This document shows, piece by piece, positions 1 to 64,000 of a stretch of 64,000 nt of DNA (the first letter of the stretch is position 1; the number at the start of each line of letters is the position of its first letter). The notes under the pieces are model-generated. The model saw only the letters and a list, made by a program, of their open reading frames with translations, searched no databases and had not been told where the DNA came from. The DNA is taken from the NCBI GenBank assembly GCA_020851035.1, contig JADZDM010000025.1, positions 248,001-312,000 on the forward strand, read 5' to 3'. The position numbers and the translations under genes are program-made. Origin of the DNA: Gemmatimonadaceae bacterium. Lineage in GTDB: Bacteria > Gemmatimonadota > Gemmatimonadetes > Gemmatimonadales > Gemmatimonadaceae.

Positions 1-1066
1 GGCGCTGGCCCACCTGGATCCTGTCGAGGAACATGCCCGGCAGGCGCCCCTCGGCACCGAGCCTGAAGTGATGGTCCATCAGGTTGTGGCCGAGCTCCCC
101 CGAACTGCTGCCGAGGCCACCCGGCCAGACCTCGGTGGCGGACCGCAGGAGCAGCCAGGTCGAGTTCAGCGTCGATGCGCAGAGGAAGATCACCTTCGCG
201 TCGTACTCGACCGTCGCGCTGGTGAGCGCGTCGACGACACGCACGCCGGTGGCACGCCTGCGATCCTTGTCGTACACGATCTCGCTCACGATCGCGTGCG
301 GCTTGAGCGTGAGGCGCCCGGTCCGCAGCGCCGCCGGCAGCGTGGACGACTGGGTGCTGAAGTAGGCACCGTACGGACACCCCAGCCAGCAGGCATCGCG
401 TGACTGGCACGCGCCGCGGCCCGGCAGTGGCACGGTGAGGTTGGCGGTGCGGCTGGAGATCATGCGCCGGTTGCCCCCGTACATCCCCTTCAGCTGGCCG
501 GCGAACCACTCCTCGGCGCAGTTGAGCGGCATCGCCGGCTGGAAGTCACCATCGGGGAGCTGCGGCAGGTTCTCGATCGACCCGGCGATGCCCGCGAACT
601 GCTCGACGTGGCTGTACCACGGGGCCATCTCGGCGTAGCGGATGGGCCAGTCGGTGCCCACGCCTTCCTTCGCGTTCGCCTCGTAGTCCAGGTCACTCCA
701 GCGGAAGCTGCACCGCCCCCACATCAGCGAGCGGCCGCCGACCTGGTAGCCGCGATACCAGTCGAAGCGCTTCACCTCGGTGTACGGGGCCTCCTGCTCA
801 TTGACCCAGAAGTCGGGGTTCTTCTCGTTGCACGCGAACCGGCTGCGCTCCAGCACCGGGTGCGTCGCGCGGAGCGCGTTCGTGTTGCCGCCGCGGTGCG
901 GGTACTCCCACGGGGCCTTGGTGGCGTTCGGATAGTCCTTGATGTGCTCCACGTTGCGTCCACGCTCGAGCAACAGCACCCGCAGCCCCCTCTCGGTCAG
1001 CTCCTTCGCCGCCCAGCCACCGGCGATGCCGGAGCCCACCACGATCGCATCCCAGGTATCCGCCAC
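1..1066 (-). CDS. GMC-family FAD-dependent oxidoreductase (3' end beyond window)
   Basis: Only about 355 N-terminal codons are visible; the family is normally 500-570 residues, so the C-terminal substrate domain with the catalytic His lies outside the window. The protein opens with an FAD-binding beta-alpha-beta, GSGIAGGWAAKEL at residues 11-23, followed by the acidic strand end LLLERG. Further on are GGRSLMWG, typical of the GMC FAD site, and a Cys-rich stretch (CQSRDACWLGCPYGA) like that in gluconate and fructose dehydrogenase large subunits. The start is a GTG preceded by GGGGAGG at good spacing; the nearby ATG is out of frame. Such enzymes oxidise alcohols or sugars and pass electrons to a cytochrome partner. 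No partner is visible because the operon continues off the edge. No Tat signal is seen on this subunit, so export would need a partner. Confidence 0.85.
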   Translation of the reverse strand, partial: MADTWDAIVVGSGIAGGWAAKELTERGLRVLLLERGRNVEHIKDYPNATKAPWEYPHRGGNTNALRATHPVLERSRFACNEKNPDFWVNEQEAPYTEVKRFDWYRGYQVGGRSLMWGRCSFRWSDLDYEANAKEGVGTDWPIRYAEMAPWYSHVEQFAGIAGSIENLPQLPDGDFQPAMPLNCAEEWFAGQLKGMYGGNRRMISSRTANLTVPLPGRGACQSRDACWLGCPYGAYFSTQSSTLPAALRTGRLTLKPHAIVSEIVYDKDRRRATGVRVVDALTSATVEYDAKVIFLCASTLNSTWLLLRSATEVWPGGLGSSSGELGHNLMDHHFRLGAEGRLPGMFLDRIQVGQR

Positions 1067-1283
1067 CGCATCCTCCCCTCGCAAGCCGGTTCCGATCCTG
1101 CCGTGCGGCAGGGCGGTGGGGAAGTTGGATCGCGGGCAGGAGTGGCGCCACGGCGCCCCCGGGCGTCGCCGTCCCCCGGTGGCTAGCATATGAGGCAGCA
1201 CGGCGGTCGTCGTGCCCCGCGCGACATCACCCGTCGGCGCCGATCCGGCGACGGCTGGCGTCCCCCTGCTCCCGGCCTCTCGC

Positions 1284-2060
1284 ATGCTGCCTGCCCCCGT
1301 CGCCCGCGCGCGCACCGCTGCCGCGCTGCTCCTGCTCGTCGCCTGCGGCCCGCGCGCAGGATCGCCCGACGCGGCGGCCCCGACCCCCGACACCGCCGCC
1401 ATGGCCCGCCAGCGCGCCGAGAACCTCGCCTTCCGCAACGACTACGCCAACTTCGCGCGCTACCGCGACGCGAACGCGGCCCTCGGTGCACCGGCCGCCG
1501 GCGAGCGTCGGGTGGTGTTCATGGGCAACTCGATCACCGACGGCTGGGCGCGACACTTCCCGGTGATGTTCCCCGGCAAGCCGTACGTGGGGCGCGGTAT
1601 CGGTGGCCAGACGACGCCGCAGATGCTGGTGCGCTTCCGGGCCGACGTGGTGGCGCTGAAGCCATCGGTGGTGGTGATCCTCGCCGGCACGAACGACATC
1701 GCCGGCAACACGGGCCCGTCGACGCTCGGGATGATCGAGGACAACCTCGCCGGCATGACCGAGATCGCGCAGGCGAACGGGATCCGGGTGGTGCTGTCGT
1801 CGGTGCTGCCGGTGTTCGACTACCCATGGAAGCCCGGCCTCACGCCGGCACCGAAGATCGTGGCGCTGAATGCCTGGATGAAGGCGTATGCGGCGCGCGT
1901 CGGGGCGGTGTACCTCGACTACCACACGGCGATGCGTGATGATCGCGACGGACTGCGTGCCGGCCTCGGTGACGACGGCGTGCACCCGAACGAGGCAGGC
2001 TACCGGATCATGGCGACCCTGGCCGAGGCCGCGATCGCCGAGGCGCTGGCGCGCCGTTGA
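1284..2060 (+). CDS. SGNH/GDSL-type esterase lipoprotein
   Basis: A 258-residue exported hydrolase. The sequence shows the SGNH blocks in order: MGNSITDGW (block I, nucleophile Ser), GRGIGGQTT (block II Gly), ILAGTNDIAGN (block III Asn) and DDGVHPNEAGY (block V, catalytic Asp and His). The N-terminus, read from the ATG at 1284, is a lipoprotein signal ending LLLLVAC, so Cys21 is probably lipidated; an upstream in-frame start would bury this signal. Relatives include acetylesterases, platelet-activating-factor acetylhydrolase-like enzymes and lysophospholipases, which remove acyl or acetyl groups from sugars or lipids. The substrate cannot be told from sequence. The next gene starts 40 bases downstream and is also an exported lipoprotein enzyme, so the two are probably co-transcribed. 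Confidence 0.9.
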   Translation: MLPAPVARARTAAALLLLVACGPRAGSPDAAAPTPDTAAMARQRAENLAFRNDYANFARYRDANAALGAPAAGERRVVFMGNSITDGWARHFPVMFPGKPYVGRGIGGQTTPQMLVRFRADVVALKPSVVVILAGTNDIAGNTGPSTLGMIEDNLAGMTEIAQANGIRVVLSSVLPVFDYPWKPGLTPAPKIVALNAWMKAYAARVGAVYLDYHTAMRDDRDGLRAGLGDDGVHPNEAGYRIMATLAEAAIAEALARR

Positions 2061-2100
2061 GCACCACGCACCGTCACCCCCTTCCTCCCGTCGATCCGCC

Positions 2101-3783
2101 ATGCGTCCCCTGACCATCCGTCGGCTCGTCGCCGCGTGCCTGGCCGTCGCCACGCCCGTCATCCTCGTCTCCTGCGCGAGTTTCTCCTCCCTTGGTCCGC
2201 GGCCGGTGCTGGCGGTGGTGAACGCCCGCATCTGGACCGGCGTCGAGGCGCGGCCGTGGGCGGAAGCGCTGGCGGTCGACAGCGCGGGCCGGATCACGGC
2301 GATCGGCAGCAGCCGGATGGTCGGCCAGCTTGGCGCGGGCACGGTGATCGATGCCAAGGGCCAGATGGTGGTGCCGGGGTTCGTGGACACACATGTCCAC
2401 TTCATCGAGGGGGGCTTCGGCCTGGCCTCGGTGCGGCTGCGTGACGCGCGCACGAAGGAGGAGTTCATCCGCCGCATCCGTGACCACGCGCGCACGCTGC
2501 CGAAGGGCGCCTGGGTCACCAACGGGGACTGGGACCACCAGAACTGGGGCGGCGAGCTGCCGCGGCGGGACTGGATCGACAGCGTGACACCCGACAACCC
2601 GGTGTGGATCAACCGGCTGGACGGTCACATGAACCTCGCCAACACGCTCACGCTGCAGGCCGCACGCCTCACGCGGGGCACCGCCGACGTGGCGGGGGGT
2701 GAGATCGTGCGCGACGCCGCCGGTGAGCTCACCGGCATCTTCAAGGACAATGCGCAGGACCTGGTGGCGGGAGCGATGCGGACCCCGCCGGTGGCGGTGG
2801 AGGACCGCGCACTGGACACGGCGATGGCCCACGTGGCGTCGTACGGCGTCACCAGCGTGCACAGCATGGGCAGCTGGCACGACCTCACCATCTTCCGGCG
2901 TGCGCACGGCACCGCGCGACAGCGCACGCGCATCTACGCCATGACACCACTGGCCGAGTGGACGCGGCTGCGCGACACCGTCGCCGTGCGCGGGCGGGGC
3001 GATGACTGGCTGCGCATCGGGGGCCTGAAAGGGTTCGTGGACGGTTCGCTCGGGTCGCACACGGCGGCGATGTTCGAAGACTTCACGGACAAGCCGGGCG
3101 ACCGCGGGCTGTTCGTGACGGCCCCCGAGTCACTATATGCTCGCGTGTCGGGGGCGGACCGTGCGGGGTTGCAGGTGATGGTGCACGCCATCGGTGACCG
3201 CGCCATCGCCACGCAGCTCGACATCTTCGCCCGCGTGGCGCGCGAGAACGGCGCGCGCGACCGGCGCTTCCGGATCGAGCATGCGCAGCACATCGCCGCG
3301 CGCGACTTCGGTCGGTTCAGGTCCCTTGGAGTGATCCCGTCGATGCAGCCGTACCATGCCATCGATGACGGCCGCTGGGCGGACCGGGTGATCGGCACCG
3401 ACCGGTCGTCGCGCACCTACGCGTTCAAGTCGCTGCTCGACGCCGGCGCGGCGGTGGCGTTCGGGTCGGACTGGTTCGTGGCCCCGCCGCGGCCGCTCGA
3501 GGCGATCTACGCCGCCGTGACGCGACGCACGCTGGACGACCGCACACCGGCCGGCTGGTACCCCGCGCAGAAGATCACCGTCGAGCAGGCGCTGCGCGCC
3601 CACACGCGGGGCGGGGCGTTCGCCGGCTTCGACGAGGCGAACCGCGGCACGCTGCAACTGGGCATGCTGGCCGACTTCGCCCTGCTCGAACGCGACATCA
3701 CCCGCATCCCGCCGGAGCAGATCCGCGACGTGCGCGTGATGCGCACGGTGGTGGGTGGCCGCACGGTGTTCGAGCGGAAGTAG
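2101..3783 (+). CDS. YtcJ-like amidohydrolase (family 3), exported lipoprotein
   Basis: A 560-residue metal-dependent amidohydrolase. The motifs follow the amidohydrolase-3 family: VPGFVDTHVHF carries the first metal HxH, KGFVDGSLGSHTA is the strand-5 region, VHAIGDRA and RIEHAQHI supply the later His ligands, and AFGSDWFVAPP supplies the final Asp. A C-terminal strand (MLADFALLERDITRIPPEQI) rejoins the small beta domain. The start at 2101 gives a lipoprotein signal ending ILVSC (Cys25). Family members hydrolyse N-substituted amides or formamides; the true substrate is unknown. It probably forms a two-gene unit with the preceding esterase. It ends close to the convergent decarboxylase gene, with only about 40 bases between the stops. 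Confidence 0.9.
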   Translation: MRPLTIRRLVAACLAVATPVILVSCASFSSLGPRPVLAVVNARIWTGVEARPWAEALAVDSAGRITAIGSSRMVGQLGAGTVIDAKGQMVVPGFVDTHVHFIEGGFGLASVRLRDARTKEEFIRRIRDHARTLPKGAWVTNGDWDHQNWGGELPRRDWIDSVTPDNPVWINRLDGHMNLANTLTLQAARLTRGTADVAGGEIVRDAAGELTGIFKDNAQDLVAGAMRTPPVAVEDRALDTAMAHVASYGVTSVHSMGSWHDLTIFRRAHGTARQRTRIYAMTPLAEWTRLRDTVAVRGRGDDWLRIGGLKGFVDGSLGSHTAAMFEDFTDKPGDRGLFVTAPESLYARVSGADRAGLQVMVHAIGDRAIATQLDIFARVARENGARDRRFRIEHAQHIAARDFGRFRSLGVIPSMQPYHAIDDGRWADRVIGTDRSSRTYAFKSLLDAGAAVAFGSDWFVAPPRPLEAIYAAVTRRTLDDRTPAGWYPAQKITVEQALRAHTRGGAFAGFDEANRGTLQLGMLADFALLERDITRIPPEQIRDVRVMRTVVGGRTVFERK

Positions 3784-3825
3784 GCGTGCCGTCGGTGCGC
3801 ACCGCGCCGCGGGCGCCGACGCCCG

Positions 3826-5298
3826 TCACGCCGCCGCGCGGCGGAGCTCGTGCAGCAGGCGCTGCAGGTCGTCGATGCTGGTGAACGGGCCCATGAGCGT
3901 GGTGCGCAGCCAGAGGCTGCCGCGGAGGCGGGTCTGCACGGGGTAGAAGTGCCCGCCGCGGATGACCCGCCGGCGCAACTCGGCCTGCAGCGCATCCAGG
4001 GCGCCCGCGTCGCCGTCGAAGCCGGCGGGGCGGTGGCGGAAGCAGACGATGTTGCACTCGGGCTCCACCGCGAGCTCGAAGTCGGGCTGTGCACGCAGCA
4101 GGGCCGCGAACTCGCGCGCGAGGTCCACCACCCGGGTCACGTAGGCCGCGAGCAGCCCCGGGCCGTAGACTGCGAGCGTGGCGTAGAGCTTGAAGCTCAT
4201 CATGCGCTTCGTGCACTCGAAGGTGCGCGATGCGAGGTCGAACCAGGCGTCGTCGTTCGCGGCGTCGAGCAGGTAGGAGGCGTCCTGCGCGAACGCGCCG
4301 GCGGCGTGCCGCTGATCGCGGAACAACACGGCGGTGACCAGCGCCGGCTGCAGCAGCATCTTGTGCGCGTCCCAGACCACGGAGTCGGCGCGCGCGATGC
4401 CGTCCAGCACGTGACGGTGGCGTGGTGACAGCGCGAGCGCGGCGCCGTGCGCCCCGTCGACATGCATCCACAGGTCGTGCGCCGCGCAGAAGTCTGCGAT
4501 CGGCCCGAGCGGGTCGAAGGCTCCGGTGGCCGTGCTGCACGCACTCGCGATCACGCCGATGACACGCCGCCCGGACGCCGTCGCCGACGCCAGGCCGTCG
4601 GCCAGCAGGTCCGTCCGCATGCGGAACTGCGCGTCCACGGGCACCTTCACCAGGCCATCCGCGCCCCAGCCCATGATGCGCACGGCGCGGTCGGCGCAGT
4701 AGTGCGCCTGCTCGCTCACCAGCACCGCGGGAATCGGTCCACCCACCGCGCCATGTGTCCAGACGTCCCAGCCGGCCTTGGCCTGCCGCATCGCGAGCAG
4801 GGCATTGAGCGTGGCGAGCGTGCCGCCGGACGTGAGCACCCCACCGGCCATGTCGCCGAGGCCGATGGTGTCGCACATCCAGCGGATCACGTGCATCTCC
4901 ATCACCGTGCCACCCTGACCCATCTCGTACACGGCCTGGCCATTGTTCAGGAGGTCGGCCGCGAGGTCGCAAAGTGCCGCGAGGGGCAGCGGGGGCGCCA
5001 CCTGGTGTCCCACGAAGCCGGCGTGGTGCAGGCGGGTGGCGCCGGCCAGCATCTTCGCGGTGAGCGCCTCGAGGATCGCGGCCGGTGACGACGTGTCGCG
5101 GGTTCGCGCGTCGGCGAAGTCGACATCCCACGACGCGTGCATCGCACGGGGATCGACCCAGGGCAGCACGGGCGTGCGTCCCTCGAGCTCGGCGGCGAGG
5201 AATCCGGCCAGCGTGTCGAGCATGCGGTCGCCCTGCTGCCGGAACCCGGCGGGATCGAAGGCGGTGCGGAGGAGTGCCGCGCCGTCGGCGGCGGTCAT
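3826..5298 (-). CDS. PLP-dependent group II (aromatic amino acid/glutamate-type) decarboxylase
   Basis: A 490-residue cytoplasmic decarboxylase of the aromatic-amino-acid/glutamate family. Visible signature elements are TSGGTLATLNALLAMR (cofactor phosphate region), HVDGAHGAA (the Asp that pairs with the PLP ring nitrogen) and WDAHKMLLQP (Schiff-base Lys). The length fits the family. The ATG at 5298 overlaps the stop of the upstream epimerase gene as ATGA, so the two are probably translationally coupled; an in-frame ATG seven codons earlier would overlap more deeply. Substrate could be tyrosine, tryptophan, DOPA, aspartate or a diamino acid; sequence alone does not decide. No transporter or amine-using enzyme lies beside it. 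Confidence 0.88.
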   Translation of the reverse strand: MTAADGAALLRTAFDPAGFRQQGDRMLDTLAGFLAAELEGRTPVLPWVDPRAMHASWDVDFADARTRDTSSPAAILEALTAKMLAGATRLHHAGFVGHQVAPPLPLAALCDLAADLLNNGQAVYEMGQGGTVMEMHVIRWMCDTIGLGDMAGGVLTSGGTLATLNALLAMRQAKAGWDVWTHGAVGGPIPAVLVSEQAHYCADRAVRIMGWGADGLVKVPVDAQFRMRTDLLADGLASATASGRRVIGVIASACSTATGAFDPLGPIADFCAAHDLWMHVDGAHGAALALSPRHRHVLDGIARADSVVWDAHKMLLQPALVTAVLFRDQRHAAGAFAQDASYLLDAANDDAWFDLASRTFECTKRMMSFKLYATLAVYGPGLLAAYVTRVVDLAREFAALLRAQPDFELAVEPECNIVCFRHRPAGFDGDAGALDALQAELRRRVIRGGHFYPVQTRLRGSLWLRTTLMGPFTSIDDLQRLLHELRRAAA

Positions 5299-6440
5299 TT
5301 CGCGCCGGTGGCGTGCCACGCCGCCAGTACCGAGACCTCACGCTCCGGCGCGAGCCCCGCGCGCGCCTTCTCCTGCTCGGCCGCGGGCCGTGTCTTGTAC
5401 CAGGCGAGGGTGGCCGCCGCAGTCTCCGCGAGCGGGCGGAAGGTCAGGCCGGCGTCGTACGCCTTGCGGCAGATCACGCGCGCGAACCCCGCCGTGCGGC
5501 CTTCCGGCGGCACCCAGACCGGCATGTCGCTCCAGGCGCGCACCTGGTTCGCGGCCAGGAACGCGGCCGGCACCCACGTGAACTGTGCGCCACTCGTCGT
5601 GACGGCCTTGATGCCGTGCAGCATCTCGGCGATGGTCGTCGGCGTCCGTGGGCCGGTGGCATTGAAGGTGCCGAGCACCCGCGACTCGGCCAGTCGCACG
5701 ATCCACTCGGAGAGGTCACGCGCATCCACGTACTGCACCGGGTCGTTCGGCGTGCCGGGCGCGAGCACCTCGCCGCCGCGGTCGATGCGCACCGGCCAGT
5801 ACGAGAAGCGATCGGACAGGTCGCCGGGGCCGACGATGAGCCCGGGCCGCACGATCGTGACGGCGGACCCGAACTGCGCCCGCGCCTCGATCTCGCTGCG
5901 CACCTTGTTCTGGCCGTAGAGCTTCGCGTCATATGGTGCGTCGATGTCCGCCGGCGGCAGCAGCGTGCCGCCTTCGTCGATCGGGGTCGCGAGCTCCGCG
6001 AAGACGGAGATCGTCGAGACGAAGAGGTAGTGCTTCGTGCGCCCCTTCAGCGCGCGGCCGGCGTCGCGCACCCACTTCGGGTTCGCGGTCGGGTTGTCGA
6101 TGACGACGTCCCACTCGCCGCCCTCGAGCGCCTTGTGCCCATCGGGCAGGTTCCGGTCGCCGACCAGCCGCGGCACGCCGGGGAAGAGGCCGGCGTTCGT
6201 GACACCGCGATTGAACAGCGTCACCGAGTGGCCGCGGTCGATGGCGTACTGCACCTGGTATGGGCCGATGAAGCCGGTGCCGCCCAGGATCAGGATGCGC
6301 AGCGGGGCGCCGGCGCGCCGGCCGCGGCCCATCGTCGCCGGCGCCGACTCGAGGGCGTGCACCAGTGACGGGAGCCCCAGCGAGAGGGCACCGCCGAGGG
6401 TGGCGGAGGAGGCGAGGAACGTGCGGCGGGAGAGGGACAT
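5295..6440 (-). CDS. Tat-exported NAD-dependent epimerase/dehydratase-like protein
   Basis: A 381-residue SDR-superfamily protein with a classic twin-arginine signal (SRRTFLASSATLGG) at its N-terminus. The nucleotide-binding motif LILGGTGFIG follows at about residue 49, then the extended-SDR pattern. Extended SDRs are usually cytoplasmic; a Tat signal means a folded, cofactor-loaded enzyme exported to the periplasm, as seen in some sugar or glycoside oxidoreductases. A Ser/Tyr/Lys catalytic triad is not obvious: the expected YxxxK may be YGQNK in DAKLYGQNKVRSE, which matches. The gene is first in a two-gene operon with the PLP decarboxylase through a four-base overlap, although the two products should end up in different compartments. 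Confidence 0.85.
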   Translation of the reverse strand: MSLSRRTFLASSATLGGALSLGLPSLVHALESAPATMGRGRRAGAPLRILILGGTGFIGPYQVQYAIDRGHSVTLFNRGVTNAGLFPGVPRLVGDRNLPDGHKALEGGEWDVVIDNPTANPKWVRDAGRALKGRTKHYLFVSTISVFAELATPIDEGGTLLPPADIDAPYDAKLYGQNKVRSEIEARAQFGSAVTIVRPGLIVGPGDLSDRFSYWPVRIDRGGEVLAPGTPNDPVQYVDARDLSEWIVRLAESRVLGTFNATGPRTPTTIAEMLHGIKAVTTSGAQFTWVPAAFLAANQVRAWSDMPVWVPPEGRTAGFARVICRKAYDAGLTFRPLAETAAATLAWYKTRPAAEQEKARAGLAPEREVSVLAAWHATGAK

Positions 6441-6584
6441 CGGGGCTCCGGGGCGTGGGGCAGCGCGGGCACGGTGCGGGACGCGGTGCCACGTCGCGGA
6501 GCATACGGCCGCGCGGGGCGGAGTGCCACCGCGCCCCGGACGGGTTCACTGGCCCGGCGGCGGTCGGCGCGCTAGCGTCACGCC

Positions 6585-7466
6585 GTGCCTGAGCTTCCGG
6601 ACATCACCGTCTACCGCGAGGCGCTGGCGGCCCGCACCACGGGCGCCGTGCTGCGCGACGTGCGGGTGGGCAGCCCATTCGTGCTGCGTTCCGTGGAGCC
6701 GCCGCTGTCGGCGTTCACGGAGCGGCGCGTCACCGGCATCGAGCGACTCGGGAAGCGGATCGTGCTGGTGTGCGAGGGGGAGATGTTCCTCGTGATCCAC
6801 CTCATGATCGCCGGCCGGCTCAAGTGGGTGTCGGCGTCGAAGAAGCCGCCGCCGAAGGCCGGGCTGGCCTGCATCACCTTCGACACCGGGACCCTGGTGC
6901 TGACGGAGGCGGGCACGAAGCGTCGCGCGTCGCTGACGGCCGTGGCCGGTCGCGCGGCGCTGGCCGCGATGGACCGCGGCGGCCTGGACGTGATGACCTC
7001 GACCGACGCGGCGATGGTCGCGCGGCTGCGGAGCGAGAACCACACACTCAAGCGCACGCTCACCGACCCGCGACTGTTCGATGGCATCGGCAACGCCTAC
7101 TCCGACGAGATCCTGCATGCCGCGCGCCTCTCGCCGCTGCAGCTCTCCGCGAATCTCCGGGACGACGATGCGCTGCGGCTGGTGCTCGCGATCCGGTCGA
7201 CGCTGGCGCACTGGATCGACCTCTTCCGCACCGAGATGGGCAGCGGCTGGCCGGAGAAGGTGACCGCGTTCCGGCCCGAGATGGCGGTGCACGGCCGGTT
7301 CCGGCAGCCCTGTCCCGACTGCGCTGCGCCGGTGCAGCGCATCCGGTATGCGGAGAACGAGACCAACTACTGCGCGCGCTGCCAGACCGGGGGCCGGTTG
7401 CTGGCGGACCGCGCGATGTCGCGGCTGCTGAAGGACGACTGGCCGCGGTCACTCGACGAACTCTGA
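6585..7466 (+). CDS. Fpg/Nei-family DNA glycosylase/AP lyase
   Basis: A 293-residue base-excision repair enzyme. The start is GTG, giving a mature N-terminal Pro-Glu (PELPDITVYREAL), the catalytic nucleophile and general acid of the family. A conserved Lys follows in ERLGKRIVL, then a helix-two-turn-helix region (SENHTLKRTLTDPRLFDGIGNAYSDEIL, quoted here only to mark its span: IGNAYSDEIL is the clearest part). The C-terminal zinc finger has the spacing C-x2-C, then C-x2-C (CPDC and CARC). In canonical Fpg the finger carries an Arg five residues before the third Cys; here that position is Asn (ENETNYC), which may alter lesion preference. The gene is monocistronic and divergent from the epimerase gene. 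Confidence 0.9.
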   Translation: MPELPDITVYREALAARTTGAVLRDVRVGSPFVLRSVEPPLSAFTERRVTGIERLGKRIVLVCEGEMFLVIHLMIAGRLKWVSASKKPPPKAGLACITFDTGTLVLTEAGTKRRASLTAVAGRAALAAMDRGGLDVMTSTDAAMVARLRSENHTLKRTLTDPRLFDGIGNAYSDEILHAARLSPLQLSANLRDDDALRLVLAIRSTLAHWIDLFRTEMGSGWPEKVTAFRPEMAVHGRFRQPCPDCAAPVQRIRYAENETNYCARCQTGGRLLADRAMSRLLKDDWPRSLDEL

Positions 7467-7531
7467 CTGTCGTTAAGCTCCCTCGCAGCGGCGCCGGCGC
7501 CGCGATCCCGTCACTCCTGCCTCCCCGATCC

Positions 7532-9085
7532 ATGACACGCCTCCCGGTCCGCCTGCGGTTCCTGGCCGTCCTCACCCTCGTCGCCATGCCCGCGTTGCCG
7601 GCCCAGGTCCGCAGCACGGCGGCGCAGGTGCGCGAGCTCGATGCCGTCATCCGAAAGGGGGTGCGCGACTGGGAGATTCCCGGCCTCACCGTGACCGTGG
7701 TGCGGAACGACTCGGTGGTGTTCGCGCAGGGCTACGGTGTGCGGCGCCTGGGGGCAGCCGGTGCGGTGGACGTGCAGACGCAGTTCGGCATCATGAGCAC
7801 CACCAAGGCCTTCACCGCGCTGGCGATGGCGATGCTGGTGGACGAGGGCAAGGTGTCGTGGACCGACCCGATCACGAAGCACCTGCCGGAGTTCGCCTTC
7901 CAGGACCCGTTCCTGACCCGTGAGGCGACGGTGAAGGACCTGCTCACGCACAACATCGGGATGGGCAACGCCGACCTGATGTGGGCGCGTGGTGACCTCA
8001 CACGGGCCGAGATCCTCCGGCGCGTGCGGTACCTGCCGGCGGCCTATTCCCTGCGCGGCGGGTTCACCTACCAGAACGTGATGTACGGCGCGGCCGGCGA
8101 GCTGGTGGCGCGGGTGTCGGGGATGTCGTGGGAGGACTTCACCCGCACGCGCATCTTCGAGCCGCTCGGCATGTCGCAGTCGTACACGTCGTACGGTGCG
8201 ATGCGCGCGGCGGCCGGTGCGAACCAGTCGGAGCCACACTTCCGCCTGCGCGACACGATCCGGGTGATCGCCGACGAGGCGGTGGACGTGCTGCCGGCGG
8301 CGGGCGCGATCTGGTCGAATTCCACCGACATGGGGAAGTGGCTGCGCTTCCTGCTGGACAGCGGCCGCGTGGGCGGGAAGCGGCTGGTGAGCGAGGCGGG
8401 GTTCCGCGCGCTGCTCAAGCCGCAGTCGTTCGTGTCGGAGGCGGAGTTCTACCCCACGGCGCGGATCACGAAGCCGCACTGGATGACGTACGGGCTTGGC
8501 TGGTTCGAGCAGGACTATCGTGGCCGCTTCCTGGCGTTCCACACCGGCAGCCTGTCGGGTCGCACGGCGATCGTCGGGCTGTTGCCGGATGCGCGCACCG
8601 GCATCTTCATCGGCGGGAACCTGGACCACGCCGAGTTCCGGCACGCGCTGATGCTGCAGGCGCTGGACATCTTCGCCGGCACCAACGGCGGGGCGCCGCG
8701 CGACTGGAGTGCGGAGTTCCTGCCGCTCTACGCGGGGCTGGCGGCCGAGGGGAAGGCGGCACAGGCGGCGTTCGAGCAGAAGCGCGTGGCGGGCACGAAG
8801 CCGACGCTCCCGCTGGCTGCCTACGCCGGCACCTACGCGCACGCGGCGTGGGGCGACGTGGTCGTGACGCAGGAGGGTGACGCGCTGGCCGTGCGCATGG
8901 GCACCGATCCGCAGATGCGCGGACGGATGGAGCACTGGCACCAGGACACCTTCCGCGTGGCGCTCGGCGATGGGCGCGGTGGGTACAACTACCTCGTGTT
9001 CCGGCTGGGACTCGACGGGACGATGATCGAGCTGCGCCTCGACGGGGCTGACGAGTACACGTTCACACGTACCGCCCCCCGCTGA
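7532..9085 (+). CDS. Secreted serine hydrolase, class C beta-lactamase/esterase fold, with DUF3471 tail
   Basis: A 517-residue exported penicillin-binding-protein-like hydrolase. A signal peptide of about 23 residues ends PALPAQ. The catalytic SxxK is STTK at residues 89-92, the YxN is YQN in GGFTYQNVMYG, and the third motif is HTG (FHTGSLSG). The last ~90 residues (from LPLAAYAGTYAHAAWGD) match the DUF3471 beta-barrel domain that often follows this fold. Such proteins hydrolyse esters, D-amino-acid peptides or beta-lactams. The start at 7532 is chosen because it begins the signal peptide; the frame stays open upstream but overlaps the glycosylase gene. The stop lies inside a strong hairpin. 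Confidence 0.92.
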   Translation: MTRLPVRLRFLAVLTLVAMPALPAQVRSTAAQVRELDAVIRKGVRDWEIPGLTVTVVRNDSVVFAQGYGVRRLGAAGAVDVQTQFGIMSTTKAFTALAMAMLVDEGKVSWTDPITKHLPEFAFQDPFLTREATVKDLLTHNIGMGNADLMWARGDLTRAEILRRVRYLPAAYSLRGGFTYQNVMYGAAGELVARVSGMSWEDFTRTRIFEPLGMSQSYTSYGAMRAAAGANQSEPHFRLRDTIRVIADEAVDVLPAAGAIWSNSTDMGKWLRFLLDSGRVGGKRLVSEAGFRALLKPQSFVSEAEFYPTARITKPHWMTYGLGWFEQDYRGRFLAFHTGSLSGRTAIVGLLPDARTGIFIGGNLDHAEFRHALMLQALDIFAGTNGGAPRDWSAEFLPLYAGLAAEGKAAQAAFEQKRVAGTKPTLPLAAYAGTYAHAAWGDVVVTQEGDALAVRMGTDPQMRGRMEHWHQDTFRVALGDGRGGYNYLVFRLGLDGTMIELRLDGADEYTFTRTAPR

Positions 9086-9104
9086 GCGCCCTCAGCGTGG
9101 GGGG
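9075..9104 (+). terminator. Hairpin overlapping stop of serine hydrolase gene
   Basis: CCCCCCGCTGAG pairs with CTCAGC-GT-GGGGGG (two-base bulge) around a four-base CGCC loop, and the TGA stop lies within the 5' arm. No T-run follows, so it would act as a high-GC or factor-assisted terminator. It separates the hydrolase gene from the convergent tRNA gene. Confidence 0.55.
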
Positions 9105-9227
9105 GCCAGCGAGTCAGCGCGGACGCCGGGAACGCGCCGATGCTCGGTGTGCACGGCCCGCGACGCCTGGCGCGCGGGACGGCATCTGCGGCAGCGCCGT
9201 CCGTCGGCCACGGCGCCGCCGGAAACA

Positions 9228-9310
<83 letters not shown>

Positions 9311-9353
9311 CCACAGCAGCGCTGCGGCGGGAAATCTCGCCGTTTCGCCCTGA

Positions 9354-9381
9354 TTGCACCATCCCCGGAACTCGCTATGAT
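9354..9381 (+). promoter_or_regulatory. Candidate sigma70 promoter of glutamate synthase gene
   Basis: TTGCAC (-35) and TATGAT (-10) are separated by 16 bases. Transcription would start near 9388. That is downstream of the first in-frame ATG at 9377, which overlaps the -10 box, so translation more likely begins at the GTG at 9431. Confidence 0.55.
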
Positions 9382-9430
9382 GCGCAGGGGGCTGTACTGC
9401 GGGCATCACACTCGACAGGCGGGGACGGAC

Positions 9431-12400
9431 GTGGACCCAGTGCACGAGCGGCGCGGCAGCTTCACGGACGACGAGACGGGATCCCCCTATGCCCCGCGTG
9501 ATGCCTGCGGCGTGGGCTTCATTGCCCGGCAGAGCGGTGAGCGCACGCACGAGGTGGTGAAGCTGGCGCTCGAGGCCTCGGCGCGTCTTGCCCATCGCGG
9601 CGCGACCGGCACCGACAAGTCGGCCGACGGCGCCGGCGTGCTGACCCAGATCCCGCGTCGCCTCTTCATCCTCGCCGGCTCGCGGCAGGGGCTGAACCTC
9701 AGCGCCGACGCGGCCTTCGCCATCGGCATGTGCTTCCTGCCCACCGATGCCGACGGCATGCGCCTCTCGGTACGCGTGATCGAGGAGGTGCTGGCCACCG
9801 ACGGCATCCCGCTCATCGGCTGGCGTGACGTGCCGGTGCGGCCGGAGATCCTCGGCAAGTCGGCGCGTGATGCCATGCCGCGCATCCGGCAGGTGATCGT
9901 GGGTCGCCCCACGGCCGCCACCGACGACGATGCGTGGGAGCGGCTGCTGTACCTCGCGCGGCGCGAGATGGAGCATCGCGCCGAGGCCCTGGGGCTCACG
10001 CCGTTCTACTTCTGCTCGTTCTCCTGCCGCACCGTCGTGTACAAGGGACTCTTCACCGGCGGACAGCTGGCCGAATTCTATCCCGACCTGCTCGATCCGG
10101 CCTTCGAGTCGGCGATCGCGGTGTTCCACGAGCGTTACGCCACCAACACGCTCCCGCGCTGGGAACTGGCGCAGCCGTTCCGCATGCTCGGGCACAACGG
10201 CGAGATCAACACACTCTGGGGCAACCGGAATGCGATGGCGATGCGCTCCGGGCTGCTGGATTCGCCGCAGTTCGGCACCAACGGCGTGCGGCTCCGCGAC
10301 ACGATCCGCCCGCGCGGCAGCGACTCGGCGAGCCTGGACAACGCGATGGAGCTGCTGGTGCGCGCCGGCCGCAGCCCGGTGCACTCGGTGATGATGCTGG
10401 TGCCGCAGGCGTGGGAGAAGTATCCCGACGTGGAGCCGGCGGTGAAGGCGTTCTACGAGTACCACCAGTGCGTGATCGAGCCGTGGGATGGTCCCGCGGC
10501 GCTCGCGTACAGCGATGGCGTGCAGGTGGCGGTCTCGCTGGACCGCAACGGCCTGCGCCCGTGCCGGTACAAGATCCGCGCCGACGGCATGGTGGTCGCG
10601 GGCTCCGAGGTGGGGATCGTCGACTTCGACCCGCGTGACGTGGTGGAGAGCGGCAAGCTGGGGCCGGGTGGCGTGCTGCTGGTGGACACGGCGGGCCGCC
10701 GCATCGTGCGCAACCTGGCCGCCAAGCGTGAGGTGGCCACGCGCCGCCCGTACGCCCGCTGGATCCAGCAGTACATGGCGACGCTCGCGCCGCAGGACGG
10801 CGTGGAACCGCTGGTGAAGTCGAGCGACCTGCTGCGCCCGGTGCAGCTCGCATTCGGCTACGGGCACGAGGACCTGCGCATGATCCTCGAGCCGATGGCC
10901 ACCAGCGCGGCCGAGGTGGTGTGGAGCATGGGTGACGACACGCCGCTGGCCGTGCTCTCCCACAGGATGCCGCCGCTCTACGACTTCCTGCGCCAGCGCT
11001 TCGCACAGGTGACCAACCCGCCGATCGACTCGCTGCGTGAGTCGATGGTGATGTCACTGCGCATGCACCTGGGCCAGCGCGGGTCGCCGCTCGAGGAGAA
11101 GTCCACCTACGCGCGCATGCTGCGCGTGGAGCACCCGGTGCTGCTGCCGGAAGAGATGGAGCAGCTGCGCAACTTCCCGGGGTTCAAGGCGGTCACGCTC
11201 GACGCCACCTGGCCCGCCCGGTCGCGCCCGGAGGCGCTGGAGGCGGCCCTCGACAGCCTCTGCCGGCGCGCCGAGGCCGCCGCGCAGAAGGGTGCCCGGC
11301 TGCTCATCATCAGCGACCGGAAGGCCGGCGCCGAGCGGGTGCCGATCCCGGCGCTGCTGGCACTCGGCGCGATCCGGCAGCACCTCGTGCGCACCAGCCT
11401 GCGCGCCAAGGTCGGCATCGTGGTGGAAGCGGGGGACGTGGTGGAGCAACACCACGTGGCGACGCTCGTGGGTTACGGGGCCGAGGCGGTGTACCCGTGG
11501 CTCGCGCTGGAGACGATCGCGACGCTGTTCACCGAGGCGGTGCACGGCAAGGCCGACAGTGACGTCGAGCGCCCGCTGCCGGCCGTGGCGCAGTCGCGCT
11601 ACCGCATGGCGATGGAGAAGGGACTGCTGAAGGTGCTGGCGAAGATGGGCATCTCCACCCTCTCGTCGTACTGCGGCTCGCAGGTGTTCGAGTCGCTCGG
11701 CCTCGGCGCCGACGTGATCGACCGCTGCTTCGCCGGCACCGCGTCGCCGATGGGCGGCATCGGGTTCCGCGAGCTGGCGGAGGACGTGCTGGCGCGGCAT
11801 CGCGCGGCGTACGGCCCCGAGTCGGCGGCCAGCACCAGCCTCCCCGACGAGGGGCGCATCCGCTTCCGCAAGGATGGCGAGACGCACGCCTGGGCGCCGC
11901 AGACGGTGCTGGCCCTGCAGCAGTCGGTGGGCAGCGCGCGCTCGTCGCGCGTGACGGCCACCGGTGACGAGGCCTGGCGGGCGTTCGTGGCGCGCACGGA
12001 GGCGAGTGCACCGACGGCCGTGCGCGACCTGCTCTCGTTCCGCGAGGCCACACCGGTGCCGATCGACGAGGTGGAGCCGGTGGAGGCGATCCGCGCACGC
12101 TTCGTGTCGAGCGCGATGTCGCTCGGCTCGCTGTCGCCGGAGGCGCACGAGACGATCTCCATCGCGATGAACCGGATGTCGGCGCGCTCGAACTCGGGTG
12201 AGGGCGGCGAGGATCCGGCGCACTACCGGCACACCGATGGCGACCGGCGCGACAGCCGCATCAAGCAGGTGGCCTCGGCGCGCTTCGGCGTGACCACGGA
12301 GTACCTCGTGCGTGCCGACGAGATCGAGATCAAGATCGTGCAGGGGGCGAAGCCCGGCGAGGGCGGACAGCTGCCCGCGCACAAGGTGACGGAGCTGATC

Positions 12401-14029
12401 GCGCGACTCCGGCATGCGACGCCCGGCGTGCAGCTCATCTCCCCGCCACCGCACCACGACATCTACAGCATCGAGGACCTGGCCCAGCTGGTGCTGGACC
12501 TCAAGGCCGTGAACCCGCGCGCCCGCATCGGCGTGAAGCTGGTCTCGTCGAGCGGCATCGGGAACGTCGCGGCGGGGGTGGCAAAGGCGTTCGCCGACTA
12601 CGTGCTGGTGGCCGGCCACGCCGGTGGCACCGGCGCCAGCCCGCTCTCGAGCATCAAGCACGCCGGCGCGCCCTGGGAGCTGGGGCTGGCTGAGGCGCAG
12701 CATGTGCTGGTGAGCAACGGGCTGCGGCATCGCGTGGAGGTGCGCGTGGACGGTGGCTTCCGCACCGGGCGCGACGTGGTGATCGCCGCGCTGCTCGGCG
12801 CGGAATCGTACGGGTTCGGCACCGGACCGCTGGTGGCGATGGGGTGCGACATGGCGCGCCAGTGCCACCTCAACACCTGTCCCACGGGCATCGCCACGCA
12901 GCGCGCGGAGCTGCGCGCGAAGTTCCGCGGCAACCCCGACCAGGTGGTGGCGTACTTCACGTTCGTCGCGCAGCAGGTGCGCGAGATCCTGGCCTCGATC
13001 GGGGTCCGCAGCATCGACGAGATCGTCGGTGGTGCCGAGCGCCTGCAGCGGGCCGACCGACCGGAGGTGCCACGGTCGGCCATGCTCGACCTGTCGCTGC
13101 TGCTGACGCCCGCCGTGCGCGAGGGTGAGCCGCGCCGCCGCAGTGTGGCCCGCAACATCCGGCCCGGCGTGATCGTGCTCGACGACATGATCATCCGCGA
13201 CGCCGGTGACGCGATCAAGCAGTCGGAACCGGCGGAAGGTTCGTACCTGATCCGGAACCACCACCTCGCCGTGGGGGCGCGGGTGGCCGGCATGATCGCG
13301 GAGGTGCACGGCGACGCGGGCCTGCCACCCGGCACGCTCACCACGCACTTCAAGGGCACGGCCGGCCAGAGCTTCGGCGCGTTCGCCATCCGCGGCATGC
13401 GCATGGACCTCGAGGGCGAGGCGAACGACTACGTGGGGAAGGGACTGAACGGCGCCGAGATCAGCGTGCGGCCGTTCCGCAACGCGCGTTACGTGGGTGC
13501 CAGCCACCTGAACATGATCGTGGGCAACACCTGCCTGTACGGCGCCACCGACGGCCTGCTGCTGGCGGCCGGGCAGGCGGGTGACCGCTTCGCGGTGCGC
13601 AATTCCGGCGCCTGCGCGGTGGTGGAGGGGGTGGGCAACCACGCCTGCGAGTACATGACCGGAGGCGTGGTGGCGGTGCTGGGACGCGCGGGCCGCAACT
13701 TCGGCGCCGGCATGTCGAACGGACTGGCCTACGTGCTCGACGAGGCGGGCACGTTCGCCAGCCGCGTGAACCACGAGATGGTGCTGCTGGGTGGTCTGGA
13801 TGACGACGACGAGGTGCTGCTCGACCTGCTGCTGCGGCTGCACTTCGCGCGCACCGGCAGCGCGCGGGCACGGGCGATCATCGACGGTCCGGATCGCGCG
13901 TTCGGCGAATGGCGCAAGGTGCAGCCGCGCGGCACGTTCGAGTCCGCAGGCCTGATCCGGCAGGGGTGGATCCAGCGCGTCGGCTCACTGCTCGGCGCCG
14001 ACGCCGGCCCGGTGGTACAGAGTCGCTGA
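9431..14029 (+). CDS. gltB: Glutamate synthase, large (alpha) subunit
   Basis: A protein of 1532 residues, close to the usual ~1500, catalysing glutamine plus 2-oxoglutarate to two glutamates. The class II glutaminase begins at the catalytic Cys in DACGVGFIA, after a 25-residue propeptide that is normally cleaved. The central and FMN-binding synthase domains follow, with a 3Fe-4S cluster motif CDMARQCHLNTC (C-x5-C-x4-C). The C-terminal GxGxG beta-helix domain ends the protein (GGVVAVLGRAGRNFGAGM). The GTG start is chosen because a good promoter overlaps the earlier ATG at 9377 and a GGGGA lies six bases before the GTG. No gltD small subunit follows or appears in the window, so the NADPH-oxidising subunit is elsewhere or the enzyme takes electrons from ferredoxin. 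Confidence 0.96.
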   Translation: MDPVHERRGSFTDDETGSPYAPRDACGVGFIARQSGERTHEVVKLALEASARLAHRGATGTDKSADGAGVLTQIPRRLFILAGSRQGLNLSADAAFAIGMCFLPTDADGMRLSVRVIEEVLATDGIPLIGWRDVPVRPEILGKSARDAMPRIRQVIVGRPTAATDDDAWERLLYLARREMEHRAEALGLTPFYFCSFSCRTVVYKGLFTGGQLAEFYPDLLDPAFESAIAVFHERYATNTLPRWELAQPFRMLGHNGEINTLWGNRNAMAMRSGLLDSPQFGTNGVRLRDTIRPRGSDSASLDNAMELLVRAGRSPVHSVMMLVPQAWEKYPDVEPAVKAFYEYHQCVIEPWDGPAALAYSDGVQVAVSLDRNGLRPCRYKIRADGMVVAGSEVGIVDFDPRDVVESGKLGPGGVLLVDTAGRRIVRNLAAKREVATRRPYARWIQQYMATLAPQDGVEPLVKSSDLLRPVQLAFGYGHEDLRMILEPMATSAAEVVWSMGDDTPLAVLSHRMPPLYDFLRQRFAQVTNPPIDSLRESMVMSLRMHLGQRGSPLEEKSTYARMLRVEHPVLLPEEMEQLRNFPGFKAVTLDATWPARSRPEALEAALDSLCRRAEAAAQKGARLLIISDRKAGAERVPIPALLALGAIRQHLVRTSLRAKVGIVVEAGDVVEQHHVATLVGYGAEAVYPWLALETIATLFTEAVHGKADSDVERPLPAVAQSRYRMAMEKGLLKVLAKMGISTLSSYCGSQVFESLGLGADVIDRCFAGTASPMGGIGFRELAEDVLARHRAAYGPESAASTSLPDEGRIRFRKDGETHAWAPQTVLALQQSVGSARSSRVTATGDEAWRAFVARTEASAPTAVRDLLSFREATPVPIDEVEPVEAIRARFVSSAMSLGSLSPEAHETISIAMNRMSARSNSGEGGEDPAHYRHTDGDRRDSRIKQVASARFGVTTEYLVRADEIEIKIVQGAKPGEGGQLPAHKVTELIARLRHATPGVQLISPPPHHDIYSIEDLAQLVLDLKAVNPRARIGVKLVSSSGIGNVAAGVAKAFADYVLVAGHAGGTGASPLSSIKHAGAPWELGLAEAQHVLVSNGLRHRVEVRVDGGFRTGRDVVIAALLGAESYGFGTGPLVAMGCDMARQCHLNTCPTGIATQRAELRAKFRGNPDQVVAYFTFVAQQVREILASIGVRSIDEIVGGAERLQRADRPEVPRSAMLDLSLLLTPAVREGEPRRRSVARNIRPGVIVLDDMIIRDAGDAIKQSEPAEGSYLIRNHHLAVGARVAGMIAEVHGDAGLPPGTLTTHFKGTAGQSFGAFAIRGMRMDLEGEANDYVGKGLNGAEISVRPFRNARYVGASHLNMIVGNTCLYGATDGLLLAAGQAGDRFAVRNSGACAVVEGVGNHACEYMTGGVVAVLGRAGRNFGAGMSNGLAYVLDEAGTFASRVNHEMVLLGGLDDDDEVLLDLLLRLHFARTGSARARAIIDGPDRAFGEWRKVQPRGTFESAGLIRQGWIQRVGSLLGADAGPVVQSR

Positions 14030-14111
14030 GCGGTCCTGCGCTCACGCAGCGCACCGCCTCCAGCGCAGGGAACTACCGCATCGCAGCCGCGCGCTGACGC
14101 AGGGAACAGCC

Positions 14112-14411
14112 TCAGCGCGGCGGTGCGGGCAGCGTGTCCGTCACCGCAGGCGCGACGCACATGCGGCGGCGGCTGTGCCAGTCGAAGGCGCACGCCGAGG
14201 CCGGCTGCGGCGTGGTGCTGCCGTGGCGGGAGTAGCGGAAGACGTCCTTCGCCGGGGTGCGCAGGTCCGCGGCGGATGCGGTGTCGCGCGTCGCGAGCGG
14301 AGGATGCTGGGTTGTCGGCATGGCCGAGACGACGCCCCAGTTCGCGAGACCTGTGGCCAGCGCAAGGGCGGCGATCGCCCCGGTGACCCGACCCAAGTGA
14401 ATACGCGGCAT
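14112..14411 (-). CDS. Small secreted protein of unknown function
   Basis: A 99-residue protein that I do not recognise. It has a convincing signal peptide (basic start, hydrophobic AIAALALATGLANWGVV, then small residues). The mature part is Pro/Thr-rich and has two cysteines (residues near 74 and 85) that could form a disulfide. A GGAGA lies five bases before the ATG, which decides the start. The gene lies alone between the gltB end and the VOC gene. Confidence 0.6.
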   Translation of the reverse strand: MPRIHLGRVTGAIAALALATGLANWGVVSAMPTTQHPPLATRDTASAADLRTPAKDVFRYSRHGSTTPQPASACAFDWHSRRRMCVAPAVTDTLPAPPR

Positions 14412-14553
14412 CGCGTTCTCCCTCCCGTCTGCGCCCGGCCTTGCCCCGCGATCGCGGGGGGATGCACCCGGCGTACACTGGGAGACGACGCCACGGAGGG
14501 CTCGTAACAGCCCAGCCCGGTCCGCTGCCGGCCGCCTCGCGATCCGGCGGGAT

Positions 14554-14590
14554 GGGGGCGGCGGGTTGGGCGGCGGGTGGGGCGGCGGGG
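14554..14590 (+). repeat. G-rich direct repeat (three ~12-base units)
   Basis: Three consecutive copies of a unit close to GGGCGGCGGGTT form a G-run-rich tract on the plus strand, able in principle to form a G-quadruplex. It lies in the 190-base gap between the small secreted protein gene and the VOC gene, just past the 3' end of the latter. Confidence 0.6.
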
Positions 14591-14602
14591 CCGTGCGGCG
14601 CC

Positions 14603-14989
14603 TCAGGACGGCTGCGCGAGGTTGATGAGGTTCCCGCAGGTGTCCTCGAACAGGCAGGTGGTCACCGGTCCGAGGTTCTTCGGCTCGCCGCGGAAGATCA
14701 CGCCGAGGCTCTTCAACCGTGCGTAGTCGCGGTGGATGTCCTGGCTGATGAAGGCCGTCGCCGGGATCCCCGCGTTGAACAGCGCGGCCTGGTAGACCTT
14801 TGCCGGCGGAAACGACATCGGCTCCAGCACCAGCTCCACGCCGTCGATGCCGTCGGGCGAGGTGACGGTCATCCAGCGGTACGGTCCCATCGGCACATCG
14901 GCGCAGGGCTCGAAGCCGAGGACGCTCGTGTAGAAGCGGAGCGCCTTGTCCTGGTCGTCGACCATGAGCGACACAAGCTTGATCTTCAT
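14603..14989 (-). CDS. VOC-family (glyoxalase/bleomycin-resistance fold) protein
   Basis: A 128-residue single-domain protein beginning MKIKLVSLMVDDQDKALRFY, the usual first beta-alpha unit of the vicinal-oxygen-chelate fold, followed by a TSVLGFEP strand and a final CLFEDTCGNLINL strand that carries the second metal Glu/His region. Members are glyoxalases, dioxygenases, antibiotic-binding proteins or uncharacterised homodimers. The start at 14989 is chosen by homology to this opening; the frame extends upstream without domain content. The 3' end abuts the G-rich repeat. Function beyond the fold is unknown. Confidence 0.85.
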   Translation of the reverse strand: MKIKLVSLMVDDQDKALRFYTSVLGFEPCADVPMGPYRWMTVTSPDGIDGVELVLEPMSFPPAKVYQAALFNAGIPATAFISQDIHRDYARLKSLGVIFRGEPKNLGPVTTCLFEDTCGNLINLAQPS

Positions 14990-15096
14990 CGGAATGCGGG
15001 CGGGGAGGGTGGCACGGGGGTGTTGCAGTGCTGCGGTGGAAAGATCGCTGCGGCCGCGTGAATCGTGCCACTCACGGCCGGGGCCCGCCACTGCGG

Positions 15097-15705
15097 TCAC
15101 CAGAGCTCGGGCATCGGGCGCACCGGCCCGTGTCCGGCATACACGGTGCGGGCACCCCGCTCACGCAGGAGGGCCCAGCTCGCGCCGGTGATGGGCGCCT
15201 CGGCCTCGGTCATGAACAGCGGATGCGTGAGGTCGCCAGTGAAGACGGCGCCGTCGTCCAGCAGCAGCGAGACGCTGTCCGGCGAGTGCCCCGGGGTGTG
15301 CAGCACCTCGCCGGCGAGCCCGAGGCCGGCCAGCAGCGCCCGACTGGCCTGGAGCGGGAAGACGAGGTTGTCGCGTGGGTCCACCGGGACGAGGCGGTCG
15401 GCCGGCTTGGCGTGATCGCCCAGGTGTTGCACCCAGGGCACCTGCACGTCGGCCACCAGCAGGCGCATGCCGGCGGCCTTCAGCTCCTGCGCCAGGCCAG
15501 CATGGTCCAGGTGGTAGTGCGTGGCGAGGCCGTGCCCGATCTCGCGCAGCGGCACGCCGGCGCGGTCGAGGGCAGCGCGCATCTGGCCCATCGTGCCGGG
15601 CCAGCCCAGGTCCAGCAAGAGGCGCCGCGTGCCCGCGCTGATGACCCAGAAGTTCGTGGACTTGTAGCCGACGTTGACGATGGTGTGCGGTGCGCTGGCG
15701 CCCAT
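15097..15705 (-). CDS. MBL-fold metallo-hydrolase
   Basis: A 202-residue, probably cytoplasmic hydrolase. The binuclear-zinc motif is THYHLDHAG (HxHxDH); the later ligands are in LHTPGHSPDSVSL (His) and VFTGDLTH (Asp). The short length and the lack of extra domains resemble glyoxalase II-like and general MBL hydrolases. It starts about 125 bases from, and divergent to, the M19-like gene. The VOC gene lies directly downstream on the same strand; a VOC plus MBL pair recalls glyoxalase I plus II in aldehyde detoxification, but this is only suggestive. Confidence 0.88.
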   Translation of the reverse strand: MGASAPHTIVNVGYKSTNFWVISAGTRRLLLDLGWPGTMGQMRAALDRAGVPLREIGHGLATHYHLDHAGLAQELKAAGMRLLVADVQVPWVQHLGDHAKPADRLVPVDPRDNLVFPLQASRALLAGLGLAGEVLHTPGHSPDSVSLLLDDGAVFTGDLTHPLFMTEAEAPITGASWALLRERGARTVYAGHGPVRPMPELW

Positions 15706-15830
15706 CGCGGCAAGCTACGCGCCGCGTCGCGTGGCGCGGGAGGGCCGTGCGGCGCCGTCTTGCGGGCACCGGGGCGACGGATACGATCCCCGGGTGCCGG
15801 CCCGGCGCCCGCTTCCCACACACTCCGTCC

Positions 15831-17030
15831 ATGCCTGACTCCTGCCCCCGGTCTCCCGCCATCTCGCGCCGGGACGCCGTCCAGCGCCTGGCGGCCGTCG
15901 CGATCACCGCCCCGGCGATCCTCCGCGGCCGCTACCGGCTGGCTGCCGACGTGCCGACGGAGTACTCCGCCCGCGCGATCCGGCTGGTGCAGGAGTCGCT
16001 GGTGCTGGACCTGCTCAACCAGTTCCGCTTCGCCGACTTCGCGGAGAAGCCGCCGCGGAGCACGCTCTGGCTGACGAAGCCCCGGTCCATGACGCGCGAG
16101 GACTTCGAGGTCTATCGCACCTCCGGCTACCGCGTGATCTGCCTGGGCCACGGCCCGGACAGCTACGAGAGCGGCGTGCGCTTCTTCGCCGACTGGAACG
16201 GGTTCATCGCCGGCTATCCCGAGTGGTTCATGCGGATCGACGACGCCGCGGACTTCGATGCGGTGACGGCGGCAGGGAAGGTCGGGATCATGATCACCTT
16301 CCAGAACTCCGACCATTTCCGGACGCTGGACGACGTGAACACGTTCCACGCGATGGGGCAGCGGCTCTCGCAGCTCACGTACAACTACCAGAACCGCCTG
16401 GGCTCGGGCTTCCTCGAGACGAACGACGGCGGCCTGACGGTGTTCGGGCACCAGGTGGTGGAGCGGATGAACGCGGTGGGGATGGCGGTGGACCTGTCGC
16501 ACTGCGGTGACCGCACGACGCTGGATGCGCTGGATGCCGCGAAGCGGCCGGTGGTGTTCTCGCATGCGAGCTGCCGCGCATTGGTGCCGGGGCACCTGCG
16601 CTGCAAGACCGACGAGATGATCCGCAAGATGGCGCGCAGCGGCGGCGTGATGGGCATCCCGTTCCTGCGCATGATGGTGCGCGCGGACGAGCCGGTCACC
16701 GTGGAGCATGTGTTCGACCACTTCGACCACGTGGCGAAGCTGGTGGGTGTGGAGCACGTGGCCATCGGCAGCGACATGGACGTGGTGGGCAATCCGAACC
16801 CGGTGAACGGGGCCACGCTGAGCGTGCCACCGACGCCCAACTTCGACCGCTACCGGATGCATGTCGATGCGAACGGCGAGCGGATGCTGACGGTGGCCGG
16901 GCTGGACCACCCGAAGCGGATGTTCGATGTGGCGGAGGGGTTGATCCGCCGACGCTGGTCCGACGGCAACATCCGCGGCGTGCTGGGCGACAATGCCCGC
17001 CATGTGCTGACGGAGATCTGGCGGGGCTGA
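15831..17030 (+). CDS. Membrane dipeptidase (M19)-like protein, Tat signal, altered metal ligands
   Basis: A 399-residue protein of the renal-dipeptidase (M19) family with a Tat-like signal (SRRDAVQRLAAVAI). The back half is well conserved: GLTVFGHQVVERMN, GMAVDLSHCGDRT and VVFSHASCRAL keep the two His ligands, and VAIGSDMDV keeps the last Asp. The first metal pair, normally HxD in a DxHxD segment, is replaced by VLDLLNQF. The bridging Glu, normally in an EGG motif, is replaced by the FQNSDHF segment. It may therefore be inactive, use a different metal set, or have a different job. There is no frameshift: flanking residues align smoothly. It ends at a hairpin shared with the convergent gene. 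Confidence 0.85.
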   Translation: MPDSCPRSPAISRRDAVQRLAAVAITAPAILRGRYRLAADVPTEYSARAIRLVQESLVLDLLNQFRFADFAEKPPRSTLWLTKPRSMTREDFEVYRTSGYRVICLGHGPDSYESGVRFFADWNGFIAGYPEWFMRIDDAADFDAVTAAGKVGIMITFQNSDHFRTLDDVNTFHAMGQRLSQLTYNYQNRLGSGFLETNDGGLTVFGHQVVERMNAVGMAVDLSHCGDRTTLDALDAAKRPVVFSHASCRALVPGHLRCKTDEMIRKMARSGGVMGIPFLRMMVRADEPVTVEHVFDHFDHVAKLVGVEHVAIGSDMDVVGNPNPVNGATLSVPPTPNFDRYRMHVDANGERMLTVAGLDHPKRMFDVAEGLIRRRWSDGNIRGVLGDNARHVLTEIWRG

Positions 17031-17045
17031 CGGCGGAGACACGAC

Positions 17046-17077
17046 GGGGTGCGGCCCGTGTCCCTGGGCCGCACCCC
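17046..17077. terminator. Bidirectional hairpin between convergent genes
   Basis: GGGGTGCGGCCC and GGGCCGCACCCC form a perfect 12-base-pair stem around an eight-base loop. It lies in the 74-base gap between the convergent M19-like and nitronate monooxygenase-like genes, so it can serve both. No T-run follows. Confidence 0.6.
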
Positions 17078-17104
17078 GGTGCGACGTGGGTCCCCGCGCG
17101 CCGG

Positions 17105-18583
17105 TCAGACGGCGGCGGTGGCGCCGGTGTTCACGGCCGCATCGGTTGCACAGGCGGCGGTCGGTGCGGGCGTGGACAGCAGGAAGTCCAGCACGTCGTC
17201 CGCGCTGTAGCTCGTGCGGCCGTTGAGGAACTTCGCGAGGTGCACGACATCGTCACCGCTGGTGACGAGCACCGGCTCCTCGCCGCCGTCCTCGGTGACC
17301 TGCGGCTGGCCGATGCACGCCTCGAGCGCATTGCAGAGACAGCGCCGGTCGATGGTGTCCTCCACCAGGCCACCCTTCTTCACGTACGTGTCGACCGGCT
17401 CGGAGGCGCAGCGGTAGTCCACGCGGCCATCCTCGCGCCTGTACGCCTCGCGCAGGTAGCCCAGGTCGCAGATGCGCGCCCGCTTGTCCTCGTTCGCCAC
17501 GCCACGGCGCTCGATCAGCTTGAACGGGAAGCCCGTGGGCGAGGCGCGGATGTCGGTCCGCACGCTCAACTCGCCGGCGAGTGCCCCGTCGATGGTGTCG
17601 CGCTTGATCGCGGCGGTGAAGCCGGATTCGTTGCTGAACGCGAACAATGTCCCGACCTGGATGCCCGCGGCGCCCTCGGCCAGTGCGTGCGCCAGCGCCG
17701 CCGGTGACCCGGAGCCACCGGCGAGCCAGAACGGCAGGCCGATCTCGCGCATCTTGGAAAGGTCCACCACGTCACGCTCTCCGTAGATCGGCTCGCCCCT
17801 CGCATCCAGCGTGAGCGTGCCGCGGGGCGGCGCGTTGTGGCCGCCGGCCGTGGGGCCCTCGACGATGAAGCCATCGACGCGGCCGTTCGCCTTGCGCGCC
17901 AGCGTCTGCGCCAGCGATGCCGCGGAGACAATGGGGAAGAACAGCGGGCGCGGGAGCGGCGCATCCGCGATCGGGTTCACCGCGCGCGGGTCGAACTTGA
18001 GGTACTCGGACTCGCCCGAGGCCAGGCCGGCGACGTCGAAGCGGATCTGCGTGGCCTCGTGGCGGGCCAGCGCATCGAGCGCGCCGGGAATCTCGCGCGG
18101 GATACCCGCACCCATCAGGATCACGTCCACGCCGGCGAGCATCGCACCGTACAGCAGCGGCAGCGTGGGCATCTGGATCTTCGTGAGCAGGTTCATGCCG
18201 ACCTTGCCCTCGTGCCCTTCCTTGGCGAGCCAGACCTCGACGAACGCGGCCAGCATCGTCACCTGCTGGCGTGCGTCGGAGACCTTCTGGCGGTACACGG
18301 GCAGCAGGCGATACGGCTCCTCGGCCGGTCGGCCGCCGGGCACGAAGTACTTCGCCAGCACGTCCTCGGCCACCTTCGGCAGCGGGAAGCGCTGCATGGC
18401 GCGGCGGATGTGGCCCCCTTCGTCACCATCCTGCAATCGGCGCACGAGGACCGTGTCGATCGCCGTTCCCGACACCACTCCGAGCTGGCCGCGCAATGCA
18501 ACGGCGCGCGCCAGGACCCAGTTCGAGACGGCGATACCCATGCCACCCTGAATGATGCTCGGAAGTGCAGACGTCACAGACAT
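17105..18583 (-). CDS. Nitronate monooxygenase/PfaD-like FMN flavoprotein
   Basis: A 492-residue TIM-barrel flavoprotein of the 2-nitropropane dioxygenase family. The N-terminus SALPSIIQGGMGIAVSNWVL is the typical FMN-barrel opening. EGPTAGGHNAP holds the conserved catalytic-site His, and LAGGSGSPAAL and GIQVGTLFAF form the phosphate-binding loops. The C-terminal RRCLCNALEAC segment recurs in this subfamily. The length and layout resemble PfaD and the stand-alone enoyl-reductase-like members of polyketide and polyunsaturated-fatty-acid clusters, but no such cluster is present here. The enzyme may oxidise alkyl nitronates or reduce an enoyl thioester. An ATG four codons upstream (18595) is also possible; neither start has a good ribosome site. 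Confidence 0.85.
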   Translation of the reverse strand: MSVTSALPSIIQGGMGIAVSNWVLARAVALRGQLGVVSGTAIDTVLVRRLQDGDEGGHIRRAMQRFPLPKVAEDVLAKYFVPGGRPAEEPYRLLPVYRQKVSDARQQVTMLAAFVEVWLAKEGHEGKVGMNLLTKIQMPTLPLLYGAMLAGVDVILMGAGIPREIPGALDALARHEATQIRFDVAGLASGESEYLKFDPRAVNPIADAPLPRPLFFPIVSAASLAQTLARKANGRVDGFIVEGPTAGGHNAPPRGTLTLDARGEPIYGERDVVDLSKMREIGLPFWLAGGSGSPAALAHALAEGAAGIQVGTLFAFSNESGFTAAIKRDTIDGALAGELSVRTDIRASPTGFPFKLIERRGVANEDKRARICDLGYLREAYRREDGRVDYRCASEPVDTYVKKGGLVEDTIDRRCLCNALEACIGQPQVTEDGGEEPVLVTSGDDVVHLAKFLNGRTSYSADDVLDFLLSTPAPTAACATDAAVNTGATAAV

Positions 18584-19005
18584 GAGAAATGGCATTCGGG
18601 TGGCGCGCTGACCAAGTTGGCCACCGCCGCAATCGTGGAGAGTATCCCGCCAGATCGGCGGCCGAAACGTTGGGACGCCTCACATCCTGTCAGGCAAACC
18701 CTTTCGGAAAGTTATCCGGTCGAGCTCGGCCGGGGCAGTCGCAAGACCTCAGTCCCTGCGTGGGGGGTGTCGGATCGCGGCCACGCAATGATCATCAACC
18801 GTCGGTACGCGATGGCAGTGCCCGGTCCCATTCGGTGCAGTCCAGTCTGCCAGAAACGCTGCGGACTCCCTCGACACGCCCGGGACATGACGCGCGGCCG
18901 GTCTCCGCGTGCGTCTGTCCTGTCACCCCTCCGTTCCGGGATCGGCTGCCGCGCGGGGCGACGTCTGTCCCGCGCCTCAGTTTCCGGTTCCAGCGGATGA
19001 GGTCG
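18584..19005. other. Intergenic region, no gene seen
   Basis: This ~420-base stretch holds the upstream region of the flavoprotein gene and the 3' side of the Cdd1-like gene. Apart from a weak hairpin at 18647-18661 (CCGCC/GGCGG) I see no coding potential, clear promoter or repeat. Confidence 0.5.
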
Positions 19006-19314
19006 TCACTCCGTGGCACGCCCGCGATGCGCCGCACGTGCGGCCACCTGCGCCTTCCGCTCCGCCGTGTAGTGCCACCAGGGCGTCGACGGCCCCCCTT
19101 CCATGTACCGGACAGCCGCGATGAAGACGTCGATGCAGCAGGGGTCGTGTCGCTGACCGGTCACATGGCAGAGCCTGTCATAGAGCGCCAAGGGATCCAT
19201 CCCGACCAGCGCTGCGGGCGACGAGAGGCCGAGCGTCTCGAAGTCGCCCGCCGTGGCCCGGCCGACGTTCGGGATCTGCTCGAAGCGGGTGACACTGCTG
19301 CGGTCGGCGCGCAT
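19006..19314 (-). CDS. Cdd1-like helix-hairpin-helix protein
   Basis: A 102-residue protein resembling the Cdd1/'pathogenicity locus' family. A helix-hairpin-helix opens with RFEQIPNVGRATAGDFETLG. The family's typical tail contains LYDRLCHVTGQRHDPCCIDVF and ends in a Trp-rich PWWHYTAERK. The fold suggests nucleic-acid binding, but no function is established. The start at 19314 is chosen because upstream codons carry no domain; the frame remains open further up. The gene is divergent from the tricorn-like protease gene, from which it is separated by about 155 bases. Confidence 0.75.
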   Translation of the reverse strand: MRADRSSVTRFEQIPNVGRATAGDFETLGLSSPAALVGMDPLALYDRLCHVTGQRHDPCCIDVFIAAVRYMEGGPSTPWWHYTAERKAQVAARAAHRGRATE

Positions 19315-19470
19315 TGATCCAGGTGGAAAGACAGGAACGGCAGTGCCGGGCCGTCGGCAACGAGCCGCGGCAGCGCTGGCAGGCGCCACCACATATTGCG
19401 CGCTGGCCTCGGCACCGCGCCACCCCGCCTCTGCGCCGATGACCCGACGCCCTCCCACCGCGACGCCCCC

Positions 19471-22400
19471 ATGATGATCCGTGCCTTGCTGCTCGCCACC
19501 GCTGCCGCCGGTGCTCTGCACGCGCAGGCGCCGCGCCCCACGCTCATCGAGCCGTCACTGTCGCCGGATGGCCGCGAGCTGGTCTTCGCCTCGGGTGGCG
19601 ACCTGTGGACGGTGCCGGCGGCCGGCGGCGACGCACGCCTGCTCGTGTCACACCCCGCCACGGAGGGCCGGCCGCTCTGGTCGCCTGACGGCACGCGTCT
19701 GGCGTTCACCAGCACCCGCAGTGGCAACGGGGACATCTACGTCCTCACCCTCGCCAGCGGCGCACTGCAACGCATCACCTTCGATGATGCGCCCGATGTG
19801 CTGGGTGCCTGGTCGCGGGATGGGCAGTGGCTCTGGTTCCATTCGTCGAGCCGCGACATCGCGGGCATGAACGACGTGTTCCGCGTTCCGAGTGGCGGCG
19901 GGACGCCGATGATCGTGGCGGGCGACCGGTACGCCAGCGAGTACTGGCCCGCGCCGTCACGCGATGGCCGGCGGGTGGCGATCACGGCGCGCGGGACCAC
20001 CGCCGCGCAGTGGTGGCGGCGCGGACACTCGCACCTGGACGAGAGCGAGCTCTGGATCGTGACGCTGTCCGGCGATGTGCCCACGTACACCGCCGTGAGC
20101 CGCGGCGGCGACGGCAAGGACCAGTGGCCGATGTGGAGCGCTGACGAACAGTCGCTGTTCTACGTGCGCGACACCGCCGGTGTGGAGAACCTCTGGCAGC
20201 GCGGCGTGGCAGGCGGTGCGCCGCGCCGTGTGACGGCCTTCACCAGCGGCCGCGTGCTCTGGCCATCGATCAGCGCCGACGGGTCGGCCATCGTGTTCGA
20301 GCGGAACTTCACGATCTGGCGCCATGACATCGCCAGCGGCCAGACGCGTGAGGTGCCGGTCACGCTGCGCGGGGCGCCGGCCGTCGCGGATGCGGATCGC
20401 GCCACCGTCACCACCGGTGCGAGCGCACTCGCGGTGTCGCCCGACGGACGGAAGGTGGCGTTCGTGGCGCGGGGTGAGGTCTGGGTGACCGGCGCGAAGG
20501 AGGGCGGGGAGGCGGTGCGGATCTCGGCCAACCCGGGGCCCGACGACGAACCGGTGTGGCTCCCCGACAGCCGTCGGCTCGTCTACAGCAGCAAGCGCGG
20601 GGACGAGTGGCGACTGGTCCGCACCGACGTCGTGACGCGCGAGGAACTCGTGCTCACGCGTGGCGGCGTGGATGTCTCGCCGGTGCGCTCGCACGACGGG
20701 CGACGCATCGCGTACCACCACAACGGCCGCAGCCTCCGCGTGGTCGGCGTGGACGGCACGGACGATCGCGAGCTCACCACCGGCCACTTCGGCAAGCCGC
20801 CGCTGGCGGGATCGGGTGACATCGCGTGGTCGCCGGATGATGCGTGGGTGGCGTTCCTGAGCACCGAGGACCGCGGCTTCACCAATGCCTGGGTGGTGCC
20901 CACCGCCGGTGGTGCGAAGCGGGCCGTCAGCTTCCTCGCCAACGCCTTCGCCGGCTCGATCGTGTGGAGCCGCGACGGGCAGTTCCTGCTCTACGACACG
21001 AGCCAGCGCACCGAGGCCACGGCGATCGTGCGCATCGACCTCGTGCCGCGCACGCCCCGGTTCCGCGAAGACCAGTTCCGCGACCTCTTCACCACCGTGC
21101 CCGTCCGCGACACGGCGCGTCCACCGGCGGCGCGCGATTCCACGTCACGCGACAGCGCCCGCACCGCGCCGCGGCCGGCCCCGCGGACCACGATCGCCTT
21201 CGACGGGATCCGCCGGCGCGCGAGTGTCGTGCTCACCGGGTTCTCGCTGGGCGACCTGTCACCGGATGGCCGGACGCTGCTGCTGGTGGGGCAGTTCGCG
21301 GGGCCGCCGGCGCTCTACATCTACTCGTTGGACCCGCTCGCGGCCGAGCCGCCCGCGCCGCGCCAGCTCACCACCACGCCCGGTGGAAAGTCGTCGGTGC
21401 AGTACGCCGCGGACGGGCGCGAGGCGTGGTTCACCGAGGCGGGCCGCATCACGTCGGTGGTGGTGGAGACGCGCGCCGCACGCACGGTGAGCGTCCGCGG
21501 TGAGATGGATGTCGACGTGGCGGCCGAGCGGCTGGCGGCGTTCGACGAGGCGTGGTCGTACCAGCGTGACGGGTTCTACGATCCGAAGATGCATGGTGCC
21601 GACTGGAACGCCGTGCGCGCGACCTTCGCGCCGCAGGTGCGCGGGGCACGCACGGCCGACGAGTTCCGGCGCCTGCTCAACCTCATGGTCGGCGAGCTCA
21701 ACGCGTCGCACTCGGGTGCTGGCGGCCCACCGTCGCAGCCCCCCTCGACGGGCCGCATCGGGGCCCGGTTCGCGCGCGCGGCCTACGAGGCCGGCGGCCG
21801 GCTGGTGATCGCGGACATCACGCCACTCTCCCCGCTCGCGACCGCCACCGATGCCCGCGTGGGCGAGGTGCTGGTGTCGGTGAACGGCACCCGCATCACG
21901 CGCGGCATGAACCTGGACTCGCTGCTGGCCCACAGCATCGACCGCCGCACCACGTTGCGGCTCGCGACGCCGGCGGGTGTCGAGCGTGACGTGACGCTCC
22001 GGCCGGTGAATGCCGCCACCGACAAGGGGCTGGCGTACCGGCAGTGGGTGGAAGAACGGCGCGCCTACGTGGCGCAGGCCAGCAACGGACGCCTGGGGTA
22101 TGTGCACCTCTTCGACATGGGCCAGGGGTCGCTGGACCAGCTGTTCCTCGACATCGATGCCGAGAACCAGGGCCGCGACGGGATCGTGGTGGACGTGCGC
22201 AACAACAACGGCGGCTTCGTGAATGCCTACGCACTGGACGTGTTCGCGCGGCGGCCGTACCTCACGATGACGCGCCGCGACTCGCCCAGCGCGCCGGCGC
22301 GGCTGCAGCTCGGGCAGCGCTCGTTCGACCGGCCGGCGGTGCTGGTCGTGAACCAGCACTCGCTGTCCGACGCCGAAGACTTCACGGAAGGGTGGCGCGC

Positions 22401-22650
22401 GCTCAAGCTCGGGACGGTGGTGGGTGAGCCGACGTCGGGATGGATCATCTACACCTCGGGTGCGACGCTGGTGGATGGCACGACCCTGCGGATGCCGTTC
22501 ATCCGGATCCAGGGTGCGGATGGCGCGGACATGGAGCTGGTGCCGCGGCCGGTGGACCGGCTGGTGGTGCGTCCGGTGGGCGAGTCGTACACGGCGCGTG
22601 ACTCGCAGCTCGACGCGGCGGTGGCCGACCTGCTCGCGCGGCTGCGATGA
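19471..22650 (+). CDS. Tricorn-like S41 protease with beta-propellers and PDZ domain
   Basis: A 1059-residue exported protease. A short signal peptide ending LHAQA is followed by two propeller regions built of WD40/PD40 repeats (LSPDGRELVFAS, WSPDGTRLAFTS, VSPDGRKVAFVA and others) to about residue 690. A tricorn core-1 helical domain follows, then a PDZ domain (GEVLVSVNGTRI) and the S41 core: VVDVRNNNGGFVN, and NQHSLSDAEDF with the nucleophile Ser in the usual place. Tricorn enzymes trim oligopeptides produced by other proteases. The next gene starts inside its stop (ATGA), so the two are translationally coupled, although their roles are not obviously linked. Confidence 0.92.
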   Translation: MMIRALLLATAAAGALHAQAPRPTLIEPSLSPDGRELVFASGGDLWTVPAAGGDARLLVSHPATEGRPLWSPDGTRLAFTSTRSGNGDIYVLTLASGALQRITFDDAPDVLGAWSRDGQWLWFHSSSRDIAGMNDVFRVPSGGGTPMIVAGDRYASEYWPAPSRDGRRVAITARGTTAAQWWRRGHSHLDESELWIVTLSGDVPTYTAVSRGGDGKDQWPMWSADEQSLFYVRDTAGVENLWQRGVAGGAPRRVTAFTSGRVLWPSISADGSAIVFERNFTIWRHDIASGQTREVPVTLRGAPAVADADRATVTTGASALAVSPDGRKVAFVARGEVWVTGAKEGGEAVRISANPGPDDEPVWLPDSRRLVYSSKRGDEWRLVRTDVVTREELVLTRGGVDVSPVRSHDGRRIAYHHNGRSLRVVGVDGTDDRELTTGHFGKPPLAGSGDIAWSPDDAWVAFLSTEDRGFTNAWVVPTAGGAKRAVSFLANAFAGSIVWSRDGQFLLYDTSQRTEATAIVRIDLVPRTPRFREDQFRDLFTTVPVRDTARPPAARDSTSRDSARTAPRPAPRTTIAFDGIRRRASVVLTGFSLGDLSPDGRTLLLVGQFAGPPALYIYSLDPLAAEPPAPRQLTTTPGGKSSVQYAADGREAWFTEAGRITSVVVETRAARTVSVRGEMDVDVAAERLAAFDEAWSYQRDGFYDPKMHGADWNAVRATFAPQVRGARTADEFRRLLNLMVGELNASHSGAGGPPSQPPSTGRIGARFARAAYEAGGRLVIADITPLSPLATATDARVGEVLVSVNGTRITRGMNLDSLLAHSIDRRTTLRLATPAGVERDVTLRPVNAATDKGLAYRQWVEERRAYVAQASNGRLGYVHLFDMGQGSLDQLFLDIDAENQGRDGIVVDVRNNNGGFVNAYALDVFARRPYLTMTRRDSPSAPARLQLGQRSFDRPAVLVVNQHSLSDAEDFTEGWRALKLGTVVGEPTSGWIIYTSGATLVDGTTLRMPFIRIQGADGADMELVPRPVDRLVVRPVGESYTARDSQLDAAVADLLARLR

Positions 22651-23657
22651 CACCGCGGCGCGCCGCCCCACTCCGCCTCGGCATCCTTGGCGCGGCGCGC
22701 ATCGCACGCGGCTTCGTGGCCGGCGTGGCGGGCTCGCCGGCCGTAGCGGTGACGGCCATCGCGAGCCGCGAGGTGGCGCGGGCGCGTGCCTTCGTGCGCG
22801 ACACCGGCACGGCGCTCGTGGTGCACGCGTCGTATGACGCGCTGCTGGCCGACGACGACGTGGACGCCGTGTACGTGCCGCTGCCGAACGGGCTGCACGG
22901 CGCGTGGTCGATCCGGGCGATGGAGGCGGGGAAGCACGTGCTGTGCGAGAAGCCGCTCGCTGCCACCGTGACCGAGGCGATGGCGATGTACGACACCGCC
23001 CGCGCGTGCGGGGTGCGGCTGGTCGAGGCATACCCGTACCGCTCGCAGCCGCAGACGCTGCGGTTGCAGGAGCTGCTGGCGGAGGGGGCGATCGGCAGGG
23101 TGCAGCTCGTGCAGGCCAGCTTCGGGTTCCCGCTCGTGGACCGCACCGACATCCGCTTCGATGCGGAGCTAGCCGGTGGTGCGCTGATGGACCTGGGGAG
23201 TTATCCGCTGAGCCTCATCCGCATGATCAGTGGCGCCGCACCCGTGGCCATGCAGGCGCTCGGGCACTGGGACGCGCTCGACGTGGATCGCGCGGCGATC
23301 GTGTCGCTGCAGTTCGCGGATGGAATGCTGGCGCAGGCGGCGTGCAGCTTCGAGACGGCGGTGCACCGCCAGGCGCTCATCGCGGGTGATGCGGGGTCGA
23401 TCGAGACCACGTTCGCCAACCACTCCGACCTGGGTCCACCGCCGGTGATCCGGATCAGGCGCGGCACGGGTCGGCGCGACGCGTGGGAGGAGATCGAGGT
23501 GGCACGGATGAACGGCTTCCGCGCGGAGGCAGAGGCGTTCGCGGGCTACGTGCGGGGCGCGGAGTGGAACGGCATCAGCGAGGCGGAATCGCTGGACGTG
23601 GCGGCGATGCTGGACGGGTTGAGGGCGCTGGTGGCGACGGAGCGGGGCGGCACCTAG
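22647..23657 (+). CDS. Gfo/Idh/MocA-family NAD(P)-dependent oxidoreductase
   Basis: A 336-residue cytoplasmic dehydrogenase. The Rossmann motif is LGILGAARIARGFV near the N-terminus, and the family hallmark CEKPLA at about residue 100 supplies the Lys that contacts cofactor and substrate. The C-terminal domain contains GGALMDLGSYPL, typical of members acting on sugars, trans-dihydrodiols or 1,5-anhydro sugars. It starts four bases inside the protease gene. Its TAG stop shares the palindrome CTAG with the stop of the convergent propeller gene, leaving no room for a terminator between them. Confidence 0.9.
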   Translation: MTPRRAAPLRLGILGAARIARGFVAGVAGSPAVAVTAIASREVARARAFVRDTGTALVVHASYDALLADDDVDAVYVPLPNGLHGAWSIRAMEAGKHVLCEKPLAATVTEAMAMYDTARACGVRLVEAYPYRSQPQTLRLQELLAEGAIGRVQLVQASFGFPLVDRTDIRFDAELAGGALMDLGSYPLSLIRMISGAAPVAMQALGHWDALDVDRAAIVSLQFADGMLAQAACSFETAVHRQALIAGDAGSIETTFANHSDLGPPPVIRIRRGTGRRDAWEEIEVARMNGFRAEAEAFAGYVRGAEWNGISEAESLDVAAMLDGLRALVATERGGT

Positions 23658-24679
23658 CGACTGGACATCCGCGGCGCTGCATACGCCACGCCATCCGGCG
23701 TCTCGCCGGCCGCGATCTCGCGCACGATGCGCCGTGTCGCGAGGTCGATCACCGCCACCGTGCCCTTCGCGCTCAGCGAGAGGTACGCGAACCGGCCGTC
23801 CGGCGCGACCACGATCCCCTGGGGTGCGGTGCCCGCCAGGGCGAGGCGCGCGAGCTCCGCATGGGTGCGCCGGTCGATGAAGCGCAGCACCTCGCCGCGC
23901 AGGTCGGGCACCAGCGCGACTGCGGTGTCGGGTGTGTAGGCCACGCGGTACGGCCAGCCGAGCCCCGTTGCGGCGGGGGTGACGGCGCCGGTCGTGACGT
24001 CGACCACACTCACCACGCCCGTCGCGTTGCTGCCGACCCACACCTCGCGTCCGTCGGGGGTGACGTTGATCGCCTCCGGCTGCGCCGGCACGGAGATGCT
24101 CCGCACGAAGGTACCGGCCACGAGGTCGAGTTCGGAGATGCTGTGGCTGCCGATGTTGCCGGTCCATGCGCGCCGGCCGTCCGCGGCGACCCCCACCATG
24201 TGCGAGCCGGCCTGCTGCGTCGGCACGGCGCGCAGGATCTCGCCGCGCGCGATGTGCACCACCAGCACCACCCGGTTCGCCTCGGAGGTGACAGCCACGG
24301 CGGAATCACCGGGCAGCATGACCAGGCCGTGCGGGCGACGGTACTCGCCGAGGCTGATCGTGCGCGCCACACGCCGCTGCGCCACGTCGATCACCGTCAG
24401 CGTGCTGCCGCCCACCTGCGCCCCGTAGTCGGACACCACGGCGGTGCCGCCGGCGCGGGTGATCACGACCTCGTGTGGCCCCTGGCCGGTGGGCAGCGTC
24501 GCGAGGACGGTGCCGCTCGCGATGTCGATGATGGTTGCGGTCGCAGGCCCCTTGTTGGTCACGACCAGGGTGCCGGCCGGTGCGGGCTGCGCGCCGGGTG
24601 CCCCCGCGCGGCCGGCGAGGAGCAGGGCGGCCATCGCCACGCCGGACACCCGTCGGATCGGGTGGCTTCCTGATGTCAT
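23654..24679 (-). CDS. Secreted YVTN-type beta-propeller protein
   Basis: A 341-residue exported protein with a signal peptide (AMAALLLAGRAGAPGAQ). It consists of about seven ~42-residue blades of the YVTN/cytochrome-D1-like type, each with patterns such as TATIIDIASGTVLATLP, GSTLTVIDVAQRRVARTI and VSVVDVTTGAVTP. Such propellers are usually binding or redox-accessory surfaces; no heme or metal motif is visible, so a catalytic role is unlikely. It shares a CTAG stop with the convergent dehydrogenase gene. A tiny HhH gene lies directly upstream on the same strand. Confidence 0.85.
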   Translation of the reverse strand: MTSGSHPIRRVSGVAMAALLLAGRAGAPGAQPAPAGTLVVTNKGPATATIIDIASGTVLATLPTGQGPHEVVITRAGGTAVVSDYGAQVGGSTLTVIDVAQRRVARTISLGEYRRPHGLVMLPGDSAVAVTSEANRVVLVVHIARGEILRAVPTQQAGSHMVGVAADGRRAWTGNIGSHSISELDLVAGTFVRSISVPAQPEAINVTPDGREVWVGSNATGVVSVVDVTTGAVTPAATGLGWPYRVAYTPDTAVALVPDLRGEVLRFIDRRTHAELARLALAGTAPQGIVVAPDGRFAYLSLSAKGTVAVIDLATRRIVREIAAGETPDGVAYAAPRMSSR

Positions 24680-24725
24680 GTCGCGCTCCGGATCGTGAAG
24701 GTGTGTCCTGTCCCGCGGGCGGGTG

Positions 24726-24944
24726 TCAGGTGCGGAAGCTCAACCCGCGGAGCGCCAGGGCATCTCGCAGGATCCGCACGCCTTTCGGACCCATGCCGTG
24801 CAGGAGCGCGATCTCCGCCTCGGTCCAGGTCGCGAGCTGCTCGACCTGCGTGACGTTCACGCCGGCCAGTGCGCGCAGGGCGGGCTGCGAGATGCCCCTG
24901 GGAAACCCGCCGGCCTCGGGATCGAGCCTCGGCGGCGGTGTCAT
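24726..24944 (-). CDS. Small helix-hairpin-helix (RNAP alpha-CTD-like) protein
   Basis: A 72-residue protein consisting almost entirely of one domain with the pattern ISQPALRALAGVNVTQVEQL then LLHGMGPKGVRILRDAL. This resembles the helix-hairpin-helix of the RNA polymerase alpha-subunit C-terminal domain and related small DNA-binding proteins. The ATG at 24944 gives just the domain; the open frame upstream is low-complexity. It lies about 45 bases upstream of the propeller gene on the same strand. It is unlikely to be a fragment, because no missing half is visible in the neighbouring frames. Confidence 0.7.
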   Translation of the reverse strand: MTPPPRLDPEAGGFPRGISQPALRALAGVNVTQVEQLATWTEAEIALLHGMGPKGVRILRDALALRGLSFRT

Positions 24945-25164
24945 CGGATTCCCCGGATGCCGGCGCGTACGCCGTCCGTCAGGAATGACAGCGCGTGGTG
25001 CATCATCATGGCCTCGGTGCTGGCGTGTCGAGCCATTCGGCATGGCGGGGGGGCTCGGACGACGCGACGGCGATCCCGTCGGTGCGGTCCGCTGCAGTGA
25101 CGGGACGATAGCTGCGGTGGCGCGGGCACTGTAGCCCCGCACCGTCGGGGAGGTGCCGGACCGG

Positions 25165-25950
25165 GTGCGTCCTGCCCAGCTTTGGGATGTGTCCGCCACC
25201 TCGACGCTCCCGCACCTCGTGCTCGAGGCACTTGCCTACTTCGTGGCCGGCCGGCTCTACTGGCGCGAACGGAGTGCGGGCCTGCAGCCGCCGGCGCGCG
25301 ACCGCTTCCTGCTGCTGGGGTGCGCGGTGTTCGGGGCCGCCGTGGGGTCGAAGGTGCTGCATGTGCTCGAACACCTGCCGGCGCTGCTGGCCCAGGACGA
25401 CACCCGGCTCTTCCTCGCGGGCAAGTCGGTGCTGGGCGGCTTCCTTGGCGGCACCGTGGCGGTGGAGGTGGGGAAGCGGCTGATCGACTGGCGCGTGCCG
25501 ACCGGCGATGCGTGGGTGGCGCCCATCACGGCGGGGCTCGTGATCGGGCGGATGGGCTGCCAGCTCTCGGGGCTCTGGGACCAGACGTACGGCACCGTCA
25601 CCACGCTGCCATGGGGCTGGGACTACGGGGATGGCCTGTCGCGGCACCCCGTCGCGCTGTACGAGATGCTCGCCGTTACGTTGCTGTTCGTGGCGATCCG
25701 GCGGCGGTGGACGGCCACCACGGGCGCGCGATTTGCAGCGCTGCTGCTCGGGTACTGCGTGCTGCGATTCGTGCTCGAGTTCCTCAAGCCGCCCTTCGGG
25801 CCGGTCGCGACCGGCACGCTGCCGGTGGCGCGCTACGCGGGGCTGACCGCGATCCAGTGGGCCGCGCTGGGTGGCGTGACGTGGTTTGTCTGGCTGTTCC
25901 GTGCGCGGCGTGCGGGTGCGCCGCTGCCTGCTGTGCTCCCTGCACCCTGA
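25165..25950 (+). CDS. Lgt-like integral membrane diacylglyceryl-transferase-family protein
   Basis: A 261-residue polytopic membrane protein, probably with seven transmembrane helices, matching the Lgt (prolipoprotein diacylglyceryl transferase) family. The recognisable elements are GLVIGRMGCQLSGLWDQTYG, corresponding to the Lgt GRxGNFxNGExxG segment, then SRHPVALYEML, matching HPxxLYE, and a final amphipathic GLTAIQW segment. The Asn-rich middle of the Lgt signature is changed to CQLSGL, so it may be a paralogue with another acceptor rather than housekeeping Lgt. True Lgt moves diacylglyceryl from phosphatidylglycerol onto the lipobox Cys. The GTG at 25165 is chosen because GGGGAGG overlaps the earlier GTG at 25153. 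Its stop is three bases before the radical SAM gene. Confidence 0.82.
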   Translation: MRPAQLWDVSATSTLPHLVLEALAYFVAGRLYWRERSAGLQPPARDRFLLLGCAVFGAAVGSKVLHVLEHLPALLAQDDTRLFLAGKSVLGGFLGGTVAVEVGKRLIDWRVPTGDAWVAPITAGLVIGRMGCQLSGLWDQTYGTVTTLPWGWDYGDGLSRHPVALYEMLAVTLLFVAIRRRWTATTGARFAALLLGYCVLRFVLEFLKPPFGPVATGTLPVARYAGLTAIQWAALGGVTWFVWLFRARRAGAPLPAVLPAP

Positions 25951-25953
25951 CCG

Positions 25954-27387
25954 ATGCCCCGGACCCGGCCGTTCCTGTACTACGACCAGGTGGTGTCGCT
26001 CTGCGATCACTGCCTGCGGCGCATCGAGGGCAAGCTCGTCATCCGTGACGGTGCGGTGTGGATGCACAAGTGGTGTCCGGCGCACGGGCACGCGAAGGTG
26101 CTGGTGGCGTCGGACGAGAAGTTCTGGCGGCTGGGACGCGAGGTGTACATGAAGCCGCCCGAGATGCCGGAGCGCTTCAACACCCCGATGGCGTGGGGCT
26201 GTCCGTACGACTGCGGGCTCTGTCCCGACCACATGCAGCACTCCTGCCTCACCATCCTCGAGGTCACGGACCACTGCAACCTGTCGTGCCCCGTGTGTTA
26301 TGCGGCCAGCGGCCCGCACCGCACGGAGCGGCGCGACCTGGCGACGATCGAGCGGATGCTGGACGCGATCGTGGCCAACGAGGGGACGCCCGACGTGGTG
26401 CAGATCTCCGGCGGCGAGCCGACCACGCACCCGGACTTCTTCGCGATCCTCGATGCCGCGAAGCGGCGCCCGATCCACCACCTGATGCTGAACACCAACG
26501 GCATCCGCATCGCGACCGAACCGGGGTTCGCGGAGCGGCTGGCGACGTATGCGCCGGGATTCGAGGTGTACCTGCAGTTCGACTCGCTGCAGCGTGACGC
26601 GCTGATGACGCTGCGCGGGGCCGACCTGCGCCGCATCCGCGAGGATGCCGTGGCCGCCCTGGACCGGGTGGGGCTTTCCACCACGCTGGTGATGACCGTG
26701 GCCGCCGGCGTGAACGACCAGGAGATCGGCGACGTGGTGCAGTGGGCCACGCAGCATCCGTGCATCCGGGGCGTCACGCTGCAGCCGATCCAGTTCGCCG
26801 GCCGGCTGGACGGCGTGCCGGGCACCACCGCGCGGCTGACGCTGACGGAGGTGCGCCAGCGCCTGCTCGACCAGTGTCCGATCTTCCAGCCCGACGACGT
26901 GATCCCGGTGCCGTGCAACGCCGATGCGCTGGCGATGGGCTACGCCCTGCGCACGCCGGCGGGCATCGTGCCCCTCACGCGCTTCCTGCCCCCCGAGGTG
27001 CTGCTGGCGGGCGACCGCAACACGATCGTCTTCGAGCAGGACCCGGCGCTCAAGGACCAGGTGTTCCGGCTCTTCGCCACCAACCACTCGCCGGAGTCGC
27101 AGGCGACGCACCTCGCCTCACTGCTCTGCTGCCTGCCGGCGGTGGACGCGCCGGGCATCGGCTACGACAGCGTCTTCCGCGTGCTGATCATGGCCTTCAT
27201 GGACGCGACGGCGTTCGACGTGCGCGCGATGAAGAAGAGCTGCGTCCACATCGTGCAGCCGGACGGGCGGATCATTCCCTTCGAGTCGTTCAACCTGCTG
27301 TACCGCGACGACCGGCGCGCATTGCTGGCCGAGCGGCGTGGCGAGGTGGAGGCACTGTACCAGGTGACACCGCGGAGCCCGTCGTGA
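25954..27387 (+). CDS. Radical SAM enzyme of the tetraether lipid synthase (MJ0619/Tes)-like family
   Basis: A 477-residue Fe-S enzyme. The radical SAM cluster is C108-x3-C112-x2-C115 in DHCNLSCPVCYA, and the SAM-binding GGEPT follows at residue 153. Upstream lies a second Cys block, GCPYDCGLCPDHMQHSC (Cys83, 87, 90, 98), and a zinc-ribbon or rubredoxin-like site (C17-x2-C20 and CPAHG at Cys41). Near the C-terminus is CVHIVQPDGRIIPFESFN. This set, two metal sites before the SAM core plus the C-terminal block, is as I recall it for archaeal MJ0619/Tes, which joins lipid tails to make tetraethers and was earlier annotated as a pterin methyltransferase. In this bacterium the substrate is inferred, not shown. 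It sits between an Lgt-like gene and a membrane-protein gene whose start overlaps its stop. Confidence 0.82.
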   Translation: MPRTRPFLYYDQVVSLCDHCLRRIEGKLVIRDGAVWMHKWCPAHGHAKVLVASDEKFWRLGREVYMKPPEMPERFNTPMAWGCPYDCGLCPDHMQHSCLTILEVTDHCNLSCPVCYAASGPHRTERRDLATIERMLDAIVANEGTPDVVQISGGEPTTHPDFFAILDAAKRRPIHHLMLNTNGIRIATEPGFAERLATYAPGFEVYLQFDSLQRDALMTLRGADLRRIREDAVAALDRVGLSTTLVMTVAAGVNDQEIGDVVQWATQHPCIRGVTLQPIQFAGRLDGVPGTTARLTLTEVRQRLLDQCPIFQPDDVIPVPCNADALAMGYALRTPAGIVPLTRFLPPEVLLAGDRNTIVFEQDPALKDQVFRLFATNHSPESQATHLASLLCCLPAVDAPGIGYDSVFRVLIMAFMDATAFDVRAMKKSCVHIVQPDGRIIPFESFNLLYRDDRRALLAERRGEVEALYQVTPRSPS

Positions 27388-27647
27388 AGCGGATCCTGGT
27401 GGGGATCGCCCTGTTCATCACCGGTGCGATCGGGCTCGTGCTCTCGTTCTGCGGCGCGATGTTCATGGAGTACGCCAGCAAGCACGGTGGCACCGGCAAC
27501 GGGGACTTCGCGACGGCGGCCACGGTGACCGGGGTGGGCGCGCTGCTGGTGTTCGGCGTGATCGCGTACGTCGTGCGACGGGTGCGGCGCTCGCGCGCAC
27601 CGCGCGTGATGACCGGCAGCATCCGCTCCACCGACGAACTGCCGTGA
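27384..27647 (+). CDS. Small two-helix membrane protein
   Basis: An 87-residue protein I do not recognise. It has two hydrophobic helices (ILVGIALFITGAIGLVLSF and TGVGALLVFGVIAYVV) joined by a short Gly-rich loop, then a basic stop-transfer stretch (RRVRRSRAPR) that puts the C-terminus in the cytoplasm. Its GTG start overlaps the radical SAM stop as GTGA, so it is translationally coupled to that enzyme and may tether or assist it at the membrane. The methyltransferase gene follows after 13 bases. Confidence 0.65.
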   Translation: MKRILVGIALFITGAIGLVLSFCGAMFMEYASKHGGTGNGDFATAATVTGVGALLVFGVIAYVVRRVRRSRAPRVMTGSIRSTDELP

Positions 27648-27660
27648 CACGCGTGACGCC

Positions 27661-28617
27661 GTGACGGCAGGGGCCCTGTTCGCCCCGTTCCTCGCCGCGC
27701 GCGGCGTGGTGATCGTGGATGGCGCGCTGGCCACGGAACTGGAGCGTCGCGGTGCCGATCTCTCAGACGCGCTCTGGTCGGCGCGGGTGCTGCTGGAACA
27801 GCCGGCGCTGATCCGCGCCGTGCACGACGACTACGTCGCGGCCGGGGCCGACATCGCGATCACGTCCACGTACCAGGCCACCTTCGAGGGGCTGGGGCGG
27901 CGGGGGCTGGATGCCGGCGCCGCCGCCGCGCTGATGCGGCGCGCGGTGCAGCTCGCCGTCGAGTCGCGCGACGCCTTCTGGGCGGTGGCGGCGAACCGCA
28001 CGGGACGTGCACGTCCGCTGGTGGCGGCGTCGGTGGGTCCGTATGGCGCCTTCCTCGCCGACGGGTCGGAGTACCGCGGCGACTACGCCCTCGACGAGGA
28101 GGGACTGGTCGAGTGGCACCGGGCACGCTTCCACCTGCTGGCGTCATCGGGGGCCGACCTGCTGGCGTGCGAGACGATCCCGTGTGCGGCCGAGGCGCGC
28201 GCCCTGCGCCGGCTGCTGCACGAGGTGCCCGGGGTGCAGGCCTGGTTCAGCTTCACGGCGCAGGATGGCGCACGCCTGCCGAGCGGCGAACGCTTCGCCG
28301 AGGTGGTGGCGGAGTGCGACGGTGACCCGCAGGTGGCGGCGGTGGGGATCAACTGCACGGCGCCCGCGCATGTGGAGTCACTCGTGCGCGCGGCCCGCGC
28401 GGTGACGGCCACCCCGATCCTCGTCTATCCGAACTCCGGCGAGTGCTGGCTGGCGGCCGAGCGTCGCTGGACGGCGGATCGCGACGGCCTCTCGCTGGCC
28501 AGTGGCGCGCCGGTCTGGCGTGACGCCGGGGCGACGATCTTCGGCGGCTGCTGTCGCACGACACCGGCAGACATCGCGGCGCTGGTGCGCGAACTCACCG
28601 CCGAGCGTGGCGCCTGA
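27661..28617 (+). CDS. mmuM: Homocysteine S-methyltransferase
   Basis: A 318-residue zinc-dependent methyltransferase that makes methionine from homocysteine with S-methylmethionine or SAM as donor. The zinc ligands are visible as GINCTAP and the pair in GGCCRTTP; GSEYRGDYA and TSTYQATFEG are characteristic family segments. The start is GTG. It is the last gene of the four-gene operon. In that context it could recycle methyl donor or product (SAM-derived homocysteine) used by the radical SAM enzyme, but it also works as a stand-alone housekeeping enzyme elsewhere, so the link is inferred from position only. Confidence 0.9.
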   Translation: MTAGALFAPFLAARGVVIVDGALATELERRGADLSDALWSARVLLEQPALIRAVHDDYVAAGADIAITSTYQATFEGLGRRGLDAGAAAALMRRAVQLAVESRDAFWAVAANRTGRARPLVAASVGPYGAFLADGSEYRGDYALDEEGLVEWHRARFHLLASSGADLLACETIPCAAEARALRRLLHEVPGVQAWFSFTAQDGARLPSGERFAEVVAECDGDPQVAAVGINCTAPAHVESLVRAARAVTATPILVYPNSGECWLAAERRWTADRDGLSLASGAPVWRDAGATIFGGCCRTTPADIAALVRELTAERGA

Positions 28618-28766
28618 GTGTGCCGCACCGCGGGCTCGGACCGCGGATTCCTGTCCGCTCCCGGGTCAGCACCGGCCGACCGCGTGCCGGCATTCCGTCC
28701 ACGCGGCACCATCGCCGCCAGGCTGGGCGCGCGGCCTCCTGACGGCGATGGGTGCGGGTGCCGCGG

Positions 28767-29216
28767 TTACTTCGAGGCGGCAGCGCGGATGTCGCGGCCC
28801 TTGAGCGGCCCGCCGAAGAGCGGCGACAGGATGCAGAAGTCGAACGTACCCGCCAGCAGGGGCACGGCGCCGATGACGGCGACGGTGGTGCCGGCCTTGC
28901 TGTCGGCCGCGATGCCGCCACCGATCATGCCGGCGCCGGCGACGACGCGCAGGATGCGGCCGGCAGGGCTGGACATGAACTGGGCGAACCCGCTCGACGC
29001 GAAGCCGTTGTCGCGGCGCGGCGCGGCGACCTCGCGCAGCGCGCCGGACTCCACCCGCTGCGCCGTCACCGAAGCGGCGTCGAGGCGCGGGCCACCGGCG
29101 GTGCTGGCGATCGCGACGTCACCGGACAGCGCCGCCGCGGCCTGGGCGTGTGTGGCGGCCGGCATCGCGACGATCGCGGCAGCGAAAAGGAACAGGATCG
29201 GTCGGGAATGAGTCAT
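28767..29216 (-). CDS. Secreted protein with DUF2892-like membrane segment
   Basis: A 149-residue protein. A signal peptide or first helix (SRPILFLFAAAIVAMPAATHAQA) is followed by a ~65-residue soluble linker. The C-terminal half, SPAGRILRVVAGAGMIGGGI then AVIGAVPLLAGTFDFCILSP, matches the DUF2892 pattern of two short helices ending in a GxxxFC-PL motif, as in YgaP-like inner membrane proteins. The start at 29216 is favoured because GGAG lies five bases upstream; earlier in-frame ATGs fall in a small tandem repeat. Function unknown. Confidence 0.65.
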   Translation of the reverse strand: MTHSRPILFLFAAAIVAMPAATHAQAAAALSGDVAIASTAGGPRLDAASVTAQRVESGALREVAAPRRDNGFASSGFAQFMSSPAGRILRVVAGAGMIGGGIAADSKAGTTVAVIGAVPLLAGTFDFCILSPLFGGPLKGRDIRAAASK

Positions 29217-29244
29217 GTGTGCTCCGTGACGGGTTCGGTCGGGC

Positions 29245-29273
29245 TGCATCGTGGCGTGCATCGTGGCGTGCAT
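29245..29273. repeat. Short tandem repeat (12-base unit)
   Basis: GCATCGTGGCGT is repeated twice in tandem plus a partial copy. The array creates a run of in-frame ATGs on the minus strand just upstream of the DUF2892-like gene start. Confidence 0.7.
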
Positions 29274-29405
29274 GCAGGAGAGCCCGAAACCGCCGCGAAG
29301 GATTCACGCCGTGTCGTGCGGCGCGCGGGCCTGAAGGACGGGTGACCGGTGTGTCAATGGCGCGCGGTGTGCACGGTGTCGATGCGTGCGCGGTGACCGT
29401 GCGAT

Positions 29406-29434
29406 TTGACAGCATCGTGCACGTGCGGTAGCCT
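29406..29434 (+). promoter_or_regulatory. Candidate promoter of the SusC-SusD operon
   Basis: A perfect TTGACA -35 box is followed after 17 bases by TAGCCT. A 7-base inverted repeat with an 18-base gap lies directly upstream and could bind a regulator. Confidence 0.45.
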
Positions 29435-29793
29435 ATCGCGCACTGACCGCTGCGCCCACGAATGGTTGCAGGTTGACCTCCCACGCAGCGTGCCAGCACG
29501 CATGCGTCGCGCGCGGCGCGGTGCGTGGTATTCCAGCGGACGCAGGTCGGTGCGCCAGCGCGGCGGATCGGCTGCCTGCGGCGTTCCCGGTGACCCGGTC
29601 GCCCTCGCACGCGCCTGTGCGTGTCTGCTGGCCCGCATCGCACGGCTCACATCGCACGTCGGTCACTCCATGCAGGTCAACCCATGCAGGTGTCGTACCA
29701 GCAGTCAGGCAGTGCGCTCAGCGCAACGCGATGCATGCCCCTGGCAATCCGCCATCCCGCGCTGACCACCACAACCCGGTACAGGGAATGAAG

Positions 29794-32700
29794 ATGAGAC
29801 AAGTGCTCACGGCACTGCTCGGCACCGCCCTGCTCGCGACGCAGGCCCTCGCGCAGCAGAAGACGGTGACCGGCAACGTGTCACGTGAGGGAGGCATCCC
29901 GCTGGCGGGTGTCGCGGTGACCGTGAAGGGCACCGGGCAGGGCACCATGACCAACAATGCGGGCGACTTCTCGATCCGCGCCGAGGTGGGGCAGGTGCTC
30001 AGCTTCCGGCGGATCGGCTACCTGCCGCGCGAGCGGACCGTGGGGGCCGAGAACACCATCCGCGTGATCCTCGAGAACACGGCGGCCGCCCTCGACCAGG
30101 TGGTGGTGACCGCCCTCGGCCAGACCACGGTGCAGCGCAACCTGGGCACCTCGCAGCAGACGGTGGCCGGTGCCGACATCGCGCAGACCGGCCGCGAGAA
30201 CTTCGTGAACTCGCTGCAGGGCCGCGTGGCGGGCGTGGAGGTGACGAGCACCTCCGGCGTGCCGGGCGCCTCGTCGTCGATCACGATCCGCGGCGTGAGC
30301 TCGATCAGCTCCAGCAACCAGCCGCTGATGGTGATCGACGGACTGCCGATGGACAACAAGACGCTGAACACCAACGTGCTGGCGTCGGACGCGCCGGGCT
30401 CGGTGACCGCGTTCAACAACCGCGGCCTGGACTTCACCAACCGCGCCGCCGACATCGACCCGGAGAACATCGAGTCGATGGTGGTGCTGAAGGGGCCCGA
30501 GGCCTCCGCGCTCTACGGCATCGACGCCGCCAACGGCGCGATCGTGATCACGACCAAGCGCGGGCGGGTGGGTGGTGGCCTGGAGTACAGCAACCGGTTC
30601 CGCGTCGACCAGACGCGCGCGCGGCCCACGCTCCAGCGCACCTACGGCCCGTCGACGATCTCTGGGGGCACCCTCGGCGCCTTCTCGTACTTCGGCGCGC
30701 CGTACTCGGCCGGCACCACGTTCTACGACAACATCGACGGCTTCTTCCAGCCGGCGATGACTCAGCACCACAACCTGGCCTTCAGCGGCGCCTCGGCGGA
30801 CAGCCGGCTGAACTACCGCATCTCGGTGTCGGCGGATAACCAGGGCAGCGTGGTGCCGAACTCGGACTACCGCAAGGTGAATCTCAGCGGCGCGACGCAG
30901 GCGCAGGTCACCAGCTGGCTCAAGGCCGACCTGTCGATCCAGTACGCGCAGTCGGACAACTCGCAGGTGTACAAGGGCACCAACGGCCCGCTGATCGGCC
31001 TGCTGCTGTGGCCGCAGACGGACAACGCCAGCGACTACCTGACGCCGGCCGGCACCCGCCGCCGGATCACGAACCTCGCCGCGAGCACCGAGACCGACAA
31101 CCCGTACTTCAACGTCGATCGGAATGCGATCACCAGCACCAACGGGCGCCTGATCGCGAACTTCGGCCTCGTGCTGACGCCGTTCTCCTGGGGCGACATC
31201 CGCGCCACGTTCGGCTCCGACGGCTACACCAACGAGAACCAGATCCTGCGGCACCCGGAGAGCGTGTACGGCAACACCTACAACGGTGTGCTGGACCTCG
31301 CGACCGACGTGACGCGCAACCTGAACTCGCAGACGATCCTGAACCTGCACAGCCGCAAGCTCGTGGGTGACTTCTCGATCAGCGGCCTGGTGGGGAACTC
31401 GATCTCGGACCTGCGTTCACAGGCCAACGCGCTCAAGGGCCAGGACTTCCTGGACCCGAACTTCGTGTCGATCAACAACACGGTGCTGCGGACCAACCGC
31501 ACGACGCTGGCGCAGCGCCGGCTGGTGAGTGCCTACGGGCAGGCGACGCTGTCGTTCCGGGACTACATGTTCGTGAACGTGACGGGGCGCAACGACTGGA
31601 CGTCGACGATCCCCACCGAGCGGAACAGCTTCTTCTATCCCTCGGTCTCGAGCAGCTTCGTGTTCTCGGATGCCTTCCCGTCGGTGGCGAAGTACGTGAC
31701 CGGCAAGCTGCGCGCGGCGTACGCCGAGGTGGGCAAGGACGCACGTCCGTATGCGTACCGCCCGTCGCTGGAGAGCAAGACGACGGCCAACGGCGGCTAT
31801 GGCTACGGCTTCACCGGCCCGAACCTGGCGCTCAAGCCGGAGTTCGCGCGGTCGTACGAGTTCGGCGCCGAGCTGAGCTTCCTGCAGGACCGGCTGGGCC
31901 TGGACGTGACCTGGTACCGCAAGCAGACGCGTGACCAGATCGTGAACGACATCCGCGGCAGCTACGCGACCGGCTTCATCCTGTTCAACCTGAACGGGGC
32001 GGTGACGCGCAACGAGGGCACCGAGATCACGCTCCGCGCCCGCCCGGTGGTGAAGCGCGGGTTCACGTGGGACGTGCTGGCGAACTTCGAGCATGCCTGG
32101 GGCAAGGTGCTCCGGCTGCCGAACGCGCTGCCGGAGTCGTACGTGTCGGACACCTGGCTGTTCGGCAACATCCGCAACGGCACCGCGCCGGGCCTCTCGA
32201 CACGCTCGCTGACGGGCCAGTTCTACCTGCGGAACACCGCCGGCAAGCTGCTGATCGACCCGACCACCGGGTTGCCGCTGCGCTCGACGGCGTTCGTCGA
32301 TGCCGGCTACGATCGCCAGCCCGACTTCACCATCGGCCTGACGAACACGTTCCGGTACAAGCGCTTCTCGCTGAACTTCCTGGTGGACATCCGGAAGGGC
32401 GGGGACGTGTTCAACGCCACCGAGCAGTTCCTGACATCGCGTGGCCTGAGCAACCGGACGCTGGACCGCGACCAGGCCCGGGTGATCGATGGCGTGCTGC
32501 GCGACGGCAAGGAGAACTCCGCCACGCCCACCGCCAACAACATCGTGGTGCTGCCGTCGTCGCAGACGGCGTACTACGAGAACATCAGCGAGGAGCTGTT
32601 CATCGAGCGGAACATCAACTGGGTGCGCCTGCGCGACGTGACGCTGCGCTTCAGCATGCCCGGCAAGTACCTGATGGCGCGCGACGCGAGTGTCTTCGTG

Positions 32701-32859
32701 ACGGGCACCGACCTGTTCGTGTTCACCAACTACACCGGCCTCGACCCGATCGTGAACGGCAACACGGCTGCCGTGGGCGGCTCCGGGGCGTCGGGCATCG
32801 ACTACGGCAACTTCCCGATCCCGCGCGGCCTCGCGTTCGGGCTGACGGTGAGGTACTGA
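29794..32859 (+). CDS. SusC/RagA-type TonB-dependent outer membrane transporter
   Basis: A 1021-residue transporter. A signal peptide (QVLTALLGTALLATQALAQQ) is followed by a carboxypeptidase-regulatory-like beta-sandwich (VTGNVSREGGIPLAGVAVTV), typical of SusC proteins. Next is the plug domain, with LQGRVAGVEVTSTSGVPGAS, SITIRGVSSI and PLMVIDGLPM, and then a large 22-strand barrel ending in an aromatic residue (LAFGLTVRY). It moves oligosaccharides, peptides or other large ligands across the outer membrane with TonB energy. The start is taken at 29794 because AGGGA lies six bases upstream and the ATG at 29788 is too close to it. The SusD partner follows after three bases. No glycosidase lies in this operon, so the ligand may not be a glycan. 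Confidence 0.93.
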   Translation: MRQVLTALLGTALLATQALAQQKTVTGNVSREGGIPLAGVAVTVKGTGQGTMTNNAGDFSIRAEVGQVLSFRRIGYLPRERTVGAENTIRVILENTAAALDQVVVTALGQTTVQRNLGTSQQTVAGADIAQTGRENFVNSLQGRVAGVEVTSTSGVPGASSSITIRGVSSISSSNQPLMVIDGLPMDNKTLNTNVLASDAPGSVTAFNNRGLDFTNRAADIDPENIESMVVLKGPEASALYGIDAANGAIVITTKRGRVGGGLEYSNRFRVDQTRARPTLQRTYGPSTISGGTLGAFSYFGAPYSAGTTFYDNIDGFFQPAMTQHHNLAFSGASADSRLNYRISVSADNQGSVVPNSDYRKVNLSGATQAQVTSWLKADLSIQYAQSDNSQVYKGTNGPLIGLLLWPQTDNASDYLTPAGTRRRITNLAASTETDNPYFNVDRNAITSTNGRLIANFGLVLTPFSWGDIRATFGSDGYTNENQILRHPESVYGNTYNGVLDLATDVTRNLNSQTILNLHSRKLVGDFSISGLVGNSISDLRSQANALKGQDFLDPNFVSINNTVLRTNRTTLAQRRLVSAYGQATLSFRDYMFVNVTGRNDWTSTIPTERNSFFYPSVSSSFVFSDAFPSVAKYVTGKLRAAYAEVGKDARPYAYRPSLESKTTANGGYGYGFTGPNLALKPEFARSYEFGAELSFLQDRLGLDVTWYRKQTRDQIVNDIRGSYATGFILFNLNGAVTRNEGTEITLRARPVVKRGFTWDVLANFEHAWGKVLRLPNALPESYVSDTWLFGNIRNGTAPGLSTRSLTGQFYLRNTAGKLLIDPTTGLPLRSTAFVDAGYDRQPDFTIGLTNTFRYKRFSLNFLVDIRKGGDVFNATEQFLTSRGLSNRTLDRDQARVIDGVLRDGKENSATPTANNIVVLPSSQTAYYENISEELFIERNINWVRLRDVTLRFSMPGKYLMARDASVFVTGTDLFVFTNYTGLDPIVNGNTAAVGGSGASGIDYGNFPIPRGLAFGLTVRY

Positions 32860-32862
32860 GCC

Positions 32863-34497
32863 ATGTCATCCATCACTGAAGCCACGGGAGTGCGCGTGAC
32901 GCGCGCCAATCGCATGGGACGGACGCTGGGGAAGGCCACCCGGACGGCGGCAGTCGCCAGCCTGCTGGTGGTCACCGCCGGCTGCAAGGACTTCCTCGAC
33001 GTCAACACCAACCCGAACGGGCCGCAGGTGGTCTCGGCGAACCTGTACCTGGCGCCGATGCTGCACTGGTTCGTGACGTCCCCCCAGCTCGATGCCCGGT
33101 TCGTGGGGCGCTACACGCAGCAGTGGTCGCTGCCGGGTACGTCGCTCTCCACCTGGGACCGGATGGGCTACGACCCGTCCAGCGACAACGGCGCGCAGCA
33201 GTGGCGTGACGTGTACTGGAGCCTGGGCCAGAACCTGGTGGACATGAACACGAAGGCCGAGGCCGAGCAGCGCTGGGACCTGCTGGGCGTGGGCCAGGTC
33301 CTGAAGGCGTGGGGCTGGCAGGTCACCACCGACCTCCACGGCGAGATCATCGTCAAGGAGGCCATCGACCAGTCGAAGTTCGTGTTCAACTACGACACGC
33401 AGGAGTTCGCGTACCAGGAGATCCAGCGGCTGCTGGGCGAGGCGATCAAGAACCTCCAGCGCGCCGACGGGGCGGTGGACCAGGCCTACCTCGCCCGCAC
33501 CGACAAGATCTACAACGGTGACCGTGCGAAGTGGCTCAAGCTCGCCTACGGCATGCTGGCGCTGAACCTGAACCACTACTCGAACAAGGCGTCGTACAAC
33601 CCCGACAGCGTGATCAAGCTGGTGGACCTGGCGTTCGCCAGCAACGCGGACGATGCGCTGCTGACCTACCCGGCGACGCAGAACGACGACATGAATTTCT
33701 TCGGCCGCACGCGTGCCAACATGCAGAACTACCGGCCCACGCAGTTCGTGGTCGGCCTGCTGAACGGCACCGCGCTGGGCGGGGTGGTGGATCCGCGCCT
33801 GAGCCGGATGCTGCCGGCCGCGCCGGACGGCGTGTACCGCGGCCTCGACATCAACGTCGTCGGGGTCGGGGCGCTCACCACCGCGCAGCAGCCGAACAAC
33901 TTCTACGGGTTCCCCGGCACGGGTGGCCTGCAGCAGCCGGGCCGCTACTTCTTCGACGACAAGGCGAAGATGCCGGCCATGACCTACGCGCAGCTGCAGT
34001 TCATCAAGGCCGAGGCGGCGTACCGGAAGGGTGACCTGGCCACGGCGCTGCTCGCCTACCGCAACGGCGTCTCGTCGCACCTCGACTTCGTGAATGCGCG
34101 GAACCTGGACAACAACCAGTCGCCCACGCAGATCACGGCCACCGAGAAGGCGGCCTTCCTCGGCAACCCGGTGATCGTGCCGCTGGCGCCGGGCGACCTG
34201 ACGCTCACGCAGATCATGTCGCAGAAGTACATCGCGCAGTGGGGCTGGGGCCACAACGAGCTCTGGATGGACATGCGCCGCCACCACTACACCGACCTCG
34301 ATCCGGCCGGTGCGGCACAGGTCTACCCCGGCTTCGCGCCGCCGACGAACCTCTATCCCGACAACGGCGGGAAGATCGTGCAGCGGATCCGTCCGCGCTT
34401 CAACTCCGAGTACGTGTGGAACAGCGCCAGCCTCGGCACCATCGGGGCGCTCGCGCTGGACTACCACACGAAGCCGATGTGGATCACCCTCCCCTGA
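32863..34497 (+). CDS. SusD/RagB-type ligand-binding lipoprotein
   Basis: A 544-residue surface lipoprotein that caps the SusC barrel and presents ligand. The lipobox VTAGC puts lipidated Cys at residue 41, followed by the familiar KDFLDVNTNPN opening. Tetratricopeptide-like helices and the family's late block (LPLAPGDL-like VPLAPGDLTLTQI, then MSQKYIAQWGWGHNELWMDM) are present. The N-terminus before the signal helix is longer than usual; an internal ATG at 32914 would give a more typical signal. It is co-transcribed with SusC and with the DUF4397 lipoprotein. This is the SusD-like-2 (RagB) subgroup by its general appearance. Confidence 0.92.
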   Translation: MSSITEATGVRVTRANRMGRTLGKATRTAAVASLLVVTAGCKDFLDVNTNPNGPQVVSANLYLAPMLHWFVTSPQLDARFVGRYTQQWSLPGTSLSTWDRMGYDPSSDNGAQQWRDVYWSLGQNLVDMNTKAEAEQRWDLLGVGQVLKAWGWQVTTDLHGEIIVKEAIDQSKFVFNYDTQEFAYQEIQRLLGEAIKNLQRADGAVDQAYLARTDKIYNGDRAKWLKLAYGMLALNLNHYSNKASYNPDSVIKLVDLAFASNADDALLTYPATQNDDMNFFGRTRANMQNYRPTQFVVGLLNGTALGGVVDPRLSRMLPAAPDGVYRGLDINVVGVGALTTAQQPNNFYGFPGTGGLQQPGRYFFDDKAKMPAMTYAQLQFIKAEAAYRKGDLATALLAYRNGVSSHLDFVNARNLDNNQSPTQITATEKAAFLGNPVIVPLAPGDLTLTQIMSQKYIAQWGWGHNELWMDMRRHHYTDLDPAGAAQVYPGFAPPTNLYPDNGGKIVQRIRPRFNSEYVWNSASLGTIGALALDYHTKPMWITLP

Positions 34498-34507
34498 GCG
34501 CACTGCC

Positions 34508-35278
34508 ATGAAACTCTTCAGATCCCTGGTGATGCTCCTCGGGGCGGTGTCCCTCGCCGCGTGCGAGAAGAACGCCGTGCAGGACCTCACCTCCGCCGTG
34601 CCGCGGGCACGGATCCGGTTCTACAACTTCGGCCTCGGCGCGCCGGGCGTGAACTTCTACGCCAACGCGATCAAGATGACCGCCATCACCTCGGCCACGG
34701 GCACTGAGGCTGTCACCGGCGTGGCCTACGGTGCCGTCGGGTCGGGCGGGTTCTATTCCTCAGTCGACCCGGGCGAGGTCACACTCACCGGCAAGATCGC
34801 GGCGGCCACCGACAAGGACCTGGCCATCTCGAGCCTCACCACCACGCTCGTGGACGGCAAGGCCTACTCGTTCTACCAGAGCGGGCCGTACAGCACGGCG
34901 ACGAAGACGGTGGATGCGTTCATCGTCGAGGATCCGTTCAGCACGGCGGTGGACTTCACGCAGGCGCGTGTCCGTTTCGTGAACGCGGTCTCGAACGCGG
35001 CGCCGCTCACGCTGTACGTGAAGCACACGACCACGCTGGCCGAGACGGCGATCGGCACCGAGGTGGCCTACAAGGGTGCCGGCACGTTCATCGCGATCCC
35101 CGGCGGCGTGTACGACATCTCCGCACGGCTCACGGGCATGTCCACCAACGCTATCGCCCGCACGGCGGTGTCGTTCTCGGCGGGCAAGGTCTACACCGTC
35201 TCGGCCCGCGGTGACATCACCATCACCTCGGCCACGGCCACCAACCGCCCGTTCCTGGACAACACGGCGAACCAGTAG
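34508..35278 (+). CDS. DUF4397-domain lipoprotein
   Basis: A 256-residue exported lipoprotein. The signal ends SLAAC (Cys19). Two DUF4397-type beta-sandwich repeats follow, the first beginning ARIRFYNFGLGAPGVNFY and the second ARVRFVNAVSNAAPLTLY. These domains often accompany SusC/SusD pairs as surface accessories that may bind ligand. The gene starts ten bases after SusD and ends 22 bases before a strong hairpin, so it closes the operon. Its biochemical role is unknown. Confidence 0.88.
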   Translation: MKLFRSLVMLLGAVSLAACEKNAVQDLTSAVPRARIRFYNFGLGAPGVNFYANAIKMTAITSATGTEAVTGVAYGAVGSGGFYSSVDPGEVTLTGKIAAATDKDLAISSLTTTLVDGKAYSFYQSGPYSTATKTVDAFIVEDPFSTAVDFTQARVRFVNAVSNAAPLTLYVKHTTTLAETAIGTEVAYKGAGTFIAIPGGVYDISARLTGMSTNAIARTAVSFSAGKVYTVSARGDITITSATATNRPFLDNTANQ

Positions 35279-35300
35279 GTGGATGTGCAGTGTGCAGGCA

Positions 35301-35333
35301 CGAACGCCCCCGGCAGGCTGCCGGGGGCGTTCG
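35301..35333 (+). terminator. Strong hairpin closing the SusC-SusD-DUF4397 operon
   Basis: CGAACGCCCCCGGCAG pairs perfectly with CTGCCGGGGGCGTTCG (16 base pairs, one central base, so a loop of a few bases in practice). Only a weak T-containing stretch follows. It stands between convergent units and probably works both ways. Confidence 0.75.
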
Positions 35334-35361
35334 TCGTACGGTGGGGTCGCAGTGGCCGACG

Positions 35362-35820
35362 CTAGCGAGCCTTTGCGGTCGTGGTGATCTCGATGACACC
35401 GAGCTCATGACCCGTCCCGAACATCTGCACGGCGCGATTCTGGTCGTGAAATCGCATTTCCGCGACACTGGTCGCCGGGAGCACGCTGACTTCGTTCACC
35501 GATGGCTGGCGCGTGCCATCGATGTAGTAGACGATCTCGGTCGCGCCGTAGCGGAGGTCGGCGCCGATGTTCGCCGGCATCGCCCGCCCCATCCCCCCGG
35601 AGGTGAGCCAGCGCGGACGAAGCCCCCGGATGATGTCCAGCGCGCTCACGTATGCCCCGATGGAACCCTCGAGATCGTCCCTCGTGATGCGATTGAGGTC
35701 ACCACGCTTCTTCCTGGCCGGTGCCGCCCGTGGAGCCGCCGCGGTGTCTTGCGCGTGTCCGACGACCGGCGTGAGGGCTGCGACTGCCACTGCGAGGAGG
35801 AGGTGACGTCGTCGGATCAT
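35362..35820 (-). CDS. Short secreted TonB-plug-like protein (paralogue 1)
   Basis: A 152-residue exported protein with signal peptide (LLLAVAVAALTPVVGHAQ). The mature part resembles an isolated TonB-receptor plug: RDDLEGSIGAYVSALDIIRG, a strand EIVYYIDGTRQPSVNEV, then GTGHELGVIEITTT, matching the plug's final GxGxIxIxT strand. No barrel follows. It is a clear paralogue of the next gene, of the same length (152 residues). The family may serve as a surface or periplasmic adaptor; its function is unknown. A basic KKRGD stretch follows the signal in both. Confidence 0.75.
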   Translation of the reverse strand: MIRRRHLLLAVAVAALTPVVGHAQDTAAAPRAAPARKKRGDLNRITRDDLEGSIGAYVSALDIIRGLRPRWLTSGGMGRAMPANIGADLRYGATEIVYYIDGTRQPSVNEVSVLPATSVAEMRFHDQNRAVQMFGTGHELGVIEITTTAKAR

Positions 35821-35885
35821 CTGGGCAACGATCTGTGAGGAGTGACTTCCGATCGTCCTGCGAGGGTACCGGACGAATGGCGATC

Positions 35886-36344
35886 TCAGCGCGGCGTGCC
35901 GGTGGTCTTCACCTCGATCACGCCAAGCTCATGCCCGGGCCCGTGCATCTGGATCGCCCGGTTCTGGTCGAGGTACCGCATCTCCAGCACGAGCGCCGCG
36001 CGCAGCGTGATCAACTCGTTCAGGGATGGCTGCCGGTTGCCGTCGATGTAGACGATGATCTCGGTGGCACCGCCGCCGGGCTGTCCGTCGCCGCCGGCCT
36101 GGGCCATCCGGCCCATGGTGGGGTTCAGCCAGCGCGGGCGCAGCGTGCGGATGATGTCGATGGCGGTGACGAAGGTGCTGCCGTTGCCCTCGAAGTCTTC
36201 CTTCGTGAGGCGCATCATGTCCCCGCGCCGCTTCTTCACCGGCTGCGGCTGGGTATCCTGCACCACCACCTGCGCACGCGCGGTGGTCGGCGCGACGAGG
36301 CCGATGGTTGCGGCGAGCAGCACGGGACGCAGGAGACGGCGCAT
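35886..36344 (-). CDS. Short secreted TonB-plug-like protein (paralogue 2)
   Basis: A 152-residue exported protein, upstream tandem partner of the previous gene. A signal peptide ends TTARAQ, then KKRRGDMMRLTKEDFEG, TAIDIIRTLRPRWL, EIIVYIDGNRQPSLNEL and GPGHELGVIEVKTT align with the first paralogue. About half the mature residues appear identical by eye, suggesting an old duplication. It could form the operon head with paralogue 1 (about 65 bases apart). An AT-rich stretch (AATTAGTATCAT on the minus strand) upstream may hold the -10 box. Confidence 0.75.
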   Translation of the reverse strand: MRRLLRPVLLAATIGLVAPTTARAQVVVQDTQPQPVKKRRGDMMRLTKEDFEGNGSTFVTAIDIIRTLRPRWLNPTMGRMAQAGGDGQPGGGATEIIVYIDGNRQPSLNELITLRAALVLEMRYLDQNRAIQMHGPGHELGVIEVKTTGTPR

Positions 36345-36468
36345 GGAGACCCCGGGGGTAGGATGGCAGTGCGCGCCAGCCGCGGCGGCGTGACGCACGC
36401 ATGATACTAATTCGGCGCAGCGGGACCTGCATGCGCCGGAGGGGGTCCCGGGTGACGGGACGAAGTGC

Positions 36469-37800
36469 TCACCCAGCCGCGCCCGCCGGTCGTTCCCAGA
36501 GCCGCGTGAGGGCTCCCTCGTGCGAGGCGGTCCAGAGCCAGCCCGCATCCCCCGCGGCCATGTAGAGGGTGGTGGGCATGAGCTGCTGCCGGAATCCGTC
36601 ACGGACGGCAGCGGTGAGCGACCGCCCCGATGCCAGCGATGCCGCCGCATCCTCGAGCAGTGGCGGCAGGTGGTGCACGATCCGTCCGGCCGCCGAGAGC
36701 TTCTCGCCGTGGATGGCGCCGCCGCCGCCGAGCTGCAGCGCGCCCGCCCACCGGGCCCTGGCGCGCCGTGCGAAGAGCGCCCCGATCGTGCGCGCCACCG
36801 AGGCATGCCGCGACTCGGGGAAGCCGCAGTTGAGCACCATCGCCACCGTCAGCGGCGGCGGCTCGGCATCACCTTGGCGATCCGAGAGGATCGCCTCCAG
36901 TGCCCGCGTGACGAGCGCTGGCAGCGCATCGATGTACACCGGCGCGGCGACGATCAGGAGGTCGTGGGCACGCACCGCGCTGGCGAAGGCGTGCAGTGAC
37001 GCCGCGTCGTGGGCCTCGCGTTGGACGTAGCGCATGGAGACGTCCAGCCCGTGCAGCGCGAGTCGCTCCAGCAGCACGCTGCCGAGCGACTCCGAGGTGC
37101 TGGTGCCGTGTGGCTTCGCGCTGCCGATGAGGAGCATGGCGCGCGTCGGCCGCGGTGCATCCGGCGCCAGCGGCGTCACCGGCAGCAGCGTGTCCACGTC
37201 CTCGATCTCCTCGATCGTGGCGCGGGCGGCCGTGGCCGTGAGGGTGCTGACGAGCGCGTCGCACGCCGCGAAGCCGGCGCCGGACTGGCCGGAGCGATGG
37301 ACGACGCCCACCGAATGGAGCGGTGCGCCGAAGTTGATCGCATTGCGCAGTGCGAGCACCCGGACGACCTGCTCCACATCCGGGTCAGGCGAATCGAGCA
37401 CCGCGATCACGCCGAGGGCCGGCGGGTACTTGTAGCGCGGCACGTGGTGCACCTCGCCATCGATGCGCCGGAAGAACGGCAGCAGCGTGCCAAGCGTGCG
37501 GTCGAGCACCTTCTTCGCCTCGGAGGAGTAGCTGCCGAAGAGCACCGGCGTGACCAGCACGACCACGTCGCACACGGTGAACGCCGCGGAGAGGTCGCGG
37601 CCGGCATCGTCGATCTTGCAGATGCCGGGGGTCTTCGTCCAGCACTCGAAGCAGCCCTGGCAGTAGGCCACCGGCACGTCCCGCAGCGCGAACGTCTCCA
37701 CGGCATAGCGGCGGGCGACGAAATCCGAGGCGACGCGCGCCGTGAGCTCATCGAGCTGCGGATCGGGGCCAGGGGCCGCGTTCAGGATCAGGGCGCGCAT
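36469..37800 (-). CDS. Fused two-domain flavodoxin-like (FMN reductase) protein
   Basis: A 443-residue cytoplasmic protein made of two flavodoxin-like domains. Domain 1 (residues 1 to ~210) begins MRALILNAAPGPDPQ and has a Cys cluster CQGCFECWTKTPGIC (Cys47, 50, 53, 61) like iron-sulfur flavoproteins or the WrbA/NADPH-FMN reductase group. Domain 2 begins near residue 222 with a second phosphate-binding loop, LIGSAKPHGTSTSES, and repeats the fold without the Cys cluster. A fusion of two such domains is uncommon; it may be an intramolecular dimer or electron relay. The start is at 37800 because it begins the first beta strand; upstream codons have no fold. Confidence 0.85.
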   Translation of the reverse strand: MRALILNAAPGPDPQLDELTARVASDFVARRYAVETFALRDVPVAYCQGCFECWTKTPGICKIDDAGRDLSAAFTVCDVVVLVTPVLFGSYSSEAKKVLDRTLGTLLPFFRRIDGEVHHVPRYKYPPALGVIAVLDSPDPDVEQVVRVLALRNAINFGAPLHSVGVVHRSGQSGAGFAACDALVSTLTATAARATIEEIEDVDTLLPVTPLAPDAPRPTRAMLLIGSAKPHGTSTSESLGSVLLERLALHGLDVSMRYVQREAHDAASLHAFASAVRAHDLLIVAAPVYIDALPALVTRALEAILSDRQGDAEPPPLTVAMVLNCGFPESRHASVARTIGALFARRARARWAGALQLGGGGAIHGEKLSAAGRIVHHLPPLLEDAAASLASGRSLTAAVRDGFRQQLMPTTLYMAAGDAGWLWTASHEGALTRLWERPAGAAG

Positions 37801-37924
37801 GGCAGGCGGGGCTCGGGGAGGCTGGCAACATCGTGGCGAGGCCAGAGGGCGAACGATGCCATGCCGCTCGTACTCCGGTGGTAGGCGTTCCCCTGACCGC
37901 GCGTGGTGTGCCACCCGACGGGGC

Positions 37925-37955
37925 GGCACCGGAGAGTATTCCTCTCGTCGGTGCC
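37925..37955 (-). terminator. Hairpin downstream of SnoaL-like gene
   Basis: GGCACCGGAGAG pairs with CTCTC-GT-CGGTGCC (two-base bulge) around a five-base TATTC loop. It lies about 40 bases past the stop of the SnoaL-like gene, in the minus-strand gap before the flavodoxin gene. No T-run follows. Confidence 0.4.
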
Positions 37956-37993
37956 ACCCCGTGCCATCGCATGGGATCGCATCGCCAGCCAGG

Positions 37994-38383
37994 TCACCCC
38001 ATGCTGTAGAAGAACTCCTCGCGCGTGATCTTGCCGTTCACCACCGTGAAGAGCGCTGCCTCCTCCATCACGAAGCGATGCCCGGACGGCTTGTGCGTGA
38101 TGTCGTACGTGAAGGTGACGATGAACCGGTCGTCGTGTGGCCACGGGCCGCCGACCTTGGAGTCGTGCACGATGTGGTTCTCCACCCACCACGTGCCCTT
38201 GGCGACGACGGCGTCGAGGCCGCGCGCTTCGCGGGAAACCCCGGGCTCGGGGCTCCCGGCCTCGACACTGACGACGTCCGGGGAGTACAGCTGCGCAATC
38301 GCCTGGTCGTTCCGGCCCTGGCGGCAGAGGTCGACCAGCGTCTTCGCCACCTCCATCGTGCCCAACGGTGCGGTGTTCGTCAT
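37994..38383 (-). CDS. SnoaL/NTF2-like small protein
   Basis: A 129-residue cytoplasmic protein with the nuclear-transport-factor-2/SnoaL cone fold. It has an N-terminal helix pair (VAKTLVDLCRQGRNDQAIAQLY), then SPDVVSVEAG and late strands RFIVTFTYDITHK and ALFTVVNGKITREEFFY, the family's typical ending. Such proteins are isomerases, hydrolases or have no known activity. A start-to-stop length of 390 bases is usual. No partner is visible; it lies between the flavodoxin gene and the heme-uptake pair, all on the same strand. Confidence 0.8.
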   Translation of the reverse strand: MTNTAPLGTMEVAKTLVDLCRQGRNDQAIAQLYSPDVVSVEAGSPEPGVSREARGLDAVVAKGTWWVENHIVHDSKVGGPWPHDDRFIVTFTYDITHKPSGHRFVMEEAALFTVVNGKITREEFFYSMG

Positions 38384-38517
38384 CGGTCTCCCCGGGTGAA
38401 TGTCTGGCGCAGCGGCCAGACGTTAGGGCGGGGGGAAGGCACGCGCAATGCCGGCGCTGTCACGCCGCGGCAACGGGTTGCCGGCATGCGCGCTCGCCGT
38501 CAGGCGTGCCGGCGACC

Positions 38518-40623
38518 TCAGTTCCCCTGGAAGCGCCCGCGCAACCCCACCGTGAGCTGCCGCTGCCACGCTGCCGTCCAGCCAGCGGGGCGGGCGTCGA
38601 GCAGGTTGGTGGCGGCCAGTGACAGTTCCAGGGCGCGGGGCAGCGGCAGGCGCAGTTGCGCATCGACCGAGAGGAAGCCCGCGAGTCGCTCGGTGCCGCG
38701 TGGCGCGCTGCCGGTGTACCGCGCCGCGAGATCGGTGGTCAGGTCACGCCACGACGGCCACCGCTGCGACAGGGCGGCGCGGGCGGTGTGCTGCGCGCGA
38801 CCATCGAGCGTGGCGCCGGTCGCGAGGTCACGGGCGCGGAGGTGGTCGTATCCGAGGACGAGCTCCCGCGTGGCCTGCGTGATGCGGAGTCCGGTCTCCA
38901 CCCCCGCCGTGCGCGCGCGATCGACGTTGATGTTCTGGTAGACGATCAGGCCGGCGGCATTGACGCCGGTGGCCCGCGTGGCGATGAGGTTCGTGAGCGC
39001 ATTGCGGTACGCCTCGACCTCGATGGTGACGTCACTGCGCGGGGCCCAGGTCACGCCGGTGCTGGTGCTCCACGATGATTCGGGACGCAGGTCGCGGTTG
39101 CCGGTGATCTGGTAGCCCGCGGCACCGTTGATGAAGGTGTAGCGCAGTTCCTTGAACGACGGCGCACGGAACCCGCGCGCCACGTTCGCGCGAAGCCGCC
39201 ATGACGGTGCGGGCTGCCAGGTGGCACCGGTGCTGGGCGAGAACGCGTTCCCCCACATGCCACTGCGGGACGCCCGCGCGCCCGCGGTGAGCACGACGCT
39301 GCCGAGCGCCCAGGCGTCGCGGGCGAAGAGCTCGGCCACGCGATCATCCGCCACGTCGCCATCGATCTTGCCCGGTGAGCGGATGCGTCGACGCGAGAGC
39401 TGCGCGCCGGCATCGATCGTGTGCGAGCCCGAGCGCGTGCCGATGGCGGTGGTGTAGGCCAGCAGCGCGCGGGTGAGCTGCTCCCGCTGTTCGAGCGAGT
39501 CGGCGGACCCACGCACGGGCAGCAGGCCGAGGGCCTCGCGGAACTGGTAGGTGTAGCCCTGGCTGAAGACGCGGGCGCGCCACTGGCCGCCGAGGGTGGA
39601 CGATTGCAGCTCGACGAACCCCTGCAGCGCGCGGTTGTCGATGAAGCCGTTGAAGCCGGCGCCCACGGGCCAGCGCTGGCGCTGCTGCGACCACGAGAGG
39701 TCGCCGCGCAGCAGCACGCGCTCGGCAAGGCGGAGCCGCGCGTCGCTGCGGAAGTCGTACACGCGGTCGAGGGTCGTGGCCGATGCATCGATGGCCGTCA
39801 CGCGGTCACTCTCGCGCCAGCCGCCGGTGAACCGGACACCGAGGGGCCCATAGGTGTCGCTCAGCTCGAGGCTCGACTCGCGGCGTCCCAGCCCGCCGGT
39901 GCGCACCGTGGCGTCCAGGCGGCCGGTCACGGACGGCGCCGCGGTGACGAGGTTGATCACGCCGCCGAGCGCCTCGCTGCCGTACTCCACGCTCGAGGGG
40001 CCCTTCACCACCTCGATGCGTTCCGCGGCGAGGGTGGAGAGGCGGCCGATGTCCCGATTCTCGGTCATGGCGCCGGCCATCGGTTCCCCGTCGACCAGCA
40101 CCAGCACGCGCGACTGGTCGAGCCCGCGGATGGCGATCGAGGTCTGCGCCGGCGGTGAGGCGATTTCCTGCAGTCCCGGCAGGCGGCGGAGCAGCTGGTT
40201 GGCAGACGACGCGGCGGCCACGTCGATGTCGGCGCGCGTGAGCACGGCCACGCTGGCCGGCGAGTCACCGACGCGGATCTCGCGCTGGCCGACCGTCGTG
40301 ACGACGCGGTCGAGCATGGCGGGCACGGCGTCGAGCTGGACGCGCAGCAGGGTGCCCGTCACCGCGATGCGCCGTTCGCGGAAGCCGAGTGCGCGGATCC
40401 GGAGGCTGTCGCCCGGGCCGGCCAGCACGCTGAACCGGCCGCGCTCGTCCGTGCGCGTGCGGAGGCCACTGGCGATCGCGGTCACCTCGGCGCCGATCAC
40501 CGCGGTGGCCTGCGCCCCCCGTCCTTCCACCGTACCGCGCACGACCTGCGCGCGAAGGGCGTGAGCCCCCGTGAGCGTCGCGAGCAGGAGCGTGAGCGTC
40601 GCGACGTGGCGCGGCTGAGACAT
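38518..40623 (-). CDS. TonB-dependent outer membrane receptor (probable heme receptor, HmuR-like)
   Basis: A 701-residue receptor with a signal peptide and an N-terminal carboxypeptidase-regulatory-like domain (VRGTVEGRGAQATAVIGAEV). The plug has the order VGDSPASVAVLTRADI, LLRRLPGLQEIAS, SIAIRGLDQSRVLVLVDGEP and VVKGPSSVEYGSEALGGVIN, typical of the BtuB/HmuR group. The barrel ends LTVGLRGRFQGN; the last residue is Asn rather than the usual aromatic, though Phe lies three residues before the end. It lies 12 bases downstream of the HmuY-like gene, forming a two-gene operon. The heme ligand is inferred from that partner. Confidence 0.88.
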   Translation of the reverse strand: MSQPRHVATLTLLLATLTGAHALRAQVVRGTVEGRGAQATAVIGAEVTAIASGLRTRTDERGRFSVLAGPGDSLRIRALGFRERRIAVTGTLLRVQLDAVPAMLDRVVTTVGQREIRVGDSPASVAVLTRADIDVAAASSANQLLRRLPGLQEIASPPAQTSIAIRGLDQSRVLVLVDGEPMAGAMTENRDIGRLSTLAAERIEVVKGPSSVEYGSEALGGVINLVTAAPSVTGRLDATVRTGGLGRRESSLELSDTYGPLGVRFTGGWRESDRVTAIDASATTLDRVYDFRSDARLRLAERVLLRGDLSWSQQRQRWPVGAGFNGFIDNRALQGFVELQSSTLGGQWRARVFSQGYTYQFREALGLLPVRGSADSLEQREQLTRALLAYTTAIGTRSGSHTIDAGAQLSRRRIRSPGKIDGDVADDRVAELFARDAWALGSVVLTAGARASRSGMWGNAFSPSTGATWQPAPSWRLRANVARGFRAPSFKELRYTFINGAAGYQITGNRDLRPESSWSTSTGVTWAPRSDVTIEVEAYRNALTNLIATRATGVNAAGLIVYQNINVDRARTAGVETGLRITQATRELVLGYDHLRARDLATGATLDGRAQHTARAALSQRWPSWRDLTTDLAARYTGSAPRGTERLAGFLSVDAQLRLPLPRALELSLAATNLLDARPAGWTAAWQRQLTVGLRGRFQGN

Positions 40624-40635
40624 GTGCCGCGCCCG

Positions 40636-41682
40636 TCAGCGGATGCGTGCGTAGCGGAGCGTCGGGAACCCGCCGGTGCCGGCCGTGCCGTAGTAGCCGA
40701 TCACCTGCATCTTGTACGTCCTGGTGCCGTTGCGGATCAGGTAGGTGTTGAAGCTGGGCGACAGTCGCTGGTCGCCATTTAGGTCGTAGCGGAACGGCCC
40801 GGCCACGTCCTCGATCGAGCTCGGGACGGGGCCCGTGAGCACGGAGAGGTAGGCGGCGTACTGCGGGGCGTCGCTGGCGCTGGTGGTGGCGGCGAAGCCC
40901 GGCGTCGGGAGGCCGGGATAGGTGCCGGCGGCGCAGGCCGTGTTGACCACGATCTCGTACAGCGACGGGATGACCTGCAGGTCCCAGTTGCAGCCGTTGG
41001 CGGTCACCGTGCTGCCGCTGGCCAGGTTGATGGCGACCGGCGTGCTGCCGGTGGCGATCGTGAACGCCTGCGGCGCGCCGAGTGTGGCGCCCGCCTGCTG
41101 GCGCACCTCGACGCTGACCGAGGTGAGCGCGCGGCCCGCGAACACGATGCCGGTGACGCGCACGAGGGCAAAGCCGCCGCCGGCCGTCTTCACCTTCCAG
41201 TAGGCGGCGCTGTTGGCGGTGGGAATGCCGGCGCCGAGGTTGAGGAAGGCGTTGGCGTTCGGGATCAGGCGGTCGGCCTTGAAGGCGGTGTCGGCCGGAA
41301 TCTGCGCGTCGCGCACCGCGTCGAAGGCGGCAAGGGTGCTGGTGTTGGTGAAGGCCAGCACCTGGGCGGCAGTGGCGGTCGTGTTGTTGCCCAGGCCGTA
41401 GCCCGTGACGCCGCCGGTCCCGGTGACGCCGCCGTTGACGCGCACCTCGTATCGGCGGAGGGCGATGTCCCATTCACCCGTGCGCGGCACGAGCGTGCGC
41501 GACTCGAAGCTGAAGTAGACGAGCGTGTCGGTGGAACTGGCGTTGAGCGGTCCGGCCGTGACGATCTCGTTCAGCACCAGTGGCGTGACGGCGCCCGGCG
41601 CGACGGGATCCGCGGAGTCGGAACAGGCGGCGAGGACGAGCGCGGCGGTCGCGCAGAGCAGGGAGGAGCGCAGGACGGTCAT
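40636..41682 (-). CDS. HmuY-family heme-binding lipoprotein
   Basis: A 348-residue lipoprotein. The signal ends ALVLAAC (Cys20). The mature domain begins with two strands (DTLVYFSFESRTLVP, then WDIALRRYEVRVNGG), the typical HmuY opening, and carries the family's YKMQVIGYYG strand near its end. HmuY proteins capture heme and hand it to a TonB receptor, which here is encoded next. Axial ligands cannot be assigned by eye. The start at 41682 is chosen because it begins the lipoprotein signal; 16 upstream codons in frame do not fit a signal. A perfect palindrome lies 26 bases upstream. Confidence 0.82.
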   Translation of the reverse strand: MTVLRSSLLCATAALVLAACSDSADPVAPGAVTPLVLNEIVTAGPLNASSTDTLVYFSFESRTLVPRTGEWDIALRRYEVRVNGGVTGTGGVTGYGLGNNTTATAAQVLAFTNTSTLAAFDAVRDAQIPADTAFKADRLIPNANAFLNLGAGIPTANSAAYWKVKTAGGGFALVRVTGIVFAGRALTSVSVEVRQQAGATLGAPQAFTIATGSTPVAINLASGSTVTANGCNWDLQVIPSLYEIVVNTACAAGTYPGLPTPGFAATTSASDAPQYAAYLSVLTGPVPSSIEDVAGPFRYDLNGDQRLSPSFNTYLIRNGTRTYKMQVIGYYGTAGTGGFPTLRYARIR

Positions 41683-41708
41683 CGACGGCAGGATCGGCAG
41701 GGGATTCG

Positions 41709-41722
41709 CAGGCAATTGCCTG
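41709..41722. promoter_or_regulatory. Perfect 14-base palindrome, candidate operator
   Basis: CAGGCAATTGCCTG reads the same on both strands and lies 27-40 bases before the hmuY start, just after the candidate promoter. Its position at the expected transcription start fits a repressor site, perhaps for iron or heme control. It is not a canonical Fur box. Confidence 0.5.
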
Positions 41723-41729
41723 TGCGCCA

Positions 41730-41758
41730 ATGCTGCAGATGGCCGGCGTGTGGCTCAA
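41730..41758 (-). promoter_or_regulatory. Candidate promoter of the heme-uptake operon
   Basis: On the minus strand TTGAGC and CAGCAT are separated by 17 bases. This is a weak match, but it places the start site next to the palindrome at 41709-41722. Farther upstream, ACTACGGA occurs twice as a direct repeat at 41768 and 41798. Confidence 0.35.
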
Positions 41759-41901
41759 GTTCGGAAGACTACGGATGCCGCGATGCCAGTACGTAGCACT
41801 ACGGAGTGTGGCGCGCGGGCGCGCGTGCCGGCGGGGCGGCGACGGGCTATCCTTCGCGCTGTGCTGCGCAGACGACCACGCACCGCTCCGGGGGGCACTT
41901 C

Positions 41902-42084
41902 ATGAAGGGTGGCAAGGCAGGCCAAGGCCGGAAGAAGCCCACGTCCAGGCCGGCGACACCGACACCCGCGAAGGCGGGGCCGCGCCGGGGCGAGGCGAAG
42001 CGCGACTGGGGGCCGATCGAGCGTGAGGAGCCGGTGCCCGCCGCGACGGTGCCGGCGCGGCCCGGCGCGCCCCGGAAGGGGTGA
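41902..42084 (+). CDS. Small basic protein, function unknown
   Basis: A 60-residue protein rich in Lys, Arg, Pro, Ala and Gly, starting MKGGKAGQGRKKPTSRPATP. It has no transmembrane helix or signal and looks disordered. A GGGGGG lies about six bases before the ATG, and the M28-type gene starts four bases after its stop, which supports real translation. It may be a nucleic-acid-binding or leader peptide. It could also be a spurious frame in G+C-rich DNA, but the ribosome site and spacing argue mildly against that. Confidence 0.5.
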   Translation: MKGGKAGQGRKKPTSRPATPTPAKAGPRRGEAKRDWGPIEREEPVPAATVPARPGAPRKG

Positions 42085-42088
42085 CCGG

Positions 42089-43831
42089 ATGCGCGCACAC
42101 CGCACCCTCGTTCCACTCGTCGCGCTCCTCACCGGCGCCTTGCCGTTGCCGGGCCAGGCCCCATCGGTGTCACCGGCGGCGGCATTCTGGCCCGCCGTGC
42201 GCGAGGCCTATTCCGGCACGAGCGCGCTCGCGACGGTCGCCTACCTGGACCGCTTCGTCCGCTGGCCCGGCAACCGCGGCTTCGATGCCAGCATCGCCCA
42301 CATCGTCCAGCGACTCGAGGCCGCGGGATACGTGCCGGAAGCGCGCGCGGCGGCCGGTGACCGGCTCACCTATCGCGTGGAGCGGTACCCGATGGCGGCG
42401 CCGGCCTGGGAACCGACCGGCGCCTCGCTGGAGATCGTCGGCGAGCGCCTGCCGGTGCTGCGTTTCGAGACGAACCGCAACATGCTGGCAACGAACTCCT
42501 GGGCCACACCCGCCGGTGGTGTGACGGCGGAGGTGGTGGATGCGGGCGACGGCAGTGCCGCACGGCTCGATTCCCTGCACGTCCGCGGGAAGATCGTGCT
42601 GGCGCGTGCCGGGGTGGGGCGCCTGTTCACCGAGGCGGTGACGAAGCGTGGCGCCGTCGGCGTGCTGGCGTATGCGCTGCCGGCGTACCTGCAGCCGGAG
42701 CGGAATCGCACGTCGATCCAGTTCGGTGGCGTGCCGCGTGACACCGTTGCCCGCGGCTGGGGCATCGTGCTCTCGTACGCCGCGCACGAGCGCCTGCGCA
42801 GTGCCCTCGCGCGTGGCGCCGTGCGCGTGCGCGTGAAGACCCGCGTGACCTGGACGCCGGATGCCGTGGAGCAGGCCGTGGTGGCGGAGGTGCGCGGCGC
42901 GCGCCTCCCTGCGGAGCGGTTCGTGTTCTCGGCGCATGTGCAGGAGCCCGGGGCGAACGACAACGCCTCCGGTGTCGGCGCGCAGGTGGAGATGGCCCGT
43001 GTCGCCGCGCAGTTGCTGCAGCGCGGCGCGATCGATCCCGCACGCACCATCACGATGCTGTGGGGCCTGGAGATCCGCAGCACGGCACGGTACATCACGC
43101 AGGATTCCGTGCGGGCCCGTGACATCCGCTGGGGGCTCTCGCTGGACATGGTCGGCGAGGACACGAAGCGGACGGGTGGCACCTTCCTGGTGGAGAAGAT
43201 GCCCGATCCCTCCGCGATCTGGACGCGTGGTGAGGACCGGCACACCGAGTGGGGCGGCAGCCCGATCACGAAGGCGCAGCTCACGCCGCACTACTTCAAC
43301 GACTTCGTGCTCGCGCGATGCCTGGAGCAGGCGGCGACGAACGGCTGGGTGGTGCGGGCGAACCCCTTCGAAGGCGGGAGCGACCACACGCCGTTCCTGG
43401 AGGCGCAGAAGCCGGGGCTCCTGTTCTGGCACTTCACCGACCAGTTCTACCACACCGACGGCGACCGGATCGGGATGGTCTCGGCCGACGAGCTGCGGAA
43501 CGTGGGGATGTCGGCGCTGGTGAGTGCGCTGGTGCTGACGAGTGCCGATGGCCGGATGGCGCGTGGGATCATCGCGGAGGTCGGGCAGGCCGCAGCGGCC
43601 CGCCTGGCCGCCGAGGCGCTGCAGGGGCGGGCGGCGCTGGCCTCGGGCTCGACGATGGCCACGGAGGCCGACATCCTCGAGACCTGGGCGGGCTGGTACG
43701 ACGGCGCGCTCGAGGTTTCTGCGGACATCGAGGTCGGCGGCGCCGCGCCCGAAACGGCGGATGCTGTGGCCCAGGCCCGGGCCCGCGTCCGCGCCGCCTT
43801 GGCGGACGCCCTGCGCGCGTTGCGGGACTGA
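42089..43831 (+). CDS. Secreted M28-family peptidase-like protein with PA domain
   Basis: A 580-residue exported protein. A signal peptide ends PLPGQA. A protease-associated domain (LHVRGKIVLARAGVG, AVGVLAYALPAYL) is inserted before the metal core. The M28 core shows the first His and Asp in FSAHVQEPGANDNASGVG, the later Asp in SLDMVGED and the last His in GGSDHTPF. The usual Glu-Glu (general base plus metal ligand) after the first helix is replaced by LWGLEIRST, so one of the pair is missing. It may be an aminopeptidase with reduced or altered activity. It starts four bases after the small basic gene. Confidence 0.88.
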   Translation: MRAHRTLVPLVALLTGALPLPGQAPSVSPAAAFWPAVREAYSGTSALATVAYLDRFVRWPGNRGFDASIAHIVQRLEAAGYVPEARAAAGDRLTYRVERYPMAAPAWEPTGASLEIVGERLPVLRFETNRNMLATNSWATPAGGVTAEVVDAGDGSAARLDSLHVRGKIVLARAGVGRLFTEAVTKRGAVGVLAYALPAYLQPERNRTSIQFGGVPRDTVARGWGIVLSYAAHERLRSALARGAVRVRVKTRVTWTPDAVEQAVVAEVRGARLPAERFVFSAHVQEPGANDNASGVGAQVEMARVAAQLLQRGAIDPARTITMLWGLEIRSTARYITQDSVRARDIRWGLSLDMVGEDTKRTGGTFLVEKMPDPSAIWTRGEDRHTEWGGSPITKAQLTPHYFNDFVLARCLEQAATNGWVVRANPFEGGSDHTPFLEAQKPGLLFWHFTDQFYHTDGDRIGMVSADELRNVGMSALVSALVLTSADGRMARGIIAEVGQAAAARLAAEALQGRAALASGSTMATEADILETWAGWYDGALEVSADIEVGGAAPETADAVAQARARVRAALADALRALRD

Positions 43832-43996
43832 ACCCGGGCGCCGGTGAGTCCTGGCGGGCCGGACGGTGCCGGGTGCGGGGCGCCCCGAGCCGGTCCGCCC
43901 CGGATTCCGGGATTCCCGGGAATTTTCCGGAAAGCCAAGCATTGCGCCGCGCGTTGCACTATGTTTCCGGACGTGCCCCCAGTTGGAGGCACCCAT

Positions 43997-44014
43997 CCGC
44001 CAGGGATCTGGCGG
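43997..44014 (+). other. Hairpin in leader of the cold-shock gene
   Basis: CCGCCAG-GGAT-CTGGCGG forms a seven-base-pair stem with a four-base loop, 85 bases before the cold-shock start. Long structured leaders act as RNA thermosensors in cspA-type genes; here only the hairpin itself is seen. Confidence 0.45.
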
Positions 44015-44098
44015 GAAAGTTGTGGTGAGTATCTGTCGGGAACAGGCGTAAAGGCCATGCTCCGGGTTGAAAGCCGCACAAACTTCAGGAGCATTGCA

Positions 44099-44311
44099 AT
44101 GCGCATGTCCGGCACAGTCAAGTGGTTCAACGATGCGAAGGGTTTCGGCTTCATCACGCCGTCCGATGGCCAGAAGGATTGCTTCGTGCATCACTCTGCC
44201 ATCCAGGGCAACGGCTTCAAGACGCTCGCCGAAGGCGAGTCGGTTGAATTCGACATGGTGCAGGGCCAGAAGGGTCCGGCCGCCGAGAACGTGACCCGCG
44301 CGGGTCACTAA
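44099..44311 (+). CDS. CspA-family cold-shock protein
   Basis: A 70-residue single-stranded nucleic-acid-binding protein of OB fold. It has RNP1 KGFGFI and RNP2 FVHHSAI in the expected order (residues 14-19 and 29-35), the opening [14 protein letters not shown], and a final GPAAENV strand. AGGAG lies seven bases before the ATG. An ATG two codons later is also possible. It is followed at once by a textbook terminator, so it is probably monocistronic. The 267-base upstream region is long for this genome and includes a hairpin. Such proteins melt RNA structure during cold or stress. Confidence 0.95.
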
Positions 44312-44325
44312 GTCTCTTCGCACGG

Positions 44326-44365
44326 AAAGCGGGGCGTCGCCACTTGGCGGCGCCCCGCTTTTTTT
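44326..44365 (+). terminator. Rho-independent terminator of the cold-shock gene
   Basis: AAAGCGGGGCGTCGCC pairs with GGCGGCGCCCCGCTTT (one T-G wobble) around an ACTT loop, followed by seven T residues. It is the best intrinsic terminator in the window. Confidence 0.9.
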
Positions 44366-44488
44366 GTGCGTCCGGGAACATGGCGTCGCGCATGGCCGGC
44401 CAAGCCCGCCGTGTCGCCGGTGGCCGAGGCATCGCTATTTTGCGCGCTGGTCACCGGCGTTCCATCCACGACTCCCGCCGCGCATTCC

Positions 44489-45169
44489 ATGCCGCACACC
44501 CGTCGCACCTTCCTGAGCTGGCTCGGCGGTACCTCGCTGCTGGCCGGCATGCCGTCGCGTCTCGCGGCTGGCGCGCCGTCGCCTGAGGATGCCACACCGC
44601 ACGCGCCGCCGGTCGCGGAGACCTGGGACATGAGCTGGACCGGACGCGTGACGGGCCGCTACAAGGCGGTCTTCGACTCCCCGGAGCTGAGTGGCGGGGC
44701 GGCACTCTACCGCGCGGTCTGGTGGTGCGAGCACTACAAGGAGGTCTACGGGGTGGCACGCAGCGACATGACTGCGGTGGTGGTGCTGCGGCACGCCGGC
44801 TTCTTCATGGCGATGAACGACGAGTTCTGGTCGGTCGTGAACCTGGGGAAGGCACGGCAGGTGCGCGACGCGCAGGGGAAGAAGTGGGCGAAGGTCAGCC
44901 CCGTTGGCGCGGCCGCCGCGGCGGCCACACCGTCCGAGGCCCGGTTCACGCTCCCGAACTTCATCGCCGATGGCGGCATCGCGCTCGCCTGCGGCTGGAC
45001 CTTCGGCGGCGCGGCCTCGATGCTGGCGAAGGCCGAGAAGCTGGAGATGCCGGCGGCCCGCGAGCGCGCCCGGACGCTGCTGGTGCCGGGAGTCATCCTG
45101 CAGCCGAACGGCATCTTCGCGGCGCTGCGCGCGCAGGAAGCGGGCTGCAGCTACATCAACGCCAGCTGA
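44489..45169 (+). CDS. Tat-exported DsrE-like protein
   Basis: A 226-residue protein with a twin-arginine signal (TRRTFLSWLGG). The mature part resembles the DsrE/DsrF fold: a strand AVVVLRHAGFFMAMN, a middle strand GIALACGWTFGGAASML and the ending LLVPGVILQPNGIFAALRAQ, close to the PGV-hydrophobic-PNG motif of that family. DsrE-type proteins carry sulfur or act as small enzymes. Cys residues appear in YRAVWWCEHYKEV and ALACGW; the second sits where a sulfur-carrying Cys often lies. Assignment is by motif only. The glycosyltransferase gene starts two bases after its stop. Confidence 0.6.
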   Translation: MPHTRRTFLSWLGGTSLLAGMPSRLAAGAPSPEDATPHAPPVAETWDMSWTGRVTGRYKAVFDSPELSGGAALYRAVWWCEHYKEVYGVARSDMTAVVVLRHAGFFMAMNDEFWSVVNLGKARQVRDAQGKKWAKVSPVGAAAAAATPSEARFTLPNFIADGGIALACGWTFGGAASMLAKAEKLEMPAARERARTLLVPGVILQPNGIFAALRAQEAGCSYINAS

Positions 45170-45171
45170 CG

Positions 45172-46071
45172 ATGAGACCTGTGACGGCCCCCGACACCAC
45201 CGACCGGCCGCTGGTCTCGGGCTTCACCGTCATCCGCAATGCGGTGCTGATGGGGTACCCGGTGGTGGAGGCCATCCGCTCGATCCTGCCGGTCGTGGAC
45301 GAGTACATCGTGGCGGTGGGCGCGGGCGAGGACGACACGCGGGCGGTGATCGCGTCGATCGGTGACCCGAAGATCCGCATCGTGGACACGGTCTGGGACC
45401 GCACGAAGAACACCGGCGGCCACATGCTGGCCGAGAAGACGAACGAGGCGCTGGCGATGTGCCGCGGCACCTGGTGCTTCTACCTGCAGGCCGACGAGGT
45501 GGTGCACGAGGACGACCTGCCGGTGATCCGCGCCGCCTGCGAGCGCCTCAAGGACGACACCCGGGTGGAGGCGCTGCTCTTCGCCTACACGCACTTCTAC
45601 GGGTCGTTCAGCGTGATCGCCACGTCGCACAACTGGTACCGCAACGAGGTTCGCATCGTCCGCAACGGCATCGGTGCGCGGAGCATCGGTGACGCGCAGA
45701 GCTTCATGGTGGCGGACCACAAGCCGCGCGTGGTGCGCAGCGGTGCCACGATCCTGCACTACGGCTGGGCCAAGCGTCCCGAGCGCATGGGGCGCAAGAT
45801 GGCGCGCTTCCACTACTGGTACTACGGCGCCACCGAGGAGAAAACCGAGGATCCCACCTTCACGTTCCGCCAGATGTACGGCCTGCGCCCGTTCACCGGC
45901 TCACACCCGGCGCTCATGCGGCCGCTGGTGGACGCGCAGGACTGGGAGTTCACGCCGGTATTCAAGCCATCGGACTGGAACGCGAAGGACTGGAAGATGG
46001 TGCTGAGCCGCGCGGCCGAGCGACTCACCGGGCGCCGGTGGGGTGAGCGGAAGAAGTACCGTCTGCTCTGA
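45172..46071 (+). CDS. GT2-like glycosyltransferase
   Basis: A 299-residue protein with GT-A fold. It begins SGFTVIRNAVLMGYPVVEAI, has SILPVVDEYIVAVGAGEDDT, and an acidic sequence LQADEVVHEDD that takes the place of the metal/nucleotide-sugar DxD. No transmembrane helix is seen. It probably transfers a sugar to a cell-surface or exported acceptor, but acceptor and sugar are unknown. It starts two bases after the DsrE-like gene, so both are transcribed together. It is not part of a larger polysaccharide cluster. Confidence 0.82.
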   Translation: MRPVTAPDTTDRPLVSGFTVIRNAVLMGYPVVEAIRSILPVVDEYIVAVGAGEDDTRAVIASIGDPKIRIVDTVWDRTKNTGGHMLAEKTNEALAMCRGTWCFYLQADEVVHEDDLPVIRAACERLKDDTRVEALLFAYTHFYGSFSVIATSHNWYRNEVRIVRNGIGARSIGDAQSFMVADHKPRVVRSGATILHYGWAKRPERMGRKMARFHYWYYGATEEKTEDPTFTFRQMYGLRPFTGSHPALMRPLVDAQDWEFTPVFKPSDWNAKDWKMVLSRAAERLTGRRWGERKKYRLL

Positions 46072-46112
46072 ATCCGCCCCTGGCCGGCGCTGTGCCCCCT
46101 CGGTGACGCGGG

Positions 46113-46691
46113 TCAGCGCCGCCGGCCGTTCTGGGGACGCTGCGGCACGGCGTCCTTCAGGTCGTCGGTCTGGTCCTCGAGCACCTTGTTCGCCTTCTCA
46201 CGTTGCGACTCGTCGACGAGTGCCAGGCACAGTGCGATCTGCTCCGGCCGCCGCAGCATGAGCTGCTCGGCGACAGCCATCATGGCGCGCATCTGGTCGC
46301 CCAGGTGCATCATCTCTTCCTGGCTCGGCGGCTCACCGCCGCCACCCTGGTTCGGATTCTCGAGGCTGCGCGGCGGGTGGTAGTCGCGACGGACTGAGTC
46401 GTACCGCACCAGCAGGTCGGCATTGCGCTCGTAGAGCGTGGCGCGGAGCGTGGTGAGCTGTGCCACCTGCTCCTCGGTCAGCTTCAGCTTGCGTGCGTCC
46501 TGCAGCAGGGCATCGGCCGCGTTGAAGCGCTCGAGTTCCTTGGCGGTGGCGAACTTCGGCAAGCCGCGACGACCGGTGTTCTCGCTGATCGGTCCGCGCA
46601 TGCCGCGCATCCCACCCATGCCCCCCATGCCCTGGGCGGCCAGCGTGGGCGGGAGCAGCGACAGCAGCAGCAGGACGTTGACGACTCGCAT
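46113..46691 (-). CDS. Exported Spy/CpxP-like protein with Met-Gly-rich head
   Basis: A 192-residue periplasmic protein. A signal peptide ends TLAAQ, followed by a run MGGMGGMRGMRG. The body is helical with LKLTEEQVAQLTTLRATLYE, the LTxxQ motif of the Spy/CpxP chaperone fold, and a second helix with HLGDQMRAMMAVAEQL. The Met-rich head might bind copper or other soft metals. Role and regulation are unknown; no two-component system adjoins. A 70-base gap separates it from the upstream transpeptidase on the same strand. Confidence 0.65.
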   Translation of the reverse strand: MRVVNVLLLLSLLPPTLAAQGMGGMGGMRGMRGPISENTGRRGLPKFATAKELERFNAADALLQDARKLKLTEEQVAQLTTLRATLYERNADLLVRYDSVRRDYHPPRSLENPNQGGGGEPPSQEEMMHLGDQMRAMMAVAEQLMLRRPEQIALCLALVDESQREKANKVLEDQTDDLKDAVPQRPQNGRRR

Positions 46692-46762
46692 GGGCCCTCT
46701 TCCCGGCGGGGGGAACGTGGTGACAGGTCAGGGACAAGATACCCCGCTGCCACCCCGTCGCC

Positions 46763-48292
46763 TCAGCGGTGGCCTGGGGGCAGCCCGCCGGCGGGGTGCC
46801 CGGTGCCGACCGTCTCGGCGCCACTGCCATCAGGGGCGGTCGCGATCACCGCCGGAGGTCCATGTGCGCGCCCCCGCACCATCAGCCCCCGCAGCTCGTC
46901 GTCGTACCCGTAGATGTCGTCGTGGAAGGCCACGCTGCCATCGGCGCGCGCCTCGGCGGTGACGTAGAGCAGGTAGACGGGCACCGGGGCGGCCAGGTCG
47001 ACGCGCGTCGGCGTCCGGCCCGCCATGGCGCGGCGCACGGCGGTGGAGTCCCAGCCCGCCACGCCGCGGAGGACGAGCCGCGCGAGTGCTTCCGGATCGG
47101 CGAGGCGGATGCAGCCGTGGCTGAGGTCACGGCGGATCCGTGCGAAGCCGGATTGCACAGGCGTGTCGTGCAGGTAGACGTCGAAGCGGTTCGGGAAGAG
47201 GAACTTCACGCGACCGAGCGAGTTGGTGCCGCCGGGGAGCTGACGGATGGACGCCCGGCCGGCGGAAACGGCCTGGACCGATGCACGGGTCATCGGCAGT
47301 AACCGGCCGCGCGCGCCGAGGATCTGGTAGTGGTTCAGCGTCAGCAGGTACGGATCGCGCATGCCGACCGGCACGAGCTCCTCGTTCGCGATGCTCGACG
47401 GCACGTTCCAATAGGGTGCGAACTCGATGAATCTGACGGAATCGGCGAGCACAGGCGTGCGGTGGCGCAGCGCGTCACCGACCACCACATCCATCACCAG
47501 CGCGTCGCTGGCGTCCTCGCTGGTGCGCCACGCCTCGAGGCGGTACGCGGGGATGTTGATGAAGATCGGCGGCGCGGCGAACCGGCGCGGCAGCCAGCGC
47601 CAGCGCTCCATGGCGAGGACGATGCGCGAGGCCTGCGCCTGTGACGCGGCATCGAGGCTCGCGCGATCGCGGTAGCCGGCAAGGGCCTGCTTGAGCAGGT
47701 GATAGGCCGCGTGCGGCGGTTCCTGCGCGTCGAGGAGCGTCTCCGGGGCGGTGGACCCGGCGATCGCGAGGAGGACGGCAGCGAGGTCGGTGGAATCCGG
47801 GGCGAGCGACAGCGTGAGGTGAGCGTCACTCGCCGCCACGCGCCCGGTGCGCAGCTCATGGAGCAGGCGCAGTGTCGCCGCGCTGAGCAGCGCGTCGAAG
47901 GCGGCGCGCTCTTCCGCGGTGGTCAGCCCGCTGGCGACGAGAGTCGCCAGCGACGCGCTGTCGTAGTGCTCCGGATCGAGGCCGCGTGCGGCGACACCGG
48001 AAATCGCGTGCAGCATCGCACGCGCCTCGTCGGTGATCGCGTCCTGGCGGAGCCAGATCGGCGCATGCCCGCGCCGGTCGTATGCGCGAGACAGCGAGGT
48101 GGCGAGATCCACGCCACCAGCCGCCGCGTCTCGCGTGCCCGATCGTGTGGCCTCCAGTGTGGCCAGCGGGACCGTGGAGCGATCACGCAGCATCCCCGCA
48201 CGAACAGCCACGGCGGACTGCGCGGCGAGCGGGACCGCAGGCGTGGCGGCAAGGAGCACCACCGTGACCAGCATTCGTGCTGCAGCGCGCAT
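46763..48292 (-). CDS. L,D-transpeptidase, YcbB-type
   Basis: A 509-residue periplasmic enzyme that makes 3-3 cross-links in peptidoglycan. The signal peptide MLVTVVLLAATPAVPLAAQ begins close to the chosen start (48292). A large N-terminal region precedes the catalytic YkuD domain. VYLHDTPVQSGFARIRRD and LSHGCIRLADPE hold the catalytic His and Cys in the usual HxTx...SHGCxR pattern. A longer upstream frame exists but lacks a signal. The extended N-terminal domain sets this protein in the YcbB rather than the short ErfK group. It resists most beta-lactams in other species; sequence does not show resistance here. Confidence 0.9.
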   Translation of the reverse strand: MRAAARMLVTVVLLAATPAVPLAAQSAVAVRAGMLRDRSTVPLATLEATRSGTRDAAAGGVDLATSLSRAYDRRGHAPIWLRQDAITDEARAMLHAISGVAARGLDPEHYDSASLATLVASGLTTAEERAAFDALLSAATLRLLHELRTGRVAASDAHLTLSLAPDSTDLAAVLLAIAGSTAPETLLDAQEPPHAAYHLLKQALAGYRDRASLDAASQAQASRIVLAMERWRWLPRRFAAPPIFINIPAYRLEAWRTSEDASDALVMDVVVGDALRHRTPVLADSVRFIEFAPYWNVPSSIANEELVPVGMRDPYLLTLNHYQILGARGRLLPMTRASVQAVSAGRASIRQLPGGTNSLGRVKFLFPNRFDVYLHDTPVQSGFARIRRDLSHGCIRLADPEALARLVLRGVAGWDSTAVRRAMAGRTPTRVDLAAPVPVYLLYVTAEARADGSVAFHDDIYGYDDELRGLMVRGRAHGPPAVIATAPDGSGAETVGTGHPAGGLPPGHR

Positions 48293-48575
48293 CGAGACAC
48301 CACCTGTCGAATCGGGCTGCACCCGGACAGGATGCTGACCCTCGACTGAGAATGGTCCATATGACGCGCGCGCGATATTGACCGTTGGTATGAATGCCGG
48401 TTGCATCGGCGGGGAGATCGGTGCCGGCGCGATGGTGTCCGTCGAGGCACGGGCACGAGGGTCTGGCGGACGCGTCGTCGCGGTGCGAGCGTGCAGGCGG
48501 CCCTGTTATGTCAGCGGTGTGCGCATCCGTGCGGGTGCGTGCGTGCCGTCCCTGTCCACGCCCTGGAGAACGACC

Positions 48576-50396
48576 GTGCCGACACCGGAAGAACTGCTCG
48601 ACCAGCTGCACCTCGACCTCGTCGCGGCGGGCCACGATGAGGAGGGGACGGGGGTCGGCCGGCGCGAGTTCCTGTTCTACTCGCTGGTGACGGCTGCGGC
48701 GTCGACCTTCGGGGCGAGCGCGGTGCAAGCGCAGCGCGCCCTGGCCGCCGGCGGCGTCGCGCGGCTGGGTGCGATGGCACCGCTCAGTCTGCAGCAGGCG
48801 GCCGTGGCGCTGGGCAACGGCGAGGCGCCGGCGCTGCAGTTCCAGCCGTACCATGGGGGCACGGGGGCGCTGCTGGAGAAGCTGGTGCGGGAGCGTGGTC
48901 GCGCCGCCTTCGAGCGTGCGCTGTTCACGGTGCCACGGTTCACCGGCGCGGTGCCCACCGCTCCCGATGACATCTGCTTCCTCCCGGCGCATCGCCTCGC
49001 GGCGCTGATCCGTGAGCGGCGGATCACGTCGGTGGCACTCACCGACCACTACCTCGCGCGGCTGCAGCGGCTGAACCCGACGCTGCGCTGCGCTGTGACG
49101 ATCATGGAGGAGTCGGCACGGCGTGAGGCGGCGCAGGCCGATGCCGAGCTGCGTGCCGGCCGGTATCGCGGTCCGCTGCACGGCTTGCCGTACGGGGTGA
49201 AGGACCTCTTCAGCACGCGGGGCGCGCCGACCACGTGGGGGGCGGCGGATTTCCGCGACCGGATCATCGACGAGGATGCCGAGGTGGTGATCCGGCTGCG
49301 CAATGCCGGCGCGGTGCTGATCGCGAAGCTGTCGACGGGGCTGTTCGCGCAGAACGACCAGTGGTTCGGCGGGCGCACGAACAATCCGTGGAACCTGGCG
49401 CAGGGGTCGAGCGGCTCGTCGGCGGGTCCGGCGTCGGCGACGGCGGCGGGCTGCGTCGCCTTCAGCATCGGCACCGAGACGCAGGGGTCCATCGTCTCGC
49501 CGGCCATCCGCTGCGGTGTGAGTGCGCTGCGTCCCACCTTCGGCCGGGTGAGCCGGCAGGGAGGGATGGTGCTGGCGTGGTCGCAGGACCGTGTCGGGCC
49601 GATCTGCCGCACGGTGGAGGACTGCGCGATGGTCTTCAACTCCATCCACGGCTCGGATGAGAAGGATCCGTCGACGATCACCACGCCGTTCCAGTTCAGC
49701 CGCAGCATCGCGCTCGCCTCGCTGCGGATCGGGGTCGACCCGAATGCGCCGGTGGAGTTCGTGGAGCGGCTGAAGTCGCTGGGGATGGTGCCGCGGCCGA
49801 TCGGTGCGCGGCCGACGGTGGCGGGCCTGGCCGGCGGGGGTCTGAACGTGGAGTACGCGGCGGCGTTCGATGCGTACGTGCAGCGCAAGGCGGCGGAGAT
49901 CGGCCTCGATCTCACCGCGCTGCCGGAGCCGCCGCGGCCCGGCACGGCGCCGGTCGCAGCGCCGCCCGTTGCGCCAACAGGGGCACCGGCGAACCCGATG
50001 GCGCCGGCCGACTGGAACCCGCGGTTCGTGAACGGGCGCACGGTCCGCGGCTTCGAGTTCCTGCAGAACCAGCGGCGGCGATACATGCTCGTGAGTGCGT
50101 GGGGCGCATTCATGAAGGACCTCGACATGTTCATCGCGGCGCCGGCCGCCGACGTGGCGGCGAATGCGCAGACGGGCCACCCGTGCGTGGTGGTGCCGTA
50201 CCGCATCGGCGTGCCGGTGCAGGGGAACGCCGGGGCACGGCCGGCGGGCGCCGCGGCGCCGGCGCCGCTGGCACTCGCGCCACAGCCGATCTGCGCCGTG
50301 ATCGTGGGTGCGCTCTACGACGACGACAAGATCCTCTCGGTGGCGCACCAGTTCCAGTCGCACACGGACGTCCACACGAAGCGGCCGGCACTCTGA
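48576..50396 (+). CDS. Amidase-signature enzyme, probably Tat-exported
   Basis: A 606-residue hydrolase of the amidase signature family. The GGSS-like core is QGSSGSSAGPASATAAG (cis-Ser), the catalytic Lys is in YGVKDLF and the nucleophile Ser is in TETQGSIVSPA. A twin-arginine motif GRREFLFYSLVT starts about 27 residues from the N-terminus, so the start is taken as GTG with GGAGA seven bases upstream. The C-terminal half is long and Pro-rich near residues 450-490. The family includes peptide amidases, fatty-acid amide hydrolases and mandelamide hydrolases; substrate unknown. It lies 283 bases from the divergent L,D-transpeptidase gene and ends next to the repeat array. Confidence 0.9.
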   Translation: MPTPEELLDQLHLDLVAAGHDEEGTGVGRREFLFYSLVTAAASTFGASAVQAQRALAAGGVARLGAMAPLSLQQAAVALGNGEAPALQFQPYHGGTGALLEKLVRERGRAAFERALFTVPRFTGAVPTAPDDICFLPAHRLAALIRERRITSVALTDHYLARLQRLNPTLRCAVTIMEESARREAAQADAELRAGRYRGPLHGLPYGVKDLFSTRGAPTTWGAADFRDRIIDEDAEVVIRLRNAGAVLIAKLSTGLFAQNDQWFGGRTNNPWNLAQGSSGSSAGPASATAAGCVAFSIGTETQGSIVSPAIRCGVSALRPTFGRVSRQGGMVLAWSQDRVGPICRTVEDCAMVFNSIHGSDEKDPSTITTPFQFSRSIALASLRIGVDPNAPVEFVERLKSLGMVPRPIGARPTVAGLAGGGLNVEYAAAFDAYVQRKAAEIGLDLTALPEPPRPGTAPVAAPPVAPTGAPANPMAPADWNPRFVNGRTVRGFEFLQNQRRRYMLVSAWGAFMKDLDMFIAAPAADVAANAQTGHPCVVVPYRIGVPVQGNAGARPAGAAAPAPLALAPQPICAVIVGALYDDDKILSVAHQFQSHTDVHTKRPAL

Positions 50397-50415
50397 CGCC
50401 TGCAGCAACAGGGAC

Positions 50416-50499
50416 ACAACGACGGGGACTCATCGACGGGGACACAACGACGGGGACATGACGACGGGGACATGACGACGGGGACATGACGACGGGGAC
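50416..50499. repeat. Minisatellite: six tandem 14-base units
   Basis: Six direct copies of a unit like ATGACGACGGGGAC lie end to end; the last three are identical and the first three differ at two or three bases. A partial copy precedes them. The array sits between the convergent amidase and S9 peptidase genes. Copy number could vary between strains. Confidence 0.9.
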
Positions 50500-50522
50500 A
50501 CCGTATTCGGTGTCCCCGTCGT
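50489..50522. repeat. REP-like palindrome 1
   Basis: ACGACGGGGACACCG and CGGTGTCCCCGTCGT form a perfect 15-base-pair stem with a TATT loop. The 5' arm is the last minisatellite unit, so array and hairpin are merged. It may also terminate transcription from both sides. Confidence 0.85.
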
Positions 50523-50542
50523 TGTGTCGTGCACCCAAACAA

Positions 50543-50572
50543 ATCGGGGACACTGAAAACAGTGTCCCCGAT
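50543..50572. repeat. REP-like palindrome 2 / bidirectional terminator
   Basis: ATCGGGGACACTG and CAGTGTCCCCGAT form a perfect 13-base-pair stem with an AAAA loop, sharing the GGGGACAC core with palindrome 1. It lies about 25 bases past the S9 peptidase stop. Confidence 0.85.
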
Positions 50573-50595
50573 GCTGAGACAGCGCCCCCGTTCCG

Positions 50596-53565
50596 TCACA
50601 TGGTGACCTTCTTCACCTCGCTCTTCGCCTTCGGGTCCAGCAGCGGGCGACGGGCGCGGAGGTGCTCCTCCATGCGCAGGCGCGGCACGCCCTCCAGCAT
50701 CCAGTCGGGTGCCGGCTTGCCCTGCAGGAAGTGGTCGAACCACTCCTGCATGCGCACGGCGTAGTCCTTCTGGTTGATGGGACGCGCCAGGCCGTGGTTC
50801 TCGCCCACGTACTCCAGCAGCACCACGTCCTTCCCGAGCTCGCGCAGCGTGTTGTAGTAGGTGATGCCCTGGTTGAAGTCCACCGCGCCATCCCGGTCGT
50901 TGTGCAGGATCATGAACGGGATGCTCAGGTTGTTCGCGAAGCGGTTCGGTGAGTTGCGCAGGTAGGCGTCGGGGTCCTTCGCGTAGCTGGAGCGGAAGCG
51001 CCCCTGGCTCGAAATGAAGATCCCCTGGTTGGTGCTGCCGGAGTTCCAGTACACGGAGCTGAACATCGAGACCATGTCGGTCAGCGGCGCGCCGGCGATG
51101 GCGGTCTTGAAGAGGGTGGTCTGGGTGGCGATGAAGCTGGTCTGGTACCCGCCCCAGCTGTGCCCCTGCAGCGCGACGCTCGCGCTGTCCACGATGCCGG
51201 TGGCGATGGCGGCCTTCACGGCCGGCACCACGCACCAGACGGCGGACCGGCCGGGATCGTCCAGCTTGTAGGTGATGTCGGGCATGAAGTACGCGTAGCC
51301 ACGCGAGGTGTACACGCTGGGGTTGGCATAGCGCGTGGCGTTGGGCTGCGCGTAGGCATGGAAGCCCTGCGACAGCCTCTCGTAGATGTAGGTGAGCGTG
51401 GGATAGCGCTTGCCCTCCTCGTATCCCGCCGGGAGGAAGAGGGCGCCCTGCAGGTTGTCGCCATCGTTGTCGCACTTGTAGCTCACGAGCCGGGCGCCCG
51501 CGCTCCACGCCACCTCCGCCTGCTGCGGGTTGGCATCGGTGAGGCGGCGCTCGTTGCGCAGCCCGCCGTCCGCGGCGTAGAAGTCGGGGAAGCGCACGAA
51601 GCTCTGGCGCGTGTAGACCCAGGTGTCGGCGTCACGCGCCCGGCGGTAGTCCACCTTCGCATCCTCGCGCGACATCACCCGCACGCCGCCGCGCACGGCA
51701 TCGACGGCCACCAGCCCCTCCTGCTTGGTGCGTTCACCATACGTCTCGAGGAAGAGCGGGATCGCCAGGTCGATGCCACGCTCGCGCGGCATCACGGCCG
51801 CGCGGGCCTGATACCGGGTGCCGGTGGCCCGGCCATTGCCCGTGATGTTCACGGGCGCGCCGCCGTTCACCGGCACGCGCCACACGTCCCAGTTGTCGCG
51901 CAGGAACACCGACCGCGCATCGCGGGACCAGCCGAGCGGCGGGGCCGCCGGAGGCTTCACGACGTTGTGGTCATCCTCGTCGTCCCAGAGGGCCACGGGG
52001 ATCGCGGCGGTCACCACCCGCGAGGTGCGCGTGGCGAACTCGTGGACGCTCCACTTGCCGTCGTCGTACCAGACGGCGCGCTGGCCATCCGGTGCGATGA
52101 GCTGCGCCAGGTTGCCGCCGGGGTTCTGGATGCCCTTCGCGACGACCGTGCGGGCGCCGGTCACCACATCGATGGCATAGAGGTCGCGCAGCTGACGTCC
52201 GTCCACGCTGGCTTGGCGCTCGTACGGCGTGAGGTCCGCGCCCAGCGCCCAGCGATCGCCGTAGCCCACGCCCACCGTGCGCACCGACGCGTCGCTGAGT
52301 TGCACGACCTTCGGGGTGGCCACGTGCCACGCCGCGAGGTGGCTGAAGCTGCGGTCCGCGGCTTCCTGCACCTGCTGCTGGCTCTGGAGCCGCGGGTCCT
52401 TCCAGTGCCAGAGGATGAGCGACGGGGTTTCCTCGTCCTGCTTCGCCGGCGCCACCTGCCCGCCGGCCCCGGCACCCGGCGCGGGCGCGCTCCCGCCACC
52501 TGCCAGCGGCGCCGCGTTCGTGGGGGGCAGGGCGGGGCGCGGTTCGCGGAGCCCGAAGTAGAGCACCGTCTGCTGGTCATTCCACTTCGGCGCTCGATCG
52601 GCGCTCACGATCAGCCCCGCCGACATTCCCGCACTGCGGTCCGTGATCGTGACACTGACCGGCGCCCGCGTGCCGAGGTGGGTCCAGCCGAGGATCGTGC
52701 TGATGGTGTCGCGTGCGGCCGTGTCGGCCACCGAACGCACCACCGCGAGCGCATCACCGCTGTCGGCCCACGTCAGGCGACGGTACTGCGCCTTCTCGCC
52801 GTCCAGCGCACGCACGATGCCGCTGGCGAGTTCGCGCACCTGCACGCCGTTGCCGAGCTGGTCGCGCGCATCGGTGGTCCAGGCCAGGAACTGCCCCGAC
52901 TCATCGAAGCTGAACTCGCCCACGCCGGCCAGCGTGACCGGCGTGCCACCGGCGAGGTCCACCAGCATCACCACCGAGCCGCCCCCGGCTGGGGGCGTGG
53001 CGGTCGGTGTCGCGCCGGCTGGCGCGTCCGGCGGCGCGAGTTGCAGGGCAAGCACGTTCGAGCGGTCGCCCGCGAACCGGAAGCTCCGCACGCGCTCGAA
53101 CTCACGCTTCGCGCCGGTGGCCAGCTCGATCACGCCCACCCGCGTGGGCAGCGTGCGGCGGTCGCGGCGCGCCTTCTTGGCACTGTCGGCCCTGGCGTAG
53201 ATGGTGTACGCCGCCCACCGGTTGTTGCCGGAGATGACGACCGGCGCCGCCCCGCCGCCGAACCCCACCGGTGCCGGCGGTTCCCCGATGGGCACGCGCG
53301 TCTCGGTGGCGCCGGCCGCCGTGCCCCGGACCACGAACTCGGCATCGCCTTCGTTCGGGGCGAGGATGTAGGCCATCCATCGCCCGTCGTTGGAGAGCGC
53401 CGGGGACCGGATCCCCTTCCACGAGAGGAGGTCCTCCATCGTCAGCGGCCGCTTGCCGGCCACGCCAGGCGCCTGTGCCGCCGCGCCCGGCGCGGTGGCG
53501 AGGCAGGCGAGTGTGGCGGCCAGCGCGAGGATGGTGCGGCGTGGCGCTGGGAAACACCTGGTCAT
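50596..53565 (-). CDS. Secreted S9-family prolyl oligopeptidase-like peptidase
   Basis: A 989-residue exported serine peptidase. A signal peptide (TILALAATLACLATAPGAAAQ) precedes a long beta-propeller region of PD40-like repeats (LSNDGRWMAYILAPNEG and others). The C-terminal alpha/beta hydrolase domain has GHSWGGYQTS (nucleophile), HNDRDGAVDF (Asp) and ENHGLARP (His) in order. Such enzymes cut small proline-containing or acyl peptides. The start at 53565 begins the signal peptide; ten extra in-frame codons upstream are unlikely. It is divergent from the GGDEF-EAL gene, and its 3' end faces the repeat array. Confidence 0.93.
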   Translation of the reverse strand: MTRCFPAPRRTILALAATLACLATAPGAAAQAPGVAGKRPLTMEDLLSWKGIRSPALSNDGRWMAYILAPNEGDAEFVVRGTAAGATETRVPIGEPPAPVGFGGGAAPVVISGNNRWAAYTIYARADSAKKARRDRRTLPTRVGVIELATGAKREFERVRSFRFAGDRSNVLALQLAPPDAPAGATPTATPPAGGGSVVMLVDLAGGTPVTLAGVGEFSFDESGQFLAWTTDARDQLGNGVQVRELASGIVRALDGEKAQYRRLTWADSGDALAVVRSVADTAARDTISTILGWTHLGTRAPVSVTITDRSAGMSAGLIVSADRAPKWNDQQTVLYFGLREPRPALPPTNAAPLAGGGSAPAPGAGAGGQVAPAKQDEETPSLILWHWKDPRLQSQQQVQEAADRSFSHLAAWHVATPKVVQLSDASVRTVGVGYGDRWALGADLTPYERQASVDGRQLRDLYAIDVVTGARTVVAKGIQNPGGNLAQLIAPDGQRAVWYDDGKWSVHEFATRTSRVVTAAIPVALWDDEDDHNVVKPPAAPPLGWSRDARSVFLRDNWDVWRVPVNGGAPVNITGNGRATGTRYQARAAVMPRERGIDLAIPLFLETYGERTKQEGLVAVDAVRGGVRVMSREDAKVDYRRARDADTWVYTRQSFVRFPDFYAADGGLRNERRLTDANPQQAEVAWSAGARLVSYKCDNDGDNLQGALFLPAGYEEGKRYPTLTYIYERLSQGFHAYAQPNATRYANPSVYTSRGYAYFMPDITYKLDDPGRSAVWCVVPAVKAAIATGIVDSASVALQGHSWGGYQTSFIATQTTLFKTAIAGAPLTDMVSMFSSVYWNSGSTNQGIFISSQGRFRSSYAKDPDAYLRNSPNRFANNLSIPFMILHNDRDGAVDFNQGITYYNTLRELGKDVVLLEYVGENHGLARPINQKDYAVRMQEWFDHFLQGKPAPDWMLEGVPRLRMEEHLRARRPLLDPKAKSEVKKVTM

Positions 53566-53783
53566 GCGTGGGCTCCGGGGCGGGGGGTCCGGCAAAGCTC
53601 GTCCCGGGTGTCGCCGGGGTCAAAGGGCGCGCCCCGGAACGCCGCCCGGTGTGCCATGGAATGGGTTGCCGCGCTGCGGCGGGGTCGTCATGCCCGGAGC
53701 ACCGCGAGCCGTGCCGGAGCGGGCCAGTCCCAGGCCGGCCGTCGTCCGCGCCGCACCGGCTCTTCCACCGCACGCCCTCCGCA

Positions 53784-56189
53784 ATGCCCCAGTCCCGACG
53801 TCGCCCCGCGCTGCCGCTGCCGCTGCTGCCCGCCCGGTTCGTCGGGACGGTGCGCCGGTTCTTCCGCGCCTACGAGGCCGATGAGTCGGACGCGCGGCGC
53901 TTCCGCGCCAGGCAGCTCGAGGCGCTGTTGCGCCTCACGCCGCTGGCGATGGCGGTGAACGTGCTCAACGTCGTGGTGATCGACTTCTCGGTGTGGGACA
54001 CGGCGCCGACGACGATGATCGCGTCCTGGTCGCTGACGATCCTGATCATGGCGTACATGGGCGTGCGCGGCTGGGTGCAGAGCCGTGCCAGGGCGGAACG
54101 GGCCACGGCCTCGCGGCGTGCGCTGCGCCACGCGGCGATCCAGGCCGGCCTGCTCGGCGCGGTGTGGGGCCTGCTGCCGGCGCTGCTGTTCCCCGTGATC
54201 GACATCGACTCGAAGTTCTATGTCGGGCTGGTGGTCACCGGGATGATCTGCGCCGGCGGCTTCGCGCTCACCAGCGTGCCGGTGGCGGCCACGTCCTACG
54301 TGGTGTGCATCGGCGTGGGGTCCGTCATCGCACTCTGGTACTCGGGGCTCGAGTACGCGCACCTGTTCTCGCTGCTGCTCTTCGCGTACTGCGGCATCGT
54401 GATCCACAGTGTCTGGACGATGGCGAAGACGATCGGCGCGCGGCTGGTGGCCGAGGCGCACGCCGAGCGGCAGAACGAGGTGATCGGGCTGTTGCTGAAG
54501 GACTTCGAGGACCACGCCAGCGACCTGCTCTGGGAACTGGATGCGCGGGGACGCTTCGCGCACGTCTCGGTGCGCCTGGCGCAGGTGCTCGGCGTGACGG
54601 CGGAGCGGCTGGCCACGGCACACGCGTGGGCGGTGCTGCGCCGTCGCATGCCCGACGACGACACCGGTGTGACGCAGTGGGCGGCGCTGCGCTCGCACGT
54701 GACGGACCGCCGTGCGTTCCGCGACCTGCACGTCTCGATCACGCACGAGGGGCGCCGGACCTGGTGGGCGCTCAGCGCACGGCCGCTCTTCGACGAGCTG
54801 GGCCAGGTCACCGGCTGGCGTGGGGTGGCCACCGACATCACCGACAAGCACGATGCCTTCCGCAAGCTGAGCTGGCTCGCGAACAACGACAGCCTCACCG
54901 GCCTGGTGAACCGCCACCAGTTCCGCGAGCTGCTCCAGACGCTGCTGCAGGGGCCCGCCCCGGTCGGGCCGCTGGCGGTGGTCTGCTTCGACCTCGACGA
55001 CTTCAAGCGCATCAACGACAGCCGCGGCCACGCGGCCGGCGACCGGCTGCTGGCCATCTTCGGCCAGCGGCTGCTGGCCGCGGCGCGGCGCAGCGACACG
55101 GTGGCGCGACTGGGCGGTGACGAGTTCGCGATGGTGCTGCGTGGTGCGACTGGTGAGGACGAAGTGCGCTCGCTGCTCGACCGCCTGCTCGCCTCGCTCG
55201 ACGAGCCGTGCGACGTCCTCGGCCAGCCGGAGCAGCTGCGGGTGAGCATCGGCGTGGCACTGGCCCCGGCGGACGGCCACGACGTGGACACGCTGCTGAA
55301 CCACGCCGACCTGGCGCTGTACGCGGCGAAGGACGCGGGCGGCCATCGCTGGTGCCTCTTCCACGCGGCGCTGGCCGACACCAGCCGGCGTCGCCTGGCA
55401 CTGTCGCAGGCGCTGCTCGGGGCGATCGAGCGCGACGAGTTCCGGCTCGTCTACCAGCCGCAGATCGACGCCGAGGACCAGCACATCAGCGGCTTCGAGG
55501 CGCTGCTGCGCTGGGAGCATGCGGAACACGGGTCGGTGTCCCCGGAGGAGTTCGTGCCGATCGCCGAGGCGACGGGGATGATGCACGAGATCGGCGACTG
55601 GGTGCTGCGCACCGCGTGCGCCGAGGCGGCGAACTGGCCGCGCGGGGTGAGCGTCAGCATCAATGTCTCGGCGACGCAGCTCACCGGCGAGGGGTTCGTG
55701 GAGCGCGTTGCGGCGGCGGCGGGGGACCTGCAGCCGTCGCGCGTGGAGCTGGAGGTGACCGAGTCGGCGCTGATCGAGGATGCCGACGGCGCGGTGGGCG
55801 CGTTGCGCAAGCTGCGCCAGCTCGGCTTCCGCACGGCGCTCGACGACTTCGGCACCGGCTACTCCGCGCTCGGCTACCTGCGGCGCTTTCCGTTCGACAC
55901 GCTGAAGATCGACCGCAGCTTCGTGCGCGACCTGTCCCGCGATGGTGAGGCGCAGGTGATCGTCGAGACGATCCTGGCGATGGCGCGCGCCCTGCGCATG
56001 CGCACGATTGCCGAGGGCGTGGAGCACCCGGTGGAGGCCGAGATGCTCCGGGAGCGCGGCTGCGCGGCATTCCAGGGGTTCCTGGTGAGCCGTCCGCTGC
56101 CGGCGGGGGATGTCACAGCGTTCGTGGAAGGATGGCGCCCGGTGCCACTGCGCGTGGTCGAGCCGGATGCACACACCGCCTCGGCGTGA
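53784..56189 (+). CDS. Membrane-bound PAS-GGDEF-EAL cyclic-di-GMP protein
   Basis: An 801-residue signalling protein. The N-terminal ~230 residues carry five or six transmembrane helices (ASWSLTILIMAYM, AGLLGAVWGLLPALLF, GLVVTGMICAGGFAL, LFSLLLFAYCGIVIHSV). A PAS sensor domain follows (LLWELDARGRFAHVS to TDITDKHDAF). The GGDEF domain has an intact active site (LGGDEFAMVL) and an inhibitory I-site RRSD five residues before it. The EAL domain has an intact EALLRW motif and the DDFGTGYSAL loop. Both activities could therefore be real: synthesis and breakdown of cyclic-di-GMP, tuned by the sensor. The ligand of the membrane part is unknown. Confidence 0.93.
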   Translation: MPQSRRRPALPLPLLPARFVGTVRRFFRAYEADESDARRFRARQLEALLRLTPLAMAVNVLNVVVIDFSVWDTAPTTMIASWSLTILIMAYMGVRGWVQSRARAERATASRRALRHAAIQAGLLGAVWGLLPALLFPVIDIDSKFYVGLVVTGMICAGGFALTSVPVAATSYVVCIGVGSVIALWYSGLEYAHLFSLLLFAYCGIVIHSVWTMAKTIGARLVAEAHAERQNEVIGLLLKDFEDHASDLLWELDARGRFAHVSVRLAQVLGVTAERLATAHAWAVLRRRMPDDDTGVTQWAALRSHVTDRRAFRDLHVSITHEGRRTWWALSARPLFDELGQVTGWRGVATDITDKHDAFRKLSWLANNDSLTGLVNRHQFRELLQTLLQGPAPVGPLAVVCFDLDDFKRINDSRGHAAGDRLLAIFGQRLLAAARRSDTVARLGGDEFAMVLRGATGEDEVRSLLDRLLASLDEPCDVLGQPEQLRVSIGVALAPADGHDVDTLLNHADLALYAAKDAGGHRWCLFHAALADTSRRRLALSQALLGAIERDEFRLVYQPQIDAEDQHISGFEALLRWEHAEHGSVSPEEFVPIAEATGMMHEIGDWVLRTACAEAANWPRGVSVSINVSATQLTGEGFVERVAAAAGDLQPSRVELEVTESALIEDADGAVGALRKLRQLGFRTALDDFGTGYSALGYLRRFPFDTLKIDRSFVRDLSRDGEAQVIVETILAMARALRMRTIAEGVEHPVEAEMLRERGCAAFQGFLVSRPLPAGDVTAFVEGWRPVPLRVVEPDAHTASA

Positions 56190-56195
56190 GGGCGG

Positions 56196-56210
56196 GGCGC
56201 GCTCCGCGCC
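56196..56210. terminator. Small G+C hairpin between convergent genes
   Basis: GGCGCG-CTC-CGCGCC forms a six-base-pair stem with a three-base loop, in the 27-base gap between the GGDEF-EAL gene and the alpha/beta hydrolase gene. It is short; the terminator role is tentative. Confidence 0.3.
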
Positions 56211-56216
56211 GCGACG

Positions 56217-57176
56217 TCATCGCCGCGACGTCATTGCCGCCAGCGCATCACGCATGGCCTGCCGCGTCACTGCGAAGGCCGGTCGCTCGGGGTCGAGCAT
56301 CGTGAAGTGGTTGGTCGAATCGGCCACGACCACCCAGGTGCTGTCCCCGGCCGCCCGCGCCCGCGCCGCGTAGGCGGGCATCGCACCGGCCCCGGAGCCG
56401 AGCGCCGGGAGGCGCCAGTCGAGTCCACCGCGCACCATGGCCTGCGGTACACCGAGCGGCAGCCACTCCGACGGAGAGGCCAGTCGCCAGCGTTCCGGGT
56501 TGGACGATGGCACGCCGCCCAGCAGCTGCTCCAGAACGGCACCGCCGCAGATGCTCGTGACGCCGGCGTTCGCGGCGGCGAGGTCGCCGGGCCCGTCGAG
56601 CGCCACCACCGCGCCGACCGGCAGCGCGTTCCCTGTCGCACGCACGCCGCTCGACGCGGGGAGCCGCGGTTGCGCCGCGAGCCAGAGCGCGAGGTGCGCG
56701 CCGGCCGAGTGACCGGTGACCAGCAGTCGCGTGAGGTCGAGCTGCCAGCGCGGCGCCAGGTCGCGCAGCAGCGCTGATTCGGCGGCCACGTCGAGGAAGG
56801 TGCCGGGCCACCCACCCCCCGCTTCATCGGCCCGGCGATACGAGATGGTCCAGGTGGCGATGCCGTCCTGCCGCAGCGCCTCGGCCAGCGGCCGCATGTA
56901 GCGCCGGTCGGCGAACTCCGTGACCCAGCAGCCGCCGTGGATCACGATCGCCACCGGATGCGGGCCGCGTCCGGCGGGCACGCGCAGCTCGGCGACGAGG
57001 TCGCGGCCGTCCACCGTCAGCACCACGGACGTGTCGGGCGCCACGACCTGGCGCGCCTCGAGAATGCCGGCCGTGAGGCGCGGTGCCGGCGCCTGCGCCG
57101 GCAGGGAAGGCAGGCCGCACGCCAGGGCGCCGGCAACCAGCGTGATGGCGCGTGCGCGGTGATGCATCGGGAACAT
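56217..57176 (-). CDS. Secreted alpha/beta hydrolase (BD-FAE/esterase-like)
   Basis: A 319-residue exported hydrolase. A signal peptide (ITLVAGALACGLPSLPAQA) is followed by the strand-turn VAIVIHGGCWVT (oxyanion HGG), the nucleophile elbow TGHSAGAHLALW and a late catalytic His in STNHFTML. The HGGxW motif places it with hormone-sensitive-lipase-like or BD-FAE esterases that cleave acetyl or feruloyl esters or kynurenine formamide. It starts 14 bases past the YcaQ-like gene end, so it is in its operon. An internal ATG three codons on is a possible start. Confidence 0.85.
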   Translation of the reverse strand: MFPMHHRARAITLVAGALACGLPSLPAQAPAPRLTAGILEARQVVAPDTSVVLTVDGRDLVAELRVPAGRGPHPVAIVIHGGCWVTEFADRRYMRPLAEALRQDGIATWTISYRRADEAGGGWPGTFLDVAAESALLRDLAPRWQLDLTRLLVTGHSAGAHLALWLAAQPRLPASSGVRATGNALPVGAVVALDGPGDLAAANAGVTSICGGAVLEQLLGGVPSSNPERWRLASPSEWLPLGVPQAMVRGGLDWRLPALGSGAGAMPAYAARARAAGDSTWVVVADSTNHFTMLDPERPAFAVTRQAMRDALAAMTSRR

Positions 57177-57190
57177 GGATGAATGCGGGG

Positions 57191-58285
57191 TCAGAGTGAC
57201 AGGAAGACGCGGCACCGGTCCAGCTCCTCGTCCAGCGCCTGCCGGAATCCTGCGTCGCGCGGCGCGCGGCCGCTCACGTAGCCGATGTCGGGCACGAGCT
57301 GGCCGTCGCGAACCGCCAGGTTCGCCCAGCCGATCACCGTGTCGCGCCAGGCGAGCGGCAGGGCGTAGTAGCCGCGCACCCGCTTCGGGGCGGGGGTGTA
57401 GGCCTCGAAGCGGTAGGCCCAGCCGTTGAACAGCTCGAATCGTCGGCGGTCCCAGACGAACGGATCGAACGGCGCCAGCAGCCGCACCGTGTCGGGTGGC
57501 ACGACGCGCCGGGTGGCCGGCGACTCACCCTCGGGCCAGTACCACGCCACACCATCCACGTGCATGTGGTGCAGCCGTTTCCGCGCGCGGGCACCGGCAT
57601 CCTTCCGTGTCTCCGCCCACTGCGGCGCGGCGTACCAGAGCCGCGAGACCAGCGACGTCAGCATCGAGGCGGTGAGTGGCGCGTACTTCGCCACCAGCAC
57701 GTCCACGAACGCATCCATGGCTGCGGCCGGGTCCGCGGCAGGCGGTGTCTGCTCGCGTGCCGCGTAGAGGCGCGTGCCTCCCTCGCGGCGTGCGACGCGC
57801 AGGATGCCGCGGTGATGCATGCCGTCCATGAGCTGCGTGGTCACGTTCGAGGTGCCGCCGAACCAGTTGGTCGCCTTGCCGTGCGCGAAGTGGAGGTCCA
57901 CCTCGCGTGGGTGCACCACGCCGCGCTCGCGCACGAACTCGAGGATGGCCGCCGCCCGCTTGCGCTCCGACGCCGTGAACGTCCGGCGCTCGGCGCGGGG
58001 ATGCATCAGCGCGTGCAGGTCGCGGGTGACGAACCCGTAGTTGACGAAGAAGTCCTCCTCGACCGCCAGCCTCGGGTATCGCCGCTCGAGGTCACCGGCG
58101 CGGTAGTCCACCACGCGGTGGCGCAGCGTGAGGTCCTGCGCGCGTGCGGGGGCGCGGATGGGATCGGCCTGCACGAAACCCAGCCGCCGCAGCGCGCGCC
58201 CGAGCGTCGTGGGCGCGGGGAGCTGGCGGCGCAGGGCGAACTGGCGCAGGCGCGGGATGTCGAGCGTGCCGCGAGGAGTGGCCAC
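57191..58285 (-). CDS. YcaQ-like winged-helix DNA crosslink glycosylase
   Basis: A 364-residue protein of the YcaQ/AlkX family, three winged-helix domains plus a beta-barrel. FVQADPIRAPARAQDLTLRH holds the catalytic QxD (QAD) near residue 39. Later family blocks YYALPLAWRDTVIGW and LLAPFDPFVWDRRRFELFNGW appear in the expected order. YcaQ unhooks interstrand crosslinks made by bifunctional alkylators. It lies directly downstream of the Asp-box propeller gene and directly upstream of the esterase gene, both on the same strand; neither neighbour is a repair gene. Active-site residues look intact. Confidence 0.87.
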   Translation of the reverse strand: MATPRGTLDIPRLRQFALRRQLPAPTTLGRALRRLGFVQADPIRAPARAQDLTLRHRVVDYRAGDLERRYPRLAVEEDFFVNYGFVTRDLHALMHPRAERRTFTASERKRAAAILEFVRERGVVHPREVDLHFAHGKATNWFGGTSNVTTQLMDGMHHRGILRVARREGGTRLYAAREQTPPAADPAAAMDAFVDVLVAKYAPLTASMLTSLVSRLWYAAPQWAETRKDAGARARKRLHHMHVDGVAWYWPEGESPATRRVVPPDTVRLLAPFDPFVWDRRRFELFNGWAYRFEAYTPAPKRVRGYYALPLAWRDTVIGWANLAVRDGQLVPDIGYVSGRAPRDAGFRQALDEELDRCRVFLSL

Positions 58286-58345
58286 GGGATCGGGGAGCTG
58301 GACGGGTGCGGGGTGGGTGCGGGTGGTGGCGGGGCGTGGCTGCGC

Positions 58346-61300
58346 TCAGAAGATCACCGGCATCGTCACACCGAGCTTCGCCGCCTTCGCGGTGAAAGCG
58401 GCGAGGTCGCCGGACACCAGTCCGCCGAACCGCTGCTTCAGCCCGTCGAGCTGCGTGCGCAGCATGCCATAGACCGCGACGTGCTGGTCGGTGGGCCGGA
58501 AGTCGGCGCTGGACGCGGCCACGTCGCTGCCCACCGATGCCAGCTTCTCGTAGAGCTGGTTCGGGGTGCGGAACGCATCCTCGCGCGCGCCGGTCAGCGC
58601 CACGTCGTACAGCTTCGCCTCGATGTCGAGCACCTTCTTCTCGACCTCGTCGATGTCCTTCAGGAACGCCTCGGCATCGGCGATCGAGAGGTTGCGGGCC
58701 GGCGACGGGCCGTACTCGCGCAGGTCTCGGAGCCGCTCGCGCACGTTGCTGCGCAGCTGCTCGAAGCCGCGCCGGCTCCACTCCGACTCGTCGATGAGCG
58801 CCACCGTCTCGTTCAGCGCCTCGCGGATCCGGAGGGCGAGGGCCACCTGCGCGGTGATGTCGGCGTCGGTCCCCTCGCTGTTCGGGTCACGGCGCACCTC
58901 GAGTTGCCGGCGCAGCGTGTCGCCCTTCCAGACCATCGCCACGGTGTAGGTGCCCGGTGCCACCAGCGGCCCGACCTGGCCGCCGACGAGGTCCAGGTCC
59001 CACGGCACCAGCGGGCGGGAGTCGGCCACCTTGAGCGTGGTGTTCCCGGGCGGCGCCACGCGCAGCTTCGCCTTGCGCGGACCTTCGTGGCGCAGGTCCC
59101 AGAGCGCGCGGTTGAGGCCGCGCTTCGCCGGCGCGCCCCGGAAGCGCCGGATCAGCGCGCCGCTGGCATCGTAGACGCGGAACTGCACCGCGTCCCGCGC
59201 GGTGGAGTCCGTCGGCAGTGCCGCGACGGTGTAGTTGATCGTCGCGGCCAGCGGCGGGTCCTCGCCGTTCACGAGCGAGTTGGGTGACCCGGTCGGCGTG
59301 GAGATGCGGCGGAAGCGGTAGGCCGCGCGCAGCGGGAGCAGGACGGCCGGCTTGGTGGCGATCGAGTCGGCCAGGGTGCGCAGGTACGAGATGTCGTCGG
59401 CGATCCAGAAGCCGCGGCCGTACGTGCTCACCACCAGGTCGTGGAAGTGGCCCTGCACCTGCAGCCAGCTCACCGGGGCGTGGGGCAGGGCACCGTTGAT
59501 CTCGATCCAGTTGGCACCGTCGTTGAGCGAGACGTACAGCGCGTTCTCGGTGCCGGCGTAGAGCATGCCCTTCCGCACCGGGTCCTCGCGCACGACGTGC
59601 ACGTAGGCGAAGACGCTGCGCGGGATGTCGCTGCTGATGCGCACCCAGGTCCGGCCGTAGTCGGTGGTGCGGTAGATGTACGGGTCGCGGTCGTTGATCA
59701 GGTGCGCGTCCACCGCCATGTATGCGGTGCCGGCGTCGTACTTGCTCGGCTCGATGGCCGAGATGGTGCTCCACTTCGGCAGCCCGGGGACGTTGGCGGT
59801 GAGGTTGGTCCAGGTGGTGCCGCCGTCGCGCGTGATGTGCACCAGGCCGTCCATCGTCCCCGCCCAGATCACTCCTTTTTGCAGTGGTGACTCGGCGATC
59901 GCGAACAGCACCGTCACGTTCTCGACGAACAGGTTGTCGGTGACGAGTCCGCCCGACGAACCCTGCTTCGTGACGTCGTTGGTGGAGAGGTCGGGGGAGA
60001 TGATCGTCCAGCTCTGGCCGCCGTTGGTGGTGCGGTGCACGAACTGGCTGCCCACGTACACCGTGTTGTGGTCGTGCGGCGACATGTGGATCGGGAACGT
60101 CCACTGGAAGCGGTACTTCAGGTCTTTCGGTGGCACGCCGTAGCCCGCCTCCGGCCACGGTTCCACGGCCCGCGCCATCCGCGTCTGCAGGTCGAAGCGC
60201 TCGAGGCCGGCATCGTAGCAGCCGCTCCAGACGGTGCGGTTGTCCACGGTGTCGGGGATGGCCCAGCCGCTCTCGCACCCGCCGACGGCACTCCAGACGC
60301 CGATGTTCCGCGACCCGCGCGAGTTGCTCGGCCCGCCATACGAGTAGCCGTCCTGCCGGTTGCCGTAGAGGTTGTACGGGATCTTCGTGTCGGTGGCGAC
60401 GTGGTACATCTGCGCGTTCGGCAGCGCGATGCGGTTGAACGACCTGCCGCCGTCGATCGTGATGCCGACGCCGCCGTCGTCACCCACCACGAACCGGTCG
60501 GCATCGGACGGGTCCCACCAGATGTCGTGCAGGTCTCCGCCGGCGCGCGGGGCGTTCGGCATCTTGGTCACGCCGCCGTCGCTGCTGCCCACGAAGCGCA
60601 CGCCGACGATGTAGAGCCGGTCCGCCTCGGTGGGGCTGATGCCGAAGCGGGTGTAGTACTGCGGCCGTTCGAGGATGTCGTGGTCGCGGTTGACGACACG
60701 CCAGGACCGGCCGCCGTCATCGGAGCGGTAGAGTGCCGGCTCCTTCATCTCGATCAGGGCATAGAGCCGGTTGCGGTCGCTGCGTGCCACGCCGACGGCG
60801 ATCTTGCCCATCGTGCCGGCCTTCGGCAGTCCCCGGCCCCAGCCGTTGCCGTCGGCCTGGCCGTCCAGCCGGATCCAGGTGTCGCCGCCGTCGCGCGACA
60901 TGTGGATGCCGCTGCCGTTGCCGCCCGAGTGCTTGTCCCACGGCACGATGTACTGCTGCCATGAGGCCGCGAACAGCACCCGGGGGTTCGACGGGTCCAT
61001 CGCCACGTCGATCACGCCGGTGCTGTCGTTCACGAACAGCACCTTCTTCCAGCTGCGGCCACCATCCAGCGTGCGCCAGAGCCCGCGTTCCGGCTGCGGT
61101 CCGTAGCCGTGGCCCTGCGCCGCCGCGTACACGATGTCGGGGTTGGCGGGATGGATCACCACGCGGCCGATGCGGCCGGTGTGCTCCAGCCCCATCCGCT
61201 CCCAGTGCCGGCCGGCGTCGGTGGAGCGGTAGATGCCGTCGCCGACGGAGATGTTGCTGCGCAGGAAGGTCTCGCCGGTGCCGAACCAGACGATATTCGG

Positions 61301-61621
61301 GTCGCTTGCGGCGACGGCGATCGCACTCACCGACGAAACCCGCAGCGAGTCCGTGACCGGCACCCACCGGATGCCACCGTTGGTGCTCTTGAACAGGCCG
61401 CCGCTGGCGGCACCGGCGTAGTAGGTGCGGTACTCACCCGGCACGCCGGCCACCGCGATCACGCGGTTGCCATCGGGCCCGACGAAGCGCCACGACGGCA
61501 CCTTCACGAACGCGGTGTCGAGGCCGGTGCCGCGCGGGGGCACCGGTGCCGGCACGGTGCGCTGGGCCACGAGGAGACTGGGCACGAGACAGGTGAGGCA
61601 CAGCGCGGTACGGAAGTGCAT
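58346..61621 (-). CDS. Large secreted Asp-box (VPS10/BNR-type) propeller protein
   Basis: A 1091-residue exported protein. After a signal peptide (TALCLTCLVPSLLVAQ) come two large propellers rich in Asp-box motifs such as STNGGIRW, STDAGRHW, TLDGGRSW, SRDGGDTW, SDDGGRSW, TTNGGQSW, TRDGGTTW and TTDYGRTW, typical of sortilin/VPS10-like and sialidase folds. The last ~300 residues hold a beta-sandwich and a helical region. Often annotated as a glycosyl hydrolase, it lacks obvious sialidase Arg-triad context, so a binding role is more likely. Such giants are common in soil Gemmatimonadota, Acidobacteria and Bacteroidota. The start at 61621 begins the signal peptide; an upstream in-frame ATG would not. 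Confidence 0.88.
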   Translation of the reverse strand: MHFRTALCLTCLVPSLLVAQRTVPAPVPPRGTGLDTAFVKVPSWRFVGPDGNRVIAVAGVPGEYRTYYAGAASGGLFKSTNGGIRWVPVTDSLRVSSVSAIAVAASDPNIVWFGTGETFLRSNISVGDGIYRSTDAGRHWERMGLEHTGRIGRVVIHPANPDIVYAAAQGHGYGPQPERGLWRTLDGGRSWKKVLFVNDSTGVIDVAMDPSNPRVLFAASWQQYIVPWDKHSGGNGSGIHMSRDGGDTWIRLDGQADGNGWGRGLPKAGTMGKIAVGVARSDRNRLYALIEMKEPALYRSDDGGRSWRVVNRDHDILERPQYYTRFGISPTEADRLYIVGVRFVGSSDGGVTKMPNAPRAGGDLHDIWWDPSDADRFVVGDDGGVGITIDGGRSFNRIALPNAQMYHVATDTKIPYNLYGNRQDGYSYGGPSNSRGSRNIGVWSAVGGCESGWAIPDTVDNRTVWSGCYDAGLERFDLQTRMARAVEPWPEAGYGVPPKDLKYRFQWTFPIHMSPHDHNTVYVGSQFVHRTTNGGQSWTIISPDLSTNDVTKQGSSGGLVTDNLFVENVTVLFAIAESPLQKGVIWAGTMDGLVHITRDGGTTWTNLTANVPGLPKWSTISAIEPSKYDAGTAYMAVDAHLINDRDPYIYRTTDYGRTWVRISSDIPRSVFAYVHVVREDPVRKGMLYAGTENALYVSLNDGANWIEINGALPHAPVSWLQVQGHFHDLVVSTYGRGFWIADDISYLRTLADSIATKPAVLLPLRAAYRFRRISTPTGSPNSLVNGEDPPLAATINYTVAALPTDSTARDAVQFRVYDASGALIRRFRGAPAKRGLNRALWDLRHEGPRKAKLRVAPPGNTTLKVADSRPLVPWDLDLVGGQVGPLVAPGTYTVAMVWKGDTLRRQLEVRRDPNSEGTDADITAQVALALRIREALNETVALIDESEWSRRGFEQLRSNVRERLRDLREYGPSPARNLSIADAEAFLKDIDEVEKKVLDIEAKLYDVALTGAREDAFRTPNQLYEKLASVGSDVAASSADFRPTDQHVAVYGMLRTQLDGLKQRFGGLVSGDLAAFTAKAAKLGVTMPVIF

Positions 61622-61762
61622 GGCTCTGGGGCGGAAGAGAGTGGCGCCTGGCGACGGGTGGGAATGTCGCCCCTGCCTCATCCGTGCGCGAGGCACCCTG
61701 ACACATCACCCGCGCCGGCAGGGTGGAGGGTTGGCCCCGAACTTGCCGCCCGGTTCAGGGGC

Positions 61763-62173
61763 ATGACACCGCTCACGGTCCCGCTCCTCACGCAGCTCGG
61801 CTGGCTCTTCACACTCGCCATCCCGGTGGCCTGCGTGGCCTGGACCGTCACGCACGAGGAGGTGTTCCGCGAACCGCGTGAGTTCTGCGACGCACGCAGC
61901 AAGTCCGCGCAGTCACTCGTGCAGCGGAAGTTCTTCTACCTGTTCACCTGCGAATACTGCTTCAGCCATTACGTTGCGCTCGCGGCACTCTGGCTCACGC
62001 AGTTCCGCCTGCTGGTGGACGGCTGGCGCGGCTACCTGCTGGCGTGGTTCGCGCTCGTCTGGGTCGCCAACCAGTACATCGGCATCCACGGACGGCTGCG
62101 TGTGTCCATCAAGGCTGAGCGCACGGAGATCGCGGTGATGGAGGAACAGCTCCGCGAGACCGGCGAGGGGTGA
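61763..62173 (+). CDS. Small membrane protein with CxxC motif
   Basis: A 136-residue protein I do not recognise by name. It has an N-terminal helix (LGWLFTLAIPVACVAWTV), a soluble loop, a FTCEYCFSHYVALAALW segment with a CxxC at the membrane face, and a third helix (GYLLAWFALVWVANQYIGI). The CEYC may bind metal or form a disulfide. AGGGG lies just before the ATG. It is divergent from the Asp-box propeller gene and convergent with the cyanophycinase-like gene after 34 bases. Confidence 0.65.
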   Translation: MTPLTVPLLTQLGWLFTLAIPVACVAWTVTHEEVFREPREFCDARSKSAQSLVQRKFFYLFTCEYCFSHYVALAALWLTQFRLLVDGWRGYLLAWFALVWVANQYIGIHGRLRVSIKAERTEIAVMEEQLRETGEG

Positions 62174-62207
62174 CCCGGCCGCGCCACCGACGCGTCGCGC
62201 GGCCCAC

Positions 62208-63260
62208 TCAGTAGATGCTGCCGGTGGACGAGGTGAGCACGCCCTTGACGGCCGTGACGGTGTAGGGTGTGGCGTCATGGGTGGACCAGCCTGCGAGGTC
62301 GAAGCGGCCCCCCACCGGCACGTGCCACACGGTGACGGGTGCGAAGCTCAGCGGCGTGGACGGCGCGCAGATGCGTGTCGCGGTGGCGCTGCTCTGCATG
62401 AACCACGCCCCGCCGCTGCCGGCGGAGCCGAACACCACGCCGTCGCCACTGGCCGCAACGCCCACCGACGAGCCCTCGTCCACCGCGATGCCGCGCGGGG
62501 CGGTGGCGAGGCCGTCCTGCTGGAGGCGTGCGAGGAACGCCACGCTGCGCCCGAATCGGTCGCGCGGGGCGAAGTGGGTGTCGGTGATCGTGTTGCGCAG
62601 CAGCGGCACGCTGAACAGCGACCGGCTGAACGTCATGCTGCTGTCGTAGGGGTTCTGCAGCACCGTCGCACTGACCGAGGAGACGTTGAGCGCCGAGTAG
62701 ACGTACTCGCTCATCGCGGCGAGGCCGGCGCTGGTGCCGCCGATGGGGAAGCCGGCCGCGACGCGTGCATTGACGCCGGCCTGCAGCCCCGTGCCGCTCC
62801 ACCGCTGCACGTACGTGGACTGGTCACCACCTGCCAGGAACACCACCTCGGCCTTCGCAATGGCATCCCGCACGTATGCGCTGTTGGCGCCGTCGGGCGA
62901 CCGGATCACGATCGACGTCACCGAGTTCGCGCCCAGCGACATGAGGTACTTGTTGTAGCCGTTGCTCCCGCTCGTGCGCAGGACCACCACGTCACCGTAC
63001 CGCTTCGGCGCCCGCGCACCGCCCTGGGCCAGCAGCCAGGTCATCGCCGCGTCGCTGTCGGTGCCACCGCCGGCGAGGAGCGCGCCGCCGGCCGGCACGG
63101 TCACGGCGTCCACGGCGCTCCCCGAGAAGTAGGCGGTGTACCCCGCGTCCACCGCGCCGGCGCCGGAGGGGGCCGGTGTGGTGACCGGCGTGGCGGTGCG
63201 GGTGGTGCAGGCAGCCGTCGCGGTGCAGAGCACCGCAGCGGCGATGAGGCGACGGATCAT
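62208..63260 (-). CDS. Cyanophycinase-like (S51) lipoprotein
   Basis: A 350-residue exported lipoprotein (lipobox TAAC, Cys18). The S51 signature is clear: FLAGGDQSTYV, IGGTSAGLAAMSEYV (nucleophile Ser) and DTHFAPRDRFGR (catalytic His region). Extracellular cyanophycinases release beta-Asp-Arg dipeptides from cyanophycin; other S51 members cut Asp-containing dipeptides. No cyanophycin synthetase is in the window. The start at 63260 begins the lipoprotein signal. Confidence 0.88.
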   Translation of the reverse strand: MIRRLIAAAVLCTATAACTTRTATPVTTPAPSGAGAVDAGYTAYFSGSAVDAVTVPAGGALLAGGGTDSDAAMTWLLAQGGARAPKRYGDVVVLRTSGSNGYNKYLMSLGANSVTSIVIRSPDGANSAYVRDAIAKAEVVFLAGGDQSTYVQRWSGTGLQAGVNARVAAGFPIGGTSAGLAAMSEYVYSALNVSSVSATVLQNPYDSSMTFSRSLFSVPLLRNTITDTHFAPRDRFGRSVAFLARLQQDGLATAPRGIAVDEGSSVGVAASGDGVVFGSAGSGGAWFMQSSATATRICAPSTPLSFAPVTVWHVPVGGRFDLAGWSTHDATPYTVTAVKGVLTSSTGSIY

Positions 63261-63368
63261 GACGGACACCGGTGACGCGGGTGGCATGCCGGCACGCGAG
63301 CCGTGCGGCGCTGCGTCAGCATAGACGAGCCGGCCGCGCGGCGCGAGCGCCGGCCCCGCGACGCCGAC

Positions 63369-64000
63369 TCACCGGCGCGACGGATCGGCCTCCGAGCCGA
63401 GGAAGGCGGCGAGACGCGCGTCGGCGTCCTGCACGCGGGGATGCGCCGGGTCGAGCGTGCGTCGCAGCCCCTCCGCGCCGGCGCGCAGCAGCGCCCCCGC
63501 CTCGGCGTGGAGCGCACGCGGACCGTGGCCGAGCGCCGCACCCGTCAGGCTTTCCGCCAGGTGGGTCGCGTAGTGCCGCGCACCGAGGACGCGCCGGCTG
63601 ATGGCCAGCCCCTCGCGCGCGTCCGCGATCCCGCCGGCGGTGTCGCCGCGCCGCGCCCGGCAGTAGCCACGATGTGCGAGCGAGTAGCCCACGCTGGGGT
63701 CGGAGTCGGGCAGGGATGGGCCGCGGTGCGACAGGATCGACGTGAAGACCGGGATGGCGTCCGTGCACCGGTCGGCGGCAACCAGCACCGTGCCAAGCAT
63801 CCGTGCCGCCGCGAGGGTGCCGCTCGCCTCGGCGCCGAACGCGCGGGTCGCGATCGCAAGCGACCGCCGGGCCAGTGATTCCGCGACGGCCAGGCGGCCC
63901 GTGAACATCATCGCACCGGCGTAGGGCTGCAGCACCTGCCCGGTGGCGAAGTTGTCCGGGCCCAGCACCTTCTCATCGATCGCGAGCGCCACCGCGAAGT
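63369..64000 (-). CDS. Tetratricopeptide-like repeat protein, C-terminal part (5' end beyond window)
   Basis: About 210 C-terminal residues are visible; the frame remains open past the right edge, so the true start is outside. The sequence shows TPR-like helix pairs: AIDEKVLGPDNFATGQVLQP, AESLARRSLAIATRAFG, CTDAIPVFTSILSHRG and ADAREGLAISRRVLGARHYA, as in the kinesin-light-chain-type TPR runs that follow Ser/Thr kinase domains in this kind of genome. A kinase is possible upstream but cannot be seen. No catalytic motif is present in the visible part. Confidence 0.7.
   Translation of the reverse strand, partial: FAVALAIDEKVLGPDNFATGQVLQPYAGAMMFTGRLAVAESLARRSLAIATRAFGAEASGTLAAARMLGTVLVAADRCTDAIPVFTSILSHRGPSLPDSDPSVGYSLAHRGYCRARRGDTAGGIADAREGLAISRRVLGARHYATHLAESLTGAALGHGPRALHAEAGALLRAGAEGLRRTLDPAHPRVQDADARLAAFLGSEADPSRR

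Follow-up and report, generated by a model that had tools for sequence, protein, structure and literature searches.

The radical SAM protein encoded at positions 25954..27387 (+ strand; 477 aa) of the window, i.e., the entire 64,000-nucleotide stretch of Gemmatimonadaceae DNA that was analyzed, is, judged from profile matches and its predicted structure, a bacterial enzyme with the fold of Tes, the archaeal tetraether lipid synthase that couples lipid tails, but not Tes proper. It is paired with a divergent membrane protein having the fold of Lgt, the prolipoprotein diacylglyceryl transferase, and, on the grounds of the predicted fold, the conserved sites, the altered C-terminal site and the gene pairing, we moderately favor the view that the two genes constitute a module which modifies the tails of membrane lipids. 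The two extra N-terminal metal sites, which a sequence-only reading of this DNA had singled out, are real, yet they are already known from the solved Tes structure; what looks new here is a rebuilt third metal site together with a near-constant Lgt-related membrane partner.

The best-scoring NCBIfam models for the radical SAM protein are TrsS (NF045646; 314.3 bits, aligned over residues 13-453) followed by Tes (NF045702; 251.9 bits), both of which remain under their curated cut-offs of 490 and 450 bits, respectively. Matches are also seen to the Pfam models PF04055 (80.1 bits against a gathering threshold of 29.5), with the radical SAM CX3CX2C motif present, and PF23545, an N-terminal metal-ribbon domain. 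The sole strong relative of solved structure is the M. jannaschii Tes/GDGT-MAS (MJ0619; 7tol, 7tom), with 7tol being recovered at E values of 6e-59 using the single sequence and 4e-82 using a profile. The AlphaFold2 model (mean pLDDT 81, pTM 0.85) matches 7tom with a Z score of 39.9 over 413 residues (3.2 Å, 28% identity), the next match being MoaA at Z 19.2; confidence drops to a pLDDT of about 60 in the N-auxiliary block (residues 81-100) and in the CC loop. In the whole-length fold, the rubredoxin-like C-x2-C-x20-C-x2-H motif, the three cysteines plus histidine of the second site, the radical SAM motif and the presence of the C-terminal domain, the window protein resembles Tes; it differs in having no Cys at 325, 429 and 444, in its pattern of Cys98, C321, C393 and C430, in its bacterial host and in its Lgt partner. 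The Tes score and the missing C-terminal cysteines rule out a canonical Tes, and a canonical TrsS is ruled out by scores below the cut-off, for the window protein as well as for every one of the 75 positive genomes, which come from two phyla.

A survey and phylogenetic tree of 100 family members place the window protein in a clade of 70 members (clade a; support 100), with a sister clade of six (clade b) and, outside these, a clade of 11 (clade c) and 12 Tes-like sequences. L005 forms a very long branch and its placement is unsure. Both it and L017, which belong to the same family as the window's genome, have a divergent radical SAM homolog adjoining an Lgt-like gene; in this homolog C83/C87/C90 are lost, the HPHC and PC cysteines are kept and there is a repeat-like C-terminal insertion. 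Among the genomes of L096-L107, L134 and L136, several encode between two and four related paralogs of the radical SAM protein, partly arranged in tandem; their C-terminal pattern is a different one (PSC...KCC...PGC), and the flanks examined contain no Lgt. Further, the sequence labeled 'Methylotenera' (L037) is nearly identical to that of Roseateles puraquae (L038), and one labeled 'proteobacterium' (L030) is identical to L081, in a genome from the phylum of L040; both pairs probably reflect mis-binned or differently named MAGs. In Frateuria defendens (L049), an apparent frameshift at about 7705-7737, due to either mutation or sequencing error, splits the radical SAM gene.

Inspection of the translation recovers every cysteine that the sequence-only reading had listed, namely 17, 20 and 41 (the last in CPAHG), 83, 87, 90 and 98, and the C108-x3-C112-x2-C115 cluster. 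In an alignment of the window protein with 30 homologs of 53-81% identity from Gemmatimonadota, Pseudomonadota, Myxococcota and Planctomycetota, C17, C20, C41, H44, C83, C87, C90, H93, C98, C108, C112 and C115 are all invariant (31/31), and the same N-terminal residues are nearly so across the 70 clade members, which excludes poor conservation in close homologs. Tes has four metallocofactors: a rubredoxin-type mononuclear iron (C9X2C12X20C33X2H36), an [Fe4S4]N cluster bound by C73/C77/C80 and a histidine, the RS cluster, and an [Fe4S4]C cluster with a labile Met439 (PMC9433317). In the alignment, the ligands of the first two of these sites have one-to-one counterparts in C17/C20/C41/H44 and C83/C87/C90/H93 of the window protein. 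The rubredoxin-like site, C17-x2-C20-x20-C41-x2-H44 (26002..26085, + strand), reproduces the Tes spacing exactly, its cysteines being invariant in both sets (31/31 and 70/70) and His44 in 31/31 and 69/70. The putative N-auxiliary [4Fe-4S] site, C83-x3-C87-x2-C90 with His93 (26200..26232, +), is invariant in 70/70, and the radical SAM CX3CX2C motif itself (C108/C112/C115; 26275..26298, +) is evident from the translation, Pfam and the alignment. Homology to the Tes structure, through these same motifs, supports the earlier proposal of a rubredoxin-like iron and an auxiliary Fe-S cluster, and the Tes alignment points to His44 and His93 as the probable fourth ligands of the two sites. That the cysteines of each site lie close together in space, which that proposal entailed, finds its support in the homologous Tes crystal structure, the predicted model being weak in the block (pLDDT about 60).

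Other elements of the sequence-only reading need revision. It had placed Cys98 (26245..26247, +) in a four-Cys N-terminal block, but a role of this residue as the fourth ligand is disfavored: Cys98 is present in 87/87 sequences on the TrsS side and in 0/12 Tes-like ones, and L005 keeps it though C83/C87/C90 are lost. Because the position is occupied by Ala or Ser in 12/12 Tes-like sequences, Cys98 is probably not a cluster ligand. The number of metal ligands, described as unusual, is indeed so among radical SAM enzymes as a whole, yet such a set is the hallmark already known for the Tes/TrsS family. Likewise, the idea that the N-terminal sites might hold a substrate carbon was misplaced, since in Tes it is the C-terminal cluster that does so, through a carbon-sulfur intermediate, and both N-terminal sites lie at the protein surface without an assigned role (PMC9433317).

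Beyond the residues noted in that reading, the alignments reveal a conserved C-terminal set comprising C321, C392/C393, C430 and an acidic residue at 444, which delineates a remodeled site in the window protein (C321, C392-C393, S429-C430, E444; 26914..27285, +). Positions 325, 429 and 444 are Cys in 29/29 members of the three other groups, a conservation which suggests that they carry the Tes C-terminal cluster. The window protein instead displays Ala325, Ser429 and Glu444; in its clade, position 444 is Asp or Glu in 70/70, 429 is Ser or Thr in 67/70 and 325 is variable (Thr, Ala, Cys, Ser, Gly, Asn). All 70 members have both C321 and C430, and C393 is found in 65/65 of those outside a subclade associated with DUF547 as opposed to 0/5 within it. 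The equivalent of Tes Met439 is Met413 in the window, with clade a showing Met in 31 sequences, Val in 32 and another residue in two. This pattern of replacement suggests that the C-terminal site has been retained, with different residues as its ligands. As the lost Tes-type cysteines are the presumed holders of the coupling cluster, Tes chemistry may be impossible for these proteins.

The equivalent stretch takes the form of a CC-x4-C loop in the sister clade. The otherwise intact radical SAM gene of L114 (about 1477-2844) has an in-frame TGA at codon 385, matching the last Cys of its nearest relative L109 (GESU versus GESC), and its genome encodes SelB above the curated cut-off. On account of the TGA at this Cys position and the SelB gene, the L114 protein is likely a selenoprotein that falls outside the curated TrsS model; neither a SECIS element nor a tRNA was found for L114 by Rfam and ARAGORN. 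The L114 TGA fits the description of TrsS as a '(seleno)protein' and suggests a role for the loop thiol in redox chemistry or in metal binding. The radical SAM gene of the window (25954-27387) has no in-frame TGA ahead of its stop codon.

The partner gene (25153..25950, +; 265 aa, with a possible alternative GTG start at 25189) has its stop 3 bp before the ATG of the radical SAM gene. Its product is recognized as a divergent Lgt-fold membrane protein by PF01790 (70.5 bits against a gathering threshold of 24.9), by profile comparison with the E. coli Lgt 5azb (E 2e-16) and by a structural model that matches 5azb with Z 11.1 over 225 residues, 5azb being the only structure clearly above GPCR-like helical bundles. 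It does not reach the Lgt equivalog TIGR00544 (32.7 bits against a cut-off of 118.9), and its own genome encodes a separate, ordinary Lgt (224.8 bits), which would leave the paralog free for another task. Residue roles are known from the mutagenesis of E. coli Lgt (PMC4728403) and allow a comparison. The paralog shares with Lgt the PF01790 domain, the fold and the equivalents of R143, R239 and Y235, with the two lipid-site arginines (R133 and R205 in the window) being invariant in 24/24 paralogs. It departs from Lgt in lacking the E151 pattern and the essential H103, for which a His is found in 0/24 paralogs (Leu94 in the window), and in replacing N146 by Cys136 in 24/24. Given the missing H103 equivalent and the change of N146 to Cys136, ordinary prolipoprotein modification would not be expected of the paralog.

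An Lgt-like gene occurs near the radical SAM gene in 56/66 clade-a loci and 5/6 clade-b loci, 52 of them within 150 bp, with placements that vary between upstream and downstream and between same-strand and divergent; no Lgt-like neighbor was found at the 23 Tes-like and clade-c loci. The contrast (61/77 versus 0/23) gives a Fisher p of 1.5e-12, with the DUF547 subclade included among the loci without Lgt and the relatedness of the loci ignored. The flanks examined are short at many loci (about 1.5 kb), and contig ends lie close to several of the ten exceptions in clade a; the Methylococcaceae locus L043, where no Lgt was found over 7 kb upstream or 3.5 kb downstream, is a true exception. In a subclade of five loci (L045, L046, L047, L095, L133), DUF547 and a DVU_1556-like methyltransferase stand in place of Lgt, and C392/C393 are also absent.

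Additional lipid enzymes adjoin the pair in particular lineages, i.e., an MFS/acyltransferase fusion in Burkholderiales, a fatty-acid hydroxylase in Archangium, and a cyclopropane synthase-DUF1365-DUF2878 cluster in L156; being lineage-local, these could be incidental. In the window, a gene for a small protein of 87 aa with two TM segments (27384..27647, +) overlaps the radical SAM stop in a GTGA, and L024 has a small two-TM ORF at the same place with the same 4-bp overlap. A family of small proteins with a GLCG motif is strongly represented beside the pair in L024 and Burkholderiales; the window ORF matches it at E 0.19 when the window and L024 are left out, which is marginal by sequence alone, and it is a probable, though weak, member. 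Two-TM proteins with G-x-G-LCG adjoin the pair, sometimes in tandem, at 3101-3328 and 3345-3566 in L024 and at 5747-6270 in L026, and no strong Pfam family was found for such small two-TM proteins. A small two-TM protein as a general third component of the system is partly supported. The downstream homocysteine S-methyltransferase of the window (27661-28617) was rejected as a conserved partner, as it occurs in no other locus.

A lipid-modifying function is favored because of the Tes fold, the invariant N-terminal ligands, the Lgt-like neighbor and the lipid enzymes beside the pair. Under this proposal, the arginines R133 and R205 of the Lgt paralog would bind a lipid such as phosphatidylglycerol, and the paralog would supply or further process the lipid substrate. 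The RS cluster would generate a 5'-deoxyadenosyl radical that abstracts hydrogen from a saturated lipid tail, with electrons perhaps being relayed by the N-terminal sites at the protein surface. The resulting tail radical could then be captured at the C-terminal site, where C321, C393, C430 and Asp/Glu444 would replace the Tes ligand pattern. Its fate is the least certain step, with C-C coupling, C-S bond formation or some other outcome being conceivable, and the product would be a modified membrane lipid. More speculatively, one might envisage a widespread, hitherto undescribed bacterial lipid pathway, for which we would claim rather low confidence, in which the Tes-fold enzyme functionalizes a phospholipid tail, possibly by inserting cluster sulfur (compare the S-lipid intermediate of Tes), and the Lgt-fold partner transfers diacylglyceryl to the new thiol or to another small acceptor, giving a novel class of modified or membrane-spanning lipids.

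These proposals have to be weighed against others. The window protein could in principle be a genuine synthase of the Tes/Mss type, which joins two tails into membrane-spanning lipids using a C-terminal cluster re-ligated by C321, C393, C430 and Asp/Glu444. The Tes fold of the predicted model and the three cysteines and one carboxylate that the Lgt-associated clade keeps without exception at its C-terminal site are consistent with such an enzyme, as are the proposal by previous authors that bacterial Tes homologs function in brGDGT synthesis (PMC8941075) and the action of Mss on ordinary ester lipids (PMC13274423). However, Mss and the bacterial Tes homologs (of brGDGT and diabolic-acid lipids), while of the same superfamily and represented in the window's own phylum by the L006-L011 group, belong to a separate clade; the L006-L011 loci keep the Tes-type C-terminal cysteines and have no Lgt in the flanks examined. 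In the window's clade those cysteines at 325, 429 and 444 are gone, the Met439 position is variable, and the window's Tes score is 252 against the cut-off of 450. Moreover, most carriers are aerobic mesophiles, from which membrane-spanning lipids are not known. Taken together, this makes a true tail-joining synthase unlikely.

We consider it equally doubtful that the protein belongs to the TrsS seleno-radical-SAM system, as a redox enzyme with a Cys/Sec loop and perhaps a non-lipid substrate, for which the Lgt-like protein would be a scaffold or membrane anchor. TrsS is the top NCBIfam match, the sister clade has the CC-x4-C/U loop, in which L114 carries its TGA along with SelB in the genome, and DUF547 and the DVU_1556-like methyltransferase replace Lgt in one subclade. 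Against this, the window scores 314 rather than 490 bits, 0/75 positive genomes exceed the cut-off, and the window has neither a Sec codon nor TrsS-type neighbors, with the lipid-type neighbors instead favoring a lipid. Finally, the Lgt adjacency might be incidental synteny, with the radical SAM protein acting alone, as could be argued from the ten clade-a loci and all DUF547-type loci lacking Lgt in the stretch examined; yet the pairing is seen in four relative arrangements and four phyla, is often stop/start coupled, and occurs at 0/23 outgroup loci, which renders this explanation decidedly improbable.

Bacterial Tes homologs, which have been tentatively assigned to brGDGT synthesis (PMC8941075), occur in organisms from which such lipids are not known, and their role was raised as a question by the authors concerned (PMC9433317, PMC8941075). 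A partial literature search found no paper that treats Lgt, radical SAM and tetraether together. The radical SAM/Lgt pairing described here points to an undescribed bacterial lipid modification, and the conserved Lgt-fold partner offers a concrete lead on the role of the bacterial Tes homologs. It also has a bearing on which bacterial genes count as evidence for the membrane-spanning lipids used in paleoclimate studies. Further, the radical SAM/Lgt clade would illustrate a way in which this family can rebuild its third metal site.

Follow-up and report, generated by a model that had tools for sequence, protein, structure and literature searches.

Barrel-less proteins with a predicted TonB-plug fold encoded in tandem in a Gemmatimonadaceae bacterium

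TonB plugs are normally regarded solely as parts of receptors, and the soluble plugs produced in the laboratory retain the TonB box. A soluble plug of FhuA was reportedly the subject of work by Braun et al. in 2003, as the title has it. For FpvAI, a soluble plug complements the plug-less barrel in trans (PMC10994204), and an isolated plug of FepA bound ligand at 5 uM though behaving as unfolded (PMC11658791). The two proteins analysed here, termed A and B, resemble these laboratory plugs (FpvAI and FepA, and FhuA by the title just cited) in that a plug is produced alone. The laboratory plugs are artificial parts of one receptor, whereas A and B belong to a family of natural genes for which no clear plug-less barrel was found.

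By sequence comparison, A and B are closest to the plugs of SusC/RagA-type receptors (PF07715), which they resemble in modelled fold and in profile alignment (97.3%); the DG and closing GVI..TTK stretches of those plugs have counterparts in the free-plug family. Unlike SusC/RagA receptors, A and B have no barrel and no CarboxypepD_reg domain, are shorter and fall below the Pfam cut-off, while the family shows no TonB-box pattern in 98 of 99 members and has a G..H..G.I motif of its own. The same genome encodes two further proteins that, like A and B, are barrel-less with a plug-like end:

L084:655-1806 (contig C2, at C2:61725): barrel-less CarboxypepD_reg protein of 383 aa whose C terminus is plug-like
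L115:721-1812 (contig C21, at C21:410077): barrel-less CarboxypepD_reg protein of 363 aa whose C terminus is plug-like

Unlike A and B, they carry CarboxypepD_reg domains, and Pfam gives a Plug match for the C21 protein only; they make up a second kind of barrel-less plug protein. Of the known plug fold, this phylum-wide family of natural genes lacking barrel and TonB box represents a novel form. A literature search by titles and abstract openings, with subscription papers mostly outside it, found no description of these proteins, and an earlier description is possible.

The tandem pair and its surroundings

The window, i.e., the whole stretch of 64,000 nucleotides that was analysed, contains the following features in and around the pair:

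29473..32859, plus strand: TonB receptor of SusC/RagA type, 1128 aa, carrying a plug of its own and convergent with the A/B pair
32863..34497, plus strand: SusD-like protein
34508-35278, plus strand: DUF4397 protein with a lipobox-like start, directly 3' of SusD in the SusCD gene group
35300..35334, no strand: perfect 17-bp inverted repeat, candidate two-way terminator, separating gene A from the convergent DUF4397 gene
35362..35820, minus strand: protein A, 152 aa, signal peptide and barrel-less TonB-plug-fold domain at about residues 40-150 (ORF, profile, AlphaFold, Foldseek)
35752..35820, minus strand: approximate signal peptide of A (heuristic signal scan; cleavage near ...GHA/Q placed by eye)
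35886..36344, minus strand: protein B, 152 aa, signal peptide and barrel-less TonB-plug-fold domain (ORF, profile, AlphaFold, Foldseek, VIA)
36273..36344, minus strand: approximate signal peptide of B (heuristic signal scan; cleavage near ...ARA/Q placed by eye)

The sequence-only reading had described two paralogous open frames of 152 residues at these positions, and this is borne out by the open reading frames and by a BLASTP alignment of A with B (49% identity over 148 aa, E 3e-47, one gap). The genes are 65 bp apart, with B upstream of A in the direction of transcription. The 152-aa form of B begins at an ATG at 36344 that opens a signal-peptide-like stretch; its open frame extends further upstream to a possible start at 36806, which lies within a flavodoxin-like ORF. 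At 36469-37929 of the window, on the minus strand, lies the gene of a 486-aa protein that may be a fused double flavodoxin, having two FMN_red/flavodoxin-like stretches. The A/B pair adjoins the SusCD genes and lies outside their operon, since the two groups are convergent and the 17-bp inverted repeat separates them. A terminator scan that requires a T run made no call at this repeat (35300-35334).

Homology to TonB plugs and predicted fold

The plug identity of A and B is not a matter of routine annotation, because the Pfam Plug model gives no match to either at E up to 1 and its gathering score is not reached. Neither Pfam nor NCBIfam searches name A or B as a plug, and a search of PDB sequences with B alone returned one irrelevant match (E 0.59). 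More sensitive comparisons relied on a family profile, A2, an alignment of 26 members with A and B among its rows; it matches A at 2.1e-41 and B at 1.6e-46, both being rows of the profile itself. Three of its 26 members match Pfam Plug at E up to 0.1, the best at 6.2e-4. Searched against 177,635 PDB sequences, A2 gave eight matches at E up to 10, all of them to outer-membrane proteins that are either SusC/RagA-type or TonB-linked; E was 2e-4 to 3e-4 for three RagA entries and 0.25 to 0.99 for the remaining five. On the source genome it recovered six family members and then ten matches at E up to 1: eight lie over receptor plug ends, a ninth covers the plug-like end of a CarboxypepD_reg protein, and the tenth is weak and interrupted by an internal stop. 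The plug end of the neighbouring SusC is matched by A2 at E 0.0036 (C25:278451-278561, i.e., window 30451-30561). When A2 was aligned by hhalign with the plugs of 17 receptors from the source genome, the result was 97.3% with E 2.8e-11, against 5.4% and E 0.0071 for the best column-shuffled control (50 controls, best six listed; an unparsed control would drop out). In the reverse search, PF07715 matches one member of a tandem triple on contig C28 at E 0.005, below its cut-off. By these methods, more sensitive than Pfam, A and B are homologous to TonB plugs at the sequence level.

The predicted structures of A and B adopt a plug fold in the models. AlphaFold gave a pLDDT of 79 and a pTM of 0.65 for B, and 74 and 0.60 for A; most of the domain is confident in both models, with low confidence in the signal peptide and in a loop, which in the model of B lies at about residues 81-90 (block mean pLDDT 58). 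Among the best 50 of 110 Foldseek matches of B in the PDB, ranks 1-41 are TonB receptors, led by BtuB at 2.3e-3, and five of the other nine are SUMO or mevalonate-3-kinase at E above 1.5. For A, all of the best 50 of 75 matches are TonB receptors, the top one at 5.7e-3; neither protein has a Foldseek match in the PDB at E 0.001 or below. VIA-align of B likewise returned TonB receptors in all 50 matches listed, where the absence of other folds carries no weight, and its best match has a Z of 7.8 over 92 residues at 3.4 A (model residues 42-149). The tool's own guidance places a Z under 8 as middling, and the case for the fold therefore rests on the agreement of all methods. The sequence-only reading had proposed a receptor plug with no barrel and had named structure prediction of each protein as a check; no unrelated fold appeared, TonB receptors match first, and the proposal is supported by the sequence profile, the profile-profile comparison with its controls and the predicted fold.

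Family anatomy, distribution and gene neighbourhoods

The anatomy of the family was described from 99 frames with long matches (E up to 1e-10) in 81 stretches picked for holding a member, 20 of them from a contig scan and 60 from further sets, plus the window. A stop codon lies within 0-5 residues of the domain end in 92 of the 99 members, whose ends coincide with the point where a receptor barrel would begin. A and B also terminate after the plug, and no beta-barrel follows. A signal-like start was found in 98 of 99 (40 type I, 37 lipobox and 21 with a hydrophobic region only, against one with none) by a lenient scan that chooses the most signal-like start codon and is biased towards signals; A and B are both signal-like by the same scan. 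A short linker (quartiles 9, 15 and 22 residues) joins the signal to the domain. It carries a TonB-box pattern in one of 99 members, against 14 of 17 receptors of the source genome, by a regular expression written after the receptors had been viewed and applied to their first 22 residues, whereas family linkers are often shorter (median 15). The domain has a median length of 110 residues, compared with 142 for the receptor stretches, the two not being cut identically. A histidine of the last loop, in the pattern G..H..G/A.I/V/L, is conserved in the family only (77 of 99 members versus none of 17 receptors). Conversely, the E.IEVLKG-type motif is found in one member of 99 and in 16 of 17 receptors, and the full IRG-type motif in 36 of 99 members and 15 of 17 receptors, with an arginine a few residues after WL conserved at 88%.

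The family is widespread in Gemmatimonadota. With A2 at E up to 1e-8, a profile built from members in these same genomes, it was detected in 262 of 395 genomes and in 98 of 138 genera, with up to at least eight copies per genome; 11 candidates per genome were scored, and copy numbers are lower bounds. A single-sequence search found it in 191 of 395 genomes at E up to 0.001. The recurrence of similar short proteins in this phylum, put forward in the sequence-only reading together with the suggestion of a copy-number survey, is thus confirmed and proves large. The source genome has six members: A and B in the window, a single gene on contig C5 and three in tandem on contig C28 (G000 C28:45978-47351; L004, L057). 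The triple is of lipobox type and lies downstream of an ORF that resembles a lytic transglycosylase by eye, with a divergent sortilin/VPS10 protein nearby. Related tandem members occur in a genome of the same genus (G393; L131).

The subfamily of the window pair bears the signature YLDQNRA...GPGHE. The 17 close homologues that were fetched occur as one member per stretch, none in tandem, and a 30-row tree places A and B together as sisters (99/99), with branches of 0.66 for A and 0.26 for B; given this sister relationship, the duplication in the window is lineage-specific among the sampled genomes. Two members are present in 18 of 60 further stretches, on one strand in 13 of these, the 60 being taken from the top of a list rather than at random, with several orthologous or from the same genome, and the second member in L153, L169 and L175 matching only in pieces. 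The suggestion that the duplicate is kept by selection fits a dN/dS of 0.40 between A and B, and purifying selection is seen in ten close pairs chosen by the analyst, where values run from 0 to 0.35. Presence of the family in 262 of 395 genomes, together with a dN/dS between 0 and 0.35 in the close pairs, shows that A and B are not chance open frames.

A plasmid search with one f5 member matched one of 72,556 records, in Gemmatirosa. A gene of the plug family appears to lie on a megaplasmid of Gemmatirosa kalamazoonensis (NZ_CP007129.1; G080:C3, 1,106,233 bases). The contig scan returned 18 loci, 17 of them titled as Gemmatimonad and one as Candidatus Kuenenia; the latter, CALQGY020000055.1 (L070), titled Candidatus Kuenenia stuttgartiensis, carries the family and is probably mislabelled.

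Gene neighbours are conserved within clades and differ between them (20 annotated neighbour clusters; counts from 68 stretches, the family gene having been missed by the gene picker in 13 of 81). They include, in different clades, an ABC-type ATPase with DUF1800, a phosphodiesterase, SusCD, MurB and a Glu/Gln-type tRNA synthetase. A single functional theme was sought among the 20 annotated clusters and rejected, as the clades differ, and no transporter type recurs beside the gene across clades in these clusters. Shared synteny with the window was likewise discarded: the stretches of the 17 close homologues give only scattered matches, and the window genes matched all lie over 11 kb away from A and B.

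In f5, a family that includes genus g70, eight stretches (L149, L153, L155, L159, L171, L172, L176 and L164) have the order SusC-SusD-plug on one strand. Seven of them belong to genus g70 and have a similar gene order, L164 being the other; in G344, the free-plug gene likewise comes after SusC-SusD on one strand. A conserved protein of about 450-470 aa (cluster 105; ...VFLDCASRNCN..YFRTELPWVNWVR...) is encoded 3' of the plug gene in f5 loci:

L153:6552-7934, and L155, L159, L171, L172, L176, L149 and L169: conserved protein encoded after the plug gene

As a candidate plug-less barrel, this protein gives only weak matches, to OMP_b-brl_3 (0.011) and DUF481 (0.075). Sortilin-Vps10/BNR proteins account for 17 open frames in the source genome, one of them at window 58346-61696 on the minus strand. 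Sortilin/VPS10 lies near two of the three own family loci (C5 and C28), a post hoc observation in which many loci are orthologous and from which no link is claimed.

Possible roles of a plug without a barrel

A split receptor, in which plug and barrel are encoded as two genes, seems an unlikely reading of the pair because nearly every barrel detected in three genomes has a plug just upstream. This survey covers the barrels detected by PF00593, each counted as plugged if a PF07715 match lies no more than 2,500 bases upstream of the PF00593 match on the same strand. Plugged barrels numbered 28 of 29 in the source genome, 32 of 32 in G039 and 37 of 38 in G058, the exceptions being a barrel below the family cut-off in the source genome and a 358-aa open frame in G058. 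At G058:C1:2347045-2349515, a plug match is followed by a barrel match in a different open frame (562 and 579 aa), a frameshifted or split receptor.

That a free plug docks in receptor barrels as a gate, a spare cork or a competitor of the covalent plug seems unlikely to us. Nearly all PF00593 barrels surveyed already have a plug close upstream, the TonB-box pattern is found in one of 99 members, the median domain length is 110 residues versus 142 in the receptor stretches (with cuts that are not identical), and the window pair is convergent to SusCD and outside its operon. The sequence-only reading had suggested that the pair may regulate or gate TonB receptors, bind ligand in the periplasm or serve as surface adaptors. 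Of these, TonB-driven gating loses probability, as the TonB box is missing and no clear plug-less barrel was found. Such docking would nevertheless have a precedent in FpvAI, whose soluble plug complements a plug-less barrel (PMC10994204). It would also suit the SusC-SusD-plug order on one strand in the seven g70 stretches and L164, as well as the G058 plug and following barrel in two frames, whether these reflect a frameshift or, conceivably, a split receptor. Competition between free and covalent plugs could occur. A large set of free, partly lipid-anchored plugs in Gemmatimonadota might even cork or regulate SusC-type barrels in trans, independently of TonB, which we consider quite improbable; if true, they would be a natural, many-gene version of the FpvAI soluble-plug complementation.

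A periplasmic ligand-binding protein, in which the ligand-contacting face of the plug would have been turned to binding a metal, a cofactor, a glycan or a similar small substrate, is a doubtful alternative. The histidine of the last loop, conserved in 77 of 99 members and in the family only, speaks for it, as does the isolated FepA plug, which bound ligand at 5 uM (PMC11658791). A single conserved histidine is nonetheless a thin basis for a metal site, the loop at about residues 81-90 in the model of B is of low confidence (mean pLDDT 58), and no transporter type recurs across clades among the 20 annotated neighbour clusters. Decaying receptor fragments devoid of function would account for the cut at the plug-barrel boundary and for the branch of A being longer than that of B (0.66 vs 0.26), yet the presence of the family in 262 of 395 genomes, the dN/dS of 0 to 0.35 in ten close pairs and the signal-like starts in 98 of 99 members make this explanation extremely improbable.

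The reading favoured here, to which we give about an even chance, is that exported free plugs were cut from a receptor barrel and reused as periplasmic binding or interaction modules that function without TonB energy. A receptor plug was probably severed from its barrel at the plug-barrel boundary, and the paralogous Gemmatimonadota family to which A and B belong has duplicated in place repeatedly. The proteins would remain in the periplasm, lipobox members elsewhere sitting on a membrane that faces it, and the retained plug sheet would serve a small binding or protein-interaction role; no TonB energy would be used, and the proteins would not be the working plug of a plug-less barrel. Both the periplasmic location and the binding or interaction role of the family are what we infer. 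Neighbours differ between clades in the 20 annotated clusters, and we therefore favour reuse of the plug as a small exported domain for binding or interaction. Among the points against reuse as such a module are the SusC-SusD-plug order in g70 and G344, which would fit a receptor role, and the retention of much of the plug.

A natural family of free plugs under selection offers a direct test of whether plugs fold and work alone, and it also lets one ask whether barrels take plugs in trans in nature. In Gemmatimonadota, a poorly studied phylum, the plug reading accounts for a class of small exported proteins.
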